The position numbers and the translations under genes are program-made. A stretch of 64,000 nucleotides of DNA from positions 1 through 64,000 of the forward strand of contig NZ_SOGJ01000028.1 of NCBI RefSeq assembly GCF_004402375.1, written 5' to 3'. The DNA is from Cryobacterium breve. GTDB taxonomy: Bacteria > Actinomycetota > Actinomycetes > Actinomycetales > Microbacteriaceae. Within the stretch, counting starts at the first letter, position 1. Every line of letters begins with the position of its first letter. A model generated the notes under the pieces. The model saw nothing but the letters and a program-made list of their open reading frames with translations, made no database searches and was not told where the DNA came from. Shown here one piece after another: positions 1 through 64,000 of this stretch.

Positions 1-64
1 CCCCTTGGTACTCATGGACGAACTCGCGGATCTCCGCCGCGTTGAACCCCGGGCTGATCGACAT
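1..64 (-). CDS. 5' end of an unidentified protein, cut by the window edge
   Basis: Only the first 21 codons are visible. The ATG at 64 is preceded by a strong AGGAGG ribosome binding site (positions 72-77 on the plus strand), so the start is convincing although the gene runs off the left edge. The visible residues begin MSISPGFNAAEIREFV and carry no motif I can assign. The leader contains a Crp/GlxR-type palindrome. No function is proposed. Confidence 0.6.
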   Translation of the reverse strand, partial: MSISPGFNAAEIREFVHEYQG

Positions 65-80
65 TCCCTTGCCTCCTACT

Positions 81-102
81 GCTTGTGAAGTGACTCACAA
101 GC
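81..102. promoter_or_regulatory. Crp/GlxR-type operator palindrome
   Basis: A perfect 8-bp inverted repeat, GCTTGTGA and TCACAAGC, is separated by 6 nt (AGTGAC). It contains the Crp-family consensus TGTGA-N6-TCACA without mismatch. It lies 17 nt upstream of the ATG at 64, next to the ribosome binding site, a position that suggests repression of the minus-strand gene. Binding by a cAMP-responsive GlxR/Crp homologue is an inference from the consensus. Confidence 0.6.
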
Positions 103-145
103 AGCTTGACGCAGAGGGATTTCGCCCGAATCGGGGTGACAGCGG

Positions 146-168
146 CAAAATCTTCGTCGAATTGGTTA
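146..168. repeat. Solitary arm of the 87-bp palindromic element
   Basis: These 23 bases match the right arm of the element at 43650-43736 at 21 of 23 positions (core TCGTCGAATTGG). No matching left arm is found at the expected distance, so this is at best a degraded or partial copy. Confidence 0.45.
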
Positions 169-716
169 GCGCGGAGTTCAGAAATGCGGGCGGCGGGCGG
201 ATGCGGCGGCGGGATCAAGCAACTGCGGATCATGCTCGTCGAGTCACTCCTGCGGGAGTGCCTGGAAATCGACGGCGAGAAAATTCTGACCGCGTCCGAT
301 CGCATCCTTCTCGGGGCCGAGCAAAATTGTGAGGCGAAGGGGCGTTCTCCCGCACCATGGATGCGGAGGACCTCCTCGTCGTGCTTCGGCTGTTTCTGAC
401 CTCTCCGTGGCTTCTGACGAAGCCGCTGCAACAGCTCGTGCAGCTCGTGCAGCTCGATCTGGTCGAGAAGCTGATCGACCGGCTGCTCCGAAGTGGCCTG
501 GTGCCCCGGGAAGGGCAGGAATGCATCCTCATCGACGTTGGCGGTGTCATGGACCGAGCCAGATGGGAGCTCAACCGTTCTCAGCGCGAGGCAGCGGATG
601 CGCCGAGCGACTCAGTAGGCCGTCACGGCTGGGCGCAGGGCCGCTTTCACGGAGTCGCTGAGGTCGCGCCGAAAATAGTCCTGTGCCCGCCGCGCGGTTG
701 CGAGTACAGTCGGGCC

Positions 717-1511
717 ATGAAACTCCGAACCCGTGTCGTGTCCAGCGTCATCGTTGCCGTTCTCGCCGCCTCGGGGGTGCTAGCTGCGGGTGCCCTTCCG
801 GCATCCGCCGCGCCCACGGCCCCGGTCAACAAATACGTCGCCCTGGGCGACTCCTATGCGGCCGGGCAGGGTGGCGGTGGCTACGCGGACAGCTGCCTGC
901 AGAGCCCGTACGGCTACCCGGCTCTCCTCGATGCGGTGAAGGGCACCAACCTCCTACGGAACGTCAGCTGCAGCCTGGCCACGACAGGGGATGTCACCAC
1001 CACGCAGCTGTCGTCCCTGAACCGGGGGACCACCCTGGTGACGCTGACGGTGGGCGGCAATGACCTGAATGTGGCCGGGGTGGCGGCGGTGTGCGCCTCC
1101 GCAGATCCGGTGGCGTGCGGGAATGCCATCTCCACCGCCGGAGCCCTCCTCTATTCCGGTGAACTGGCAGCGCGCCTGGCCACCACGTACTCCCAGGTCG
1201 CGGCGGCCGCCCCGAAGGCCCACGTGGTCGTCACCGGCTACCCGCTGTTATTCGCCCCCTCGGCCGACCCGCTCATCGCCCAGCTCAACGAAGCCACGAT
1301 GGCGCTGAACGAGACCATCCAGGGCGTCGTGGCCCAGGCCCAGTCAACCCGACCGAACTCCAGCATCGAATACGTCGATGTGTCCGCGGCCTTCGCAGGC
1401 CACGCCATCGGCAACGTCGACTCGTGGGTCAACTTCACCGGCCCGGATGCTTTCCACCCGACGCCCGCCGGCTACCAAGCCTATGCGGAGGCTATCCAGG
1501 TGGCTCTCTAG
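717..1511 (+). CDS. Secreted SGNH/GDSL-family esterase or lipase
   Basis: This encodes 264 residues starting at ATG 717. The start was chosen because it begins a classic Sec signal peptide (KLRTR, then a hydrophobic stretch, then ASAA near residue 28). The longer open frame upstream looks non-coding. SGNH-hydrolase blocks appear in order: block I GDSYAAG just after the signal, with the nucleophile Ser; a GGND block (TVGGNDL) in the middle; and the C-terminal DAFHPT block with the catalytic Asp/His. Its length fits secreted actinobacterial GDSL lipases, which hydrolyse ester bonds of lipids or acetylated sugars outside the cell. The exact substrate cannot be read from sequence. It stands alone and converges on the GH65 operon. 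Confidence 0.85.
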   Translation: MKLRTRVVSSVIVAVLAASGVLAAGALPASAAPTAPVNKYVALGDSYAAGQGGGGYADSCLQSPYGYPALLDAVKGTNLLRNVSCSLATTGDVTTTQLSSLNRGTTLVTLTVGGNDLNVAGVAAVCASADPVACGNAISTAGALLYSGELAARLATTYSQVAAAAPKAHVVVTGYPLLFAPSADPLIAQLNEATMALNETIQGVVAQAQSTRPNSSIEYVDVSAAFAGHAIGNVDSWVNFTGPDAFHPTPAGYQAYAEAIQVAL

Positions 1512-1627
1512 CGCGGCGGTGCACCCGAGGCCCGGTAGTCGACGCCCGGTTTCGCGCCCGGGCCCGTTCCCGGCCGGGGCGCGCCGAACCTAGGTCAGGC
1601 TTCCTGCCGGAGTGCGGGTGTCCGGAG

Positions 1628-4135
1628 TTAGTCGTTCGGCTCCAGGAACTCCGCGGTGTGCGCGATCGTCGGGATCGACGACGTGATGACGGTGCCGTCG
1701 GCCCGTCGACCGCCCTCAACCAGCTCCCGCGACGGTGATCCCGCGTCGCGCGGGCCCTGGTGGGCCAGCGGAACGGTGACGGGCAGGCCCATCCGCACGA
1801 TGACGGAGACGCCGCGCACGGCCAACATGACGTCGACACCCTCTTCGACCGTGAGGTTGACCTCGGTCTGCCGAACGTCCACGCGCAGTCGGGTGCCCCG
1901 CAGAGTGACGCGGAAGGTTAGTGCCTCCCAGGTCTCGGGCAGACGCGGGTCGAGGGTGATTTTGCCGCCGTGGTCGCGCATTCCGCCGAAGCCGTAGACG
2001 AGCGCACTCCAGACACCGCCGGCGGATGCGACGTGCACGCCGTCCGCCGCGTTGTGGTGCAGGTCGGCGAGGTCGACGAACAGGCCCGAGGTGAAGTACT
2101 TGAGCGCGAGCTCGTGGTAGCCGACCTCGGCCGCGATGATCGATTGCACGACGTCCGACAGGGTCGAGTCACCCGTGGTGATCGGGTCGTAGTAGTCGAA
2201 GTCGGCGCGTTTCTGCTCCGCCGTGAACTCGTCGCCCTGCAACAGGAGCGCGAGAACGACATCCGCCTGCTTGAGAACCTGGAAGCGGTAGATCACGAGG
2301 GGGTGGTAGTGCAGCAGAAGGGGACGGTTGGCCGGCGGCGTCTGTGACAGGTCCCAGCGTTCCTTCTCCAGGAACTGGGCATCCTGCGGATGGATGCCCA
2401 GGGTCGTGTCGAACGGAATGTGCATCGCTTCCGCGGCGAACGACCACTCGATGATCTCGGCCTCGTCGAGTCCGAGACGGGCGACCATGAAGTCGTAGGA
2501 GGCGATGTCGACCTCGCGCAGCCGGCGCACGCCCTTGACTGCGGCCCGCAGGTTCGACCGGGCCATGATGTTCGTGTACAGATTGTCGTTGACGACGGTG
2601 GTGTACTCGTCGGGCCCCGTGACGCCGTGGATGTGGAAGACGTCGTTGCCGTTGCCGCGCCAGAAGCCGAGGTCGGCCCACATGCGGGCCGTCTCCACCA
2701 GGATGTCGATTGCCTCGCGGGAGAGGAAGTCCTCGTCGCCGGTTGCCGACACGTACTGGGTGAGTGCATAGGCGATGTCGGCGTCGATGTGGTACTGCGC
2801 GGTGCCGGCGGCGTAGTACGCCGACGACTCCAGGCCGTTGATCGTGCGCCACGGGAACAGTGCGCCGAGCTGGTTCAGCTCGGTGGCCCGCGCGCGGGCG
2901 TGATCGAGCATGGCGTGCCGGAACCGCAGCGCGTTGCGCGCGGCGTTCGGCGACGTGTAGGTCAGGAACGGGAGCACGTACACTTCCGTGTCCCAGAAGT
3001 AGTGGCCGCCGTAGCCGGAGCCGGACACGCCCTTTGCGGACACGCCCTGACCGTCGGCCCGCATGGAGGCCTGGGCGAGCTGGAAGAAGTTCCAGCGGGT
3101 GGCCTGCTGCAGGGCAGGCTGGCCGGCGAGTTCGACATCCGTTCGCGCCCAGAAAGCGGTGAGCCAGTCGCGCTGCTCGGCGACGTAGTGCTCGGTTCCG
3201 GCCGCGACGGCGCGGTCGAGCGTGCGGTCGCACCGGTCGGCGAGTTCGTGTGTGGGCACGCCCGTGGACGTGTGGTAGCTGAGCGTCTTGGTCAGGCGGA
3301 TGGACTGGCCTTGCTTGGCCTTGATGCGGTAGACGTGCTTGGCGATGTCGTCACCGATGTGAGAGGCCTCGTCGTACTCGTTGAGCGTCTCCAGCTGATG
3401 GTCCGCGGCGCAGGCGATGGTCATGCCCGAGTTCGTGCAGCGAAAACCGAGGATGTAACGACCATCGGATGCCCGCTTGAAGCGGGGACGCAGCACCCGG
3501 TCGGTGAAGGACTCGGCCTTGCGGGGGTCGAAGTCCTTGCCGTTGGTGGGCTTGGGGGCGTCGTACTCGCTGATGCCGTCCTGGCGATTGAGGATCTGGC
3601 TGGAGATGACCACCGACGCGTCGGCGTCGAGCATGGTGACCTCGTATTCGAGGATCGCGAGGTGGCGTTCGGTGAACGACACCAGGCGGCGAGACTGGAT
3701 TAGCACGCGCTTGCCTGAGGGCGTGCGCCATTCAAGGGAGCGGGAGAGGATGCCGCCGGCGAAGTCGAGGCGGCGCTCATAGCTGAGCAGGTCCGCGAGG
3801 GTCAGGACGAGCGGCTCATCGTCGACGTAGATGCGGATGATCTTGGCGTCCGGCGCGTTGACGATGGTCTGCCCGACGCGCGCGAAGCCGAAGGCCTCTT
3901 CGGCATGCCGGATCGGCCAGGTCTCGTGGAAGCCGTTGATGAAGGTGCCGTGGGCGTGGCCGTCGCGGCCCTCGTCGACGTTGCCGCGCAGGCCGAGGTA
4001 GCCGTTGCCGACGGCGAACAGGGTCTCGGTGCGACCCATGTCGTCGCCGGAGAAGTCCTTTTCGACCAGGGCCCATTCGTCGATGGGGAACCGGTTGCGG
4101 TCGAGCGGGTCGGTCGTGTCTGTGTGCCGGTTCAT
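1628..4135 (-). CDS. Glycoside hydrolase family 65 disaccharide phosphorylase (kojibiose/trehalose/maltose type)
   Basis: This 835-residue protein has the full architecture of GH65: an N-terminal beta-sandwich domain beginning near WALVEKDF, a central (alpha/alpha)6 barrel and a C-terminal beta domain. The motif HGVTGPDEYT contains the expected catalytic general acid at Glu510, and FFWDTEVYVLPF-like residues (HYFWDTEVY) line the sugar site. Family members phosphorolyse alpha-glucosyl disaccharides to beta-glucose 1-phosphate plus a sugar. Kojibiose, trehalose, nigerose or maltose cannot be separated by eye. The ATG overlaps the stop of the upstream phosphoglucomutase (ATGA at 4132-4135), so the product beta-glucose 1-phosphate passes to a co-translated mutase. 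The enzyme should be cytoplasmic because no signal peptide is present. Confidence 0.92.
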   Translation of the reverse strand: MNRHTDTTDPLDRNRFPIDEWALVEKDFSGDDMGRTETLFAVGNGYLGLRGNVDEGRDGHAHGTFINGFHETWPIRHAEEAFGFARVGQTIVNAPDAKIIRIYVDDEPLVLTLADLLSYERRLDFAGGILSRSLEWRTPSGKRVLIQSRRLVSFTERHLAILEYEVTMLDADASVVISSQILNRQDGISEYDAPKPTNGKDFDPRKAESFTDRVLRPRFKRASDGRYILGFRCTNSGMTIACAADHQLETLNEYDEASHIGDDIAKHVYRIKAKQGQSIRLTKTLSYHTSTGVPTHELADRCDRTLDRAVAAGTEHYVAEQRDWLTAFWARTDVELAGQPALQQATRWNFFQLAQASMRADGQGVSAKGVSGSGYGGHYFWDTEVYVLPFLTYTSPNAARNALRFRHAMLDHARARATELNQLGALFPWRTINGLESSAYYAAGTAQYHIDADIAYALTQYVSATGDEDFLSREAIDILVETARMWADLGFWRGNGNDVFHIHGVTGPDEYTTVVNDNLYTNIMARSNLRAAVKGVRRLREVDIASYDFMVARLGLDEAEIIEWSFAAEAMHIPFDTTLGIHPQDAQFLEKERWDLSQTPPANRPLLLHYHPLVIYRFQVLKQADVVLALLLQGDEFTAEQKRADFDYYDPITTGDSTLSDVVQSIIAAEVGYHELALKYFTSGLFVDLADLHHNAADGVHVASAGGVWSALVYGFGGMRDHGGKITLDPRLPETWEALTFRVTLRGTRLRVDVRQTEVNLTVEEGVDVMLAVRGVSVIVRMGLPVTVPLAHQGPRDAGSPSRELVEGGRRADGTVITSSIPTIAHTAEFLEPND

Positions 4136-4911
4136 GCCCCGGCCTCCGTTTCGGCGTTGGGGAGAAGGTCGTGCAGGTCAGGCACGACGACGTCGGCGCC
4201 GGCGTCGAGCAGGGTCTGCGTGCCCACGCCGCGGTCCACGCCGAGCACGAGGCCGAAGTTACCGCTGCGACCGGCCTGGATGCCCGAATGCGCGTCTTCG
4301 ACGACGACGCATTGGGAGGCGTTGAGGCCGAGCAGCGCGGCGCCGAGCTCATAGGTGTCGGGGGCCGGCTTGCCGGCCAGTCCGCGCTCGGCGGACAGCA
4401 GGCCGTCGACGACGATCTCGAAGCGACCACGGATGCCGGCGGCCGCGAGGGTCTTCTCCCCGTTGCGTGAACTGGTCACGACGGCCACTAAGAGCCCGGC
4501 AGCCACGACGTAGTCGAGGAACTCGATCGACCCAGGGTACGGGGTCACGCCGTCTTCGGCGAGGGTCTCGTTGAACGCCTCATTCTTGCGGTTGCCGAGG
4601 CCGCAGACCGTGTTCAGCTCGGGGCCATCCTCCGGTTCGCCGTCAGGCAGGAGGATGCCGCGTGAGTCGAGCAGGGAGCGCACGCCGTCGTAGCGGGGTT
4701 TGCCGTCGATGTACCGGAAGTAGTCGGCGTCGCTGTAAGAGGGGCTCACCCCCTGCTCCTCGAGGAAGGGCGTGAATAAGCGCGACCACGCGGCCATGTG
4801 CACATCGGCTGTGGGCGTCAGTACCCCGTCGAGGTCGAAGAGTACGCCGCGGAGGGACAGGAGCCGGTCGCGCGTTTCCGCGCGCGACAGGGGAGATCGC
4901 GTAGAAGTCAT
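4132..4911 (-). CDS. pgmB: Beta-phosphoglucomutase, HAD superfamily
   Basis: The protein has 259 residues. HAD motif I is GVLFDLDGVLTP (nucleophile and acid/base Asp pair), motif II is VVTSSRNG, motif III uses the Lys of GLAGKPAPD, and motif IV is VVVEDAHSGIQAG. The cap carries DYFRYIDGKPRYDGV, resembling the substrate loop of beta-phosphoglucomutases. It converts beta-glucose 1-phosphate to glucose 6-phosphate. It is first in a two-gene operon and overlaps the GH65 phosphorylase start by 4 nt, so assignment to this pathway is firm. Some GH65-linked HAD proteins act as trehalose- or kojibiose-pathway mutases, which is the same chemistry. Confidence 0.9.
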   Translation of the reverse strand: MTSTRSPLSRAETRDRLLSLRGVLFDLDGVLTPTADVHMAAWSRLFTPFLEEQGVSPSYSDADYFRYIDGKPRYDGVRSLLDSRGILLPDGEPEDGPELNTVCGLGNRKNEAFNETLAEDGVTPYPGSIEFLDYVVAAGLLVAVVTSSRNGEKTLAAAGIRGRFEIVVDGLLSAERGLAGKPAPDTYELGAALLGLNASQCVVVEDAHSGIQAGRSGNFGLVLGVDRGVGTQTLLDAGADVVVPDLHDLLPNAETEAGA

Positions 4912-5239
4912 TGCTGGTGCCTTGTTCGGTAGGTCCTCAGACGTGGAGTCTGATCGGTCAAAGGGTCACGATCTCGATCGGGGGAAATCGTCGTGATGTG
5001 CGCCAACGCGGCGAGAACGCGATTGACGACGATGCGGACCAGGTCTAGGGCTGCATTCGCCTGAATACACCCACGATCCTATGCCCCCACGCCACTGCGC
5101 TCTTTTTCCGGCCGGCACCACCGGGTCGGCGTCCGTGGCGCGCCTGTTCGACCAGATCGGCCTGGCGTCCGCCGCACTGCTCGCCGTCTCGGTCGCCGGG
5201 CTCGGCCGTGGCCCGGAAACAGCCCGGTACGATTGTCCG
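4912..5239. other. Divergent intergenic region between pgmB and the Ig-like protein gene
   Basis: No gene is supported here. On the pgmB side there is a short inverted repeat, TCAGAC-GTGGA-GTCTGA (4937-4953), that could be an operator for the sugar operon. On the right, TACGAT (5228-5233) sits 6 nt before the ATG at 5240 and looks like the -10 box of a leaderless promoter. The remainder shows nothing I can name. Confidence 0.45.
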
Positions 5240-6703
5240 ATGAGCCGCGAACCACACGGGAGCCCGGCGTCGGCCGCGCCGACGGAGTCCTCGCGCTCCG
5301 CTCGAACAGCAGGTCGGCGCTTCACCCGGCTGTTCTCGGTCACGATCGCGGTGCTCGTGCTGCTGGTGGCCGGTCTCGCGGCGGCCAATTTCAGCCAGGG
5401 ACCCCGCCTGGCCTCGGCTGAGATCAACCTCGACGCCTCCGTCGCCCGCGGCAACCCCCGACTGCTGCTCACCGCCAACCTGCCGCTCGCCGAGGTCGCG
5501 GCCGGCCAGGTCTCGGTGAGCCCGGCCACCGAGGTCTCCACCAGCGTCAACGACCGCGCGCTCACGGTGGAGTTCGCGGGAATACTGCGCTACAACACTG
5601 TTTATACAGTGACGGTGACGGATGTCGCGGGCACGTCCCAGAGCGCCACCTCCACTTTGGAATACAAGTTCACGACCCCGGACATCGATATCTATGCGCT
5701 GCAGCGCGAGCGCCGACTGGGCGACTCCGGTGTGAAGCTGCCCGACACCGTGCGCCGCACGACCCTACTGGGACGCGGTGACGGTGACGTCGTGTTCAGC
5801 GCCCCGCGCATCCAGCAGTACGTGGCCCTGGAATCCCACCTCGCGGCCGTCACGCTGGGCGACGACGATGCCGCCACCCTCGAGGTGGTCTCGTTCGCGG
5901 GCGGGGACAACGTACAGGTGCCGCTGCCGGGTGCCGGGACAATCGAGAACCTGCGGGCTTCCCCGTCGAAATACCTGATCGCCTACACCTTCACCAGCGG
6001 CCCGGATGCCCAGGGCCGCCGCCATGACCGCACCCCCTTCGTGTACGACCTGACCGAGTACTCGGGCCTGCCGGTCGAAGTCACCGGGGTGGACGACCTG
6101 CCTATGGCGGTCATGGACCTGGTATTCGTGCCGGATTCCACCACCCTCGTCGTGCAGAAATCCGAGCTGAGCATGTTCCTCGTTGACATGCTCGGCGACG
6201 CCGTGCTGACCCCCCTGGGCCAGCATGCGGAGCTGCGCGATTTCGTGCCCGGAACCCGCGCGCTCGTTGTCGCCGACCCGAACGAGGGCGCCACCATCGA
6301 CCTCGCCGATGGGTCCGTGACCACCCTCGACCTCGCACCCAGCCTGCTCGACCGGAGCGCCTACCCCGGCAAGGTCGTGCTGCTGAACGAGCAGGGGCGC
6401 TACGCCCGCCTATTCCTGCAGGAGACCACGGGCATCAACCAGCTGGCGTCCCTGATCGCCGTCACCGACCCCGACGACTCGAGTGTGGCATTCGCGCCCG
6501 CGTCGGAGTCGTCCAGCGTGCGGGATTTCTGCGTCTCCCCGAACGGCCAGTACCTCGCCGTTGAGACGATCCCTGCCGCCGGCCTCGCCGATGAGTATCC
6601 GACCCTCGCCGCGTTCTCGGGCATGACGACCACCCTCGTCGACCTCGACCGCGGCACGAGCAGCCGAAGTGTGTCCGGTTTTCTTCCTGACTGGTGTGGT
6701 TAA
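5240..6703 (+). CDS. Membrane-anchored protein with Ig-like and beta-propeller-like regions, function unknown
   Basis: This 487-residue protein begins at ATG 5240. That start leaves a short basic N-terminus (GRRFTRLF) followed by one transmembrane helix at about residues 31-49. There is no Shine-Dalgarno, but a TACGAT -10 box ends 6 nt upstream, so the mRNA is probably leaderless. Residues about 60-150 resemble a bacterial Ig-like domain (YNTVYTVTVTD, ending in YKFTTPD). The remaining 330 residues alternate short strands and Asp-rich turns like a WD40/YVTN-type propeller. The bulk should lie outside the membrane. It has no recognisable catalytic motif and no operon partner, so function is unassigned. 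Confidence 0.7.
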   Translation: MSREPHGSPASAAPTESSRSARTAGRRFTRLFSVTIAVLVLLVAGLAAANFSQGPRLASAEINLDASVARGNPRLLLTANLPLAEVAAGQVSVSPATEVSTSVNDRALTVEFAGILRYNTVYTVTVTDVAGTSQSATSTLEYKFTTPDIDIYALQRERRLGDSGVKLPDTVRRTTLLGRGDGDVVFSAPRIQQYVALESHLAAVTLGDDDAATLEVVSFAGGDNVQVPLPGAGTIENLRASPSKYLIAYTFTSGPDAQGRRHDRTPFVYDLTEYSGLPVEVTGVDDLPMAVMDLVFVPDSTTLVVQKSELSMFLVDMLGDAVLTPLGQHAELRDFVPGTRALVVADPNEGATIDLADGSVTTLDLAPSLLDRSAYPGKVVLLNEQGRYARLFLQETTGINQLASLIAVTDPDDSSVAFAPASESSSVRDFCVSPNGQYLAVETIPAAGLADEYPTLAAFSGMTTTLVDLDRGTSSRSVSGFLPDWCG

Positions 6704-6778
6704 CCGACGGATGCCGCCACACACCTCCGACACATGGTTCCCTTCCTCTAGCGCGACCGAGCCGAAACACCACAAGAT

Positions 6779-7807
6779 ATGCATATGAGCCAGACCACCG
6801 CTGTGCGGCCCGTAGCTGCACGTCGGAGGCCCGGTCGGGGCCTCTACGTCGGCCTCATCATCATCGGGATCCTCACCCTGCTCCGGGCCTTCGCCCCGGC
6901 GCCTCCCGCCGACAGCCTCGCAGACACAGCCCGGGATTTCGTCACTCTGTCGATCAGCGTGGTCATCGAGTCGCTGCCGTTCGTCTTCCTCGGCATCGTG
7001 CTCTCGATCGGGGTTCAGATCTGGCTGCCCGAGGGGTTCCTGCTCCGGCGACTGCCGAAGAACGTGGTCGCGCGCCGGGTCGTGCTCTCCTTGCTGGGAA
7101 TGCTGCTTCCCGTCTGCGAATGCGGCAACGTGCCGCTCGCCCGCGGCCTGATCGCCAAGGGCCTCACGGTCGGGGAATCGATGACATTCCTCTTCGCCGC
7201 GCCGATCCTGAACCCCGTCACCATCATCACAACCCAGCAGGCGTTCGGCTGGGACGGTGGCATCCTCGCCTGGCGAATCGCCGGCGGCTTCCTGATCGCC
7301 AACCTGATCGGCTACATCTACAGCCGGCATCCGAAACCTGAGTCCCTGCTCACTCCCCGATTCCGGGAAGCCTGCGCTCTCGGGGACGGCCACAATGCGG
7401 CCGATGGGAAGGCACGGCGCAGTGCGGCGCTGTTCACCAAGGAGACCAGCGCGATGCTCCCGGCGCTCTTCATCGGCGCGGGCCTGGCCGGGCTGATCCA
7501 GACCGCCGTCTCCCGCGACGTGCTCGTGACACTCGGCAGCAACCCGGTGTGGTCGGTTCTGGCGCTGATGGGGCTGGCGTTCGTGGTGTCGATCTGCTCC
7601 AACGTCGACGCCTTCTTCATCCTTTCCTTCGGCGCGACCTTCCTCCCCGGCGCGATTGTGGCCTTCCTGGTCTTCGGCCCGATGATCGACATCAAGATGC
7701 TGGCCCTCCTGCGCACGACCTTCACGGCGAAGACCCTCGTGCAACTCACCCTGATTGTGGCGCTCTGTTCCGCGGTGCTCGGATTGGCGATCAACTATGC
7801 CGTTTAG
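6779..7807 (+). CDS. Predicted permease of the YraQ/DUF318 family (COG0701)
   Basis: This encodes 342 residues with about eight hydrophobic helices. The family signature LLPVCECGNVPLARGLIAKG lies in the N-terminal half, and the second half contains SICSNVDAFFILSFGATF, a duplicated version with the same small/polar pattern. COG0701 permeases have been linked to metal or organo-arsenical export and to zinc homeostasis in various bacteria; the substrate here is unknown. Two in-frame ATGs (6779 and 6785) lie in the palindrome ATATGCATAT, and neither has a clear ribosome binding site. The gene overlaps the TIGR03943-type partner by 11 nt, so the two are co-translated. Confidence 0.82.
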   Translation: MHMSQTTAVRPVAARRRPGRGLYVGLIIIGILTLLRAFAPAPPADSLADTARDFVTLSISVVIESLPFVFLGIVLSIGVQIWLPEGFLLRRLPKNVVARRVVLSLLGMLLPVCECGNVPLARGLIAKGLTVGESMTFLFAAPILNPVTIITTQQAFGWDGGILAWRIAGGFLIANLIGYIYSRHPKPESLLTPRFREACALGDGHNAADGKARRSAALFTKETSAMLPALFIGAGLAGLIQTAVSRDVLVTLGSNPVWSVLALMGLAFVVSICSNVDAFFILSFGATFLPGAIVAFLVFGPMIDIKMLALLRTTFTAKTLVQLTLIVALCSAVLGLAINYAV

Positions 7808-8555
7808 ACGTCTTCTGCGACGCTGGCAGGGCGCGCTCCTCAGCGTGGTCGGCATCGTGGCAACGGTCTGGCTGGGATTCAGTGGGCAGCTCGGCCTCTA
7901 CATCCACCCCCGCTACTTCGTGTTCACCCTGGTCATGGCGTTCATCGCCGGGGTGCTCGTGGTGGTCGCGTTCGCCCTCCTTCCGGCCACCGAGCACGAG
8001 CACGCACTACCCGATGACGACCAGGGACGCTGGGCGTGGCTCTGGTCGGCCGGCAGTATCCTGCTTATCGCCTCGGCCACGGTGGGGCTCCTGGTGCTGC
8101 CGCCGGCGACCCTGACCACGGCCACGGTCGCCAAACGCGACCTCAACGGCTCGACATCAAACCTGACGCAGAGCGAGGCGAGCGACCTCGTCGGCGGCGA
8201 CTACTCCTCCTTCACCGTGCGGGACTGGTCTTCACTGCTGCGCCAGGGTGCCGGCGAAGATTTCTTCGCCGACAAGACCGCCACGGTGACCGGTTTCGTC
8301 ACCCCCGACACGAGTGACCCGGAGAACGTGTTCTTCCTGGCCCGGTTCGTGGTGGCCTGCTGCGCGGTCGACGCGCAGCCGGTCGGCATCCCCGTTTATT
8401 ACCCCGGCTGGCAGGACGAGTACCCGATCGACAGCTGGGTGTCGATCGAGAGCGGCTTCGACACCAACCCGAGCATCAGCAGCGAGGAGGCCATCGCCCT
8501 CGTCCCGAGCGAGATCACGCCCACCGACCAGCCTGCCGAGCCATACGTGTACTGA
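7797..8555 (+). CDS. TIGR03943/DUF1980-family membrane protein, partner of the DUF318 permease
   Basis: The protein has 252 residues. The ATG at 7797 lies inside the end of the permease gene; the longer upstream frame is discarded because it overlaps the permease in another frame. Two or three N-terminal helices (about residues 8-30, 36-58 and 78-100) are followed by an extracytoplasmic domain of about 150 residues. That domain has VTGFVTPD, an ARFVVACCAVDAQPVG segment with adjacent cysteines, and GWQDEYPIDSWVSIES. This is the layout of DUF1980 proteins that are habitually encoded next to COG0701 permeases. It is probably the second subunit of the same transporter, and the Cys pair could bind metal. 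Confidence 0.8.
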   Translation: MPFRRLLRRWQGALLSVVGIVATVWLGFSGQLGLYIHPRYFVFTLVMAFIAGVLVVVAFALLPATEHEHALPDDDQGRWAWLWSAGSILLIASATVGLLVLPPATLTTATVAKRDLNGSTSNLTQSEASDLVGGDYSSFTVRDWSSLLRQGAGEDFFADKTATVTGFVTPDTSDPENVFFLARFVVACCAVDAQPVGIPVYYPGWQDEYPIDSWVSIESGFDTNPSISSEEAIALVPSEITPTDQPAEPYVY

Positions 8556-8613
8556 ATGACGTCGAGGTCGCGCACGGCGCCGGTGGACTTCGCGACCGGC
8601 CGGTGGTGAGCGG

Positions 8614-11052
<2,439 letters not shown>

Positions 11053-11203
11053 ATTGTCTGCTCCTTTGCAGGTGTGCGGCCAGAGGTGCGGCCGCCGGGG
11101 TGAGTGACTCGCCTTATGGATGAGCCCTCTGCTCCCATAGTGTCAGGTCTCTCCGACCCGGACGCGATTTGCTTACTTGACAGACATGTTCACCTGTGTG
11201 CCA

Positions 11204-12022
11204 TTACCGTTTGAGTTTCATCTGCTGGAGAATCGTGGCCGACATCTCTTCCACGGACATGCTCGCCGAGTTCAGGAACGGTATGCCGTGGGAGGCATAC
11301 AGGCGTTCGGCACTGCGCAGCTCGAATCCGCACTGACGCAGGGAGGCGTAGGGTGACCCCTCGCGACGCTGGGTGCGCACCTGGCTCAGCCGCAGGGGGT
11401 TGGTGGTGAGGCCGAAGCACTTGTCTACGAACGGCTCGAGCGGCTTCGGCAGCCCCTCCCGCTCGAAGTCCTCGTCGACCAGTGGGAAGTTCGCCGCGAA
11501 GATGCCGTGCTGCAAGGCCAGGTACATGGTCGTGGGTGTCTTGCCGCAGCGCGACGGAGCCACCAGGATCAGCTGCGCCTTCTCCAGCGCGCGCAGGCTT
11601 TGCCCGTCGTCGTGTTCCATGGCATATTCGACGGCCGTCATGCGCGACTGATACCGGGCTGCGTTCCCGAGGCCGTGTGCGCGTCCCGGTTCGTTGCTGG
11701 CCGGGGTTGCCAGCGCGCCCTCGAGCTGGCCGAGGTGGGTGCCGAGCAGGTCGATCAGTGTGGCCCGGCAGGTGCCCAGAGTGTGACGGATGTCGCTGGT
11801 CACGGCCGTTGAGAAGACGATCGGCTTCTTGCCGCCCGCCACCAGCCCGTCGACCAGGTCGACCACCGCCTGGGCCTGCTCCACGTTCAGGATGAACGGA
11901 ATGGTCGTGCGGTCGAACTCCACCGTGGGGAACTGGGACAGCAGGGTGTTCCCGAGCGTTTCCGCCGTGATGCCGGTGCTGTCGGAGAGAAAGAAAACCG
12001 GGCATGGGTCGTCGTTGGCCAT
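11204..12022 (-). CDS. ppsR: PEP synthase regulatory protein (DUF299 bifunctional kinase/pyrophosphorylase)
   Basis: The protein has 272 residues. It begins FFLSDSTGITAETLGNTLLS, the typical N-terminus of the PSRP/RP family, and carries the P-loop-like block APSRCGKTPTTMYLA plus the C-terminal segment GIPFLNSASMSVEEMSATI. Family members inactivate PpsA by ADP-dependent phosphorylation of a threonine near the catalytic histidine and reverse it by phosphorolysis. The start at 12022 follows a GGAGG box by 12 nt; a nearer ATG (out of frame) also lies behind the box. Adjacency and shared strand with ppsA support the pairing. Confidence 0.93.
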   Translation of the reverse strand: MANDDPCPVFFLSDSTGITAETLGNTLLSQFPTVEFDRTTIPFILNVEQAQAVVDLVDGLVAGGKKPIVFSTAVTSDIRHTLGTCRATLIDLLGTHLGQLEGALATPASNEPGRAHGLGNAARYQSRMTAVEYAMEHDDGQSLRALEKAQLILVAPSRCGKTPTTMYLALQHGIFAANFPLVDEDFEREGLPKPLEPFVDKCFGLTTNPLRLSQVRTQRREGSPYASLRQCGFELRSAERLYASHGIPFLNSASMSVEEMSATILQQMKLKR

Positions 12023-12367
12023 GATTCATTGTGTACCTCCGCGGTTGCCCGGGGCAGCTCGTTGCGCCGCGCGCCCCCTGTGACCGGCCACCGCAGACCG
12101 ATGCGGGGCGTATGAGGACGACAGATGAATGCCCCACCGACGCCGACGTGCCGGCGGTCGACGCCCGAGAACGGCAGCCCACTCGGCCCCGTGATGTGTG
12201 AGTGACCAGTGCGCCGCGGCTGAACAGGCGCGGGCCCAGGATGGTGCGATTCTGACGCCGTCGGGCGAGGCGGATCTGTCCGCGACTTGCTGTCTCCCCG
12301 TCGCTCGCAGCAGACTGAAGACCCGGGTTGCGGCTGCTTCGTCTGCCCGGTAGCTAAGGAACCCATC
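12023..12367. other. Divergent intergenic region, nothing recognised
   Basis: The 345-nt gap separates ppsR (minus) and the NYN protein gene (plus). I see the ppsR ribosome binding site near its left end and an AAGGAA-like box just before the ATG at 12368. I see no convincing gene, riboswitch or terminator. Confidence 0.4.
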
Positions 12368-13396
12368 ATGACTGAACCGAACGACGCCCGCGTCGGCCTC
12401 TACATCGACTTCGACAACATCGTCATCTCGCGCTATCAGCAACTGCACGGGCGCAATGCGTTCCAGCGTGATGGCATCCGTAATTTCGACCGGTCGATCG
12501 CGGATGCCGACCCCGTCATCGCAGCTCGGCTGAACGCCGCGACCGTCGACTTCAACGCCATCATCGACTTCGCCGCGTCATTCGGCACGCTGGTCGTCAA
12601 CCGCGCGTACGCCGACTGGTCAGTGCCCGTGAATGCCAGCTACCAGCGCCAACTCATGTCGCGCGCCGTCGACCTCACCCAGCTGTTCACTACGACCACA
12701 CGGGGGACGAAGAACGGTGCAGACATCCGTCTGGCCGTCGACGTGGTCGAGGACCTCTTCCGGTTGCCGGACCTCACCCACGTCATCATCATCGCCGGCG
12801 ACTCGGACTACATCGCCCTGGCCCAGAAGTCGAAGCGGCTCGGCCGCTTCGTCGTGGGCATCGGCGTCGCCGGCTCGACCAGCACCTCCCTCGCGGCGGC
12901 GTGTGATGAGTTCGAGGACTATGACTCCCTGCCCGGAATTGCCAAGGTCACCCCCAGTGCGCCTGCGGTCGCGGCGACTGTGGACAAACACCCGTCGGGC
13001 CGGAAGGCCGCCGCGCCCGCAGTCGCGGATGCGCAACCCGAACCGACCCCCATGCCAGCCCGCAATCTGACGATGGTTCCGATGTTCTCGCACACCGAGG
13101 AGTCGCCATTCGACGAGCCGGAACCGGCCGATGACATCGACCCGCAGACCATCGCGACCGAGCTCCTGGTGCGCGCCCTACAGATCGGTCATGCCAAGGG
13201 CGACGACGACGAGTGGCTGAACACCGGGTCGGTCAAGAACCAGATGCGCCGGATGGATCCCTCATTCAACGAGAAGCCGCTCGGCTTCCGTTCATTCACC
13301 GATTTTCTCTCCTCGCGCAGTGGCGTGGCCGAGCTGCAGGAGGACGGCCCCCATCGGCTCATCCGGCTGCGCCCCGAGGCGAACGTCGTACGCTGA
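12368..13396 (+). CDS. NYN-domain (LabA/DUF88-type) protein with C-terminal OST-HTH/LOTUS domain
   Basis: The protein has 342 residues from ATG 12368, chosen because RVGLYIDFDN, the start of the PIN-like NYN fold, follows directly. Acidic residues expected for metal-dependent RNase activity are visible in YIDFDN, in NGADIRLAVDVVEDL and in IIAGDSDYIAL. Residues about 165-240 are a low-complexity Pro/Ala linker. The last 90 residues (TIATELLVRALQIGHAK ... GFRSFTDFLSSR ... HRLIRL) match the OST-HTH/LOTUS RNA-binding domain. The combination suggests an RNA-directed nuclease or RNA-silencing factor. It is monocistronic by appearance. Confidence 0.85.
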   Translation: MTEPNDARVGLYIDFDNIVISRYQQLHGRNAFQRDGIRNFDRSIADADPVIAARLNAATVDFNAIIDFAASFGTLVVNRAYADWSVPVNASYQRQLMSRAVDLTQLFTTTTRGTKNGADIRLAVDVVEDLFRLPDLTHVIIIAGDSDYIALAQKSKRLGRFVVGIGVAGSTSTSLAAACDEFEDYDSLPGIAKVTPSAPAVAATVDKHPSGRKAAAPAVADAQPEPTPMPARNLTMVPMFSHTEESPFDEPEPADDIDPQTIATELLVRALQIGHAKGDDDEWLNTGSVKNQMRRMDPSFNEKPLGFRSFTDFLSSRSGVAELQEDGPHRLIRLRPEANVVR

Positions 13397-13403
13397 GTCC
13401 CGA

Positions 13404-13560
13404 TCAGGCGCTCATCTGGACCAGCGCGTCGTAGACCACGTCGACCGGTCAGACGATCGCCTGCAGCAGCCCGAGGATGATGCCCCGAGGGAGCCGTCTG
13501 AGATGGAGACGAAATAGGTGACGGCTCCGACGTGAGCCAGCACGGAGAAGATTCCCCACG
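13404..13560 (-). pseudogene. Decayed small membrane-protein gene
   Basis: Read on the minus strand, one frame gives AHVGAVTYFVSISDGSL. After a one-base frameshift near 13485 the next frame gives GIILGLLQAIV, a TGA at 13449-13451 where related small actinobacterial membrane proteins have Trp, then PVDVVYDALVQMSA and a stop at 13404. A frameshift plus a nonsense change in an otherwise coherent transmembrane sequence marks a relic. The family assignment comes from memory of similar C-termini and is uncertain. The rest of the 13397-13785 gap shows no gene. Confidence 0.45.
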
Positions 13561-13785
13561 GACCGTCTCGCACGATGACGCGAGCACGACTGTCGGTCGC
13601 CGGGTCGATCCTCCGTCCGAGCGTTCCTGTCGACTCGCCGCGTGTCGGGCTCCGGTCGGTTTCGTGCTGCTCGTGTCGGCGTCGAGATGGCCGCCGCGCT
13701 GAACGCCCATCTGCTGCGACGACTCGACCAACGCCTGGCGAGCAGCGCTCTTCCGGTGGTCTCCGGGCGGGCGTAAAGTCACGGC

Positions 13786-15216
13786 ATGTCAGCTCACCCT
13801 GAGGACTATCGCCCAGCCCTGGAACGGGCAAAAGTGCATGCGCTGGAGTGGCTTGCCTCCCTTCCCACCCGCCCGGTCGGGCCGAAGGCCGACGCCGACA
13901 CCCTGGCCGCGGGCTTCGCGGCGCCTCTGCCGATTCAGCCGACGGACCCGGCAGTCGTGATCGATGAGCTGGCCCGGCTGGCCGAGCCAGGGCTGATGGC
14001 CATGCCCTCGGGCCGCTTCTTCGGCTGGGTGATCGGCGGCACGCTTCCGGCGGCCCTGGCCGCCGACTGGCTGGTCAGCGCCTGGGACCAGAACGCCGGG
14101 ATGCGCTTCGCGACGCCGGCCACCGCGGCAGCCGAGGAGGCCGCGGGTGGCTGGATCCTTGACCTGCTCGGCTTGCCGACGGGCGCCGACGTGGGGTTCA
14201 CCACCGGGGCCACCATGGCCAACTTCGTGGGGCTGGCCGCCGGCAGGGACCACGTTCTCGGTCAGGTGGGCTGGGACGTCGCAGGCAGGGGACTGTCCGG
14301 GTCGCCGCGCGTTTCCGTTCTGGTCGGCGATGAACGCCACGCCGTGATCGACCTCGCCCTGCGCTACCTGGGTCTCGGTGCCCCTGTCGTGGTGGCGGCC
14401 GACGACCAGGGCCGGATGCGCCCCGACGCCCTGGCGGCCGCGCTCGCCGCGTGCACGGGTCCCACGATCGTCTGCCTGCAGGTGGGTAACCTGCACTCCG
14501 GCGCCTTCGATCCGGTGGGCGAACTCACCGACCTCGCCCACCGGCACGGCGCCTGGGTTCACGTCGACGGTGCCTTCGGCCTGTGGGCGGCCGCGAGTCC
14601 GCGCTACCGCGAACAACTGGCGGGCCTCGGCGCCGCGGATTCCTGGGCCACCGACGCGCACAAGACCCTCAACGTTCCCTACGACTGCGGCATGGCCATC
14701 GTGTCCCGGCCCGCCGAGGTGCGGTCCTCCTTCGGAGTGCACACAAGCTACCTGATGGCAGCCGACGGCGGTCCCGGCGACCCCTTCGAGAAGGTGCCCG
14801 AGCTGTCCCGCCGGGCGCGCGGCGTTCCGGTTTGGGCTGCGCTACGCTCCCTGGGCCGGTCGGGCACCGTGGCCCTGGTGGAGCGGCTGGTCGATCAGGC
14901 CCGGGCCATTTCCGAGGGGCTGGCGCTCATCCCCGGTGCCGAGGTACGGAACGACGTGGTCTTCACGCAGGTCTGCGTCAGCTTCGGAGACGACGCGCGC
15001 ACCCGCCGGGTGACCGAAGCGCTGCTGGCAGAGGGAACCGCCTGGATGTCGGGTTCCCGCTGGCAGGGCCGCGACGTGTTGCGGGTGTCGGTGAGCAACT
15101 GGTCGACGGATACGAATGACGTGGCCCTCGCCGTCGCGGCCGTGGAGCGCGCCGCGGCTACGGTCCCGCGCGACCGTCCGACGGAAAATGCAGACCAGGG
15201 AATATACCGGGTTTGA
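13786..15216 (+). CDS. PLP-dependent group II decarboxylase-like enzyme
   Basis: The protein has 476 residues. The fold-type I signature is complete: TTGATMANFVGLAAGRD binds the cofactor phosphate, HVDGAFGLWA carries the Asp that pairs with the pyridine nitrogen, and DSWATDAHKTLNVPYDCG contains the Schiff-base lysine. This places it among aromatic-L-amino-acid, glutamate or diaminobutyrate decarboxylase relatives. Substrate choice cannot be read, and some members act as aldehyde synthases or aspartate decarboxylases. It has no obvious operon partner; the next gene on the strand starts 187 nt downstream. Confidence 0.85.
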   Translation: MSAHPEDYRPALERAKVHALEWLASLPTRPVGPKADADTLAAGFAAPLPIQPTDPAVVIDELARLAEPGLMAMPSGRFFGWVIGGTLPAALAADWLVSAWDQNAGMRFATPATAAAEEAAGGWILDLLGLPTGADVGFTTGATMANFVGLAAGRDHVLGQVGWDVAGRGLSGSPRVSVLVGDERHAVIDLALRYLGLGAPVVVAADDQGRMRPDALAAALAACTGPTIVCLQVGNLHSGAFDPVGELTDLAHRHGAWVHVDGAFGLWAAASPRYREQLAGLGAADSWATDAHKTLNVPYDCGMAIVSRPAEVRSSFGVHTSYLMAADGGPGDPFEKVPELSRRARGVPVWAALRSLGRSGTVALVERLVDQARAISEGLALIPGAEVRNDVVFTQVCVSFGDDARTRRVTEALLAEGTAWMSGSRWQGRDVLRVSVSNWSTDTNDVALAVAAVERAAATVPRDRPTENADQGIYRV

Positions 15217-15403
15217 GGACCGGCTCCGATTCTGAATCCACGCCCGATCAGTGCCCGCCGGGCGGCGATGCGTCCGGTGAGCGTGGCCATTGACGCCGGG
15301 CCGTGAAGAGCGGATCGAGACGACAGTCGTAGGATCGAAGGCAACAAGGATTGCCACAGGTTGCCGGTTGCGCCGGATTTCTCGGCAACTGGAGGAATAT
15401 ACA

Positions 15404-16834
15404 GTGCTCTCTCAACCACGGGTCGTCATCGTCGGCGGCGGAATCAGCGGATTGGCGACAGCACACTACCTGCATCGCCGGCTCGGCGACGGGGTGCACC
15501 TCACCCTCGTCGAGGACGGTGCCCGGCTGGGCGGCAAGATCTCCAGTGTGCAGTTCGGCGGGCATGTCATCGACGTCGGTCCGGATGCGCTGATGGTCAG
15601 GGCGCCCGTGGCGGCAGCACTCATCGAGGACCTCGGGCTCGCCGACCTCGTCGTCGCCCCTGCCGGTTCCGGCGCGCGGATCTGGTCGCGCGGGCGCCTG
15701 CGTCGCCTTCCCTCCGGCACCCTTTTCGGCATCCCCGACCGTCTGCTGCCGCTGATGAGGTCCCGGTTGCTGTCGCCGCTCGGTCTCGCCCGCGCGGCCC
15801 TGGACCTGGTGAAGGCCGCGCCGGCCGCACTGCCCGACGACCCCACGATCGCCGAACTTGTGCGGCCGCGCATGGGCGCGCAGGTGTTCGACCGCCTGGT
15901 CGATCCGCTGCTCGGCGGTGTGCACGCCGGCCGGGCCGACGAGCTCAGCGCCCGCAGCACCGCGCCCGACATAGAGGCCCTCGCCCGCGACAATCGCAGC
16001 CTCTACCTCGGATTGCGCCGACGGCGCAGGAATGCCCCGGCCAAGCCCGGCGGTGCCGGCGGCGCGGCCCTCATCACGCTCCGAGGCGGCCTGGCCCGGT
16101 TGATCGACGCACTGGCCGCCCGCGTCGCAGGAGACGACGTGCGCGTCGGCACGGCCGTCGTCTCCGTGTCGCGTGTCGTCGGAGGCTACGCGGTGGCACT
16201 GAGCGATGGCACGGTCCTCGAGGCCGACGCTGTCGTTCTGGCAACCCCCGCATCCGTCACGGCGGGTATCGTGCGCGAGGAGGCTCCCGACCTGGCGACA
16301 GCGCTGGCCGGCATCCCCTACGTCGACGTCGCTACGATCTGCCTGGCCTATCCGCGCTCCGCCTTCGCGCATGACCTCTCGGGCACCGGGTTCCTGGTGC
16401 CGCCCGAGGAAGGCAAACTCATCGTTGGATGCACGTGGTCCAGCGCCAAGTGGCCGCACCTCGCCGATGACGCCACCGTGCTCATCCGGTGCATGGTGGG
16501 GCGGCGCCGCGATCAGCGCTGGCTGGACCTCGATGAGGACACGCTGGTCAGCCAGGTGCACGCCGAGCTCGTCGAAGCCATGGGGCTGACCGGTCGGCCC
16601 ACCGAGCAGCACATCGAACGCTGGCTGCAGGGGATGCCGCAGTACATCGTGGGGCATCAGGCCCGGCTCGTCGCTGCCGAGGAGGCCCTCGGCGGGCTGC
16701 CGGGGATCTACTTGACCGGTTCCGCCTACCGCGGGGTCGGGCTGGCCAGCTGCGTGGCCGATGCCGAGCGCACCGCCGACAGGCTCGTGCAGCGTCTCAC
16801 CGATTCGAGCCCCGTGAGCGAGGTGCTCGCATGA
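15404..16834 (+). CDS. hemY: Protoporphyrinogen/coproporphyrinogen III oxidase (HemG/HemY flavoprotein)
   Basis: The protein has 476 residues. GTG 15404 is preceded by GGAGG at 8 nt spacing and is directly followed by the FAD Rossmann motif VVIVGGGISGLATAHYL; the open frame upstream is ignored. ARLGGKISSVQFGGHVIDVGPD is typical of the HemY family, as is the C-terminal FAD segment YLTGSAYRGVGLASCV. In actinobacteria this enzyme oxidises coproporphyrinogen III to coproporphyrin III in the coproporphyrin-dependent heme route. It overlaps the next gene (ATGA at 16831-16834) and heads a three-gene heme operon. Confidence 0.92.
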   Translation: MLSQPRVVIVGGGISGLATAHYLHRRLGDGVHLTLVEDGARLGGKISSVQFGGHVIDVGPDALMVRAPVAAALIEDLGLADLVVAPAGSGARIWSRGRLRRLPSGTLFGIPDRLLPLMRSRLLSPLGLARAALDLVKAAPAALPDDPTIAELVRPRMGAQVFDRLVDPLLGGVHAGRADELSARSTAPDIEALARDNRSLYLGLRRRRRNAPAKPGGAGGAALITLRGGLARLIDALAARVAGDDVRVGTAVVSVSRVVGGYAVALSDGTVLEADAVVLATPASVTAGIVREEAPDLATALAGIPYVDVATICLAYPRSAFAHDLSGTGFLVPPEEGKLIVGCTWSSAKWPHLADDATVLIRCMVGRRRDQRWLDLDEDTLVSQVHAELVEAMGLTGRPTEQHIERWLQGMPQYIVGHQARLVAAEEALGGLPGIYLTGSAYRGVGLASCVADAERTADRLVQRLTDSSPVSEVLA

Positions 16835-18024
16835 GCGACCTCAGTATCCCGCTCGGGCACACGGGCGTGCTGCCCACCCTGCCGGCGGCGCGCCGCGGGC
16901 CCGGACCGGACTTCGCGAAGCGGCCCATGCTCGTCTTCTGGGAAACCACTCGCGCCTGCGCGCTCGCCTGCAAGCACTGTCGGGCCAGCGCGACCATGGC
17001 CGCTCTGCCCGGTGAACTCACCACGGCCCAGGGCAAAGACCTGATCGACCAGGTGGCCGGATTCGGCCGGCCGTACCCGATCCTGGTGCTCACCGGTGGA
17101 GACTGCCTGATGCGGCCGGACCTGTTCGAGCTCGTCGACTACGCCACCGGCCTGGGTCTTCCGACTGCCCTCTCGCCGTCGGTCACGCCGACCCTCACCC
17201 CGCAGATGATCGAACGGATCGTCGCGAGCGGGGTCAAGGCGGTGTCGATCAGCCTCGACGGGGCCGTGGCCGCGACCCACGAGGGTGTGCGCGGCATTCC
17301 CGGGCACTTCGACGACACCGTGCGCGCGATCCGCGCCCTGGCCGAAGCCGGACTCACCGTGCAGGTCAACACGACCGTCATGCGCGCCAACGTCGCGGAG
17401 CTCGCGGATGTCGCCGCCCTGATCAAGAACGCGGGCGCCGCCATCTGGGAGGTCTTCTTTCTCGTGCAGGTCGGCCGCGGAGTCTCGACCGAGGCCGTCA
17501 GCCCCGCCGAGCACGAGGACATCTGCCACTTCCTCTTCGACGCGTCCCAGCACGGCTTCATCGTGCGCACGGTCGAGGCGCCCTTCTTCCGCCGGGTCGT
17601 GGCCCGGCGCCGGGCCGGTGACCCTGCCCCGACCAGCGAGCCGTACCGCGAGCTGAGCGCGCGGCTGGAGACCCTGATGGGTGCGCCGGCGGGGATGCCG
17701 CGGGCCCAGACCGCCTCAACCCGCGACGGCAAGGGCATTGTCTTCGTTGCCTACGACGGCGAGGTCTACCCGGCCGGGTTCCTGCCGCTCGGGTTGGGCA
17801 ACGTGGGTACCACCCCGCTGGCCGAGATCTACCGCGACAATCCGTTGCTGAAGCAGATCCGGGCCACCGAGTTCAGCGGTCGCTGCGGCAGCTGCGAGTA
17901 CTCCGACCTGTGCGGCGGTTCCCGGGCACGCGCGTTCGCGTCCAGCGGCGACCCGCTGGGTGAGGACCCTGCTTGCCCGTTCCAGCCCGGAGCGACAGCG
18001 GCGCCCACCCTCGTCGAGGTCTGA
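16831..18024 (+). CDS. Radical SAM/SPASM enzyme in the heme operon (TIGR04053-like, related to NirJ/AhbD)
   Basis: The protein has 397 residues. The radical SAM cluster is TRACALACKHC, with cysteines 43, 47 and 50 in CX3CX2C spacing. GGDCLMRPDLFELVDYA follows as the SAM-binding GGE-like strand. The C-terminal third is a SPASM domain with CGSCEYSDLCGGSRARA and a further Cys in DPACPF, so a second Fe-S cluster is likely. Its relatives NirJ and AhbD act on heme or siroheme side chains. Here it is translationally coupled to hemY and lies 2 nt before the hemH frame, where many actinobacteria carry the heme decarboxylase hemQ/chdC. Its reaction is therefore likely a tetrapyrrole modification, by inference only. 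Confidence 0.85.
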   Translation: MSDLSIPLGHTGVLPTLPAARRGPGPDFAKRPMLVFWETTRACALACKHCRASATMAALPGELTTAQGKDLIDQVAGFGRPYPILVLTGGDCLMRPDLFELVDYATGLGLPTALSPSVTPTLTPQMIERIVASGVKAVSISLDGAVAATHEGVRGIPGHFDDTVRAIRALAEAGLTVQVNTTVMRANVAELADVAALIKNAGAAIWEVFFLVQVGRGVSTEAVSPAEHEDICHFLFDASQHGFIVRTVEAPFFRRVVARRRAGDPAPTSEPYRELSARLETLMGAPAGMPRAQTASTRDGKGIVFVAYDGEVYPAGFLPLGLGNVGTTPLAEIYRDNPLLKQIRATEFSGRCGSCEYSDLCGGSRARAFASSGDPLGEDPACPFQPGATAAPTLVEV

Positions 18025-18026
18025 CC

Positions 18027-19277
18027 GTGGCCGGGCCCGGTTTCGGGGTGGAGGCGCGCGGGGTGGAGGCGCGCGGGATGGAGGCGCGCGGGATGGAGGC
18101 GCGCGGGTACGACGCGGTGCTCCTGCTCGGCTTCGGTGGACCCGAGGGCCAGGACGATGTCATCCCGTTCCTCCGGAACGTCACCCGAGGTCGCGGCGTG
18201 CCGGAGTCCCGCCTTGAAACCGTGGCCACGCACTACCGCGCATCTGGCGGGGTGAGCCCGGTCAACGCGCAGAACCGCGCCCTTCGCGACGCGCTGCAGG
18301 CCGAGCTGGCCGGCCGGGGCACCGTCGTGCCGGTGTACTGGGGGAACCGCAACTGGGCGCCGTACCTGGGAGACGTCGTGGCCGAGGCCGTCGCGGCCGG
18401 CCACTCCCGGCTGCTCGCCCTCACGACCAGCGCGTACAGCTCCTACTCGAGCTGCCGACAGTACCGGGACGACCTGGCCGAGGCGCGGGGCGCCACCTTG
18501 CCCGGGGACGCCGTGTGCATCGATGCGGTGCGCCCCTATTTCGACCATCCCGGCTTCGTGACGCCCTTCGTGCTGGGAGTGCGGTCGGCCCTCGCCGAAT
18601 TCGAGCGGCAAGGCCTGGCCGCCGCCGAGCTGCACGTGCTCTTCACGACGCACTCCATACCTCAGGCGGATGCCGAGCGCAGTGGGCCCCGCGAACGCTC
18701 CTTCGGTGCGGGCGGAGCCTACGAGGCCCAGCACCGCGCCGTCGCCGAGGTGGTGATGGCCGCGGTTGCCGCCGCACAGGCCCGTGGCTCGGCAGCCGTC
18801 GTTGCAGAAGGCGGCAGGGAGGGTGTCGCTGTGACGGCCGGCGCTGCACCGGCCTGGTCGCTGGTCTTCCAGTCGCGGTCCGGCCCGCCCGGCATGCCCT
18901 GGCTCAAACCCGACGTCAACGACGCCATCACCGTTCTCGCCGAAGCCGGCACGCGGGCTGTCGTGGTGGTGCCGATCGGCTTCATCTCCGACCATATGGA
19001 GGTCACCTGGGACCTCGACACCGAGGCGGCAGCCACCGCCGCCGCGCACGATATGGAATTCACCCGGGTGTCGACTCCGGGCCTGCACCCGGTCTTCGTC
19101 GCGGGGCTCGTCGACCTGTTGCTCGAGCGACTGACACCGGCCGTGCCGGCGGAACGCTGCGCGCTCACCGCGCTCGGACCGTGGCCGGATGCGTGCCCGG
19201 CGGGATGCTGCGAAAAGGGGCCGGCCCGAGGTGCGGAGCACCCGGCCGCATCCGTCGCCGGCGTCACGGGCGGGTGA
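18027..19277 (+). CDS. hemH: Ferrochelatase (coproporphyrin ferrochelatase type)
   Basis: The enzyme core begins YDAVLLLGFGGPEGQDDV and contains HYRASGGVSPVN, the iron-site histidine motif TTHSIPQAD, VFQSRSGPPGMPW, and DVNDAI near the catalytic region. Cys residues in SSYSSCRQY and in the C-terminal ACPAGCC segment suggest the [2Fe-2S] cluster known from actinobacterial enzymes. It inserts iron into coproporphyrin III. The true start is unclear: GTG 18027, GTG 18048, GTG 18063, ATG 18078 and ATG 18093 are all in frame. The last four are spaced 15 nt by a tandem repeat, and the last three carry their own GGAGG. I list the longest. It is third in the hemY-radical SAM-hemH operon. Confidence 0.9.
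   Translation: MAGPGFGVEARGVEARGMEARGMEARGYDAVLLLGFGGPEGQDDVIPFLRNVTRGRGVPESRLETVATHYRASGGVSPVNAQNRALRDALQAELAGRGTVVPVYWGNRNWAPYLGDVVAEAVAAGHSRLLALTTSAYSSYSSCRQYRDDLAEARGATLPGDAVCIDAVRPYFDHPGFVTPFVLGVRSALAEFERQGLAAAELHVLFTTHSIPQADAERSGPRERSFGAGGAYEAQHRAVAEVVMAAVAAAQARGSAAVVAEGGREGVAVTAGAAPAWSLVFQSRSGPPGMPWLKPDVNDAITVLAEAGTRAVVVVPIGFISDHMEVTWDLDTEAAATAAAHDMEFTRVSTPGLHPVFVAGLVDLLLERLTPAVPAERCALTALGPWPDACPAGCCEKGPARGAEHPAASVAGVTGG
18045..18104 (+). repeat. Four tandem 15-bp repeats, each with a start codon and Shine-Dalgarno, at the hemH start
   Basis: The unit GGGRTGGAGGCGCGC occurs four times without gaps (18045, 18060, 18075 and 18090); the first two units have GTG and the last two ATG. The GGAGG inside one unit lies 8 nt before the start codon of the next. 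All are in phase with hemH, encoding repeats of V/M-E-A-R-G. The array can therefore act as stacked ribosome-entry sites whose number could change by replication slippage. Confidence 0.85.
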
Positions 19278-19313
19278 CGGTACGCTCGGCTGAGGGCTAG
19301 GCAGGGAGCAACC

Positions 19314-19955
19314 ATGACCCACTCGTATCCGTTGTATGTGGCCATCCGGGCGCAGTGTTTCTGCTGTCAGTCGCTGCAGCCGTTCACCTTCACCTCGCCG
19401 ACCGACCAGGTGGTCTGCGCGGCCTGCCTGCACCACCTGAGCGCCGAGAAGGCGGAGCGCCGCGACGCCGAGCACATCAGGCTCTGGGTCGGGCAGTATG
19501 CCGACCAGCAGGAGAACCACCGTCAGTTCGCCGAGAAGTCGGCGGTGGCTGATGCCGCGCAACAGTCGGTGATCGACGGGCTCGCCGCGCAGGTGGCCGA
19601 GCTGCGCAGCGTCGTGGCCGGAGAATCCGACCGCGCGAAGAGCGCCGGGGTGCGCGCACTCCTCGAGAGCGACCTGGTGCGGCGCGCGGAGCGCAAGACC
19701 GAGCTCGCGCACCGCCAGCTCGACTGGGCGATGGCTGTGCTCTGGCAGGTCGGGCAGCTGCACCATGCTGTCGAGGGCGCGCCGCTCGCCTGCGTCTGCG
19801 GGCGCAACACGGCAACCTGCGCGGAGGGGCGGGCTCTCGACCCGCAGCGCCAGGCCGTGCTGGACTGGGAGCGGAAGAACCTCGTGTTGCTGCGTGCCGC
19901 CTCCCGCCACGCCCTGCCCGACGACCACCCCGAGGTGCAGAAGCGCCGCGCCTGA
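19314..19955 (+). CDS. Hypothetical protein with N-terminal zinc ribbon and helical domain
   Basis: This encodes 213 residues starting at ATG 19314, behind GGGAGC. Near the N-terminus CFCCQS and CAACL (about residues 16-45) form a four-cysteine zinc-ribbon pattern. Residues about 50-170 are charged and helical with a heptad flavour (coiled coil likely). A second Cys group, CVCGRNTATC, follows at about 165-175. No enzyme motif is visible. It starts 36 nt after hemH on the same strand and could be co-transcribed, but nothing ties it to heme. Function unknown. Confidence 0.7.
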   Translation: MTHSYPLYVAIRAQCFCCQSLQPFTFTSPTDQVVCAACLHHLSAEKAERRDAEHIRLWVGQYADQQENHRQFAEKSAVADAAQQSVIDGLAAQVAELRSVVAGESDRAKSAGVRALLESDLVRRAERKTELAHRQLDWAMAVLWQVGQLHHAVEGAPLACVCGRNTATCAEGRALDPQRQAVLDWERKNLVLLRAASRHALPDDHPEVQKRRA

Positions 19956-20058
19956 CCTGTCGGCTGCGCGTGACGGCGTCGAGACGACACCTGTGCGTGG
20001 TGCGAGCCGCCACCGACCTCTCCCACGTGTCGGTTCACCGGAGCGTCCGAGCCGGGCC

Positions 20059-20064
20059 TACTCT
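20059..20064 (+). promoter_or_regulatory. -10 box of a probable leaderless promoter
   Basis: TACTCT ends 6 nt before the ATG at 20071, the same spacing as TACGAT before the gene at 5240. No Shine-Dalgarno precedes either start. In actinobacteria this arrangement normally means transcription begins at the A of the ATG. Confidence 0.45.
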
Positions 20065-20070
20065 GAAGAA

Positions 20071-20523
20071 ATGGAACCCCTGCTCAGCACCCTGCACATT
20101 GTCACCGGCGTCTTCATCGTCGGGCCGATGGCCATCATGCCGATGTCCGCCATGCGCTCCATGCGCGCCGGCGAGGCCGGTCAGGTGGCCTCGATCGCGA
20201 AATCGACCAATATCTTCACTCTGCTGTCCCTGTTGGTCGCGCTCCTCGGCTTCGGCGCGCTGGGCTTCCGGGACAACGTCTCCTTTGCCTCAACCTGGAT
20301 CTGGCTGTCGATCGTGCTCTACGCGGCATCCGTCGCCGTCAGTCTGTTTGTGGTGATTCCGGCCATGAAGTCGGTCTCCGAGATCCTCGCCGAGCAGTCC
20401 GCCGGCGGCACCCGGGTCGCCGGTGTCAAGGTCGCCGGTTACTCGCGTGTGGCCATGGGCTCGGGCATCGCCTCGCTGCTCCTGGTCGTCGTGGTCGTGC
20501 TCATGGTGCTGAAGCCCCTCTAG
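20071..20523 (+). CDS. Small integral membrane protein of unknown function (DUF2269-like)
   Basis: The protein has 150 residues. Start ATG 20071 was chosen because the hydrophobic protein begins there (MEPLLSTLHIVTGVFIVGPM) and a -10 box sits at leaderless spacing; the upstream extension overlaps the previous gene in another frame. Four transmembrane helices are visible: about 5-25, 48-68, 78-100 and 128-148. No charged catalytic motif is present. The overall pattern resembles DUF2269-type membrane proteins, but I am not certain of the family. Confidence 0.7.
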   Translation: MEPLLSTLHIVTGVFIVGPMAIMPMSAMRSMRAGEAGQVASIAKSTNIFTLLSLLVALLGFGALGFRDNVSFASTWIWLSIVLYAASVAVSLFVVIPAMKSVSEILAEQSAGGTRVAGVKVAGYSRVAMGSGIASLLLVVVVVLMVLKPL

Positions 20524-20623
20524 CAGGTCACGGGCGGCCGCACCGACTGGACTCTGTTGATCGCAGGTGGAATGCCTTGCCGCAGCACTCGGAGGGCGAC
20601 GAAGACCCGTTCCCCCGGACCGG

Positions 20624-21685
20624 CTACCTGAGGTCGTCGACCGAGACCAGGCCGTCGTGCCGGCGGCCGTCGAAGATGATCGACGGGATCTTCACGGTGT
20701 GGATGCTCTCCTCGACCAGCCGCGTGTTGGCGGCGATGATGTCGGCGACCTCGTCCGAGGCGGCGACGGATGCCACGGTGGCCACCTGTTCCGCGGTGAG
20801 ACCGAACTCGGCAGACCAGTCCTGCAGCAGAGCGGTGGCGACATCCGGCTCGGCGCCGTTGATCACGCTCTGCCAGGACACGCCCTTGTCGTTGTCCTCG
20901 GTATAGATTCGGCGCAGGATCTCCCAGTCGACCGGCGTCTTCGCGCCCTCCCGTGGGTTCAGCCGCAGTGCCTCGAGATACTGGGTGACGAGCAGCGAGT
21001 TCTCGAACTTGTAGCCGTCGTCAGATGCGATCGGGTAGGCGATGTAGGTGAGGTTCATCCGATCGTCAAACCCGGACTCTTCGATGTTGTTGAACAGCTG
21101 CAGGCAGTAGGTGCAGCCGGGGTCGATGACCTCGAGGGCGGTTCCCCTCTGCGCGTCGAAGGTGCTGAGGTAGCTGGCGTTGGCCGGCAGGTACTCCTCG
21201 GCTTCCCAGTTCTGCATGCGGGAGGGGATAGCCGAGAACGTCTCGGCGAGGCTGGCGAAGTCGTTGCCGAACGCGCCGATCACGTCGCCGGACAGCAGCG
21301 AGTCGCCGAAGGTCGGCGTCTGGTCGGGGATCGAGCAGGCCTCGGCGCCCAGGCTGCATGACGCGGAATCCTGCTTGTTGCAGGTGCCGTAGACATAGAG
21401 GTTGACGCCGCTCTTGACGACGACGTAGGCGCTCCAGACGGTGGTGAGAATCACCAGCAGCGCGACCACCTCGAGGGCGACGGATGCCGGTCCGACGAGC
21501 TTCGGACTGCGCACCGCCAGCGGCGCCAGCAGGTGGTCTTTGATGTCCTGCTTGAAGGTGGTGTCGCAGGGGCGGAACGTGACGCGGCGGAGAGTGCAGT
21601 TCCAGGCCGTGCGGAGGTAACGGCGGTAGCGGGCCGACACGGCCGCCATGAAGATGAGAACGATGAATGCGGCGATGCAGAACAC
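20624..21685 (-). CDS. Membrane-anchored thioredoxin-fold protein with CTYC motif
   Basis: The protein has 353 residues. A short hydrophobic helix at residues 2-18 and a second at about 66-90 flank a Cys-containing loop (WNCTLRRVTFRPCD). After an exported Cys-rich stretch (Cys 102, 110 and 117), a thioredoxin-like domain starts near 180 with the redox motif CTYC at residues 191-194 and a cis-Pro candidate in VKIPSIIFDG. The GTG start abuts the TAA stop of the cysteine desulfurase-like gene (TAAGTG), so the two are co-expressed. I infer a disulfide or persulfide transfer role paired with that enzyme. No direct function is known to me. Confidence 0.72.
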   Translation of the reverse strand: MFCIAAFIVLIFMAAVSARYRRYLRTAWNCTLRRVTFRPCDTTFKQDIKDHLLAPLAVRSPKLVGPASVALEVVALLVILTTVWSAYVVVKSGVNLYVYGTCNKQDSASCSLGAEACSIPDQTPTFGDSLLSGDVIGAFGNDFASLAETFSAIPSRMQNWEAEEYLPANASYLSTFDAQRGTALEVIDPGCTYCLQLFNNIEESGFDDRMNLTYIAYPIASDDGYKFENSLLVTQYLEALRLNPREGAKTPVDWEILRRIYTEDNDKGVSWQSVINGAEPDVATALLQDWSAEFGLTAEQVATVASVAASDEVADIIAANTRLVEESIHTVKIPSIIFDGRRHDGLVSVDDLR

Positions 21686-22939
21686 TTAGGAGAGGCCTTT
21701 CATCAGGCGCGCGAGGGCCTGGGTGGCCTGATCGATATCGGCCGTGGTCGAGTGCAGTCCGAGCGAGAAGCGCAGCAGCGGCGGTAGCCCGAGCTGGTCC
21801 TTCAGGTAATGGTGGGCGCAGAAATACCCGCTGCGCACCATGATCTGCGACTGGGACAGGAACACCGCGAGCCGGTGTGAATCCTGCTTCGGCGCGTAGA
21901 GGCTGATCACGGGGCTGGCCTCGGTGTTGAACAGGGTTAGACCGGGGATGTCGCTGAGCCCCTCGAAGAGGCGCTGCGAGAGGCCCTCAACGTGCTCGGC
22001 CGCGGGCCGGCTGCCCGGGCGCACCTGCCCCAGCCACTCGATCGCGCGCCCGAGGGCGATGATCTCGCCCCAGGCCTGCAGGCCGGGTTCGAGGAGGGCG
22101 CCCGGGTCGTTGGTCAGCAGATCGTAGGAGTCTTCGCGGACATCCGCGACCATGCCGCCGCCCACGAAGGTGAGGTCGAGGGAGCCGAGCAGCTCGTGGC
22201 TGGCGACGACCACACCGAGGCTGGCGCCGTACATCTTGTGGGCGGAGAAGCAGAGCGCGTCAGCCTCGGTTTTGGCCAGCAGTGCGCGCTCATGCGCGAT
22301 GGCCTGGGCCGCATCGAGGATGACGATGCCGCCGCGGGCGTGGGTGTCGCGTACGAGGTCGGTGAGGTTGGTGAGCAGACGTCCGTCGATGTTCGAGGCC
22401 ACGTTGACGACCACGACCGAGCGTTCGAGCTGGGCCGGCTGGTAGACCAGGGCGCCATCGGGGGCACGGTCGAGCACCAGGCGGGGCAGGCCGAGTCGGG
22501 TGGCGGCCGTCATAGTGGGCAGGAAGACCGAGTTGTGCTCGATATGGCTCGTGACCACCTGCGCGAACCGATCCCGCGGCAGCTGCTGCAGCAGCAGGTT
22601 GAGGCCGAAGGTCGTGTTGAGGGTGAAGGAGACTGCGTGACCCCGGCCGGAGAGGCCGAGCAGGTCGAGCACGGCCTTGCGCGTGTCCTGCACCTCGCGG
22701 TCGACTCGGGTTCCCCAGGCGTATTTCACGCGCCCGCCACAGGCGTTGTACGCCGTGTAGTACTCGGTCAGGGCGTCGAGGACTGGCTGCGGCCGGAGGC
22801 TCTGGCAGGCGGAGTCGAGGTAGACGGCTCCTGGGTCGAGGTAAGCGAAATCAGCGAGACGGCCGGTTTCGACCGCGACCGGCGGTGTGCGCCGGAACAA
22901 CCCAGAGTGCTTCATGTCCTTCGATTCTTTCCGGCTCAT
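21686..22939 (-). CDS. Class V aminotransferase, cysteine desulfurase (SufS-like)
   Basis: The protein has 417 residues. The PLP lysine is Lys235 in SAHKMYGAS; HIEHNSVFLP and ILDAAQAIAH supply the cofactor-stacking His and the Asp. A cysteine, Cys374 in RSGYFCAHHYL, sits where SufS-type desulfurases carry the persulfide Cys. The sequence diverges from housekeeping SufS in the N-terminal region (VYLDSACQSLRP). No sufBCDU genes are adjacent; instead the partner is the CTYC membrane protein directly downstream. The start at 22939 is provisional, and Met9 (22915) is an alternative with AAGGA close upstream. Confidence 0.85.
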   Translation of the reverse strand: MSRKESKDMKHSGLFRRTPPVAVETGRLADFAYLDPGAVYLDSACQSLRPQPVLDALTEYYTAYNACGGRVKYAWGTRVDREVQDTRKAVLDLLGLSGRGHAVSFTLNTTFGLNLLLQQLPRDRFAQVVTSHIEHNSVFLPTMTAATRLGLPRLVLDRAPDGALVYQPAQLERSVVVVNVASNIDGRLLTNLTDLVRDTHARGGIVILDAAQAIAHERALLAKTEADALCFSAHKMYGASLGVVVASHELLGSLDLTFVGGGMVADVREDSYDLLTNDPGALLEPGLQAWGEIIALGRAIEWLGQVRPGSRPAAEHVEGLSQRLFEGLSDIPGLTLFNTEASPVISLYAPKQDSHRLAVFLSQSQIMVRSGYFCAHHYLKDQLGLPPLLRFSLGLHSTTADIDQATQALARLMKGLS

Positions 22940-23029
22940 TCTAGGCGAGCAGCCTGTTTGACCTGCCGCTGCTGGGAGCTGGCTGGGAGCGGGGAGGTAG
23001 TCGTGCGGGTGTAGTGGGCGGCGGTGCGC

Positions 23030-24556
23030 TTACCCTGCGCCGGGCGCGGGTCCGCCTCGGGCCTCGATCACGCCCATCATGCCGAGATCCTCGTGGTCGA
23101 GAATGTGGCAGTGGTACACCGTGCGGCCTGGAAAATCGTCGAAAGCGATGCGCACCCGAGCCGTTCCGCCGGCCGGCACGTTGACCACGTCCTGCCACTG
23201 GACAGCTTCCACGGCCCGGCCGTTCTGCTCAATCAGCTGCATCGGCCAGACGTGCAGGTGCAGCGGATGGTCCATCGGGCTCGAGTTCGACAGTAGCCAT
23301 TCCTCGACGCTGCCGGTCTGCACCGTGGTGTCGGTTCGGTCGCCGTCGAAGGATTCGCCGTTGATGGTGAACCGCATGCCGCCACCGCCCATGCCCATGC
23401 CCATGGCAAAGGCCAGTTCCCGGCGTGCCGTCACGGCAGCGCCGCGCAGGTCGCGGGGCGCCGGCTGGCGGGGAAAAGCGGATGCCGCGGGCACCGGCTC
23501 ACCGGACACGGTCACGGAGGCCAAGTCGAGCGTCGCAGTCGACGGGGAGGAGCCGCCCATCATGCCGCCCATGCCCGCGCTGCCCCGGTCGTAGGGCAGG
23601 GCGCGGAGTGTGGAATGGGTGGTGGTGGTCGTGCCGGTGGCGGCCGCGGTGACCAGCAGGTCGGCCCGATTGCCGGGCGCGAGCAGCACCTCCTCCACGT
23701 CGCGCGGGGTTTCGAACCGGCCGGAATCGAGGCCGAGCAGTTGCAGCCCCTGGCCGGCGAGGCTGAGCCGCAGGTACCGGGAGACGCAGGAGTTGACAAT
23801 GCGCCAGCGCTCGCATTCGCCCGGGCGGATGCCGATGTCGGGCTTCAGCTGCCCGTTCACCAGCACGAGACGGCCCTCGCGGCCGCGCATCCGTTCGGCC
23901 TGGCCCACCGAGGCAACGCCAGCGGCGCCGCCCGGAGTGAAATCGGAGATCACCAGCACGCGCTCGCGGGCAACCGGCAGGGGCTCGGAGTCGTCGATCA
24001 CGATGGCGCCATACAGGCCGCCGAAGATCTGGTCGGCGACGAGACCGTGGTGGTGCGGGTGGTACCAGAACAGGCCTGGCGGGTGGTCGGGAGGCAGCCG
24101 GTAGTCGTAGTCGAACGTGGCGCCGGGCTCGACCATGACGAAAGGGTTGTCGCCGTTGTCTGTGGGGGAGACATGCAGGCCGTGCACGTGCAGATTGGTG
24201 GCTTCGGCGAGCCCGTTGCGCAGACCCACCCGCACCCGGTCGCCGGGCTGCAGGCGCAGGGTCGGGCCGGGCAGCCCCTTGTTGTAGGCGAGGACCGTCA
24301 CGGTTCGGCCGCCGATCACGGCCGGGCCGGGAGCGGCCTCCAACTGCACCTCAAGCAGCCCGTCGGTGCTCCGCAGCTCGGGCGGCTGGCGCAGCGGCTC
24401 ACCGCCGACGTAACCGGAGAGTGGCGCGGGTGCTGCGTCAGGGCCGACGGATTGGTCGGGCTGGCGGCTCCAGAGCAATCCGGCCCCGCCGACGACGGTC
24501 CCGGCCACGCCCAGTCCGCCGAGAGTGAGTGCGGCCCGGCGGCTGAGCGGCTTCAT
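23030..24556 (-). CDS. Periplasmic-type multicopper oxidase (CueO/CotA-like), Tat-exported
   Basis: The protein has 508 residues. The N-terminus SRRAALTLGG plus a hydrophobic stretch is a twin-arginine signal. All four copper-binding blocks are present: NLHVHGLHV, FWYHPHHHGL, DHPLHLHVWPM and the C-terminal VYHCHILDHEDLGMMG. Three cupredoxin-like domains can be followed. A Met-rich stretch (MGMGMGGGGM) in the third domain may bind Cu(I), as in CueO. It probably oxidises Cu(I) or phenolic/metal substrates outside the membrane. It overlaps the upstream SHOCT miniprotein by 4 nt and closes a minus-strand copper-type operon. Confidence 0.92.
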   Translation of the reverse strand: MKPLSRRAALTLGGLGVAGTVVGGAGLLWSRQPDQSVGPDAAPAPLSGYVGGEPLRQPPELRSTDGLLEVQLEAAPGPAVIGGRTVTVLAYNKGLPGPTLRLQPGDRVRVGLRNGLAEATNLHVHGLHVSPTDNGDNPFVMVEPGATFDYDYRLPPDHPPGLFWYHPHHHGLVADQIFGGLYGAIVIDDSEPLPVARERVLVISDFTPGGAAGVASVGQAERMRGREGRLVLVNGQLKPDIGIRPGECERWRIVNSCVSRYLRLSLAGQGLQLLGLDSGRFETPRDVEEVLLAPGNRADLLVTAAATGTTTTTHSTLRALPYDRGSAGMGGMMGGSSPSTATLDLASVTVSGEPVPAASAFPRQPAPRDLRGAAVTARRELAFAMGMGMGGGGMRFTINGESFDGDRTDTTVQTGSVEEWLLSNSSPMDHPLHLHVWPMQLIEQNGRAVEAVQWQDVVNVPAGGTARVRIAFDDFPGRTVYHCHILDHEDLGMMGVIEARGGPAPGAG

Positions 24557-24732
24557 GCCGGGCCCCCGCCAAGGACCGGGACCTGCTCGCGATACTGCAC
24601 CTGGCTCAGCTCCCCGGTCGTGAAGCGCTCGTCGAGGATCTGGGGGGCCCGGCTGCGGGCGGGGGCTCCGGTGGCCGTGGCTCCAGAAATCCCCGTCATC
24701 GCACGGATGTCCCCGCGGCTGATTTTGAGCAT
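24553..24732 (-). CDS. 59-residue SHOCT-domain miniprotein
   Basis: The short frame ends QILDERFTTGELSQVQYRE, the typical short helical SHOCT (oligomerisation) motif, at about residues 33-51. Its stop TGA overlaps the ATG of the multicopper oxidase, and its ATG lies 13 nt after the stop of the upstream lipoprotein gene, so it sits as a true link in the operon. No Shine-Dalgarno is obvious. SHOCT proteins are often membrane-linked, but this one lacks a transmembrane helix and may be a shortened form. Confidence 0.6.
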   Translation of the reverse strand: MLKISRGDIRAMTGISGATATGAPARSRAPQILDERFTTGELSQVQYREQVPVLGGGPA

Positions 24733-24745
24733 CTGTCGCACCGCG

Positions 24746-25708
24746 CTAGGCCTGGGTCGCAACGAGCACGGTCCAGGTGAGGCCGAAGTCGTCGCTCGCG
24801 ACGACCCCGCGCCGGTCGGCGGCGAGCAGCCAGGGCGCGCTGCCGCCCACGAAGCCGAGTGCCTCAGGGCTGCCCTCTGTCTGCCCTCCACGGGTCCAGA
24901 TTTCGCCCTCGGCGTCCTGGTGCCAGACCACACCCTCAGGACCGATGCCGACGACGCCGCCGCCGGCCGCGGCATCCTGAACGTCGATCAGGTACAGCAT
25001 CGGCGCACCGGGGACCGGCAGGAAGGTGCGCCCGGCGTCGTCGCTGCGAACGAGTCCGCTCTCGGTGGTGGCGAAGACCTGATCGGGGTTCGCCGGGTCG
25101 GCGGCGAGGTCGCGGAGCCCCACCGCGGCGCCGGACGACCAGGTGGCGCCGTCGTCGTCGCTGATGCTGACCGTGCCATCGGCGGCGTCGTAGCCGTAGA
25201 CGCGCAGGACACCGGACGGCAGGGCCACCGCATCGAGGTCGTGGAAGTCGGTCGTGCCGGCGAGGGAGAGGTTAGACCAAGTGGTCGCCGCATCCGTGCT
25301 GCTGATCAGTCCCACATTCGGGGCCGACAGAGTGGACTCGTCGGCGCCTGGATGCCCGGAGGCCAGCAGCAGGCCCGGCGCAGCCACCGTGAAGCCCATG
25401 GCGTCGAAGGCGGGCCCGTCACTTGCCGAGGCCTGGGTTCTCCCGTCATTCGGCGCGCCGGCCAGGTAGCTGTCGGGGAGCAGGCCAGTAGGAATCTGCC
25501 ACACGCCCTGATGGGTGCCGGCGTAGGTCGTCCCGGTGGACGGATCGGCGCCGAGCCCGTGGATGTGTTCGAAGGCCGCCGTATTGGTGGTGTTTTCACC
25601 GGTTGCCGAAGATTCCGGAGTGGGCGTGCAACCGGCCAGCGCGGCCGCGAGGCTGAGGGTGACCACTGCAATGCCACCGAGGCGGAAGGTGCTTCTGAGA
25701 TTCGTCAC
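24746..25708 (-). CDS. F510_1955-family BNR/propeller lipoprotein
   Basis: The protein has 320 residues with a GTG start at 25708. The signal ends in the lipobox LAGC near residue 27, so it is a surface lipoprotein. The body has repeated BNR/Asp-box-like hairpins (SDDDGATW, SDDFGLTW, STDAATTW), forming a predicted propeller. A His-rich HIHGLGADP motif follows the lipobox and is characteristic of the F510_1955 family. Such genes cluster with copper oxidases and DUF305 proteins in actinobacteria, as here. A role in metal binding or handling is inferred; sialidase activity is unlikely. Confidence 0.82.
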   Translation of the reverse strand: MTNLRSTFRLGGIAVVTLSLAAALAGCTPTPESSATGENTTNTAAFEHIHGLGADPSTGTTYAGTHQGVWQIPTGLLPDSYLAGAPNDGRTQASASDGPAFDAMGFTVAAPGLLLASGHPGADESTLSAPNVGLISSTDAATTWSNLSLAGTTDFHDLDAVALPSGVLRVYGYDAADGTVSISDDDGATWSSGAAVGLRDLAADPANPDQVFATTESGLVRSDDAGRTFLPVPGAPMLYLIDVQDAAAGGGVVGIGPEGVVWHQDAEGEIWTRGGQTEGSPEALGFVGGSAPWLLAADRRGVVASDDFGLTWTVLVATQA

Positions 25709-25718
25709 GGAGCAGAAC

Positions 25719-26324
25719 CTACGACGCGGCGAGGAGGTCGGTCATCACGGCGATCTCGGCGGACTGCGCGGCGACGATGGCGGCCGAGAGGGCCTGGGCG
25801 TCGGCGTTGCTGCCCTCGTCGATGTGCGTCTCTGCCATGGCAATGGCGCCCTCGTGGTGAGTGATCATCAGCTCGAGGAAGACCCGGTCGGCGTCGGCGC
25901 CCGAGGCGTCGGACAGCGTCATCATGTCGGCCTCGCTCATCATTCCGTCGGTGCCGTGGTTCATGTCTGCCATGCCGCCGGTGTCGGCGCCCCAAGCGGT
26001 CAGCCAGTCGGTCAGCTGGGTGATCTCGGGCTCCTGAGCGGCCTTGATCTCGGTGGCCAGAGCCACGACGCGCGGGTCGGTGTCGAGCTTGGCCAGCAGG
26101 TCTTCGCTCATCTGCACGGCCTGCTCGTGGTGCGGGATCATCATCTGGGCGAACTCGACATCTGCGGCGTTGGCGGCCGACGAAGTGGCGGTGGACTCAC
26201 CGGTGTCGGACGTTGGGGCGTCGGCGGCCGGGGATGTGCTGCTGCAAGCGCTGAGGGTGAGCGCCGTGGTCAGCACGGCTGCGGCGATCAGCGAGGAGCG
26301 GAGGGTGCGGGTGGTTCTGAGCAT
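25719..26324 (-). CDS. DUF305 lipoprotein, ferritin-like helical His/Met-rich protein
   Basis: The protein has 201 residues from ATG 26324. That start places the lipobox LSAC near residue 23; the longer frame adds an unlikely N-terminus. Two DUF305 halves repeat the motif FAQMMIPHHEQAVQM and FLELMITHHEGAIAM, each with HH and nearby Met/Glu for metal binding. A Met/His loop (GGMADMNHGTDGMM) lies between them. DUF305 proteins often accompany copper-resistance genes. It lies 10 nt upstream of the F510_1955 gene on the same strand. Confidence 0.88.
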   Translation of the reverse strand: MLRTTRTLRSSLIAAAVLTTALTLSACSSTSPAADAPTSDTGESTATSSAANAADVEFAQMMIPHHEQAVQMSEDLLAKLDTDPRVVALATEIKAAQEPEITQLTDWLTAWGADTGGMADMNHGTDGMMSEADMMTLSDASGADADRVFLELMITHHEGAIAMAETHIDEGSNADAQALSAAIVAAQSAEIAVMTDLLAAS

Positions 26325-26417
26325 TGGTGTTCCATTCGTCGACAAAAGGGTGAGAAACCGGGGCCGGGGTTCGGCGTTGCCGCGCAACTGGTCGGGTGCG
26401 CTGGCGAGGGTTTCGGC

Positions 26418-26924
26418 CTAAATGCGGCTGATGGAGAGCAGGGTGAGGCTGGGCCGATGCAGGTGCAGCGGGATCTCCCTGACGGAGCCGACGATGAAGC
26501 CGCCGGCCTCGAGCAGGCATCGGCAGGACGACGGGCGCCGGAACAGCAGAAGCAGGCCGCTCAGGACCATCAGCATGGAACAGGTCATGGAGAGGGCGGC
26601 CAGACCGGACATCACCTGGATGTCGGCGCTGCTCACGGCGGCGGCCAGGGCGACAACGGCCGCTCCGGCGGAGGAAGCGGCGTGCGCGGCTGCGGAATGT
26701 GAGCCGGCCGTCATCGCGGTTGGGGCCGAGATCGGGGCCGCGGTCCCTGTCGATGCTGAGGACAGACTGTGGCCCGGCCCATGTCCCAGACCGTGCCCGG
26801 CACCGGCGGAGTGCACCGCGAGCAGGCAGAGCAACATTGCGGCCATCGTGAGCGCCGCCAGAACGGCGGAGTGGAAGACCCGGCGGCCACCACGGAGCGA
26901 GATCGCATCGCGCGTGTGCAGCAT
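26418..26924 (-). CDS. DUF6153-type small membrane protein of the copper cluster
   Basis: The protein has 168 residues. A first helix (VLAALTMAAMLLCLLAVHSA, about 20-39) is followed by a His/Gly loop (GAGHGLGHGPGHS) likely to bind metal, then a second long helix pair near 85-130. A Cys-containing tail (RRPSSCRCLLEAGG) follows. This pattern is that of DUF6153 proteins found at the head of actinobacterial copper operons. It is first in the minus-strand series DUF6153-DUF305-F510_1955-SHOCT-oxidase. The gap to DUF305 is 93 nt. Confidence 0.68.
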   Translation of the reverse strand: MLHTRDAISLRGGRRVFHSAVLAALTMAAMLLCLLAVHSAGAGHGLGHGPGHSLSSASTGTAAPISAPTAMTAGSHSAAAHAASSAGAAVVALAAAVSSADIQVMSGLAALSMTCSMLMVLSGLLLLFRRPSSCRCLLEAGGFIVGSVREIPLHLHRPSLTLLSISRI

Positions 26925-26986
26925 GCCATCTCCGTCCGAACCGTGGTCTGGGCATCCTTGTGGCCGGTCGATCGCCTGGATGCCCT

Positions 26987-27003
26987 CTCAGGGTATACCC
27001 GAG
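26987..27003. promoter_or_regulatory. Palindromic operator candidate upstream of the copper cluster
   Basis: The perfect palindrome GGGTATACCC (26991-27000) is flanked by CTC and GAG arms. It lies 67 nt upstream of the DUF6153 start, the first gene of the cluster. Position and symmetry suggest a metal-responsive operator or a promoter element overlapping one. The regulator is not in the window. Confidence 0.45.
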
Positions 27004-27035
27004 CGGATCGGCGCCCGCTGGGAACGACCCGTCGT

Positions 27036-27311
27036 CTAGCCCCAGTCGAGGGCGAGCACCCACGACCCGTCGGTATCGCGCCGTAGGTCGTAGCGGTGTT
27101 GTTCCTCGTCGCCCCGCGAAGCGTCGAGGCGCCAGAGTTCGGTGTCGATGCGGGACGGGATGCCGCCGGCGTTCTCCCACCAGCGGGTGCGCGTGAAGAT
27201 GGCCTGCGGCTGGCCGATGACGGTGTGTTCGAACCGGTTCCAGATGAACGCGCGCGGGTCGCCGTCGATGGACAGCTCCACGTCGACGACTGCGTCAACG
27301 ATCTGAGGCAT
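27036..27311 (-). CDS. Small DUF6504-like protein, probably SOS-controlled
   Basis: The protein has 91 residues. It begins with VDVELSIDGDPRAFIWN, continues with an aromatic-rich middle (RTRWWENAGG) and ends with DTELWRLDASRG and YDLRRDTDGSWVLALDWG. This short beta-rich fold resembles the DUF6504 family. I recall that family near the ImuB/DnaE2 mutagenesis genes in other actinobacteria, which I cannot verify here. A LexA-box-like palindrome lies 21 nt upstream of the ATG. No mutasome genes are in this window. Confidence 0.6.
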   Translation of the reverse strand: MPQIVDAVVDVELSIDGDPRAFIWNRFEHTVIGQPQAIFTRTRWWENAGGIPSRIDTELWRLDASRGDEEQHRYDLRRDTDGSWVLALDWG

Positions 27312-27331
27312 GCGTGGCTCCCTTGATTCTC

Positions 27332-27347
27332 TCGAACGTCTATTCGA
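27332..27347. promoter_or_regulatory. LexA-type SOS box
   Basis: TCGAACGTCTATTCGA matches the actinobacterial/Gram-positive LexA consensus CGAAC-N4-GTTCG with one mismatch (ATTCG in place of GTTCG). It lies 21-36 nt upstream of the DUF6504-like start, overlapping where a promoter should be. DNA-damage induction of that gene is inferred. Confidence 0.6.
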
Positions 27348-27505
27348 TTCTGCGAGTGTAGTTCATGCCCCTGACACGCGCCAGAATCGATCAGGAATTC
27401 GCCTGAGGTCTCCCCCCGCCGCCGGTGGGATTTTTCGGTGGCAACAGAAAGCGCCCGCGGCCATGGCAAGGGAACCGATGGTCAGGGGTGCTGTCTGTCG
27501 GCGGC

Positions 27506-28096
27506 TCAAGCCGACGGCTGGGGGAGGGCGCGCGGCACCGAAGATTTTCCCGGTTCCGGCGCGCCCAGGCTCGACGAGCCCGGTCGGGGAGTCAGCCCGA
27601 GCCGCCGCACGATCTCGGCGGCCTCCTCGGCCGGAGCGCGGCCGGCGTCGATGGAGATCGCGTGCTCGTCGGCACCGGGCACCTCGAGGGTCGCCACCTG
27701 CGAATCGAGCAGCGAGGTCGGCATGTAGTGGTCGTGCCGCGCGGCGAGGCGGCGCCCGATCAGGTCCGTCGACCCGGTCAGGTGCACGAAGATCACGTTG
27801 TGCTCGCGCAGCACGTCACGGTAACGGCGTTTGAGCGCCGAGCAGGTGATGATGCCCGGCACCCCCGCCATGGTGTGCTCGATGATCCAGGACGAGACTG
27901 TGTCGAGCCAGGGCGCGCGATCCTCGTCGTTGAGCGGCTGGCCGGCGGACATCTTGTCGATGTTCTCCTGCGGATGCAGGTCGTCACCCTCCTCGAGGTC
28001 CCAGCCGAGCTGGCCTGCGAGGAGGCCTGCCACGGTGGACTTTCCGGATCCCGAGATGCCCATGATCACGAGCACGGGTTGTTGTGTGTCGAACAT
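27506..28096 (-). CDS. gntK: Gluconokinase
   Basis: The protein has 196 residues. The P-loop GISGSGKSTVAGLLA lies near residue 12. Further family motifs follow: EEGDDLHPQENIDKM, GQPLNDEDRAPWLDT, TCSALKRRYRDVLR and VHLTGSTDLIGRRLAAR. It phosphorylates D-gluconate to 6-phosphogluconate, feeding the pentose phosphate pathway. Its ATG lies one base after the stop of the gluconate permease, so the genes form an operon, opposite a GntR-type regulator. Confidence 0.95.
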   Translation of the reverse strand: MFDTQQPVLVIMGISGSGKSTVAGLLAGQLGWDLEEGDDLHPQENIDKMSAGQPLNDEDRAPWLDTVSSWIIEHTMAGVPGIITCSALKRRYRDVLREHNVIFVHLTGSTDLIGRRLAARHDHYMPTSLLDSQVATLEVPGADEHAISIDAGRAPAEEAAEIVRRLGLTPRPGSSSLGAPEPGKSSVPRALPQPSA

Positions 28097-28097
28097 G

Positions 28098-29501
28098 CTA
28101 GATCACGATATTCAGGAGGAGGACGCCCGCGAGGCCGACGACAGAGATGAGGCATTCCATCACGGTCCAGGTCTTGAGGTTCTGCCCGACGGTCGTGCCG
28201 AGGTACTCCTTGACGAGCCAGAATCCCGCGTCGTTGACGTGGGAGAGGAACAGGGAACCGGCGCCGATGGCCAGAACCATCAACGAGACATCCGTGCCGC
28301 CCAGGCTGGCCGCGACGGGGGCGAGGATGCCGGCGGCTGTCACGGTGGCGACGGTCGCCGATCCGGTGGCGACGCGGATCAGGGCGGCCACGAACCAGGC
28401 GAGCACGAGCACCGACACGCTGCTTCCGGCAACGGCGTCGGCGATGACGGTGCCGATACCGGTGTCGATGAGCACCTGCTTGAACCCGCCACCCGCACCC
28501 ACGATGAGCAGGATGCCGGCGATCGGCGGCAGAGAGTCGGAGAGTGACTTGGCGACCGCGGAGCGGTCCATGCCGCCGCCGCGGCCGAAGACGACCATTG
28601 CGTAGATCACGGCGATGCCGAGGGCGATCATGGGCGTGCCGAGGAAGTCGAGCGTGGCGTTGAGCGGGGCGGTGGAGCCCGGGTTGATCGCGTCGGCGAT
28701 CGAGCGGGCGAGCATCAGCACGACGGGGAGCAGAATGCCCGAGATCGTGATCAGGAAGCTCGGGCGCTTGGCGTTCTCATCCAGTCCCTGTTCCTCGTTG
28801 GTCAGGAACAACTGCGGCACGGGTACGGAGACCCACTTGCTGGCGAACTTGCTGAAGATCGGGCCGGCGATGATGACGGTCGGGATGGCGATGAGCACGC
28901 CGATCGCGAGCGTCAGGCCGAGGTTGGCCCCGAGCGTGGTCACGGCGACGAGGGGGCCGGGGTGCGGGGGCACCAGGCCGTGCATGACGGACAGGCCGGC
29001 CAGGGCCGGGATGGCGATGCGGATGAGCGAGAGCCCACTGCGGCGGGCCACCAGGATGATCACCGGGATGAGCAGCACGAGGCCGACCTCGAAGAACATC
29101 GGCAGGCCGATCAGACCGCCGATCAACGCCATCGTCCAGGGCAAGGTGCGGGCGCTCGAGCGGGTGACCAGCGAATCGACGATGCGGTCGGCTCCGCCGG
29201 AGTCGGCCAGCAGCTTGCCGAACATGGCACCGAAGCCGACCAGGATGCCGACACCGGCCATGGTGGAGCCGAATCCGGCGCTAAAGCTCGTGACGGACGC
29301 GGCCGGAGCGAGGCCGGCCCCGACGCCGACGCCCACGGCGCCGATCGAGAGGGCGAGGAATGGATGCACCTTGAGCCAGGTGATGAGCAGGATGATCACC
29401 GCGACTCCGACAAGGGCGGAGATGATGAGCTGGAGGTCGGTGCCGGCCGGTTCGATCGGAACCACCGGAACCGCAAGGGGAAGATTCATCTGAATGTCCA
29501 T
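28098..29501 (-). CDS. gntT: Gluconate:H+ symporter (GntP family)
   Basis: The protein has about 467 residues and 12 or more hydrophobic helices. Family blocks include VGFGAMFGKLLADSGGADRI, VPPHPGPLVAV and ATGSATVATVTAAGIL, all typical of GntP-type permeases. It imports gluconate with protons. Three in-frame starts are possible: ATG 29528, ATG 29501 and ATG 29489. The last fits the usual N-terminus MNLPL best, and none has a strong Shine-Dalgarno, so 29501 is a compromise. A 16-bp palindrome lies just upstream between this gene and the divergent regulator. Confidence 0.93.
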   Translation of the reverse strand: MDIQMNLPLAVPVVPIEPAGTDLQLIISALVGVAVIILLITWLKVHPFLALSIGAVGVGVGAGLAPAASVTSFSAGFGSTMAGVGILVGFGAMFGKLLADSGGADRIVDSLVTRSSARTLPWTMALIGGLIGLPMFFEVGLVLLIPVIILVARRSGLSLIRIAIPALAGLSVMHGLVPPHPGPLVAVTTLGANLGLTLAIGVLIAIPTVIIAGPIFSKFASKWVSVPVPQLFLTNEEQGLDENAKRPSFLITISGILLPVVLMLARSIADAINPGSTAPLNATLDFLGTPMIALGIAVIYAMVVFGRGGGMDRSAVAKSLSDSLPPIAGILLIVGAGGGFKQVLIDTGIGTVIADAVAGSSVSVLVLAWFVAALIRVATGSATVATVTAAGILAPVAASLGGTDVSLMVLAIGAGSLFLSHVNDAGFWLVKEYLGTTVGQNLKTWTVMECLISVVGLAGVLLLNIVI

Positions 29502-29538
29502 TCCGAGGCGGCTTCTCTGCGACCCCATCGTCCAATAA

Positions 29539-29554
29539 ATCTGATTAATCAGAT
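29539..29554. promoter_or_regulatory. Gluconate regulator operator palindrome
   Basis: ATCTGATTAATCAGAT is a perfect 16-bp palindrome in an AT-rich pocket between gntT (minus) and the FadR-type regulator (plus). Its location in the shared control region and its TGATTAATCA core fit a GntR-family dimer site. Binding by the adjacent regulator is inferred. Confidence 0.7.
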
Positions 29555-29664
29555 AATTGAGTGTGGCACACGATTACAACCGTCGTGACCACCACCGCTC
29601 GGCGATCGCCGCTACGATCGCGAGGGGGATGACGCGCGGCCGGGCCGCGCAGGGAGAAGCAGCG

Positions 29665-30414
29665 ATGAACCGTGGGGTGGGCGCCGGAGTCTGGCGTGAA
29701 CGAGGACTTCATGCGCGGGTGCTGAACGCACTCGGTCAACAGATCGTCGACGGTGGCTACGCGCCCGGCGACATCCTGAACCTCGAAAGCATCAGCGAGG
29801 AGTTCACCGTCTCCCGCTCCGTGCTGCGCGAGACCCTGCGGGTGCTGCAGTCCCTCGGCATGGTCGAACCGCGGCAGCGCGTGGGCACTCAGGTTCTCTC
29901 CCGGGAGAACTGGGACCTCATGCACCCGCAGACCATCTACTGGCGCGGACGTGGGGCCGATTACCTCACCCAGATGCGCGAGATGCTCGAGATGCGGCTC
30001 GGCATCGAGCCTGTGGCCGCCCGGCTGAGTGCGCGCCTGATGACAACGGAGCAGCTGGCCGCGGTGCGGGCGGCAGCCGAGACCATGGTCGAGGCCAACC
30101 TCGCGGGCGACGGCCGGCGCTTCCTCGAGGCGGATGTGGCGTTCCACTCCCTGATTCTGGTCGGCTCCGGCAACAGCGTGATGGGGCACTTCGCGGGCAC
30201 GGTCGAGGCGCTGCTGCGCACGCGCGAGGAGGAGAAGCGGTTCACGATCACCGAATACACGCCCCCCTCGGCCCACCGCCACAACCAGCTGGCGGAGGCA
30301 CTGTGCGCCCGGGACGAAAACGGCGCGTACCGCTGGTCGTACGCGACGATCGAGGCCACCCTCGTCGAGTTCATCGCGGAATCGCACAGCGCCGAGCTCG
30401 GCCTCGGGGTCTGA
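29665..30414 (+). CDS. GntR/FadR-subfamily transcriptional regulator of gluconate genes
   Basis: The protein has 249 residues from ATG 29665, chosen for its AGGGAGAAG ribosome binding site; the longer frame starts within the operator region. The N-terminal winged helix shows GGYAPGDILNLESISEEF and VSRSVLRETLRVLQSLGMVE. The C-terminal FCD effector domain has LEMRLGIEPVAARLSA, ADVAFHSLILVGSGN and AHRHNQLAEAL, which supply the Asp/His metal ligands. It most likely represses the divergent gntT-gntK operon and is released by gluconate or a phosphorylated derivative. Confidence 0.9.
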   Translation: MNRGVGAGVWRERGLHARVLNALGQQIVDGGYAPGDILNLESISEEFTVSRSVLRETLRVLQSLGMVEPRQRVGTQVLSRENWDLMHPQTIYWRGRGADYLTQMREMLEMRLGIEPVAARLSARLMTTEQLAAVRAAAETMVEANLAGDGRRFLEADVAFHSLILVGSGNSVMGHFAGTVEALLRTREEEKRFTITEYTPPSAHRHNQLAEALCARDENGAYRWSYATIEATLVEFIAESHSAELGLGV

Positions 30415-30432
30415 CCCTTCGGAGGTCTGATT

Positions 30433-31719
30433 TCAGAGCCGGGCGAGCCGCTCGATGTCCTCCAGGAACTCGCTGGCGACCTGTGCCGAGACGGTGGTGC
30501 GGGTCGAGCGGATCGCGGCCAGGTAGTCGTCGGTGTCCGGTCCGCCGGGCGTCGACTCGTCCGCGCCCTCGAACAGCGCCCGCTCCAACGCCTGCTGCGA
30601 GGCGCGCCGGGCGGCATATTCGATGTCGGCCGGTGAGAAGCCGTCGCTCGCGTCGACGAGCGCGTCGAGGTCGACCGCGCTCTTCCTGCCCTCGGGGACG
30701 TAGCGCTCCCAGATGGCCTGGCGAGCAGCGACATCCGGAAGCCCGATCGGGATCACGTAGTCGAAGCGCCCGTGCCGCAGAAAGGCGGAGTCGAGGGCGC
30801 GGATGAAGTTCGTCGCGCAGACCAGCAGCCGGCCGGGCTGCTCGCGGAAGGCGGGGATGATCTTGAGCAGCTCATTCGTGACGCCCTGCAGGGCCGAAGG
30901 CGGCTCGCCGCCGCGCTGCGCCGCGATCTCCTCGACCTCGTCGATGAAGACGACCGCGTGTTCCAGTTCGGAGATCTTCAGGAAGGTCTCCCGGAGCGCA
31001 CCGGCCAGACCCTTGGGGTCGGCCGCGAGCCGGGAGGGGAAGACCTCGACGAAGGGCCATTCCAGCCGCGAGGCGATGGCCTTGGCGAAGGTGGTCTTGC
31101 CGGTTCCGGGAGGGCCGAAGAGCACAACCGCCTTCGGCGGCACGACACCGTACTGCTCGGCCATGTCCGGTTTGGCCAGCGGCATCACGAGCCGGCGTTC
31201 GAGTAGCTCCTTCTCGGTGCGCATGCCCCCGACGCCTTCCCACAGATCGCGGGCCAGGATGCGCCCGCCCAGTTCGGTCAGGGACCGCAGCTCCTCCCGT
31301 TGCACCGGAATGTGGCGCTCGAAGTAGCGCAGGTGGTGCTTGACCTCGAAGCCGCGTTTCACGAAGGCGTCGACGCGGGTGGCCGATTCAGGCATCAGCG
31401 CGGAAAGCTTGGTCAGCGCGTGCCGGGACATCTTCTTCTCGAGGGCGGCCAGCAGCGCCGTGCCCACGCCGCGGCCCTGGTAGCGCTGCGCGGTGGCGAG
31501 GAAGACGACCCACCCCTGAGCGTGGGCGGCGCGCCCCACTGCGGCCCCGATCACCTCGTCGCCGGCGAGGGCGATCACGGCGTCATCTTTCTGGCAGGAG
31601 GCCAGCACCTCGGAGAGGCCGTAGACGGGCTCCGTCTTGGCCGCCGTGAGCTCTTCCCAGAGGCGCAGGATGCCGTCTAGATCATCCGAGTGAAAATCGC
31701 GGATCCGCCAACCAGTCAT
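30433..31719 (-). CDS. Fusion of a GNAT acetyltransferase domain to an AAA+ ATPase
   Basis: The protein has 428 residues. Residues 1-135 form a GNAT domain: WRIRDFHSDDLDGILRLW at the start and the acetyl-CoA loop QRYQGRGVGTALL at about 78-90. A linker leads to an AAA+ module with Walker A GPPGTGKT at 202-209, Walker B VVFIDEVEE with Asp260/Glu261, sensor CATNFIRALD, arginine finger RHGRFDYVI and a C-terminal lid (GFSPADIEYAARRAS). The ATPase half resembles FtsH/Cdc48-type unfoldases. I know of no defined role for this fusion; ATP-driven remodelling of an acetylated target is a guess. Confidence 0.85.
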   Translation of the reverse strand: MTGWRIRDFHSDDLDGILRLWEELTAAKTEPVYGLSEVLASCQKDDAVIALAGDEVIGAAVGRAAHAQGWVVFLATAQRYQGRGVGTALLAALEKKMSRHALTKLSALMPESATRVDAFVKRGFEVKHHLRYFERHIPVQREELRSLTELGGRILARDLWEGVGGMRTEKELLERRLVMPLAKPDMAEQYGVVPPKAVVLFGPPGTGKTTFAKAIASRLEWPFVEVFPSRLAADPKGLAGALRETFLKISELEHAVVFIDEVEEIAAQRGGEPPSALQGVTNELLKIIPAFREQPGRLLVCATNFIRALDSAFLRHGRFDYVIPIGLPDVAARQAIWERYVPEGRKSAVDLDALVDASDGFSPADIEYAARRASQQALERALFEGADESTPGGPDTDDYLAAIRSTRTTVSAQVASEFLEDIERLARL

Positions 31720-31785
31720 GAGAGCTCCTTTGCGCCGACACGTACGCTACCCAATCTATGGCACCCCGCCCGCGGGTCGGATTTA

Positions 31786-34383
31786 CTAACCGCCCGCCAG
31801 GCGGCGGGCCAGATAGGGAGCGGTGCGGCTGTGCGGATGCCGCGCGACGGCATCCGGGGTTCCGGTCGCCACGATCCGGCCGCCCGCATCGCCGCCGGCC
31901 GGACCCAGGTCGATCACCCAGTCGGCGGCGGCCACCACGTCGAGGTTGTGCTCGACGACGATCACCGTGTTGCCGGCGTCGACGAGGCGGCCCAGCTGGG
32001 CCAGGAGGAGGCGGACATCCGCGGGATGCAGGCCCGTAGGCGGCTCGTCGAGCAGGTACATCGTGTGCCCGCGGCGGGCGCGCTGCAGCTCGGTGGCGAG
32101 CTTGATGCGCTGCGCCTCGCCCCCGGAGAGCTCGGTCGCCGGCTGGCCGAGGCGAAGGTAGCCGAGCCCGACCTCGCTCAGGGTGGCCAGGCTGCGGGCG
32201 GCGGCCGGCACGTCGGCGAGGAAGCCGACGGCCTCCGCGACGCTCAGGCCGAGCACGTCGGCGACGGACTTGCCCCGGTAGGTCACCTCGAGGGTCTCCG
32301 GGTTGTAACGCGAGCCCTGGCAGGCGGGGCAGGGCGTGTAGCTGCCGGGCAGGAAGAGCAGCCCGACGCTCACCGAGCCCTCGCCGAGGCAGGTCTCGCA
32401 CCGGCCGCCGGGCACGTTGAAGGAGAACCGCCCGGCGCCGTAGCCGCGGCTCCGGGCCGTCTCGGTGGCCGCGAACGTCGCGCGCACGGCGTCGAAGAGC
32501 CCGGTGTAGGTGGCCAGGTTGGAGCGCGGGGTGCGGCCGATGGGCTTCTGGTCCACCCTGACCAGCCGGTCCACGGCCTCGAGCCCGGTGATGCGGTCGA
32601 CGCGCGCCCGCGGTTCCTGCGCACCGGGGGAGTCTCCGAGGTCGTCGTCGCCGTCTGCGTCGTCGGGCGCGGTGACGGTCGATGCGACGGATGCGTCGAC
32701 GTCCGGATGCAGCGCGAGCCGCACGGCATCCGCCAGCACCTGGCTGACCAGGGTGGACTTGCCCGAACCGGATACGCCGGTCACGGCCGTCAGCACCCCG
32801 ATCGGGAAGCTCGCGTCGACGCCCTGCAAATTGTGACGGGTGACCCCGTGCAGACCGAGCCAGCGCGCTGGCGTGCGCACGGCCGCAGGCTGGGCTTCAG
32901 GCGCCGACTCCGATTCCGGCGCGGCGGGGAACAGGAACTGTCGGGTGACCGAGTCCGTCACCTCGGCCAGGCCGCTGATCGGCCCGCTGTAAAGCACGGC
33001 GCCGCCGCCGGCGCCGGCCAGCGGGCCCACGTCGACGACCCAGTCGGCCCGGCGCACGATGTCCATGTTGTGCTCGACCACGAAGACCGAATTGCCGGAC
33101 GCCTTGAGTTGCTCCAGAACGAGCACCAGCGGTTCGGCGTCGGCCGGGTGCAGCCCGGCGGAGGGCTCGTCGAGGACGTAGATCACGCCGAACAGGCCCG
33201 AGCGCAGCTGGGTGGCGATGCGAAGCCGTTGCATCTCGCCAGGGGAGAGGGTGGGGGTTGCGCGCCCGAGGCTGAGGTAGCCGAGGCCCAACTCGAGCAG
33301 CACCTCGATGCGGGCGAGCAGGTCCCGGGTGAGGGTGACCGCGGCATCGGTGGGCTCGATGCCCGGCTCGGCCGTCTGCGCCCCGGCACCCGGGCGCAGC
33401 GTCGGCCGCAGCAGTTCGGCGAGCCCGGTCAGCGGCATCAGGTTGAGCTCCGCGATCGACCGGCCGACCACAGTGACGGCCAGGGCTGCGGGGGTCAGTC
33501 CGCTGCCGTCGCAGACCGGACAGGGGCCGGATTCGACGAAGCGCAGTGCGCGCTCACGCTGACTCTGGCTCTTCGAGTCGGCCAGGGTGTGCAGCACGTA
33601 GCTCTTCGCGCTCCAGAACCGCCCCTGGTACGGCTTGGCGATGCGGTCGCGCTGCGGGGTGACCTCGACCACTGGCTGCTCCGCGGTGAAGAGGATCCAG
33701 TCCCGCGCCTCGTGCGGCAGGCTCTGCCAGGGGGTGTCCACGTCGTAGCCGAGCGTGATCAGGATGTCCCGCAGGTTCTTGCCCTGCCAAGCGCCCGGCC
33801 AGGCCGCGATGGCGCCCTCACGGATGCTCAGGGTCACGTCGGGCACGAGAGTCGCCTCGGTCACGGTGTGTGCCGTGCCGAGACCGTGGCACCGGGGGCA
33901 GGCGCCGGCCACGGTGTTGGGGGAGAAGGAGTCGGACTCGAGGCGCTGGGCATCCGTCGGGTACAGGCCTGCTCGGGAATAGAGCATGCGCAGGGAGTTG
34001 GACAGCGTGGTCAGGGTGCCAACGCTCGACCGGGAGCTGGGTGCGCCTCGGCGCTGCTGCAGGGCGACCGCCGGCGGCAGGCCGGTGATCTCGTCGACCT
34101 GAGGGGTGTGGCCCTGCTGGATCAGCCGCCGGGCGTACGGCGCGACGGACTCTAGGAAGCGGCGTTGCGCCTCCGCGAAGATGGTGCCGAACGCCAGGGA
34201 CGATTTGCCCGAGCCGGAGACCCCCGTGAAGGCGACGATGGCGTCCCGGGGCACGTCGACGTCGACATCCCGAAGGTTGTTCTCCCGGGCCCCGCGCACC
34301 TGCACGAACCCGGCTGACGGAGCGGTGCCCGGTGCATTCCGGGTCGAAGCGGCAGAGTTGGCTGCAGGGAGTGGCTGGGGCAT
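31786..34383 (-). CDS. UvrA-like ABC ATPase (UvrA2/DrrC class)
   Basis: The protein has 865 residues. There are two ABC ATPase modules with Walker A motifs GVSGSGKSSLAFGT and GVSGSGKSTLVSQV. Both signature/Walker B regions are present (LSPGEMQRLRI with VLDEPSAGLHP; LSGGEAQRIKLA with LLDEPPTGLHP). Zinc-finger cysteines appear in CPRCHGLG, CPVCDGSG and CETCLGEG...CPACQGSRYN. It is shorter than housekeeping UvrA (about 940-970) and resembles the UvrA2 group, which lacks the UvrB-interaction insert and is tied to resistance to DNA-intercalating drugs. It is probably a DNA-damage or drug-tolerance accessory factor rather than UvrA proper. Confidence 0.88.
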   Translation of the reverse strand: MPQPLPAANSAASTRNAPGTAPSAGFVQVRGARENNLRDVDVDVPRDAIVAFTGVSGSGKSSLAFGTIFAEAQRRFLESVAPYARRLIQQGHTPQVDEITGLPPAVALQQRRGAPSSRSSVGTLTTLSNSLRMLYSRAGLYPTDAQRLESDSFSPNTVAGACPRCHGLGTAHTVTEATLVPDVTLSIREGAIAAWPGAWQGKNLRDILITLGYDVDTPWQSLPHEARDWILFTAEQPVVEVTPQRDRIAKPYQGRFWSAKSYVLHTLADSKSQSQRERALRFVESGPCPVCDGSGLTPAALAVTVVGRSIAELNLMPLTGLAELLRPTLRPGAGAQTAEPGIEPTDAAVTLTRDLLARIEVLLELGLGYLSLGRATPTLSPGEMQRLRIATQLRSGLFGVIYVLDEPSAGLHPADAEPLVLVLEQLKASGNSVFVVEHNMDIVRRADWVVDVGPLAGAGGGAVLYSGPISGLAEVTDSVTRQFLFPAAPESESAPEAQPAAVRTPARWLGLHGVTRHNLQGVDASFPIGVLTAVTGVSGSGKSTLVSQVLADAVRLALHPDVDASVASTVTAPDDADGDDDLGDSPGAQEPRARVDRITGLEAVDRLVRVDQKPIGRTPRSNLATYTGLFDAVRATFAATETARSRGYGAGRFSFNVPGGRCETCLGEGSVSVGLLFLPGSYTPCPACQGSRYNPETLEVTYRGKSVADVLGLSVAEAVGFLADVPAAARSLATLSEVGLGYLRLGQPATELSGGEAQRIKLATELQRARRGHTMYLLDEPPTGLHPADVRLLLAQLGRLVDAGNTVIVVEHNLDVVAAADWVIDLGPAGGDAGGRIVATGTPDAVARHPHSRTAPYLARRLAGG

Positions 34384-34452
34384 CCGCCCGACTCTAGTCC
34401 GTGCGTCTGGGCAGGTGCCGGACCGGGATGCCGGAGCTGGGAGGAGGCGAGG

Positions 34453-34458
34453 TATAAT
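34453..34458 (+). promoter_or_regulatory. Consensus -10 promoter box
   Basis: A perfect TATAAT, rare in this GC-rich DNA, lies 161 nt upstream of the first of two miniprotein genes and 46 nt before a pair of direct repeats. No matching TTGACA is visible 17 nt upstream. It may drive the small-gene pair through a long repeat-containing leader. Confidence 0.4.
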
Positions 34459-34503
34459 AGGCGGATTGCGATCCCGTCCACTGATGGTGGTGGGTCGGTA
34501 CTC

Positions 34504-34556
34504 ATCTCGATGCTCAACCGTGACAGATCTCGATGCTCAACCGTGACAATCTCGAT
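34504..34556. repeat. Direct repeats in a leader region
   Basis: Two identical 22-bp units beginning ATCTCGATGCTCAACC occur at 34504 and 34527 (separated by one extra G), and the first 8 bp recur at 34549. They fill the space between a TATAAT box and the miniprotein genes. They could be regulator sites or the remnant end of an insertion sequence; no transposase is present. Confidence 0.7.
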
Positions 34557-34618
34557 CGCTCCTTTCCCTGATCAGGCTCAGCGGCGTGCCGTTCAACACG
34601 TTTGAGACCGAGAGACCC

Positions 34619-34744
34619 ATGGCTGATACTTCCGAAAACACCGTTACCCACTTCGTTTCGATCCAACGGTGGGCTGCCCTTAAGCGCGAATTCCTCGCCC
34701 GTCAGTCGACGTCGAGTGATGACGCAGCAGCAGAACGAAGCTGA
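34619..34744 (+). CDS. 41-residue miniprotein, first of a tandem paralogous pair
   Basis: The frame from ATG 34619 encodes 41 residues. Its core VSIQRWAALKREFLAR aligns with VSVPRWAELKRAYVAR in the next frame, a shared pattern of V-S-x-x-R-W-A-x-L-K-R. Two adjacent frames of related sequence with different codons argue that both are translated. A weak GAGAG purine stretch precedes the ATG. The pattern is an amphipathic helix with basic residues. Function unknown. Confidence 0.55.
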   Translation: MADTSENTVTHFVSIQRWAALKREFLARQSTSSDDAAAERS

Positions 34745-34751
34745 GCGACTC

Positions 34752-34919
34752 ATGGCTGAACGCAACTATCCCAGCACGCCGGCCGAACCGGCCCCGGCGA
34801 ACCAGGTTTCGGTGCCCCGGTGGGCCGAGCTCAAGCGTGCCTATGTCGCGCGGCTCCCCAAGGCCGACCGCGCCGCCCTGGCAGCCGCCGCCGAGCGCGC
34901 CAACGACCCACAGGACTGA
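34752..34919 (+). CDS. 55-residue miniprotein, second of the tandem pair
   Basis: ATG 34752 lies 7 nt after the stop of the first miniprotein; an in-frame ATG at 34719 would overlap it. The protein has a Pro/Ala N-terminus, the shared block SVPRWAELKRAYVARL, and an alanine-rich helix ending NDPQD. Codon third positions are strongly GC-rich, unlike the first copy, which suggests an old duplication with different drift. No family is recognised. Confidence 0.6.
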   Translation: MAERNYPSTPAEPAPANQVSVPRWAELKRAYVARLPKADRAALAAAAERANDPQD

Positions 34920-34944
34920 CTGTCGGTTCGCCCTGACCGAGGGT

Positions 34945-35031
34945 GAACCAATTCGACGGAGATTTTCTCGTGAGAGTGGTCCTTCGGCACTTTCCGCGTC
35001 GGATGTGACAAGATCACCGTCGAATTCGTTC
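34945..35031. repeat. 87-bp palindromic element, copy 1 (MITE/REP-like)
   Basis: Two 23-bp arms in inverted orientation (34945-34967 and 35009-35031, core AATTCGACGG) enclose 41 bp. The second copy at 43650-43736 has exactly the same total length, arm length and spacer length, in the opposite orientation. The arms of this copy differ from each other at a few positions. It lies between the miniprotein pair and a decayed thioesterase. No coding capacity is evident. Confidence 0.85.
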
Positions 35032-35053
35032 GGGGCACCGAAGGGTCGCTCGA

Positions 35054-35381
35054 CTACGGCAGGCGGAGGTGGTCGACGGGCATCGTGGCCAGCGGTGCGC
35101 GCCGCTCGATCAGCTCCCGGACGTGCTGATCGAGGCGCTTGTCCACTTCGACGAGGTGCCCGACAGGAGTCGGCCGCTAGAAGTGGATCCGGCCCGAGTA
35201 GCCGGCCACGTCCGCCTCCCGGCACTCTGGACGGCCACGAAGAGGCGGATGCAGCGGGTCGCCGAGGCGTATTCCCGGCGCGCGCATTCGTGGTTTCGAC
35301 CGTGACGAGCATATGCATGCTCGTGCGCCCGGTGTGGATGATGCTCCGGCGGAAGCGGGCCAGGGGATTTGCTTCAGGCTG
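35054..35381 (-). pseudogene. Relic of a hotdog-fold acyl-CoA thioesterase
   Basis: On the minus strand the open piece from 35381 reads ANPLARFRRSIIHTGRTSM then HMLVTVETTNARAG, the characteristic hotdog thioesterase strand HTGRTSMH. The frame then has to shift to continue as REYASATRCIRLFVAVQSAGR, and again for PVGHLVEVDKRLDQHV and ATMPVDHLRLP, with a stop at 35054. The 5' half is missing. At least two frameshifts and truncation make this non-functional. It abuts the 87-bp element. Confidence 0.5.
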
Positions 35382-35409
35382 TCACCTCCGGGCCGGAGAA
35401 CGGCGCGGC

Positions 35410-35892
35410 TCAGGACTGCGAGCGGTGGTGCTCGTTGAGAACCTCGACGATCAGGTCGTGATCGTCGCGCTGGGGCAGCCCGGAGACCCCGGCCACGCCG
35501 ATGAGTGAGCCGCGCACGCGCAGCGGGAAAGCACCGCCGTGCGCGGCGTGCGTGCCCGGGTCGAGATTCGACTCGGTGCGGAAGTCGCGTGAGTTCGCCC
35601 GAAATCGCGTGCCCACGGCGAAGGACGAGCTGGCGAAGCGCCGCACCACTCGGAACTTGTTCTCGAGCCACGCGTCGTTGTCGGCGCAGGCGCCCGGCAG
35701 TGCCGCGTGGAAGACGCGTTGGTCGCCGAACATGATCGAGATGGCGATCGGATGTCGGCGAAGGTTTCCCAGTTCCACCAGCCGGGAGCCGACGGCCCAG
35801 GCGTCGCCCACGTCGAAGGAGTCGAATTGGATGAGCCGTTCCTGCTCCAGAAGCAGCGGAAGGAGGGCAGCAGCCTCGGAGGCGTCGGTCAT
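35410..35892 (-). CDS. UPF0303 family protein (heme-degrading-domain/DUF336 fold)
   Basis: The protein has 160 residues from ATG 35892, behind GGAAAGG; the longer frame adds an Arg-rich tail that is unlikely. The middle contains SFDVGDAWAVGSRLVELG and HPIAISIMFGDQRVFHAALPG. The end has HGGAFPLRVRGSLIGVAGVSGLPQRDDHDLI, the block shared by the UPF0303/HbpS-GlcG-like fold. Length matches the family. Some relatives bind heme or act as chaperone-like factors; the function here is unproven. Confidence 0.85.
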   Translation of the reverse strand: MTDASEAAALLPLLLEQERLIQFDSFDVGDAWAVGSRLVELGNLRRHPIAISIMFGDQRVFHAALPGACADNDAWLENKFRVVRRFASSSFAVGTRFRANSRDFRTESNLDPGTHAAHGGAFPLRVRGSLIGVAGVSGLPQRDDHDLIVEVLNEHHRSQS

Positions 35893-36444
35893 CACAGGCC
35901 TTTCCGGTCGGGACAGTCGTCTGAAACGGGTGGAGCGTCTGCACACGTGCCGGAACGCCCGGCAGCCAGTCTTTCACTCCGGCGCTCCGTTGGCGTTCGG
36001 TCGCCACGTCATGGATTGCAGTGGTCGCACCATGCTGGGTCGGCCTGGGAATGATTTCGCGGTGTCCGGGTTTGGTGAGTGCACCTGCCGCAGCCCTGGA
36101 CATCGGCTGCGACGGCCTGGGTTGCCGATCCGCAGGTGGATCAGGGCAGGTCGGGTTCGACGTTGATGTGGCCAAATCCTGGCGCCCGGGAGTGCGGTCA
36201 CTCTATTGCACGTCGCTGGGCCATTTTCTCGCAGAGTGCGTGGATGGCTGCGGCGCGGGACGGTGCCCTGTGGGCACGGTAGTCCGGAAGGATCACAACG
36301 GAGTGGTGCTGATTCAGAAGCGCGTCAGCGGTGTCGCCGAGGACCTCGAGTTGCGTGATGTCTTTGTGGGCGGTCGTTCTGTGAGCTCTGCAGGATCACT
36401 CCTTGGCCCGGCAAGCCGATAGCTGACGCGCACGCGCGGGCTGG
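35893..36444. other. Gene-poor gap with one coding-like minus-strand fragment
   Basis: No intact gene is supported. On the minus strand, an open stretch from 36395 down to the stop at 36198 reads coherently (ITQLEVLGDTADALLNQHHS, VVILPDYRAHRAPSRAAAIH, ALCEKMAQRRAIE) with protein-like composition, but it lacks a start codon and I cannot name the family. It may be the 3' remnant of a lost gene at the end of the dab operon. The rest shows nothing. Confidence 0.4.
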
Positions 36445-36768
36445 TCACCGGAAATAGTCGGGCCTGGATACGTAGGTGTCGGAGACGAACATGACACCAC
36501 TGGAGGTGCTGAGAAGTTCTTGGACGGCGTCGATCAGTTCGCCGGCGTTGTTGGGCGGGAGGACGGTGATGAGCATGGTGAGGGTGTCGTATTCATTGAA
36601 GAGTAAAGCCCCGGAGTGTTGGCCGTGATGTCCGATTCCGGATACCCCTGACACGGACGTGTAGCCGGTGGCACCGGCGGAGGTGATCAGGTCGCGGATT
36701 GCCGGGGCGTCTCGGGCGGGCACGACAACCTCCAGCCGTGTCATTTGGGTCAGGTTGTTCATGGTCAT
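36445..36768 (-). CDS. PII-like signalling protein of the dab operon
   Basis: The protein has 107 residues. It starts with the ferredoxin-like strand LEVVVPARDAPAIRDLI, continues with TGYTSVSGVSGIGHHG in place of the PII T-loop, and ends with ELIDAVQELLSTSSGVMFVS. The uridylylation Tyr motif of GlnB is absent. PII-like proteins next to DabA/DUF2309 genes are recurrent and are thought to sense a nucleotide or bicarbonate state. Its ATG overlaps the dabA stop (ATGA at 36765-36768); a second ATG at 36762 is better spaced from AAAGGA. It probably tunes DabAB activity, by inference. Confidence 0.78.
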   Translation of the reverse strand: MTMNNLTQMTRLEVVVPARDAPAIRDLITSAGATGYTSVSGVSGIGHHGQHSGALLFNEYDTLTMLITVLPPNNAGELIDAVQELLSTSSGVMFVSDTYVSRPDYFR

Positions 36769-39194
36769 GTTCCTTTCAGCGCGGTGGGGGCGGCCGTCCA
36801 GCCGTACGGGGTGTATCGGTGCCAGGGGGCTGCGGAGTCGTTGCGTGCGGTGAGGGTGATCCAGCTGTTGTCGAGCAGGTTGCGGAGCACCTGGTTGCGG
36901 GAGACGATGCGGCCGATGCTGTCCAAGGGCGCTTGGATGATGACGGTCAGGCGCATGGGTTCGTGGAACAGTTGGTCGCCCAGGCCGACGGATTGCCAGG
37001 GCAGGCCGCGGCGCAGGTCGCCGGTGTGGCCGGCGAGAACTCCGATGGTGCCGACGGCATTGTGGATGGTTTTGGTTCCGGCGCCGAGGGTGGCGGGGTT
37101 GAGGGCGGAGAAGTAGTACTGGTGGTTGATCCACTGGGCGACCACCAAGGGCGCGGTCATGATCGTTTCCAATGCGGCACCGTCCAGGTCCAACTCAGTT
37201 TGGTAGGAGTGGAGGAACACGCGCCGGTCCAGGTTGACGCCGCGGGTCATCCGACGCGGTCCGATGACCATGGCGGCGTTTCCGGCAAGCCCCAGCTCGG
37301 GATACACCTCCGCCCAGTCGTGGGCGCGCCTCTGGACTCGGGAGGGGGAGTGCGGGGATGCTCCGGGCAGGTCCTGGGCGCGTTCTCTGATCAGTATCTC
37401 GGCGGCTGTGTGCTGGGCTCGGTTGAAGGTGTGCACCGCATCGACGTGGCTCTGCGGGATGAGGTGCTGGTCCAGGAGTGTGACGGCGTCGGTGACGGTG
37501 TTGTGCTCGGCTGCGATGAAGAAGCTGTCGGAGGGGATGTCGATACCGCGTGCCGCCAGGAGGACTCGCACGTCGGGGGCGTTGAAGATGGCGGCCGAGG
37601 CGCGGGCGTTGGCCGCTCCAGGGTTGCCGCCGCAGGCACCGCAATCCAACGCTGACTGGTACAGGTTGTTCATCGACTCGGACGCGTGGCCGGCGAGCAC
37701 GACCAGCGGGGCGAACTGGGTGATGCCCATCATCCGCACCGCAGTTTCAGCCATCGCGGCCCGCTCCTCCAGTGTGAACGCGTCGGCGACTGTGACGTTG
37801 CTCGGGAGTGTGGCCGTCGCCGGGGTCAGGAATCGGTGGATTCGTGCCTGCAGTGTGGGGGTCAGGGTGCGCAGCACGCTGATGGCGCCGAACAGCCAAC
37901 CGGATACCTCCGCGAAGGCGAATGGTGTCACCGTGCCGGAGTCGGCACGGTGGGTCGACCGCCGGAGCGCGTCGCGGGCGCGACCGCGCATGGTGTGGTT
38001 TTCAGCCTGCGCTGAGTGGGTTGGGTGCTCGGTGAGGTGGTGCCGGGCAGTCAGGAGGGCCGGCAACGAATTGATGGCTCCTCGGGCTTTGTACCGGGAG
38101 AACCGCACGGGGACGCCGAAGAATCCGGCGAACCCGAACGTCTCCACTTCGGGGAGGACCTCGACGTGACGCCGCATTCCTTCGGACCGAGGGTCAATAC
38201 ACATCACCAGTTGCAGTTGGGGACGAGGGGTGAAGGGATCGGTGTCCCTGAGGCCGTCCACCAGGGCGGCGCGGTAGTGCAGTTCGTAGGCCTGCTGCCA
38301 GGTCAACGCGTGGTCGGGCACCGGATGGGTTGCCAAGATCCGGCTCACCGCCGCGATGTCGTCCCGGTCTGCTCGGCCGCCGCCGATCGACCGGGCAACG
38401 TGCTCGGCTCTGTGCCAGAGGGCCGGTGGGGTCACGTCGGCTTGGGTGGGTCCGGGGGGTGCAGTGAGACGGGTCAGGCCGAGGAGGGCTCGGAGGGTCA
38501 ATCTCACGCCCAGATAGGAGAGCAGGTCGATGTCCCCAATCCTTTCGGCCCGCCACTTGATGTGGCCGACCCAGCCCGGCAGATGGTGGAGCTCGCTTCG
38601 GAGCGTCTCCGTCACCGCGTCCGCCGGGACTCCGAGTTTGACCAGCGCCCACGCCAGTGCGGCGTCGGGCTCGACGGGCAGTTCGGCCACCGTCCGGCGC
38701 ACCGTTCGGGGGAGTGACGGGTCTCTGCGGGCCAGGGTTCGCCAGGCCTGGTAGAAGCCGTGCTGCTTGTGGGGCATCGCCCAGAGCGGGTCAGGGTTCA
38801 GATAGGACGACACCCAGATGGCCAGGTACTCGTCCAGCCAAGGCGCGGTAGGTGCAGCTGCCACGGGGGAGGTCCACGGCGTGATCCTCATGTCCAGGAT
38901 CGCCACGCTCACCGCGGACACGCTTTTCCCGCCGATGGTGAGTTGCCCGGCGAGTTCCGGGACACGCTCGGCCAAGGCTGCTTCGAGGTCGGTGTCGACG
39001 ATGCGGCCACGGTCGGCGTCGGCGAGGTAGGCGTCCCGGGATCGGGCGAGGACCACGCCCGGGGCGGCGGCGGTCTCGAATGGGCGAGGTTCGTGGCCGG
39101 CAAGAGGGTTCACGGCGATGAAGGACTCCATCGGCCAGGACGGCACAATGTCGTGGGCGGCTGTGGCCACCTGGGCGCGAAGAATCAAATTCAT
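36765..39194 (-). CDS. dabA: DabA, inorganic-carbon transporter catalytic subunit (DUF2309)
   Basis: The protein has 809 residues. The beta-carbonic-anhydrase-like zinc site is complete: Cys332 and Asp334 in MCIDPRSEG, His503 in LAGHASESM, and Cys518 in LDCGACGG. These correspond in order and spacing to Cys351, Asp353, His524 and Cys539 of the characterised Halothiobacillus DabA. The protein is shorter than that enzyme (about 1,046 residues). DabA hydrates CO2 to bicarbonate vectorially, powered by ion flow through DabB. It overlaps dabB upstream (ATGA at 39191-39194) and the PII-like gene downstream. It is cytoplasmic and membrane-associated, without a signal peptide. Confidence 0.93.
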   Translation of the reverse strand: MNLILRAQVATAAHDIVPSWPMESFIAVNPLAGHEPRPFETAAAPGVVLARSRDAYLADADRGRIVDTDLEAALAERVPELAGQLTIGGKSVSAVSVAILDMRITPWTSPVAAAPTAPWLDEYLAIWVSSYLNPDPLWAMPHKQHGFYQAWRTLARRDPSLPRTVRRTVAELPVEPDAALAWALVKLGVPADAVTETLRSELHHLPGWVGHIKWRAERIGDIDLLSYLGVRLTLRALLGLTRLTAPPGPTQADVTPPALWHRAEHVARSIGGGRADRDDIAAVSRILATHPVPDHALTWQQAYELHYRAALVDGLRDTDPFTPRPQLQLVMCIDPRSEGMRRHVEVLPEVETFGFAGFFGVPVRFSRYKARGAINSLPALLTARHHLTEHPTHSAQAENHTMRGRARDALRRSTHRADSGTVTPFAFAEVSGWLFGAISVLRTLTPTLQARIHRFLTPATATLPSNVTVADAFTLEERAAMAETAVRMMGITQFAPLVVLAGHASESMNNLYQSALDCGACGGNPGAANARASAAIFNAPDVRVLLAARGIDIPSDSFFIAAEHNTVTDAVTLLDQHLIPQSHVDAVHTFNRAQHTAAEILIRERAQDLPGASPHSPSRVQRRAHDWAEVYPELGLAGNAAMVIGPRRMTRGVNLDRRVFLHSYQTELDLDGAALETIMTAPLVVAQWINHQYYFSALNPATLGAGTKTIHNAVGTIGVLAGHTGDLRRGLPWQSVGLGDQLFHEPMRLTVIIQAPLDSIGRIVSRNQVLRNLLDNSWITLTARNDSAAPWHRYTPYGWTAAPTALKGT

Positions 39195-40753
39195 GACGGC
39201 ACTCCTGTGGTCGCTGACGAGTGGGGGACAGCCGGCGGGCGGGGAAGAGCCGGACGGCGGGGGAGGGCGGCCGTCACGGTCCTGGTGTAGACGTGGTCAC
39301 GCAGGTGTGCGAGCTGGTGCGGGTTGCGGGAGAGCAGTTGGACCACGATCAGGCCGCCGGCGGGCAATGCCATAAGCCAGGCGGGAGCGCCGTTGATAGT
39401 GGTCTCGGCTTCCAAGGCCGCCGTGAAGATCTGCAGGAGGGCCACGTATCCGAACATCAGCACCACGACTGATGCCGTGCCGCCGAGGAGCGTTCGGAGC
39501 GAGAAATCGGTGCTCAGTGCTGTGCCCAGAGCGACGCTGGCGGTCACGGAAACGAACGCAAGCAGAGCAGTACTGGCCGTTGACACGGTGGGGGAGAACG
39601 CCCATTCGGCTGCCGCCAGCGCCGCCGATGGCACCAGCACCGACAGGGTCACGGCTGCAGCGAGTGTGAACGGCGAGCGGATCCCTCGAGTTGGAAGGTC
39701 CCTGTCGACGGCATGCTGGCGCACCCCCATTCCGGCCCCGAGGAAGAGGGTGGATTTGAACAGGGAGTGAGCGACCAGATGGAAGAGTGCGGCCGCGAAC
39801 ACACCCAGACCGCAGGCCATGATCATGAACCCCATTTGCGCCATCGTCGAGAAGACCAACCGCCCCTTCACATCCGGCCGGGCCAGGCGCACCGCCGACG
39901 CGTAGACCAGGGTCACGGCACCGGCCACGAATACCCCGATCATGACTGCCTGGTGCGGCGCGATGGCCGGAGCGAATCGGATCAGCAGAATCGCACCGGC
40001 ATTGACAACGCCGGCGTGCATCAGCGCGGACACCGGCGTGGGCGCCGCCAACGTGAACGGCAACCAGTCCTGGAAGGGGATCTGGCTTGAGCGAGCTAAC
40101 GCCGAGACCACGAGCAGCGCGGCGCAGGTCAATTGAAGCGGCAGCGGCAACGACTCCGCGACCTCACCAAGCTGATCCAGTGGAAGGTCTCCTTTGGCGG
40201 TGACCAGCAAGATGGTGACAGATACCAGGAAGGCAGTGTCAGCGATCATGAACCGGGATCCGGTGCGCCGGATCCCGTCGCGGGCCTGTGCCAGCGGACG
40301 ATAGGTTGCCAGGAGCGCCACGAGAGCCGCCCCTGCCCCGAGCCAGGCCACGGTGAACAGGGCAACCGACCCGGCGCACACCAGCAACACCGTGAAACCC
40401 GTGAGCAGGTTGGCTGCGACGATGAACCAGACCTGTCGACGATCACCCCGTAGGTATCGAATCGCGAAGACCTGGATCAGCGCACTGAGCCCCAGCACCA
40501 GCACCGACAAGGTCAAGGCCACGGCATCCAGGCGCACGGAGGTGGACCCCACCACCACCTGCGCGCTCCGATGCGGCGCGCCAACGGATGCGATCGCGAC
40601 AGCGACAGTCGCGGCGAACCCAAACCCGACCACGGTCGCTGCCAGTCGGGCAGCCCTGTCCCCGCTCGCTCCCGACCAGCCGAGGAGCAGGGTGAAGAGC
40701 CCCGCGATCCATGGGGTCAGGGTCACACCACCCACAACAAGCCAATCAGACAT
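39191..40753 (-). CDS. dabB: DabB, NuoL/MrpA-like proton-conducting membrane subunit
   Basis: The protein has 520 residues with about 13-14 helices. The antiporter-like core SQIPFQDWLPFTLAAPTPVS then ALMHAGVVNAGAILLIRF is the hallmark of NuoL-type proton channels, and MGFMIMACGLG with HLVAHSLFKSTLFL follows. Start ATG 40753 was chosen for the AGAGG box 5-9 nt upstream; a GTG at 40771 is an alternative. In the DAB system it supplies cation flux that drives CO2 hydration by DabA. It is first gene of the operon dabB-dabA-PII-like; no respiratory complex I genes are adjacent. Confidence 0.92.
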   Translation of the reverse strand: MSDWLVVGGVTLTPWIAGLFTLLLGWSGASGDRAARLAATVVGFGFAATVAVAIASVGAPHRSAQVVVGSTSVRLDAVALTLSVLVLGLSALIQVFAIRYLRGDRRQVWFIVAANLLTGFTVLLVCAGSVALFTVAWLGAGAALVALLATYRPLAQARDGIRRTGSRFMIADTAFLVSVTILLVTAKGDLPLDQLGEVAESLPLPLQLTCAALLVVSALARSSQIPFQDWLPFTLAAPTPVSALMHAGVVNAGAILLIRFAPAIAPHQAVMIGVFVAGAVTLVYASAVRLARPDVKGRLVFSTMAQMGFMIMACGLGVFAAALFHLVAHSLFKSTLFLGAGMGVRQHAVDRDLPTRGIRSPFTLAAAVTLSVLVPSAALAAAEWAFSPTVSTASTALLAFVSVTASVALGTALSTDFSLRTLLGGTASVVVLMFGYVALLQIFTAALEAETTINGAPAWLMALPAGGLIVVQLLSRNPHQLAHLRDHVYTRTVTAALPRRPALPRPPAVPHSSATTGVPS

Positions 40754-40796
40754 CGGCACCTCTCGAAGCACGACTTACAAAACAGGAAAAACATAG

Positions 40797-40807
40797 CACA
40801 TGTTGTG
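40797..40807. promoter_or_regulatory. Operator candidate between dabB and its divergent regulator
   Basis: CACATGTTGTG (arms CACA and TGTG around TGT) lies in an AT-rich pocket 44 nt upstream of dabB and 53 nt upstream of the winged-helix gene. On the minus strand TATGTT could serve as a -10 box. The pocket is the only low-GC stretch nearby and is the likely control region for both. Confidence 0.4.
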
Positions 40808-40859
40808 TGTCGGGAATCGAGTGTAGAGAAAAAATCATCTGGTGGGAGATAATCGGAAG

Positions 40860-41144
40860 ATGGCGACCTGGACGTTTCTGACCAACCACGCCCACGTGTT
40901 GTTGTGCGTGGCGGACAACCCGAACGTCCGGCTACGCGACGTCGCCGTTCAGGTCGGCATCACTGAGCGCGCGGCGCAACGCATCGTCTCCGAGCTGGAG
41001 GAGGCAGGCTACCTGAACCGCGAACGCGAAGGTCGACGTAACACGTACCGGCTCAACACCGCGATGCCACTTCGGCACCCGTTGGATCGCGATCATCGCA
41101 TCGGGGAGCTCCTTTCCGCCTTCGCCAACCCCCACAGCCAGTGA
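40860..41144 (+). CDS. Winged-helix transcriptional regulator, divergent to the dab operon
   Basis: The protein has 94 residues from ATG 40860, which follows GGGAG and gives the expected N-terminus MATWTFLTNHAHVLLCVA. The helix-turn-helix reads VRLRDVAVQVGITERAAQRI with wing EEAGYLNREREGRRNTYRL, a MarR/ArsR-like single wHTH. The tail PLRHPLDRDHRIGELLSAF is conserved in many small actinobacterial regulators. No ligand domain is present. Its divergent position to dabB suggests local control of inorganic-carbon uptake. Confidence 0.78.
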   Translation: MATWTFLTNHAHVLLCVADNPNVRLRDVAVQVGITERAAQRIVSELEEAGYLNREREGRRNTYRLNTAMPLRHPLDRDHRIGELLSAFANPHSQ

Positions 41145-41209
41145 CAGAAGCGCGGGTCGCCCGCGCGCATCACGCCTTCGTCTGCGCCGAGCCGGATGCA
41201 GTCGATCCA

Positions 41210-41229
41210 ATATCGATAACCATCGATAT
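41210..41229. promoter_or_regulatory. Palindromic operator upstream of arsDA (ArsR-type candidate)
   Basis: ATATCGAT-AACC-ATCGATAT is a perfect 8-bp inverted repeat with a 4-nt spacer, 65 nt upstream of arsD. Such AT-rich palindromes are typical of ArsR/SmtB-family sites. No arsR lies in the window, so either ArsD itself or an unlinked ArsR would bind. Confidence 0.6.
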
Positions 41230-41294
41230 GCTGGGAGGACCGTCATCACGGACAACTCGTCCCCTCTGGATGCCGGTCTAGGAGATGGTCACCC

Positions 41295-41768
41295 ATGGCA
41301 CACATCGAAATTTTCGAACCGGGACTCTGCTGCGGCACGGGCATCTGCGGAGTCGACGTCGACCAGGCGCTGGTCACCTTCTCTGCCGACCTCGATTTCG
41401 CCCGCACGAACGGCGGCGACGTCGCCCGGTTCAACCTGGCCCAGGAGCCGCTCGCGTTCGTGGAGAACGAGGTGGCCCGCCAGTTCCTGCACACCGTCGG
41501 CCAGGAGGGCCTGCCGGTCACGCTCGTGGGCGGAGCCACCGTGCTCACCGGCCGTTACCCCACCCGGGCCGAGCTCGCGAGCTGGACCGGATCACCGTCT
41601 GTCGACACCGCCGCTGGGGCTGCAACCGACTCCGGAGCGGCCAGTCACCTCGCGGCCGTGCAGCCCGAGGGTTCGCTTCAGCTGCTCGCCATGGCGTCGG
41701 TTACACCGGCTGCGGGCGCGGAGGCCAGTGCCGAAGCCGGTTGCTGCGGCACCGGCGGCTGCTGCTAG
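41295..41768 (+). CDS. arsD: ArsD arsenical metallochaperone
   Basis: The protein has 157 residues. The N-terminus IEIFEPGLCCGTGICGVDVD has the arsenite-binding cysteines 12, 13 and 18 in the canonical spacing. NGGDVARFNLAQEPLAFVEN and LPVTLVGGATVLTGRYPTR are conserved ArsD blocks. After an Ala/Ser linker of about 35 residues, a second cysteine group, CCGTGGCC, ends the protein, resembling the extra Cys pairs of long ArsD forms. It delivers As(III)/Sb(III) to ArsA. arsA follows after 8 nt. Confidence 0.93.
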   Translation: MAHIEIFEPGLCCGTGICGVDVDQALVTFSADLDFARTNGGDVARFNLAQEPLAFVENEVARQFLHTVGQEGLPVTLVGGATVLTGRYPTRAELASWTGSPSVDTAAGAATDSGAASHLAAVQPEGSLQLLAMASVTPAAGAEASAEAGCCGTGGCC

Positions 41769-41776
41769 GGCCGATC

Positions 41777-43585
41777 ATGTCGACCCTGCGCTTCCTCGCC
41801 GACGCCCCGCGCTTCCTCTTCTTCACCGGCAAGGGCGGGGTCGGCAAGACCTCCATCGCGTGCGCGAGCGCGGTTCGCCTGGCCGAGGCCGGGGCATCCG
41901 TGCTGCTGGTCAGCACAGATCCGGCTTCCAATGTGGGTCAAGTCTTCGGGGTGAGCATCGGCAACACGGTCACCCCGATCGCGGCGGTTCCCGGTCTGTG
42001 GGCTCTCGAGATCGACCCAGAGCAGGCGGCCGAACAGTACCGCGAACGCATCGTCGGCCCGGTGCGCGGCCTGCTGCCGCCCGCCGAGGTGGCCACGATC
42101 GAGGAGCAGCTCTCGGGCGCCTGCACCACCGAGATCGCCTCCTTCAATGAGTTCACCGACCTTTTGACGGATGCCGCCTGGACGGCCGCGTACGACCACA
42201 TCCTGTTCGACACGGCCCCCACCGGGCACACCATCCGACTGCTGCAACTGCCTGGGTCGTGGACCGACTTCCTCACCGAGGGCACGGGCGACGCGTCCTG
42301 CCTCGGGCCGCTCTCCGGCCTCGAGAAGCAGCGCGCCGTCTACGCCGACGCCGTGGCGGCGCTCGCCGACCCTGCGCGAACGCGGCTGGTGCTGGTCGCC
42401 CGCGCCCAGAACGGCGCACTGCGCGAGGCGGCCCGCACCCAGGCCGAACTGTCCGCCATCGGAATGGAGCGGCAGTACCTGGTGGTCAACGGCATCCTGC
42501 CGGCCGGCCCGGGCACGGCCACGCCTGCCGATGCCGCGGCCGACCCACTCTTCGCCGCCATCCGGGCGCGGGAGCAGAAGGCGCTCGCCGCGATGCCCGA
42601 GGGGCTTCGCTCGGCGCCCACCGACCACGTCGAGCTGAAAAGCGCCAACATGGTCGGCCTCTTCGCACTCCGCAGTCTGCTCGAGCCGGAGGTCGTCCCG
42701 ACGCCGGTCGCCGTCGTCGTCGACGCGGTCGTGCCGGGGGCCCCGCTCTCGGCTCTCATTGACGAGATCGAGGCCGGCGGTCACGGCCTGGTGATGCTGA
42801 TGGGCAAGGGCGGCGTGGGCAAGACCACCCTCGCGGCGGCCATCGCCGTCAGCCTCGCCGAACGTGGCCTGCCCGTGCACCTCACCACCACCGACCCGGC
42901 CGCGCACCTCGACGACACCCTGGCCGGCGGTCTGCCGCACCTGACCGTTTCCCGGATCGACCCGGCCGTCGAAATCGCCGCCTACACCGAGCGGGTCATG
43001 AGCACGAAGGGCGCGCAGCTGGACGAGCAGGGCCAAGCCATGCTCCGCGAGGACCTGCGGTCGCCGTGCACCGAGGAGATCGCCGTCTTCCAGGCCTTCT
43101 CCCGCGTGAGCCGGGAGGCGAGGAACACCTTCGTCGTGATGGACACCGCGCCAACGGGCCACACCCTGCTGCTGCTGGATGCGACCGGGTCGTACCACCG
43201 CGAGGTCACCAGGCAGTTGGGTGGCGGCATCCGCCTGACGACGCCGATGATGCGGCTGCAGGACCCGAAGCAGACGAAAGTGATCCTGGTCACCCTCGCC
43301 GAGACAACGCCTGTGCTCGAGGCCGCGGAGCTGCAGGCCGACCTGGAGCGGGCCGGGATCACGCCGTGGGCGTGGATCGTGAACAACTCCATCGCTGCGG
43401 CGGCGCCGACCAGCCCGCTGCTGCTCGCGCGGGCCCGGAATGAGCTCATCGAGCTCGAGCATGTGCACGAGAAGCGCGCCCCGCGGCTCGCGGTGGTGCC
43501 GCTGCTGGCGGAGGAGCCGGTCGGCATTCCCGCGCTGCTCGCGCTGGCCGCGGGGAGGCAGCCCGCGCCGGCATCCGTTCGCTAG
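41777..43585 (+). CDS. arsA: ArsA arsenite-translocating ATPase
   Basis: The protein has 602 residues from ATG 41777. It is a tandem duplication of a deviant Walker ATPase: TGKGGVGKTS near residue 16 and MGKGGVGKTT near 346. Each half is followed by a signal-transduction DTAPTGHT motif and a metal-site Cys region (LSGACTTEI and LRSPCTEEI). It normally energises the ArsB pump with ArsD as chaperone. No arsB, acr3, arsC or arsR lies beside it in this window, so the pump must be elsewhere. Length matches full two-domain ArsA. Confidence 0.95.
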   Translation: MSTLRFLADAPRFLFFTGKGGVGKTSIACASAVRLAEAGASVLLVSTDPASNVGQVFGVSIGNTVTPIAAVPGLWALEIDPEQAAEQYRERIVGPVRGLLPPAEVATIEEQLSGACTTEIASFNEFTDLLTDAAWTAAYDHILFDTAPTGHTIRLLQLPGSWTDFLTEGTGDASCLGPLSGLEKQRAVYADAVAALADPARTRLVLVARAQNGALREAARTQAELSAIGMERQYLVVNGILPAGPGTATPADAAADPLFAAIRAREQKALAAMPEGLRSAPTDHVELKSANMVGLFALRSLLEPEVVPTPVAVVVDAVVPGAPLSALIDEIEAGGHGLVMLMGKGGVGKTTLAAAIAVSLAERGLPVHLTTTDPAAHLDDTLAGGLPHLTVSRIDPAVEIAAYTERVMSTKGAQLDEQGQAMLREDLRSPCTEEIAVFQAFSRVSREARNTFVVMDTAPTGHTLLLLDATGSYHREVTRQLGGGIRLTTPMMRLQDPKQTKVILVTLAETTPVLEAAELQADLERAGITPWAWIVNNSIAAAAPTSPLLLARARNELIELEHVHEKRAPRLAVVPLLAEEPVGIPALLALAAGRQPAPASVR

Positions 43586-43649
43586 CGGGCTGGCCGGCGT
43601 TCACGTCGACGCGCGGGTCGAGTCCGATGCCCGGTAGCCACACCGGCCC

Positions 43650-43736
43650 GAACGAATTCGACGGAGATTTTGGCCAAGTCAGGCTGGAACGCTGGAAAAG
43701 AGCGCTTTCACGACAAAATCTCCGTCGAATTGGTTC
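43650..43736. repeat. 87-bp palindromic element, copy 2 (MITE/REP-like)
   Basis: The two 23-bp arms (43650-43672 and 43714-43736, core ATTCGACGGAGATTTTG) are inverted repeats with 22 of 23 matches and enclose 41 bp. The geometry equals that of copy 1 at 34945-35031 in opposite orientation, and the end of the interior (TTCACGA against CTCACGA) is also alike. It sits between the convergent ends of arsA and the MFS gene. Confidence 0.88.
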
Positions 43737-43776
43737 CACGGCGGTCGCGGCGCTCCGCCCGCGACGAGCGACCCGG

Positions 43777-45066
43777 CTAGCGCAGGACCGGCCGGGCCGT
43801 GGCGCTGCGCACAGCCGACCAAACGACGATTGCGATCACCAGCACCATGGTGACCAGACCCAGCCCTGAGTAGCCGACGGCGCTCAGCACCAGGCCGGCC
43901 AGGGCGCCGCCGAGGGCGCCGGCCGCATTCATCGACAGGTCGGAGAAGCCCTGCAGGGCAGCCCGGTCGTGCACATCCACGGCCTCCGCGATCAGCGCCG
44001 ACCCGGCGACGACGGAGGCCGACCAGCCCAGTCCGAGCAGGATCAGTCCCACGGTCATCGCGGTCTGTGACTCCCCGGCCAGCCAGAAGATGGCCAACGC
44101 GGCCAGTAGCAGGATCTGGCCGACGAGGATGACGGGCAACCGGCCAAGGCGGTCCGCGAGCCAGCCGAAGACGGGGGAGAGCGCGTACATTCCGGCGACG
44201 TGGAGGCTGATGGTCAGACCCACCACCGTCAGGGTGGCACCGTGGTCGCGCAGGTGTACCGGGGCCATCGACATCAGGGCGACCATGGTGGCGTGGCTGA
44301 AGGCGATCACGGCCACCGCATAGCGAGCCTGCGGGTTCGCACGCACGATGGCCAGTCCGCCCCGCCGTGTTCCGCCGGAGGGGTCGACCTCCCGCGCGGC
44401 GAGGGCGGTGAGCAGCGGGTCCGGGCGGAGCCCGACGGTGTAGACCACGGCCGCGCCGACCGTGGCGATCAGGGAGAAGGCGAAGGCGCCGGTCAGGGGC
44501 GGCAGGCCGAGGGCCCCGCCCACGACCTCGCCGGGGCCGAACAGGTTCGGGCCGAGCACGGCGCCGATGGTCGTCGACCAGACCACGATGGACAGATCCC
44601 GCGCCCGGTACTTCGTGCTCGCGAGGTCGGTGGCGGCGAAGCGGGCCTGCAGGTTCGTGGCCGATCCGGCGCCCAGAAGCATCAGGGCCAGCAGGAGCAG
44701 CGGGAAGACGTCGACCGCCACCGCGGTGATGGCGAGAACAGCTCCGGAGCCGGCGATGAGCGAGCCGGTCGCGAGGGAGCGGCTGCGCCCGCGGCGCTGG
44801 GCCAGGCGGGCAAGGGGCACTGCTACCAGCGCCGCGCCGAGGGTGCTCATGGTGGCTGCCATGCCCGACCAGGCGCTTGAGCCGGAGAGCTGCGCGGCCA
44901 GCAGGGCGCCAAGGGAGAGCGTGGCCCCCATTCCGATCCCGCCCAGGATCTGGCCGGCGATGAGTACGCGCACCACCGTGCGCTGCAGCGGCGTGTGGTC
45001 GGCCGACGTGTTCACGGTGCCGGCCTCCGGGGTTGCCGGCGCGGGCGCATCCGGATTGGTGGACAT
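43777..45066 (-). CDS. MFS exporter behind a CsoR-like operator
   Basis: The protein has 429 residues from ATG 45066, behind AGGGAG; the long upstream frame belongs to another gene's reading. Twelve hydrophobic helices are recognisable, beginning VVRVLIAGQILGGIGMGATL, with the MFS loop ARLAQRRGRSRSLATGS between helices 2 and 3 and FGWLADRLGRLPVILVGQ in the second half. It resembles drug/metal-efflux MFS members. The palindromic GC box 35-54 nt upstream suggests induction by copper or a related thiol-reactive signal. Substrate unknown. Confidence 0.82.
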   Translation of the reverse strand: MSTNPDAPAPATPEAGTVNTSADHTPLQRTVVRVLIAGQILGGIGMGATLSLGALLAAQLSGSSAWSGMAATMSTLGAALVAVPLARLAQRRGRSRSLATGSLIAGSGAVLAITAVAVDVFPLLLLALMLLGAGSATNLQARFAATDLASTKYRARDLSIVVWSTTIGAVLGPNLFGPGEVVGGALGLPPLTGAFAFSLIATVGAAVVYTVGLRPDPLLTALAAREVDPSGGTRRGGLAIVRANPQARYAVAVIAFSHATMVALMSMAPVHLRDHGATLTVVGLTISLHVAGMYALSPVFGWLADRLGRLPVILVGQILLLAALAIFWLAGESQTAMTVGLILLGLGWSASVVAGSALIAEAVDVHDRAALQGFSDLSMNAAGALGGALAGLVLSAVGYSGLGLVTMVLVIAIVVWSAVRSATARPVLR

Positions 45067-45100
45067 CGGGCTCCCTTGCGGCGTGGACGGGCGGTGCTTC

Positions 45101-45120
45101 AGTATACCCCGGGGGGTACT
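45101..45120. promoter_or_regulatory. CsoR-type operator
   Basis: AGTATACCCCGGGGGGTACT is a near-perfect palindrome of the form TACCCC...GGGGTA, matching the well-known CsoR/DUF156 site type. It lies 35 nt upstream of the MFS gene start and just past the end of the methyltransferase gene. The cognate CsoR is not in the window. Confidence 0.6.
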
Positions 45121-45125
45121 CGGTC

Positions 45126-45776
45126 TCAGGCCTCGACGATGAGCAGGGTATCGAGGGCGACGGCGGCGCCGCCGTCGCCGGGTGCCTCCGGGTCGGTGGC
45201 CAGGTCGCGGCTGACGGTCTCGCAGCGCACCACGCGCAGGGCGCCGAGGCCCGCGGGTTCGACGCTCGAGCGCAGCAAAACCGGTGTGTAGAGGATGTCC
45301 CGGTTCCTCGGTCCCGGAGCCCCGGTCTCCAGGTTCGCCTGGTCGTGCCCGAGTACGACCAGGTGCCCGCCAGGTGAGAGCCAGGCTGCGGCGCGCGCCA
45401 ATACGGCCCGCAGCGTGGGCTCCGGCAGGTGCAGATACATCACCGTGATCAGGTCGAACGTCTCGCCAGCCGGGTCCCAGATCATGGCGTCCCCGACCTG
45501 CCAGTCCACCGCCACGGCCGCGGCGGCGGCATGCTCGCCGGCCTGGCCGATGGCCTCGGCCGAGAAGTCGACCGCCGTGACTGTCCAGCCGTGACCGGCG
45601 AGCCAGATCGCAGTGCGGCCGTCGCCGGTGGCCAAGTCCAGCGCGCGCCCCGGCGTGAACGTGGTCACGGTGTCCTGCACGATCTGCGCCGGCAGTGCCG
45701 ACCACAAGCGTCCGGCCTGGCCGGCTTGCGCCTCACGGGCGAGGCGGTAGCGGGTGTCCCAGTCGGTGGCGTCCAA
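45126..45776 (-). CDS. SAM-dependent class I methyltransferase
   Basis: The protein has 216 residues. Motif I is RALDLATGDGRTAIWLA, followed by VTAVDFSAEAI (ribose-binding acidic residue), DLITVMYLHLPEP and the post-motif LSPGGHLVVLGHDQAN. The fold is close to tellurite-resistance TehB and thiopurine-methyltransferase-like proteins. Substrate unknown. It lies upstream of the MFS gene on the same strand, with the CsoR-like box in between, so it may be outside that regulon. Confidence 0.82.
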   Translation of the reverse strand: MDATDWDTRYRLAREAQAGQAGRLWSALPAQIVQDTVTTFTPGRALDLATGDGRTAIWLAGHGWTVTAVDFSAEAIGQAGEHAAAAAVAVDWQVGDAMIWDPAGETFDLITVMYLHLPEPTLRAVLARAAAWLSPGGHLVVLGHDQANLETGAPGPRNRDILYTPVLLRSSVEPAGLGALRVVRCETVSRDLATDPEAPGDGGAAVALDTLLIVEA

Positions 45777-45851
45777 GGTGCGTCCTCTCGGCGGACATTC
45801 GTCGATATGAGCGGATGCTGCGCGAAGGCCAGTTTCGCACGCCGCGGCGGT

Positions 45852-46688
45852 TCAGCGGGAGAGCGCCGCGAGCTCGGCCCGGGTGGAGGCACCCACCTTG
45901 CGCAGCAGATTGGCAACGTGGAACTTGACCGTGTTCTCGCTGATCGAGAGCGTCGCCGCGATCGCCCGGTTGCGCGCCCCGGAGGCCACCAGCGCGAGCA
46001 CGTCCTTCTCCCGCGGGCTGAGGCCCCAGGCAGCGGACGGGGTGAGCGGCGCGAGCGGCACGTCGAGCGGGAGGCTGACGGCCATTTCGGACCCCCAGTC
46101 GGGCGTCGCCTCCAGCCGCAGCGTACCGTTCAGTGCGGCGACCCGGCTCGTCAACCGGCTGACGCTCGGGCTGTCCGAGGTGAGTTCGCCGGATCCGTCG
46201 TCGCGGATGTGAATCAGCAGGTTGCTGCCGTCGCAGTCCCAGTGCACCCGCACCCGGGCCACCCCGGCCTGCTCGACCAGAGCCAGAACCGCGCCGCGAA
46301 CGATGGAGCGGGCGGCGTGGGCGACCTCGCCGGGCAGGGCTCGGCCGTTCACCGGCGGCTCGATGAACTGCACGTCCAGGTCGCCGAAGCGCACGAGCGG
46401 GCGCAGGTCGTCGCGCAGCCGCTCGAAGGCCTGCGCCACGGGCTCCTCGGAGAGGGAGCGGTCGTGGTCGGAGACGGCGCGCAGCGCCACCATGGCCGTC
46501 GCGGCCAGGTCGATCGCGGTCTGCCGGGCCGAAGCGTCGCTCGTCTCCCGCGAGCGGAGCACGGCGAGCAGGGACTCGAGTGTGGTCGCCTGAGTGTCGG
46601 TGAGGTCGGCGACAACCCGGGCGCGTTCAGCAGCGGCCGAGCGGATGTCGTACGGCTCGATCGAGTGGGACGAATACTGTGTGGTCAC
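45852..46688 (-). CDS. Hybrid regulator: GHKL-like ATPase domain plus C-terminal LuxR DNA-binding domain
   Basis: The protein has 278 residues. A helical N-terminal region (about 1-95) contains no conserved phospho-acceptor His. The middle looks like a degenerate histidine-kinase ATPase (VLALVEQAGVARVRVHWDCD, then IHIRDDGSGELTSDSP as the G1 box, then LTSRVAALNGTLRLEATPDW). The last 65 residues are a LuxR/NarL helix-turn-helix (GLSPREKDVLALVASGARNR then AIAATLSISENTVKFHV). It has no receiver domain. It is divergent from the RuMP genes (100 nt between starts), so it probably controls them. Confidence 0.82.
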   Translation of the reverse strand: MTTQYSSHSIEPYDIRSAAAERARVVADLTDTQATTLESLLAVLRSRETSDASARQTAIDLAATAMVALRAVSDHDRSLSEEPVAQAFERLRDDLRPLVRFGDLDVQFIEPPVNGRALPGEVAHAARSIVRGAVLALVEQAGVARVRVHWDCDGSNLLIHIRDDGSGELTSDSPSVSRLTSRVAALNGTLRLEATPDWGSEMAVSLPLDVPLAPLTPSAAWGLSPREKDVLALVASGARNRAIAATLSISENTVKFHVANLLRKVGASTRAELAALSR

Positions 46689-46788
46689 CTCTGCAGCCTA
46701 CCCATGTGTGCTGTGGCCATCCGTTCGGGTAGGTGGACTGCCCGTTCGGCGGGCAGCATGCCCACCCGAAAAAGTAGATGATGATGCA

Positions 46789-47373
46789 ATGCCTTCTCGC
46801 ACTGACACCCCTCCCGCCGTGAACCTGGCGCTCGCTGCGATTGCGGCTGAGAACGCGAGTATCGTGCGCCAGCTCTTGGTCGCCACCGCGCCCCTCGACC
46901 GGGCCGCTGCCGCCCTCACGGGTGCTCGGCGGGTGTTCCTGCTCGGGGCGGGTCGATCCGGACTGGCCCTGCGCATGACCGCGATGCGCCTGATGCACCT
47001 GGGGCTCGCCGTGCACGTGGTCGGCGAGGTGACCACCCCGGCCATCGCGGCCGGCGACGTGCTGCTGACCGCGAGCGGTTCCGGAACGACGGCGGCCGTC
47101 GTGCGCGCGGCCGAGACGGCCACGGCATCCGGCGCCCAGGTGATCGCGATCACCACGGCCCCGGACTCCCCGCTTGCCGCACTGGCTGCGGTGACCGTGG
47201 TCGTGCCGGCGGCGCAGAAGCAGGACCACGACGGTCTCCTGTCGCTCCAGTATTCGGGCGCGCTCTTCGAGCAGACCGTCGTCGTGCTCGGGGACGCGAT
47301 CTTCCACAGCCTGTGGAAGGCATCCGGCGCCACGGCCGACGAGCTGTGGCCGCGCCACGCGAACCTCGAGTAG
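46789..47373 (+). CDS. hxlB: 6-phospho-3-hexuloisomerase
   Basis: The protein has 194 residues from ATG 46789. The SIS-domain motifs are GARRVFLLGAGRSGLALRM, VHVVGEVTTPAIAAGDVLLT and LLTASGSGTTAAVV. The segment KQDHDGLLSLQYSGALFEQT is characteristic of PHI enzymes. It isomerises hexulose 6-phosphate to fructose 6-phosphate, the second step of formaldehyde fixation in the ribulose monophosphate pathway. The HPS gene follows after 52 nt on the same strand; the hybrid LuxR regulator is divergent. Confidence 0.93.
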   Translation: MPSRTDTPPAVNLALAAIAAENASIVRQLLVATAPLDRAAAALTGARRVFLLGAGRSGLALRMTAMRLMHLGLAVHVVGEVTTPAIAAGDVLLTASGSGTTAAVVRAAETATASGAQVIAITTAPDSPLAALAAVTVVVPAAQKQDHDGLLSLQYSGALFEQTVVVLGDAIFHSLWKASGATADELWPRHANLE

Positions 47374-47425
47374 CACTACTTCCCTCTCTGCAATCAGACC
47401 GACCAGAACCAGAAAGAAGATCCCC

Positions 47426-48049
47426 ATGAAGCTGCAAGTCGCTATGGACGTACTCACCACGGATGCCGCCCTCGAGCTGGCCGCGCAGGTCGCCCCCTAC
47501 GTGGACATCATCGAACTCGGTACTCCGCTGATCAAGGCGGAAGGACTGCGCGCCGTGACCGCAATCAAGGCCGCTCACCCCGACAAGACGGTCTTCGCCG
47601 ACCTCAAGACGATGGATGCCGGTGAGCTCGAAGCCGATATGGCGTTCACGGCAGGCGCCGACCTGGTGACCGTACTCGGCACGGCCGGGGACAGCACCAT
47701 CGTGGGAGCCGTCGCTGCGGCCACGAAGCACGGCAAAGGTGTTGTCGTCGACCTGATCGGCGTCGCCGACAAGGTGACCCGGGCCCGCGAGGTGACCGTG
47801 TTGGGCGCAGTCTTCGTAGAGATGCACGCCGGCCTCGACGAACAGGCCGAGCCCGGATTCTCGCTTACGACCCTGCTCAACCAGGGTGAGACCGCGCGGG
47901 TGCCATTCTCCCTGGCCGGCGGTGTGAATGTCGCCACCATTGCCTCCGTGCAGCGTGCGGGTGCCCGGGTCGCCGTCGCCGGCGGAGCGATCTACGGCGC
48001 CGATGACCCGGCCGCTGCCGCGGCCGCCCTGCGAGCCGCCATCATCTAG
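47426..48049 (+). CDS. hxlA: 3-hexulose-6-phosphate synthase
   Basis: The protein has 207 residues. It begins MKLQVAMDVLTTDAALELA, typical of HPS, and continues with IIELGTPLIKAEGLRAV and FADLKTMDAGELEADMAFTA, which hold the catalytic Asp/Lys. VEMHAGLDEQ, SLAGGVNVATI and VAGGAIYGADDP follow in the TIM barrel. It condenses formaldehyde with ribulose 5-phosphate. An excellent Shine-Dalgarno (AGAAAGAAG region) precedes the ATG. A strong hairpin terminator follows 38 nt after the stop, closing the operon. Confidence 0.95.
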   Translation: MKLQVAMDVLTTDAALELAAQVAPYVDIIELGTPLIKAEGLRAVTAIKAAHPDKTVFADLKTMDAGELEADMAFTAGADLVTVLGTAGDSTIVGAVAAATKHGKGVVVDLIGVADKVTRAREVTVLGAVFVEMHAGLDEQAEPGFSLTTLLNQGETARVPFSLAGGVNVATIASVQRAGARVAVAGGAIYGADDPAAAAAALRAAII

Positions 48050-48087
48050 CCCTGCCCCGCCCGTGGGAAAACGGCCGCACAACGAAG

Positions 48088-48120
48088 AAAGCACCCCCGT
48101 TGAGGAACGGGGGTGCTTTT
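48088..48120 (+). terminator. Rho-independent terminator after hxlA
   Basis: A perfect 14-bp stem (AAAGCACCCCCGTT paired with AACGGGGGTGCTTT) with a GAGG loop ends in TTTT. The AAA start of the left arm mirrors the T tract, so it could also terminate the convergent surface-protein gene on the minus strand. Confidence 0.9.
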
Positions 48121-48151
48121 CGTGGCGGGCGTCTGGCCCGGCCGGTGGTGG

Positions 48152-49528
48152 CTAGGCCTGCCGCTTGTGGCGGGCGTTCATGACCAGGAGCGCGGTGCCG
48201 AGGAGGGCGACCAGGCCACCGAGCCCGGCGGCGAGTCCACCGTCAAAGCCCGTCGCGGCGAGAACGGCCGGCGCGGCAAGAGCGGCCGGCGCGGCAGCGC
48301 CCGGCAGGACCGGTGTCGGAACGGCCAGGGGTTCCACGAACAGGCTCACAGCCGAGTAGATGGGAAGCTGACCAGCCTGCACGGTCGGGGTCAGGCGGTC
48401 TCGGCCCGGTTCCGCATCCTCCGGGTAAATCTGGTAGAACACGGCCGTGGGGGTGAAAGAGCCGCCCTCGGTCGGGGTTCCGGTCAGGGTGATCTGCACG
48501 GTGCCGTCCTCCAGAGTCTCCGACGCGTAGGAGAGGCCTGCCGGAAGGTCAGGCAGTTCGGCGGTGACGTACCCGTCGACGAAGTAACCGAATTCGATCA
48601 ACTCGGGCGCCACCGTGTAGACCAGGACCTGGTTGACGGCGACGCCCTGCTTGAGGGCCACCGGTTCGAAGGTGAAGCAGCTACCGAAGGTCTCGTAGGA
48701 CTCGCCGAAGGTGGTCGGCAGGGTGGAGACGATCGACTCGACGAAGGTCTGCGCCTCGTCGAATCCGCAGACGGTCCAGTCAGCGGCGACGAGTGTCACG
48801 GCGAAGTTGGCAGCTCCCGTGGCCCTGGCCGAGACCTCGTCGTCCAGGTCGTTAGTGAACCAGCCGTTGAACGTGCCGTCGGTAACCGCGCTGTAGCCCA
48901 GAACCGGGTCACCCGGGGTGTAGGTTCCACCATCGGACGATACGACGGTGGTGTCGTCCGTGAGGAAGACCGAGTCGGTGTCCGAGCCGAGGTTGCCGCC
49001 GAACTCGAGCTCGAGTCCTTCAACGTCGGGTCCGTCGATGGCGTAGGACCATCGTGCGTAGTTGCCCTCGAGGGTCAGCGTGAGCACGACCGTGTACTGG
49101 GCCGGGGGAACGAAGCCCTCCGCCAGTGGTGATGGTGAGTCTGCGGGGTACGTCCAGACGGAGGTGCCGGTCATGGTGAGGGTCGACGTGCCGCCGTCGT
49201 TGATGGTGCTCATTGCCGGCTGGTCGGCAAGAAAATTCCAGTAGCCGCCGGAGACCGGGTCGGTAAGAGTGAGGTAACCGAAATCGTCGAAGGCGTCGTC
49301 GGTCCAGCCTGTGACGTCACTTTCGTAGTCGTACTGTCGGGCATCCCCGATGCTCCCGGTCTGGTCGTCGATATATGACCAGGCCACTGAGGAGGTGAAA
49401 ATTTCTGACTGGATGTCCGCAGCCGCCGAACCGGCGCCGAGACCAACACCGACGAGGGCGAGGGACGAGGTGGCGATCGTGGCTACGACGCCCCGGACAA
49501 GTCGCGTGCGGCTCACTGTAGGTTCCAT
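48152..49528 (-). CDS. Secreted, sortase-anchored (LAxTG) surface protein
   Basis: The protein has 458 residues. A signal peptide (about 1-37, ending GSAAA) is followed by an Asp/Thr/Gly-rich beta domain and one Cys pair (ADWTVCGFD and FGSCFTFE) that may form a disulfide. Near 310-370 there is an Ig/cadherin-like putative-fold segment (PAGLSYASETLEDGTVQITL). The C-terminus is a sorting signal: LAATGFDGG, a hydrophobic helix (LGGLVALLGTALLVMNA) and the basic tail RHKRQA. LAxTG is the motif of class E sortases in actinobacteria. No sortase gene is in the window. Ligand unknown. Confidence 0.8.
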   Translation of the reverse strand: MEPTVSRTRLVRGVVATIATSSLALVGVGLGAGSAAADIQSEIFTSSVAWSYIDDQTGSIGDARQYDYESDVTGWTDDAFDDFGYLTLTDPVSGGYWNFLADQPAMSTINDGGTSTLTMTGTSVWTYPADSPSPLAEGFVPPAQYTVVLTLTLEGNYARWSYAIDGPDVEGLELEFGGNLGSDTDSVFLTDDTTVVSSDGGTYTPGDPVLGYSAVTDGTFNGWFTNDLDDEVSARATGAANFAVTLVAADWTVCGFDEAQTFVESIVSTLPTTFGESYETFGSCFTFEPVALKQGVAVNQVLVYTVAPELIEFGYFVDGYVTAELPDLPAGLSYASETLEDGTVQITLTGTPTEGGSFTPTAVFYQIYPEDAEPGRDRLTPTVQAGQLPIYSAVSLFVEPLAVPTPVLPGAAAPAALAAPAVLAATGFDGGLAAGLGGLVALLGTALLVMNARHKRQA

Positions 49529-49695
49529 TTCTGTGGGAGCGACGGGTGCGGCAGGACTGCGCGCAGCTACACGTCGTCGGGCAGATCGCGTGTCACGGGC
49601 CCGGCGGGGTGTCCCCCTTTAGGCGGACACCTGGATTTTATCGGGACGTTTTCTCGCTCGGATATCCCCCGTTCGGGGCGGCGGCTCCCGCGCGA

Positions 49696-49737
49696 ACGAC
49701 AGGGCGCTCAGGTTCAAAAACCAGGGTGCCCTGTCGT
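49696..49737. other. Long inverted repeat beyond the HAD phosphatase gene
   Basis: Arms ACGACAGGGC and GCCCTGTCGT (10 bp, perfect) enclose 22 nt that itself holds GGTT/AACC complementarity. It lies 16 nt past the stop of the minus-strand HAD gene and may act as its terminator, although no clear U tract follows. Confidence 0.55.
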
Positions 49738-49753
49738 CGGGTGAGGCGTGGCG

Positions 49754-50422
49754 CTAGCCGAGCAGCAGCTTGGCGAGCCTGTCGGACGAGTAGACCGTGG
49801 TGGCCGCGGCGGTCGCCTCGGCCGGTGACCCGTAGCCCCACTCCACGAGAATGGTCGGCACGCCATGCTCCGCGGCTCCCTCGGCGTCGTAGCGGCGGTC
49901 GCCGACCATGACGGGGGCGGTGAGGTCGGCGCCGGCGGCACCGAGGCGTTCGAGTGCCTCGGCCACGATATCCGCCTTGGAGCTGCGGGTCTCGGTGTCT
50001 GTCGATCCCACGATCGCAGCGAAGTACCGGGCGAGGTCGAAGTGCTCCAACACGGCGATCGCGTTGTGCTGGGTCTTGCTGGTGGCCACGGCCATCGGGA
50101 TCTTCGCTGCGTGAATGCGCTCGAGCACCCCGGCGACCCCCGGGAAAATGGCTGTGTCGAGGAGGTGCCCGTTCTGGTAGTCGGCCCGATAGACGGCGAC
50201 GGCCTCGACGGCCTCGTCCGGAGTCATTCCGGCGTATTCGCGGAAGGCAGCCAGCAGAGGCGGCCCCACATAGGCCAGCAACTCGGACACGGAGGGAACG
50301 GGGCGACCCAGGACGGCGAAGGTGCGGGCGAGGGAACTGGTGATGGCCGGGGCGGAATCCGTGATCGTTCCGTCGAGGTCAAAGAGAATGGCACTCCAGG
50401 TGCGAGTCAATGTCGAATTCAC
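49754..50422 (-). CDS. HAD-family phosphatase, phosphoglycolate-phosphatase-like
   Basis: The protein has 222 residues. Motif I is ILFDLDGTITDSAP, the cap domain contains LLAYVGPPLLAAF, motif II is VATSKTQHN, and motifs III/IV are SKADIVAEALE and MVGDRRYDAEGAAEHG. This is the Gph/PpaX type. It probably removes phosphate from phosphoglycolate or another small phospho-ester. Some such proteins annotated as Gph act on pyrophosphate or nucleotides, so the symbol is left blank. Confidence 0.85.
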   Translation of the reverse strand: MNSTLTRTWSAILFDLDGTITDSAPAITSSLARTFAVLGRPVPSVSELLAYVGPPLLAAFREYAGMTPDEAVEAVAVYRADYQNGHLLDTAIFPGVAGVLERIHAAKIPMAVATSKTQHNAIAVLEHFDLARYFAAIVGSTDTETRSSKADIVAEALERLGAAGADLTAPVMVGDRRYDAEGAAEHGVPTILVEWGYGSPAEATAAATTVYSSDRLAKLLLG

Positions 50423-50508
50423 TCGCTCATACTAAGGTGCGGAGAGCCGGTTTCGTTCGAAAACATTGAAAACGTGAGGTTAACGCGGTTTCCCCCGGCG
50501 CACCAGTC

Positions 50509-51204
50509 CTAGAAGAGTTTCGACTGCGTGTCGTCTAGCCCGCGCATCGCGTCGTAGTCGAGCAGGAGACAACGGATGCCGCGGTCCTCGGCCAGCGTGC
50601 GCGCCTGCGGCTTGATGATCTGTGCCGCGAAGACACCCCTGACCGGGGAAAGATGCGGGTCGCGGTTCATCAACTCGAGGTAGCGGGTGAGCTGTTCCAC
50701 GCCATCGATGTCGCCGCGTCGTTTGAGCTCGACGGCGACGGAACCGCCCGACGCATCCCTCGCCAGGATGTCGACGGGGCCGATCGCCGTCATGTACTCC
50801 CGCCGCACGAGAGTGTGACCGTCGCCGAGTAGGTGGATGTGCTCGGCCAGCAGCTTCTGCAGGTGCGCTTCGACGCCGTCCTTGATCAGGCCGGGGTCGA
50901 TGCCGAGCTCATGGGCTGAGTCGTGCAGCACCTCGTGGATGCTGACGATGAGCTCGTCAGCGGTTTTGGCGTGGGTGACCGTCCAGATGGCCGTGACACC
51001 GGCATCCGTCTGGTCGTCGTCGGGCTCAGAGTGGGCCAGGCTGCACGGCGGGCTCATCCAGTTCAGCGGCTTGTATGAGCCGCCGTCGGAGTGCACGAGC
51101 ACGCTGCCGTCCGACTTGATCATGAGGAGGCGGGTGGCCAGCGGCAAATGCGCACTGAGCCTTCCGGCGTAGTCGACGGAACATTTCGCAATCACAAGGC
51201 GCAC
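50509..51204 (-). CDS. nucS: Endonuclease NucS/EndoMS, non-canonical mismatch repair
   Basis: The protein has 231 residues. The N-terminal dimerisation/DNA-binding domain starts [16 protein letters not shown] with [17 protein letters not shown]. The C-terminal nuclease domain holds [22 protein letters not shown], where the Asp and the E-x-K pair form the catalytic centre, and QLTRYLELM. The protein ends QSKLF, a beta-clamp binding motif. In actinobacteria, which lack MutS/MutL, NucS cuts both strands at mismatches. Length and C-terminal motif are typical. Confidence 0.95.
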
Positions 51205-51213
51205 CGTTCGAGC

Positions 51214-52494
51214 CTAACCGCGCCCGGCGCGTGCGGTTCCCCGCTCGCGAGCCGCGGGGGCCGCCAGACCGGCCAGGATCATCAGCACGAGGATCAGGTA
51301 TAAGGCGTTCAGGATGCCCCAGGACTCGCCGAGCAGGCCGAGCACGGGCGGACCGACGAGGAACGCGAAATACCCGATCATGGCGACGGCGCTGACCCGG
51401 GCGGCCGCGTTGCGGGTGTCGTCGGCGGCGGCCGACATGCCGACCGGGAACCCGAGCGAGGCGCCCAAACCCCAGAGCACCGTCCCGGTGTAGAGAACCG
51501 GCTGGTTCGGCGCGAGGATGAACAGAAGCAGGCCGACGACTCCCAGCACCGCGCACACGCGCAGCACGGGAACCCGCCCGAACCGGTCGAGGACCGGACC
51601 GCCGAACACCCGCCCGACCGTCATCGCCGTCACGAAGACCCCGAACACGATCGCGCCCTCGGTGTTGCTCATGGCGTGCCCGTCAACCGCCGCCAGGGCC
51701 AGCCAGTCGTTGGCGGAGCCCTCCGCAAACGTCATTCCGAGCACGATCACGCCGATCAGGAGCACCGTGACGTCGCCCCAGACGGCCAGATTCGCGCGCA
51801 GGCGTTCCCGCCAGTTTCCGGCCACGGATGCGCTCGATGTCGCCGCGCCCGGCGCATCCGTTTCCGGCTCCGCGTCGTGCTCCCGCTGCGGGATGGTGCG
51901 CACCGCGGCCACGGCCGTCACGAGCACGAGGACCGCAATCACCGCGAGGTGCCAGAACACGGGCAGTTCTACGAAGGATGCCCCGGCTCCGATCAGCGCG
52001 CCGATGACGGTTCCGAGGCTGAAACAGGCATGCATCAGCGGCATCAGGGTCTTTCCCACGGCCCGTTCGGCGGCTGCGCCCTCGACGTTCATCATCACGT
52101 CGAGGGCGCCCATGCCGAAACCCATCAGTGCCAGGCCTGCGAAGACAAGCCCTGCCGTGGGTATCAGGCTCGCGCCGACTCCCGCCGTGATGAGCCCGAC
52201 CGTGGAGACACCAACGCTGAGTGTCATCGCGCGCCGCGTGCCGAGGCGGGCGAGCAGCCCGACCGCAGCTATGAGGCCGAGCACCGACCCGCCCGAAAGT
52301 CCGAAGATGACCAGGCCCACCTGTGCCGTCGTGAGGTCGAGACCGTCACGCACGGCGGGGATCCGGGACATCCAGGTGGCCAGGGTCAGCCCGCTGACGA
52401 AGAAGATCGCGAAAACAGCATTGCGCCAGGCGAGCAGGCCGCTCCGGGTTTCTGCCGGGGTGACGGTCCCGGGGGTGTGTGGTGGCTGGGTCAT
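51214..52494 (-). CDS. MFS transporter (YbjJ-like)
   Basis: The protein has 426 residues and twelve helices. The first reads AVFAIFFVSGLTLATWMSRIP, followed by VRDGLDLTTAQVGLVIFG, a combination typical of YbjJ-like sugar/drug MFS proteins. A cytoplasmic linker rich in Glu/Asp/Ala joins the halves, and the second half carries GGPVLDRFGRVPVLRVC. Substrate unknown. AGGA lies upstream of the ATG. nucS follows 9 nt downstream and may be co-transcribed. Confidence 0.85.
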   Translation of the reverse strand: MTQPPHTPGTVTPAETRSGLLAWRNAVFAIFFVSGLTLATWMSRIPAVRDGLDLTTAQVGLVIFGLSGGSVLGLIAAVGLLARLGTRRAMTLSVGVSTVGLITAGVGASLIPTAGLVFAGLALMGFGMGALDVMMNVEGAAAERAVGKTLMPLMHACFSLGTVIGALIGAGASFVELPVFWHLAVIAVLVLVTAVAAVRTIPQREHDAEPETDAPGAATSSASVAGNWRERLRANLAVWGDVTVLLIGVIVLGMTFAEGSANDWLALAAVDGHAMSNTEGAIVFGVFVTAMTVGRVFGGPVLDRFGRVPVLRVCAVLGVVGLLLFILAPNQPVLYTGTVLWGLGASLGFPVGMSAAADDTRNAAARVSAVAMIGYFAFLVGPPVLGLLGESWGILNALYLILVLMILAGLAAPAARERGTARAGRG

Positions 52495-52732
52495 GGGTGT
52501 CCTGTCGGTGAGAGGGGATCCGACAAGCGGACGATTCGAAACGACACCTCCAAACTATCCGACGACGCGGCCCGTGCCCGGTCTGCCCGTGCGCAGGGCG
52601 GTAGTCCGGCATCCCGGTGCACCGAGTTCGCGGAATGGCCGCGGGAGCTTAGAGTGACTGGATACTCGCGCAGGCGAATCGCTCCGGAGGGGCGGCCCTG
52701 CGCGGTCACGCAGAGTGAGTCCGAGGAGCCCC

Positions 52733-53089
52733 ATGACCGACACCATTGCCCCCATCGCACCGGCCCACGGCGTCGGCCTGACTGACGCCGCCGCGCTGAA
52801 GGTGCGCAGCCTGCTCAGCCAGGAGGGTCGTGAAGACCTGAACCTGCGCGTTGCCGTGCAGCCCGGTGGCTGTTCCGGACTGATCTACCAGCTGTACTTC
52901 GACGAGCGCATTCTCGAGGGCGACGTCGTTGTGGACTTCGACGGGGTCGGGGTCGTACTGGACAAGATGAGCGTGCCGTACCTCGAGGGTGCCTCGATCG
53001 ATTTCGAGGACACCATCGCCAAGCAGGGCTTCACGATCGACAACCCGAACGCGGGCAGCAGCTGCGCCTGCGGCGACTCCTTCAGCTAG
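52733..53089 (+). CDS. erpA: A-type iron-sulfur carrier (ErpA/IscA/SufA family)
   Basis: The protein has 118 residues. ATG 52733 is preceded by GAGGAG. LTDAAALKVRSLLSQEG opens the HesB fold. The three cluster-binding cysteines are in QPGGCSGLIYQL and in the C-terminal SSCACGDSFS (C-x-C). The length fits ErpA-like carriers that pass Fe-S clusters to target proteins; actinobacteria generally have a single such protein. It stands alone, convergent with the MATE gene. Confidence 0.92.
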   Translation: MTDTIAPIAPAHGVGLTDAAALKVRSLLSQEGREDLNLRVAVQPGGCSGLIYQLYFDERILEGDVVVDFDGVGVVLDKMSVPYLEGASIDFEDTIAKQGFTIDNPNAGSSCACGDSFS

Positions 53090-53137
53090 CGCCCGCCGCG
53101 GCATCCGTTGCCCGCGCCCGACCCGCCTGGCGCAGGT

Positions 53138-53179
53138 TGTGGAAGCCGGCGCACGTTACATCCTGCGCCTGCTTCCACA
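53138..53179. terminator. Hairpin between the convergent erpA and MATE genes
   Basis: Arms TGTGGAAGC and GCTTCCACA pair perfectly, and the stem continues inward with CGGCGCA against TGCGCCT (one mismatch) around a 10-nt loop. There is no T tract on either side, so it is a bidirectional terminator only by position. Confidence 0.6.
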
Positions 53180-53236
53180 CCCTGAGCCGCGAGCGTCGGG
53201 TGGTCCGGGCGTCCCCCAGCGCCCGGGGCCCCGGGA

Positions 53237-54562
53237 TCAGCGCGCGCCGACGACCATCCAATGAGATGCCCGGGCCCGCAAACCCAGGGTCACCGCGCGA
53301 GCACCGAGGTAGCCGAACGCGAACGCTGCCATCAGCCAGGCCAACCCGGTGGCCCCGGAAGGCGCCAACAGCAGCACCGCGACGGCCAGCGGCACGAACG
53401 CGGCCAGGTTCACCAGTCCGGTGAGGGCGAGGTAGCGCGCGTCACCCGCGCCGATCAGCACCCCGTCGAGCACGAACACGACGCCGCCGAGCGGAACGGA
53501 AAGTCCGAGCACGATCAGGGTCGCCGGCAGCAGGCCGCTGACCTCGGTCGCGTTCGTGAACAAACGGCCGAGCACCCCACTCGCGGCGATCACCAACAGT
53601 CCGAGCGCGGCCCCGCTCAGCACGCCCCACTCGAGACAGCGCTTGAGCACTGCGCGCACTTCGGCCAGGTTGCCGGCGCCGAGACCCCGACCTACCAGTG
53701 CCTGCGCCGCGATCGCGAGGGCGTCGAGGGCGAACGCCAGGGTGGCGAACAGGGTCATCGCGATCTGGAAGGCGGCCAGCTCGGGGGAACCGAGGTTCGT
53801 GGCCACGAACACCGCGAGCAGCATGGCCGCACGCAGGCTCACCGTGCGCAGGAACAGCCAGCCGCCGGATGCCGCGCCCAGCAACATCCCGGCTCGATGC
53901 GGGCGCAGCGGCGCGCCCTCGCGGCGGGCGTGGCGGCCGACGACGGCCAGGTAGACGCCGACCATTGCCCACTGGGCGATGATCGTGCCGAGGGCGGATC
54001 CGACGATGCCGAGGTTCAGCCCGTAGATGAAGACCGCATTGAGAAGGATGTTGGCCGAGAAACCGATCCCGGCCACCCACAGTGGGGTGCGGGTGTCCTG
54101 CAGGCCTCGGAGCAGGCCGGTTGCCGCAAAGACGAGCAGCATGGCCGGAAGGCCGAACATCGAAATGCCCAGATAGCTGGCGGCCGCAGCGGTGACGGCG
54201 GGCTCGGCGCCGAAGGCACCGACGAGGAGAGGCGTGGCGAACCAGCCGGCAGCGGCGAGCAGCAGGCCGAGGCCCAGGGCGAGCCAGAGCCCGTCGATGC
54301 CGACTCCGACGGCCCGGCGGCGGTCGCCGACGCCCAGCCAGCGGGCCACCGCGGGAGTGGTGCTGTAGGCCAGAAAGACCATCAGGCCGATGATCGTCTG
54401 CAGGACGGCGCTCGCCAGGCCGAGTCCGGCGAGCGGAACGGCGCCGAGGTGTCCAACCATCGCGGAGTCGGCGAGCAGGAATAGCGGCTCGGCGATGAGC
54501 GCGCCGACGGCGGGAATGGCGAGGCGCAGGATCTCGCGGTCGATGGGCTGCGGGCGTAGCAC
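53237..54562 (-). CDS. MATE-family efflux transporter (DinF-like)
   Basis: The protein has 441 residues and twelve helices. It starts REILRLAIPAVGALIAEPLF LL with ADSAMVGHLG, the standard MATE opening, and has GLLRGLQDTRTPLWVA, typical of the DinF branch. It exports cationic drugs or metabolites using a Na+ or H+ gradient. The second half repeats the fold (LSVPLGGVVFVLDGVLIG AGD). It is monocistronic, and its ATG is flanked by the relic ABC locus on the plus strand. Confidence 0.9.
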   Translation of the reverse strand: MLRPQPIDREILRLAIPAVGALIAEPLFLLADSAMVGHLGAVPLAGLGLASAVLQTIIGLMVFLAYSTTPAVARWLGVGDRRRAVGVGIDGLWLALGLGLLLAAAGWFATPLLVGAFGAEPAVTAAAASYLGISMFGLPAMLLVFAATGLLRGLQDTRTPLWVAGIGFSANILLNAVFIYGLNLGIVGSALGTIIAQWAMVGVYLAVVGRHARREGAPLRPHRAGMLLGAASGGWLFLRTVSLRAAMLLAVFVATNLGSPELAAFQIAMTLFATLAFALDALAIAAQALVGRGLGAGNLAEVRAVLKRCLEWGVLSGAALGLLVIAASGVLGRLFTNATEVSGLLPATLIVLGLSVPLGGVVFVLDGVLIGAGDARYLALTGLVNLAAFVPLAVAVLLLAPSGATGLAWLMAAFAFGYLGARAVTLGLRARASHWMVVGAR

Positions 54563-54667
54563 GGTGAGGCTGATCCCAAAACTCTAGTTCAGCCCTTCCG
54601 CGCCCGCCTCCGGTGGTCGAGCTGGTCGCGACCTGGCCCGCCCGAGGCGGTCCCGGAGGAATGCCGA

Positions 54668-55583
54668 TGATCTCCATCGACGCATCGCCTATGTGCCCGG
54701 AGACGTTAGCTGTGGCCCAATCTGTCCGGTGGCGAGGCCATCGACCTCCTCACCCGGCTGCGCGGGGGAACCAAGGATGTCGGGGTCTATCGGGACCGTC
54801 GCGCGCACCTCATCGACACCTTCCAGCTCGACCCCACCAAGAAGGGCCGCACCTACTCCAAGGGCAATCGACAGAAGGTCGCTCTCATCGCGGCACTGGC
54901 CGCCCCGGCGGACCTGTTCATCCTCGACGAGCCGACCTCGGGGCTCGATCCGCTGATGGACGCCGTCCTCCGCCGGGAGCTGCAGGCGGCGATGGCGGGC
55001 GGGGCTACGGTTCTGCTCTCCAGCCACATCCTCTCCGAGGTGGAACATCTCTGCGATCGGGTGAGTATCATCCGGGCCGGTCGCACGGTGGAGACCGGAA
55101 ACCTGGCCCAATTGCGGCACCTCACTCGCATCGAAATCAGTTTCGCGAGCACGGGACTGACCGATGCCGATCTGCACGGACTGGCGGCACGCATCCCCAC
55201 CGCTCACGACCTTGTCCTCGCCCAGACCGGTGCGGTCGCCCGCGACGCCGGCGGGCCGGCTCGAGCCGTTGCTGGCCACGGCCGTGCACGGTATCGCCGC
55301 GGCCCTGCTCATCCTGGCGATCGCGGCGCTGCTCGTCGCGGTCGTGCCGCGGATCAGCACCGGCCTGAGCTGGGGTGTGCTGCTGGCCGCTGGGTTCATC
55401 GGCGAGTTCGGCGAGCTCTTCGGACTGCCCGATTGGCTACTCAACCTGTCTCCGTTCACCCACACGCCCGTGATCGGCGCTGTAGACGTGGATTGGACCG
55501 GAGCTCTAGGGATGCTGGGCCTCGCCCTGGTGGGCGGGGTATCGGCCGGGGTGGGCATCCGTCGCCGCGACCTGGCGCTCTAA
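54668..55583 (+). pseudogene. Collapsed ABC exporter operon (ATPase fragment joined to permease C-terminus)
   Basis: The left part reads as the second half of an ABC ATPase: [12 protein letters not shown], a one-base deletion near 54710, then [49 protein letters not shown] and [18 protein letters not shown]. The Walker A half is absent. Near 55250 the frame changes and continues as the C-terminal helices of an ABC-2-type permease ([19 protein letters not shown] ... [19 protein letters not shown] ... [10 protein letters not shown]). A 5' truncation, a frameshift and an internal deletion show it is dead. The parent looks like a two-gene antibiotic exporter. Confidence 0.85.
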
Positions 55584-55653
55584 CGCCCCGGGCACGACCG
55601 CCGGGACTCGACAAGCTCGACCACCGCCAAGGTGCAGCGAATAGGGTGGAGGT

Positions 55654-57618
55654 ATGACTGACCAGGGGCCTGCATCCGGAATCGACCGCGACGAACTTGA
55701 CCTGGAGGTGCGTCCGCAGGACGACCTCTTCCTGCACGTGAACGGCCAGTGGATCGACCGGAGCGAGATCCCGTCCGACAAGGCCCGCTGGGGTTCGTTC
55801 TATCTTCTCGCCGAGGAATCGGAGAAGGCCGTGCGCGAGATCATCCTTGAGGCCCAGTCGGCCGCCCCCGGCACCGAGGAACGCAAATTCGGCGACCTCT
55901 ATGCCAGTTTCATGGACGAGGCCCGCGTCGAAGAGCGTGGCGCCACCCCGCTCGCGGCCGATCTCGCCACGGTCGACGCCGTCACCTCCCTCCCCGAACT
56001 GCTAGCCACCCTCGGACGCCTCGAGCGAGTGGGAGTGTCCGGCGCCTTCGGTCTCTTCGTCGACAACGACCCGGGCGACCCCGAGCGCTACCTCGTCTTC
56101 GTCGAGCAGGGCGGGCTCGGCCTGCCCGACGAGTCCTACTACCGCGACGAGAAATCTGCCGCGATCCGCGAGGCCTACCAGTCATTCCTTGAACGGATGT
56201 TCGGTCTCGCCGGAGTTTCGGACGCCGCCGACCGCGCCCAGCGCGTCTTCGCACTCGAGACCGAGCTCGCCACGCACCACTGGGACAAGGTGCGCTCGCG
56301 CGACAGCGAGAAGACCTACAACCTCAAGACCTGGGGCCAGGTCACGGCGTTGGCCGCTGGCGCAGACCTGCACCTGTGGCTCGAGGGCCTGGACACCCCG
56401 GCGGGCGCACTCGACGAGGTCGTCGTGCGCCAGCCCAGTTTCGTGACCGGGCTGGCGGAGATGCTCACGGAGGACCAGCTCGAAAGCTGGAAAGACTGGC
56501 TGCGGTGGCAGGTCATCCGTTCCGGTGCCGCGTTCCTGTCAAGAAGTTTTGTCGAGTCCAGCTTCGACTTCTACGGTCGCACCCTGACCGGCACGCCCCA
56601 GTTGCGCGAGCGCTGGAAGCGCGGTGTCTCATTGGTCGAGGGCGCTCTTGGCGAGGCCGTCGGCCGCATCTACGTGGAGCGGCACTTCAAGCCCAGCGCG
56701 AAGGCGAGCATGGACGTGCTGGTGGCCAATCTGGTCGAGGCGTACCGCCGCAGCATCACCGACCTCGAGTGGATGACCGCCGAGACGCGGTCCCGGGCGC
56801 TGGACAAGCTCGAGAAATTCACCCCAAAGATCGGCTACCCGGCCACGTGGCGCGACTACTCGACCCTCACGATCGACCCGGCCGACCTGATTGCCAACGT
56901 GCGCGCCACGAACGAGTTCGAGTTCCAGCGCGAACTGGGCAAGATCGGCAACCCGCTCGACCGGGACGAGTGGTTCATGACCCCGCAGACCATCAACGCC
57001 TACTACAACCCGGGGTTCAACGAGATCGTCTTCCCCGCCGCCATCCTGCAGCCGCCGTTCTTCGACGATGCGCGCGATTCTGCCGCCAACTACGGTGCAA
57101 TCGGCGCCGTGATCGGTCACGAGATCGGCCACGGCTTCGACGACCAGGGCTCGAAGTACGACGGCACCGGGCTGCTCACCGATTGGTGGACCGAAGAAGA
57201 CCGCGCGGCCTTCGAGGAACGCACCAGTTCGCTGATCGAGCAGTTCAACACGCTCGCCCCGAAGCAGATTCCCGACCATTTCGTCAACGGCGCGCTCACC
57301 ATCGGCGAAAACATCGGCGACCTCGGTGGGCTCTCGATCGCCTGGAAGGCCTACCTGATCTCGCTCGACGGCCAGGAGCCGCCCGTGATCGACGGGTTCA
57401 CCGGTGCCCAGCGGTTCTTCCTCTCCTGGGCCCAGGCCTGGCAGCTCAAGATGCGCGACGAGGAGGCCATCCGTCTGCTCTCGATCGACCCGCATTCTCC
57501 CAACGAATTTCGGTGCAACCAGATCGTGCGCAACATCGACGAGTTCTACACGGCGTTCGGGGTCACCCCCGACGACGGTCTCTGGTTGGACCCGGAGAAG
57601 CGCGTTACGATCTGGTGA
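55654..57618 (+). CDS. pepO: M13-family zinc endopeptidase (PepO/neprilysin-like)
   Basis: The protein has 654 residues. ATG 55654 has GGAGG close upstream. The N-terminal part starts [20 protein letters not shown], as in bacterial M13 peptidases. The zinc motif [18 protein letters not shown] places the ligands at His489 and His493 with catalytic Glu490; the third ligand Glu is in [32 protein letters not shown] supplies the substrate-binding N-A-Y block, and the C-terminal [19 protein letters not shown] is present. There is no signal peptide or transmembrane helix, so it acts on cytosolic peptides or leaves by another route. Confidence 0.93.
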
Positions 57619-57692
57619 CCTCAACGCTCCACCCGCAAGTCATCGCGGTGCCGGGGACCAGCCGCCCGAACCCATAAAAGGACCTGTCCACT

Positions 57693-58601
57693 GTGGTCAT
57701 CTCATCCCAGGAATCAGAGCGCCGGTCGCGCCATTCCGCGGTTCGGCGCGGGCGGCACGGTGGCGCGGAGGCAACGGCGAATTTCGGCCGCGGATTCCAA
57801 GCACTGGGCGACCTCGCGGTTGACGGCGTGCAGGTCTCGGCCCGTGCCACCGATTTGGTCACCGGTCGAGTGCTGTTCTCCGTGGACGACCACGTGGTCA
57901 TGCCCACGGCCGGGATCGGCACCGTGCTCCTGCTGATCGAGGTGGCCGCCCGGCTGCGGGACGCCGACTTCGGCGCGTACACGATCCTGGATCGCAGCGT
58001 CGCCGATTCGGTTGCCGGTTCCGGGCTCTGGCAGCACCTGCAGGCACCTTCGCTTCCGGTTGCCGACCTCGCGGCCCTGATCGGGGCAGCCAACGATAAC
58101 CTGGCCACCAACGTGTTGCTTCGCGCCGTCGGCCTCGACGCCGTGCGTGCCCGCGCCGAGCAGCTCGGGCTCAGCCGAACCGCACTGCTCGACCTCGTGC
58201 GTGACCAGCGGGGACCCGACGACGCGCCGCAGCTCTCGGTGGGCAGCGCCAAGGAGCTCACCTGGCTGTTCACCGCGTTGGCCCGCGGCGAGATCGTCGA
58301 CGCCGCGGCGAGCGAACGCGTGATCGGCTGGCTGTCGTTGGGCGCCGACCTGTCCATGGTCGCCAGCGCCTTCGGCTTCGACCCGCTCGCCCACCGCGCC
58401 GGCGACCACGGCCTGCTGCTGGTGAACAAGACCGGAACGGATGCCGGCGTCCGCAGCGAGGTCGGCATCCTGCGCGGTCCGCGTGCCGGATTGACCTACA
58501 TGGTCTCGATGTCATTCGCCGACACCCGCCTCTCGTCCCGGCTCGCTGTGCTCGACGGCATGCGGGCGGTCGGCCTCGACCTGCTCGAATACGTGCACTG
58601 A
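57693..58601 (+). CDS. Beta-lactamase-fold serine-hydrolase homologue lacking the catalytic SxxK
   Basis: The protein has 302 residues with a GTG start. The fold matches class A beta-lactamases (PF13354-like): HVVMPTAGIGTVLLLIEVA occupies the active-site helix, AANDNLATN corresponds to the SDN loop, and LLVNKTGTDAG is the KTG strand. The nucleophile motif SxxK is replaced by Gly74-Ile-Gly-Thr77, so neither the serine nor the lysine is present and acylation by the usual mechanism is impossible. No signal peptide is visible; the Arg-rich N-terminus looks cytosolic. It is likely a non-catalytic binding or regulatory protein. Confidence 0.8.
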   Translation: MVISSQESERRSRHSAVRRGRHGGAEATANFGRGFQALGDLAVDGVQVSARATDLVTGRVLFSVDDHVVMPTAGIGTVLLLIEVAARLRDADFGAYTILDRSVADSVAGSGLWQHLQAPSLPVADLAALIGAANDNLATNVLLRAVGLDAVRARAEQLGLSRTALLDLVRDQRGPDDAPQLSVGSAKELTWLFTALARGEIVDAAASERVIGWLSLGADLSMVASAFGFDPLAHRAGDHGLLLVNKTGTDAGVRSEVGILRGPRAGLTYMVSMSFADTRLSSRLAVLDGMRAVGLDLLEYVH

Positions 58602-58619
58602 ACTGAGCCGTCGGCGAAA

Positions 58620-58662
58620 CCGAACTGCCCCCGCGAAGGATCTCTTCGCGGGGGCAGTTCGG
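58620..58662. terminator. 19-bp perfect hairpin between convergent genes
   Basis: CCGAACTGCCCCCGCGAAG pairs with its exact complement around a GATCT loop, just after the serine-hydrolase homologue and facing the ybdD gene. No poly-T tract is present. By position it ends both convergent transcripts. Confidence 0.75.
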
Positions 58663-58682
58663 GGCTGTGGAGGTGGAGCTCG

Positions 58683-58928
58683 TCAGCAACACCGCCCCTG
58701 GGGGTTCACGTCCTGCCGGTCGGTCTGGTCGCGCCAGAATTCGCGTTCCGTCATCATCACCGGTCTGTCGCAGGCGACCGCAGCCGGGTCGTGAATCGAA
58801 TGCTCGTGGGCCTCGTCAAGCGATTCATGGTGAGCCCTGTACTTGTCGTACGCGTCCTCGCCCATGACCCCCCTCATAAACCAGGCGAATCCCTTCGCGC
58901 CCTCACGGACGCTGGCGAGGAAGCTCAT
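58683..58928 (-). CDS. YbdD/YjiX family small protein, partner of CstA
   Basis: The protein has 81 residues. FAWFMRGVMGEDAYDKYRAH and MMTEREFWRDQTDRQD are the two conserved DUF466 blocks, and the end GRCC is typical. Its ATG overlaps the cstA stop (ATGA at 58925-58928). In enterobacteria the homologue is needed with the BtsT/CstA-type transporter for pyruvate uptake. It is cytoplasmic or membrane-associated. Confidence 0.9.
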   Translation of the reverse strand: MSFLASVREGAKGFAWFMRGVMGEDAYDKYRAHHESLDEAHEHSIHDPAAVACDRPVMMTEREFWRDQTDRQDVNPQGRCC

Positions 58929-61219
58929 CGGCGGGGCGTCTTCCTCGCCTTGTCCAGCTTGGCCTGGGCGATCTGCGCGTCCCAGCGCGAGGCGAGTTTC
59001 TTCTCTTCCGGGGTCGCGACGAAACCGGACGGGGCGAACATCTGCGATGCCACCGCGTCATCCTCGTTGGTGCCGAAGCTGTGGGTCTGGTAAGACTTCC
59101 AGGTGGCCTGCGCGGCGGTGACCATCACGATCATGGCCAGCACGACGAACAGGATCGAGAGGATGCCCTGCACCATCGTGTTGCGCACGACGGCCTCCAT
59201 CGCCTCGACGGTCTTGGCGGTGCCGAAGCTGGTGAGCCCCTCGTCAAGGGCCTTCGAGAACGCCCGGTTCTGGGCGAAGTAGCCCACGTTGGGAACGCTC
59301 GAGAAGATCTTCAGGAACGACGCGTAGATGGTCACGACGGCCGCGAAGGTCAGTGGCAGGGCCACGACCCAGAGATACGTGAACAGCCCGCGCTTGGCCA
59401 CGATTGCCAGGCAGACGGCCAAGGCGATGGCCGCGAGCAGCTGGTTCGCGATCCCGAACAGCGGGAACAGGGTGTTGATGCCGCCGAGCGGGTCGGTGAC
59501 GCCCATCACGAGCACGGCACCCCAGGCGGCGACCATGATGCCGGTCGTGACCCAGGCGCCCAGGCGCCAGGAGGTGTTCTTGAACTTCGGGAAGAAATTG
59601 CCGAGGCTGTCCTGCAGCATGAACCGGGCCACGCGGGTTCCGGCGTCCACGGCGGTGAGGATGAACAGTGCCTCGAACATGATGGCGAAGTGGTACCAGA
59701 ACGCCATCATTCCCGAGCCGCCCGCCACCTGCTGCATGATGTTGGCGAGGCCGACCGACAAGGTCGGGGCGCCGCCGGTGCGCGACACGATGGTCTCCTC
59801 GCCCACGTTCTTCGCGGTCTCGGTGAGCATCTCGGGAGTCAGGTTGACTCCGGTCAGGCCGAGGCTGTTCACGAACGTGACGGCACCCTCAACGGTGCCG
59901 CCGGTCAAAGCCGGCGAGGAATTCATGGCGAAGTAGATGCCGCGGTCGATCGACAGCGCGGCGACGAGCGCCATTATGGCGACGAATGATTCCATCAGCA
60001 TGCCGCCGTAGCCGATGAACCGGGTCTGGCGTTCCTTCTCGATCAGCTTCGGCGTGGTGCCGGAGGCAATCAGGGCGTGAAAGCCGGAGAGGGCTCCGCA
60101 GGCGATGGTGACGAACAGGAACGGGAAGAGCGTGCCGCTCACCACGGGGCCGCCGCCGTTCACGAACTCGCTGGTTGCCGGGGCCGAGATCTCGGGGCGG
60201 ACGACGATGATGGCGAGTGCCAGCATCCCGATCGTGCCGATTTTCATGAAGGTGGACAGGTAGTCGCGGGGGGCCAGCAACAGCCAGACCGGGAGGATGG
60301 CGGCCACGAAACCGTAGACGATGATGCCGATCGCGAGAGGCAGCGGGTCGATGGCGAAGAAGGTCGATCCCCATTCGGTGTCTGCGATCATGCCGCCGCC
60401 GATGATGGCGGCCAGCAGCAGCACGAAACCGATCACCGAGATCTCGGTGACCCGGCCGGGGCGGAAGAAGCGCAGGTAGACGCCCATGAACAGCGCGATC
60501 GGGATGGTCATCGAGACTGAGAAGACTCCCCAGGGGCTGTCGGCGAGGGCGTTGACCACGACGAGCGCGAGGATGGCAACGATGATGACCATGATCGCCA
60601 GAGTCGCGATGAGGGCGGCCGTGCCGCCCACCTTGCCGAGCTCGTCCCTGGCCATCTGGCCCAGGGAGCGGCCGCCGCGACGCATCGAGAAGAACAGCAC
60701 CAAGTAGTCCTGCACCGCGCCGGCGAATACGACACCGACGATGATCCAGATCGTGCCGGGTAGGTAGCCCATCTGGGCGGCCAGCACGGGGCCGACGAGC
60801 GGCCCGGCACCGGCGATGGCGGCGAAGTGGTGGCCGAAGAGAACCCGGCGGTCGGTGGCCGCGAAGTCCTTGCCATCGGCCTTGTACTCGGCCGGCGTCG
60901 CCCGCCGGTCATCCGGGCGGAGCAGGTGCTTCTGGATGTAGTTGGAGTAGAAGCGGTAGCCGATCAGGTACGTGCAGACGGCCGCGAAGACGAACCAGAT
61001 GGCGTTGACGGTCTCACCGCGAACGACGGCGAGCATGACCCAGCTGAGTCCGCCGAGCAGGGAGATGGCACCCCAGAGGACGATCTTCGCCGGGGTCCAG
61101 TGGGCCTCTTCGGCGTCATGCGTGGTTTGGTCGAGGGCAACAGGCAACAGGAGGGGATCCCGGTCCAGTTCCTCACCCCGCTTGGGTGAATCGTGTGGCG
61201 TGCGGGGCTTGGTGCCCAT
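58925..61219 (-). CDS. cstA: CstA-family carbon-starvation transporter (pyruvate/peptide)
   Basis: The protein has 764 residues and about 16-18 helices. Conserved CstA blocks include LFGHHFAAIAGAGPLVGPVL AAQMGYLPG, GALSGFHALIASGTTPKLI and ALFILTAVDAGTRVARFMLQ. It was first described as a peptide transporter; close homologues BtsT and YjiY import pyruvate with protons. The N-terminal tail (about 40 residues) is charged. It is first in the operon cstA-ybdD and divergent from glyS. AGGAGA lies upstream of ATG 61219. Confidence 0.93.
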   Translation of the reverse strand: MGTKPRTPHDSPKRGEELDRDPLLLPVALDQTTHDAEEAHWTPAKIVLWGAISLLGGLSWVMLAVVRGETVNAIWFVFAAVCTYLIGYRFYSNYIQKHLLRPDDRRATPAEYKADGKDFAATDRRVLFGHHFAAIAGAGPLVGPVLAAQMGYLPGTIWIIVGVVFAGAVQDYLVLFFSMRRGGRSLGQMARDELGKVGGTAALIATLAIMVIIVAILALVVVNALADSPWGVFSVSMTIPIALFMGVYLRFFRPGRVTEISVIGFVLLLAAIIGGGMIADTEWGSTFFAIDPLPLAIGIIVYGFVAAILPVWLLLAPRDYLSTFMKIGTIGMLALAIIVVRPEISAPATSEFVNGGGPVVSGTLFPFLFVTIACGALSGFHALIASGTTPKLIEKERQTRFIGYGGMLMESFVAIMALVAALSIDRGIYFAMNSSPALTGGTVEGAVTFVNSLGLTGVNLTPEMLTETAKNVGEETIVSRTGGAPTLSVGLANIMQQVAGGSGMMAFWYHFAIMFEALFILTAVDAGTRVARFMLQDSLGNFFPKFKNTSWRLGAWVTTGIMVAAWGAVLVMGVTDPLGGINTLFPLFGIANQLLAAIALAVCLAIVAKRGLFTYLWVVALPLTFAAVVTIYASFLKIFSSVPNVGYFAQNRAFSKALDEGLTSFGTAKTVEAMEAVVRNTMVQGILSILFVVLAMIVMVTAAQATWKSYQTHSFGTNEDDAVASQMFAPSGFVATPEEKKLASRWDAQIAQAKLDKARKTPRR

Positions 61220-61277
61220 GATCTCTCCTTTGAGGTGCCCGCAAGGTCTGCGGAAATCCTTAGCAAGGCTAACAGCT

Positions 61278-61308
61278 TTGCGACAGTTTCCTGACGGATG
61301 CCTAAAAT
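61278..61308 (+). promoter_or_regulatory. Promoter candidate for glyS
   Basis: TAAAAT (61303-61308) lies 76 nt before the glyS GTG, with TTGCGA (61278-61283) 19 nt further upstream. Spacing is slightly long for a sigma-70-type promoter. No T-box is seen. Confidence 0.35.
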
Positions 61309-61384
61309 GGGCTGAGCGCCGTTCGGCTTCGGTCTGTTCTCCGTGCTATCCAGCCTTTCCGCCCTCTCGACCATTGGAGCCACC

Positions 61385-62770
61385 GTGGCCGCCCTGTCCC
61401 GCCTCGATTCCGTCATCGCCCTTGCCCGCCACCGCGGGTTCGTGTTCCAGGCCGGTGAAATCTATGGCGGATCCCGGTCCGCCTGGGATTACGGACCTCT
61501 TGGCGTGGAGCTCAAGGAGAACATCAAGAAGCAGTGGTGGCGCTTCATGGTCACCAGCCGGGATGACGTGGTCGGCCTCGACTCCTCGGTGATCCTTCCC
61601 CGAAAGGTGTGGGAGGCATCCGGTCACGTCGAGGTTTTCAGCGACCCGCTGGTCGAGTGCACGAGCTGCCACAAGCGCTTCCGCGCCGACCACCTCGAAG
61701 AGGAATTCGAGGAAAAGAAGGGCCGCCCGCCCGAAGGCGGCATCGACGGCATCCCCTGCCCCAACTGCGGCAACCGGCACATCTGGACGCAGCCCCGCGC
61801 CTTCTCCGGCCTGCTCAAGACCTACCTCGGCCCGGTCGACGACGAGGCCGGCATGCACTACCTGCGCCCCGAGACCGCGCAGGGAATCTTCGTGAACTTC
61901 GCCAACGTGCTGCAGGCTGCCCGCATGAAGCCGCCGTTCGGCATCGGGCAGATCGGCAAGAGCTTCCGCAACGAGATCACCCCGGGAAACTTCATCTTCC
62001 GCACCCGCGAGTTCGAGCAGATGGAGATGGAATTCTTCGTCGAGCCGGGTACGGATGAGACGTGGCACCAGTACTGGATCGACCAGCGGATGGCGTGGTA
62101 CACGGGCCTCGGCATCAACATCGACAACCTGCGCCTGTTCGAACACCCGGCCGAGAAGCTCTCGCACTACTCCAAGCGCACCGTGGACATCGAATACCGA
62201 TTCGGTTTCAGCGGCAGCGAATTCGGCGAGCTCGAGGGTGTCGCCAACCGCACCGACTTCGACCTCAGGACGCACGCGGAGGCATCCGGCAAGGATCTCT
62301 CCTACTTCGACCAGACGAAGAACGAGCGCTGGGTTCCCTATGTGATCGAGCCCGCGGCCGGGCTGACCCGTTCGCTGATGGCGTTCCTGGTGGACGCCTA
62401 TCACGAGGAGGAAGTGCCCAACGCGAAGGGCGGCGTCGACAAGCGCACCGTGCTGAGGCTCGACCCGCGACTCGCCCCGATCAAGGTGGCCGTGCTCCCG
62501 CTGTCTCGCAACGAGGCGCTTTCGCCCATGGCCAAGTCCCTTGCGGCCCGGCTGCGCGAGTCCTGGAACGTGGACTTCGACGACGCCGGCGCCATCGGCC
62601 GCCGCTACCGCCGCCAGGACGAGATCGGCACCCCGTACTGCGTCACCGTCGACTTCGACTCGCTCGAGGATCAGGCCGTCACCGTGCGCGACCGTGACAC
62701 CATGGCGCAGGAACGCGTGCCCCTCGACGAGCTCGACGCCTACCTCGCTGTGCGTTTGCGCGGCGCCTAG
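61385..62770 (+). CDS. glyS: Glycyl-tRNA synthetase, class II alpha2 type
   Basis: The protein has 461 residues from GTG 61385, preceded by GGAG. This start gives the usual N-terminus [25 protein letters not shown]. Class II motifs follow: [30 protein letters not shown] (motif 2) and [20 protein letters not shown] (motif 3). A zinc-binding insert has CTSCHKRF and CPNCGNRH. The C-terminal anticodon-binding domain has [11 protein letters not shown]. It charges tRNA-Gly and is essential. The longer upstream frame is not needed. Confidence 0.96.
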
Positions 62771-63082
62771 CCCACTCGCACTCGCACCCGTCTAGTCGCT
62801 GGAGCCGGCAGCCGGCAGCCGTCCGCGTGCACGGCGGCCCGTCGTGCTGGTGGGGCTAACTCAGGAGAACTGCCGGGCGCGCGCCACGGTGTCCCCGGAA
62901 CGACTGGGCTGCGGCGACAGGGCGCGCCGGATCTCCTGAATTAGCCACACTGGCGCGCTTGCCGCACAGGCGAACGGATGCTCGGCGCGGCGACGCGCGC
63001 GACGGGGTCAGGCCGGGTCAGACTGGGTCAGGCCGGGTCAGGCCGGGTCAGACGGGGTCAGGCCGGCGGCGAGCGGACGCGG
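62771..63082. other. Convergent intergenic region with a tandem repeat
   Basis: The gap between glyS and hemA carries no gene. Its right third is a 10-bp tandem repeat (63001-63066). Between 62860 and 62945 short GC-rich complementarity may form a terminator, but no clean hairpin with a T tract is visible. Confidence 0.5.
63001..63066. repeat. 10-bp tandem repeat array downstream of hemA
   Basis: Six and a half units of the form GRCNGGGTCA lie head to tail, alternating GGCCGGGTCA with GACGGGGTCA or GACTGGGTCA. The array begins 17 nt past the end of hemA on its transcript side. Copy number is likely variable by slippage. Confidence 0.85.
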
Positions 63083-64000
63083 TCAGGATGCCGCGGGTCC
63101 GATATCGACGACAGCGGCAACCGATCCGGCGGCGGGAAGCTCAACCTGGATGCCGAACAGGGCATCAAGCCCGGTCAGGAACGCGGCCTGCTCTCCCGCC
63201 CTGGCCAACTCGCGGGAGCGCACCATCGGGGTGTGCAGCAACACGCCGGCGAGGTGACGAAGGGCCGACTCGGTCTGTTCGCTGTTGTCGCCACGGTTGC
63301 GCGCGCGCTCGATCTCCCCGTCCAGGATGTCGAAGATGTAGCTGCGGAGGGCCACGACGGCCGGCGCCAGGCTCTGCTCCTCGGCGACTGCTGAGAACTT
63401 GCGGGCGGCGCGTCCCACGATCAATCGGGCGTCGCTGGTGGCGTTGAGCTCCTCAAGCGGCGCGTGGATGCGGATGGTCTCAAGGTCGAGCAGTTCGACG
63501 CCGGCCAGGTCCGTGACGTCCGGGTCGACGTTGCGGGGCAGGCCCAGGTCGATGATGAGTCGACGCGGGATCTCGGTCGGGGCATCCTTCATCGGGCAGG
63601 CGGGGAGCGTGCGCGCTTCGGCGGCCGGCAGCTGCAGGGAGAGAGCGCGCCCGGAGTGGAGCAAGGCCGCGTCGATCACGTGGACGTCGGCGGTCGTGCA
63701 GGTGAGGATCAGGTCGGCCTCGGCGGCCTCCACGGCGAACGCGGATTCGGTGACGGCGGTGATCTGATGCGAGGTGGCGAACTTGTGGGCTCTGCCCGAT
63801 GGCGAGTACACCCGCACGTCCTCGGCGCCGAGCTCGCGCAGCGCGGCGAGGGACGCCCCCGCGTAGCGTCCGGTGCCGACCAGCAGCACGCGGGTCTCGG
63901 CCCAGTCCGTGATGCGGCTCTCGGCCAGTTCGAGGGCCAGGCGCACGAGCGAACGCCCGGCGGCGCCGATGCCGGTGCGGTTCTTCACACCGCGCGAGGT
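63083..64000 (-). CDS. hemA: Glutamyl-tRNA reductase, C-terminal part (N-terminus beyond the window)
   Basis: The visible 305 codons run to the right edge without a start. The frame enters as [19 protein letters not shown], the linker before the NADPH domain. [17 protein letters not shown] is the Rossmann motif, and [18 protein letters not shown] then [19 protein letters not shown] are conserved. The C-terminal dimerisation helix follows ([20 protein letters not shown]). It reduces Glu-tRNA to glutamate-1-semialdehyde, the first step of tetrapyrrole synthesis, but lies 44 kb from the hemY-hemH operon here. Confidence 0.93.

Follow-up and report, generated by a model that had tools for sequence, protein, structure and literature searches.

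The purified DAB2 complex (DabA2B2; PDB 9rd0) from Halothiobacillus neapolitanus shows no CO2 hydration without a membrane potential, and its zinc ligands, an Asp-Arg dyad, finger Glu444 and a proton path are important for growth at low CO2 (PMC13144422). The same 2026 structure paper names regulation of DAB against futile cycling as a key question; the term PII is not found in its main text (PMC13144422). DAB homologues also occur in heterotrophs, among them MpsAB of Staphylococcus aureus, and have already been reported from Actinobacteria (PMC6689103); the term PII does not occur in that report on MpsAB. A 2021 review sees evidence that a regulatory protein controls the uptake of bicarbonate for SbtA alone (PMC8438413); there, the T-loop of the PII-like SbtB partly blocks the transporter (PMC8352866). 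We recognized no PII or winged-helix regulator of DAB in the literature searched, mostly by title and abstract opening. DAB in a heterotroph is thus known, and the new part of the locus described here is its control module, a PII-like gene together with a divergent regulator gene.

In the window, which is the whole 64,000-nucleotide stretch of Cryobacterium DNA that was analysed, the segment 36445-41144 holds dabB, dabA and a PII-like gene on one strand and a winged-helix gene on the other (Table 1). Both ATGA overlaps pointed out in the preliminary description can be read in the sequence, and the winged-helix gene does diverge across an AT-rich pocket, with 38.6% GC at 40772-40841 against 68.1% for the window. 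A divergent regulator-like gene beside the pump is conserved in 11 of 11 other loci of the genus. Indeed, all 11 of these DabA-bearing loci keep the whole four-gene order, which is more than chance retention given that DabA identity falls to 54%; within the genus, identities range over 71-97% for PII, 78-97% for the winged-helix protein and 54-90% for DabA. The search for this order in other actinobacteria, proposed earlier, finds it again in 27 of the 41 loci testable for both regulators. A recurring order that joins a sensor-like and a switch-like gene to the pump suggests that the pump likely has its own two-level control. A single island of DAB and ars genes was considered and rejected, ars neighbours being present in only 2 of the 11 other genus loci.

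Table 1. Features of the DAB cassette and of the intergenic region in the Cryobacterium window.
Feature	Position	Strand	Remarks
CPII-type PII-like gene	36445..36768	-	107 aa; ATGA overlap with dabA
dabA	36765..39194	-	809 aa; zinc, beta-CA-like subunit; ATGA overlap with dabB
dabB	39191..40771	-	start GTG 40771 or internal ATG 40753; NuoL/Mrp-like membrane subunit
Candidate operator, conserved 26-bp block	40779..40804	-	AACATGTGCTATGTTTTTCCTGTTTT on the - strand; between the divergent genes
Small winged-helix regulator-like gene	40842..41144	+	100 aa from GTG 40842; 94 aa from ATG 40860

The pump is complete as far as its sequence can be read, as had been claimed: PF10070 and PF00361 subunits, zinc site and proton path are all present. 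DabA matches PF10070 at 724.5 bits and the solved DabA2 chain 9rd0_A at 3.9e-99. Its Cys332, Asp334, His503 and Cys518 align with Cys351, Asp353, His524 and Cys539 of DabA2, the zinc-site positions to which they had been assigned, and do not vary in any of the 96 DabA rows. The Asp-Arg dyad of DabA2 (D353, R355) corresponds to D334 and R336, and R336 too is the same in all 96. Finger Glu444 falls on E429 in the 97-row alignment, from which this assignment is taken; in that column 88 of 96 rows have Glu and 8 have Asp. In the pairwise and 13-row alignments it was paired with another position or faced a gap. All DabA residues mutated in the 2026 structure paper are retained, and the tunnel residues A376, F378 and P704 are likewise common to both systems. 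The statement that DabA is about 240 residues shorter does not stand, since the solved DabA2 has 870 residues in all and the gap to DabA is therefore at most 61. DabB, whose gene adjoins that of the PF10070 subunit, matches PF00361 at 114.9 bits, and its best solved chain is DabB2 (9rd0_B, 3.7e-38). All seven proton-path residues tested (S256, H260, K310, S316, H339, H343 and K347) are kept in every one of the 12 genus rows. Among the ion-pair residues D185 is kept, R182 is replaced by Met175 and K235 by Arg227; I151 of DabB2 is a Leu.

The two systems nevertheless differ in several respects. Over the aligned parts DabA is 35% and DabB 31% identical to its DAB2 counterpart, the Cryobacterium cassette includes the PII-like and winged-helix genes, and its host has no RuBisCO match. 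The T2-gate residues Arg653 and Trp656 of DabA2 are Tyr631 and Leu634 in Cryobacterium DabA. Tyr at position 653 is found in 45 of 61 PII-positive DabA rows, 3 of 3 undecided rows and 0 of 32 PII-negative rows. We rejected a PII-linked DabA with a co-adapted bicarbonate gate, as the two traits agree in only 0.8 of 7 independent pairs; this loss over independent pairs means that the association is explained by descent.

The PII-like protein matches P-II (PF00543) at 71.2 bits and is the sole PF00543 match in the host genome; its start is supported by homologues that align from the same position, many of them with Met there. Canonical GlnB and GlnK are not its closest relatives. Profile searches give 7e-31 for CPII versus 3.7e-06 for the best GlnB-type chain, and Foldseek with the predicted fold finds CPII bound to ADP and bicarbonate (2.0e-12, TM 0.88, rmsd 1.6), SbtB among the matches being more distant (1.1e-06). 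The nearest solved relatives are thus the CPII structures, some of which contain ADP or AMP with bicarbonate according to their structure titles. With CPII of Thiomonas intermedia K12 (PDB 5d4l, 5d4n-p, 5drk, 5ds7) the protein shares 40 of 102 residues, the same predicted fold and the same Gly/His loop. Across 37 DAB-linked PIIs, 13 positions are invariant and 12 of these are identical in CPII. The preliminary description had taken the protein for a GlnB with a replaced loop, which is wrong: it belongs with CPII, and its Gly/His-rich loop is characteristic of this branch. The Thiomonas protein is reportedly called carboxysome-associated in the title of Wheatley 2016. Unlike it, the Cryobacterium gene, judged by the lack of a RuBisCO match in the genome, shows no association with carboxysome genes and sits with dabBA, and for this reason we call the protein CPII-type by descent and not a carboxysome-associated CPII. 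Its kinship with CPII makes a bicarbonate/adenylate sensor a good guess.

All 12 DAB carriers of the genus have PII, 11 of them without any other PF00543 match. Among 296 genomes of the class, dabA is present in 22 and the PII-like protein in 6, the host included. PII is absent from 9 of 49 testable actinobacterial DAB loci and, in other phyla, from 17 of 23. On the DabA tree, 8 changes between presence and absence of PII can be counted. DAB can therefore do without PII.

The winged-helix protein scores 28.6 bits against MarR_2 (cut-off 27), 26.3 against HTH_24 and 23.9 against MarR, under the 24.6 required. It differs from the short MarR-like proteins of MarR_2 and HTH_24 in having only 94-100 aa and a conserved start, WTFLTNHAHVL; typical MarR proteins are longer. 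AspA is its best profile match among solved chains (3.7e-05), and PcaV, SlyA and AspA are weak fold neighbours of a predicted model whose mean pLDDT is only 77. A divergent winged-helix gene accompanies 36 of 45 testable actinobacterial DAB loci and is absent from the other 9. Members of the family also adjoin Sbt_1, an unrelated bicarbonate transporter, in 5 of the 7 genomes that have both, representing five different families (two of these neighbours were confirmed by a Pfam check). A role as beta-CA regulator was rejected, relatives being divergent beside beta-CA only in G151 and G250, too few cases and from one genus.

The 26-bp block lies 54-56 nt from the winged-helix start and has 18-26 matches of 26 in 8 loci of other genera, compared with a best of 18 and a mean of 13.3 in 1000 shuffles. 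Its 23-bp core, with 3 mismatches allowed, occurs once each in 7 of 8 DAB genomes and in none of 28 others, and no further regulon sites for it were found in the 36 genomes searched. In more distant DAB loci the block is not recognizable, the best scores (11-18 of 26) being at or near the shuffled level. For other members of the winged-helix family we read a palindromic consensus, AATACNNGTATT, by eye from upstream sequences and then scored it on the same sequences, so that the frequencies are partly circular and only suggestive. At a score of at least 8 of 10 it is found at 14 of 39 distant and 4 of 10 close DAB-linked copies, 4 of 5 Sbt-linked, 0 of 2 CA-linked, 0 of 10 TerC-linked and 10 of 50 other copies; controls gave 0.5-6.6% (shuffles) and 0-6.7% (AT-rich). 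As a consensus for the window it was rejected: the best score there is 6 of 10, and none of the 15 Cryobacterium rows attains 8. The 26-bp block of the window is therefore at most a diverged form of it.

A pump that serves CO2 fixation was considered and rejected: the host has no RuBisCO match, and among 37 genomes of the genus only G010 exceeds the RuBisCO cut-off and G035 is sub-threshold, neither of them with a DabA match. Replacement of carbonic anhydrase was rejected as well, since a beta-carbonic anhydrase match is present in the host and in 37 of 37 genus genomes. The earlier proposal that the pump feeds carboxylases at low CO2 is weakened as a sole purpose by this ubiquity of beta-CA, by the lack of a DabA match in 25 of the 37 genomes and by the lack of a PEP carboxylase match in the host and in all 37; biotin-type carboxylases are kept as a putative sink for the bicarbonate.

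We consider it probable that the locus forms a full DAB cassette with a predicted PMF-driven hydration of CO2 to bicarbonate, likely controlled both at the promoter and at the pump. CO2 would diffuse into the cell and be hydrated vectorially by DabA as protons pass DabB. The winged-helix protein may bind the 26-bp block between the promoters and would there probably act as a repressor that is relieved once bicarbonate runs short. The CPII-like protein would read adenylates and bicarbonate and stop pumping once there is enough bicarbonate or too little energy, as has been proposed for the action of SbtB on SbtA; that system is likewise a bicarbonate-accumulating one paired with a PII-like protein, although SbtA is unrelated to DabAB. 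Such control would limit a futile cycle, and would matter because the host carbonic anhydrase would revert pumped bicarbonate to CO2, draining the proton-motive force. In this the host differs from S. aureus, which has no carbonic anhydrase (PMC6689103, PMC8552792). The argument that carbonic anhydrase mitigates the benefit of MpsAB (PMC8552792) favours this futile-cycle logic, as does the beta-CA match in all 37 genus genomes. Its co-expression with MpsAB in staphylococci was of no benefit (PMC8552792), a result that we count against the mechanism. We count against it, too, the DAB loci that lack PII or the winged-helix gene, the distant loci in which the 26-bp block is not recognizable, the poor fit of the palindrome to the window, and the replaced T2-gate and ion-pair residues.

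An ordinary DAB pump whose PII-like and winged-helix neighbours are passengers, or act elsewhere, for example in general carbon/nitrogen control, seems unlikely. DAB without PII is indeed common (16 of the 22 DabA-bearing class genomes), and the winged-helix family extends beyond DAB, with 58 of 72 other neighbourhoods lacking DAB, Sbt_1 and beta-CA. Against this, PII was always beside dabA in the 296 genomes and never away from it, the four-gene order is unbroken in the genus, both small proteins are better conserved there than DabA, and the single operator-like site per genome lies only at the DAB promoter in 7 of the 8 DAB genomes searched. We think it improbable, too, that DabAB is a cation-coupled bicarbonate importer and not a vectorial CO2 hydrase. 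Na+/bicarbonate cotransport has been proposed for MpsAB (PMC6689103; restated in PMC13144422), but DAB2 did not depend on sodium (PMC13144422), and every zinc and Asp-Arg residue of DAB2 has a counterpart here, as does its finger Glu. That the cassette primarily sets pH or PMF, with bicarbonate supply secondary, appears very unlikely: although a beta-carbonic anhydrase is present in the host in any case and TerC genes lie near winged-helix relatives in 11 of the 72 neighbourhoods, the palindrome is not enriched at TerC-linked copies, the winged-helix relatives adjoin Sbt_1, and among solved structures PII comes closest to a CPII with bound bicarbonate.

Controlled vectorial hydration thus remains our preferred reading, and the locus offers a four-gene candidate for the regulation of DAB: the pump brings along a PII-type protein and a divergent regulator of its own, and the carbonic anhydrase of the host means that the futile cycle would be faced directly. 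More tentatively, and with doubt prevailing, the winged-helix family may be an actinobacterial inorganic-carbon switch, recruited as a shared regulator by two unrelated systems for bicarbonate accumulation, DAB and Sbt_1, and acting at related palindrome-like sites in both, with a CPII-type sensor gating DAB. If true, such a switch and sensor would form a complete transcription-plus-allostery module for CO2 homeostasis in bacteria without CO2 fixation.

Genes of the DAB cassette and its surroundings, in window coordinates
Feature	Position	Strand	Match or remark
UvrA-like ATPase, 865 aa	31786-34383	-	UvrA DNA-binding domain match; probably a UvrA paralogue
HbpS-like haem-degrading-type protein	35410-35946	-	89 bits
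PII-like gene, 107 aa	36768-36445	-	Pfam P-II 71.2 bits
dabA	39194-36765	-	Pfam DabA 724.5 bits
dabB	40771-39191	-	Pfam Proton_antipo_M 114.9 bits
Divergent gap	40772-40841		38.6% GC vs 68.1% GC for the window
Winged-helix gene, 94-100 aa	40842-41144	+	Pfam MarR_2 28.6 bits, cut-off 27
ArsD and double-domain ArsA	41295-43585	+	downstream of the winged-helix gene

The sequence leaves little doubt that this locus encodes a DAB pump. The top solved relatives of DabA and DabB are the two chains of DAB2, the DabA2B2 pump of Halothiobacillus neapolitanus (9rd0_A, 3.9e-99; 9rd0_B, 3.7e-38). The zinc and Asp-Arg residues mutated in the DAB2 structure paper (C351, D353, R355, H524 and C539; PMC13144422) align with C332, D334, R336, H503 and C518. 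These positions are unchanged in all 96 aligned DabA rows, which comprise 12 genus rows and 84 loci with more than 650 residues in one frame, drawn from 80 named and 8 unnamed loci with shorter frames excluded. Leu658, mutated without loss in the same paper (PMC13144422), corresponds to L636. The finger Glu444 corresponds to E429 in a 97-row alignment (88 Glu and 8 Asp in the column), unlike in two small alignments, where it is misplaced or faces a gap. DabB retains all seven proton-path residues tested; two ion-pair residues are changed (R182 to Met, K235 to Arg), as are two in DabA at the T2 bottleneck of the DAB2 paper (R653 to Tyr, W656 to Leu). The preliminary description made DabA about 240 residues shorter than Halothiobacillus DabA, which is wrong, the full solved chain having 870 residues. 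By homology, CO2 hydration would be driven by the proton-motive force.

From the dabB promoter the genes run dabB, dabA, PII-like, with ATGA overlaps at both junctions, and the winged-helix gene lies on the opposite strand. The Pfam match of the latter is weak, and its assignment is based mainly on conservation and position. This four-gene set, with its order, is repeated at all 11 other DAB loci of the genus. For a wider view we took the best 80 of at least 548 confirmed loci, a sample biased to near relatives, with phylum assigned from record titles and with three Cryobacterium loci, at least two from genomes also in the genus sample. Among these best 80, a PII gene directly after dabA was seen at 40/49 testable loci of actinobacteria and 6/23 from other phyla. 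For the divergent winged-helix gene the figures are 36/45 and 1/14, and the two genes occur together in 27 of the 41 actinobacterial loci where each could be tested. Of four further loci whose phylum is unclear, one has PII, and one of the three testable ones has the winged-helix gene. In the DabA tree, Cryobacterium is scattered among Aeromicrobium (a metagenome bin), Salinibacterium, Frigoribacterium and Subtercola, and well-supported branches require at least four label changes, so that the cassette has likely moved between actinobacteria. DabA relatives were found on 123 of 72,556 plasmid records, every one less than 60% identical. In one genome (G005) the cassette (L014) is on the smaller of two contigs (C2, 117,589 bases) and may thus be plasmid-borne. 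The ArsD/ArsA neighbour is present at only 2 of the 11 other genus loci.

Sequence and predicted fold identify the PII-like protein as CPII-type, after the PII-like protein of Thiomonas intermedia K12. A single-sequence search matched CPII (5d4n) at 1.5e-18, and a 37-row profile gave 7e-31 for CPII vs 3.7e-06 for the top GlnB-type chain. The predicted fold (mean pLDDT 87) matched "CPII bound to ADP and bicarbonate" in Foldseek (2.0e-12, TM 0.88, rmsd 1.6). Twelve of the 13 positions invariant among 37 DAB-linked PIIs are the same in CPII; the Gly/His-rich loop is therefore a trait of the CPII branch. Could the protein instead be the host's nitrogen regulator? It is the sole PF00543 match in the host genome, and an ordinary GlnB/GlnK seems absent from most species represented by the 37 Cryobacterium genomes, 31 of these genomes having no P-II match beyond the DAB-linked one and 20 none at all. 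The cassette type occurs in all 12 DAB carriers of the genus, 11 of them without any other P-II, and some P-II is present in 5 of the 25 genomes without DAB. Among 296 class genomes, dabA was found in 22 and the cassette-type PII in 6, adjoining dabA every time. It thus looks like a DAB accessory rather than a nitrogen regulator.

A beta-carbonic-anhydrase-like gene lies directly 3' of PII in 12 DAB operons, mostly of Mycobacteriaceae (L085:8815-9477, PF00484 71 bits; like places in L079, L083, L084, L086-L089, L091 and L092; and G061 (L059) and G268 (L060)). All 12 have lost the Arg of the C-x-D-x-R motif, and L088 the Asp too, with the Cys/His/Cys ligand positions retained, so they may be non-catalytic relatives.

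The winged-helix protein likely acts at a conserved 26-bp block, 54-56 nt from its own start in the divergent gap. In the nearer DabA group, 18-26 of the 26 bases are matched in the 8 non-Cryobacterium loci where the winged-helix gene is divergent (Arthrobacter L071 lacks one at that position), and 1000 shuffled regions gave a top score of 18 and a mean of 13.3. The block cannot be recognised in DAB loci more distant than these, where the top scores are 11-18. Allowing 3 mismatches, a 23-bp core has one copy in 7 of 8 DAB genomes searched (all but G018) and none in 28 DAB-less genomes; a reversed control matched none.

The winged-helix family extends beyond DAB, with 74 places in 63 of the 296 genomes. 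Of the other 73 places we examined 72 (G111 omitted), each with at most about 10 kb of surrounding sequence, some clipped by contig ends. These contained DabA/DabB relatives in 6, the unrelated bicarbonate transporter Sbt_1 in 5, beta-carbonic anhydrase in 3 (one about 4 kb off) and TerC in 11; 58 of the 72 had none of DAB, Sbt_1 or beta-carbonic anhydrase. Sbt_1 is matched in 18/296 genomes (17 above cut-off), 7 of which have the winged-helix family. In 5 of these 7, representing five different families, the two genes adjoin, about 25-940 bp apart; from genome size alone we estimate the chance of such adjacency at about 1 in 1000 for each genome. In a weakly resolved tree of 129 short rows, DAB-linked copies cluster (8 changes vs 15.4 shuffled), and strong branches require at least three changes, so the DAB link was gained or lost more than once. 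Two DAB loci (L072:3725-4377, Promicromonospora; L073:3100-3748, Tessaracoccus) have tandem winged-helix genes, the outer of which clusters with an Sbt_1-linked copy. TerC genes lie near family members at L162 (own genome, contig C28) and 10 other loci, and L176 has the row Sbt_1-wHTH-TerC.

Earlier work has already described DAB in heterotrophs and in Actinobacteria (PMC6689103). We found no description of a PII- and winged-helix-controlled DAB in the open-access literature, a scope outside which the 2019 DAB and 2016 CPII papers fall; this is no claim of absence from print. No RuBisCO large chain was matched in the genome of the host, a Cryobacterium, nor PEP carboxylase in the 37 Cryobacterium genomes. 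Beta-carbonic anhydrase is matched in 37/37 and DabA in 12/37, so the pump is an optional addition to carbonic anhydrase. For staphylococci, it has been argued that carbonic anhydrase together with MpsAB, the DAB homologue of Staphylococcus aureus, makes little sense unless the two are separated (PMC8552792), and futile cycling is named as a key question in the DAB2 structure paper (PMC13144422). We infer that the CPII-type protein likely gates the pump, its putative partner, via bicarbonate and adenylates as putative ligands. Such a gated pump would solve futile cycling with carbonic anhydrase.
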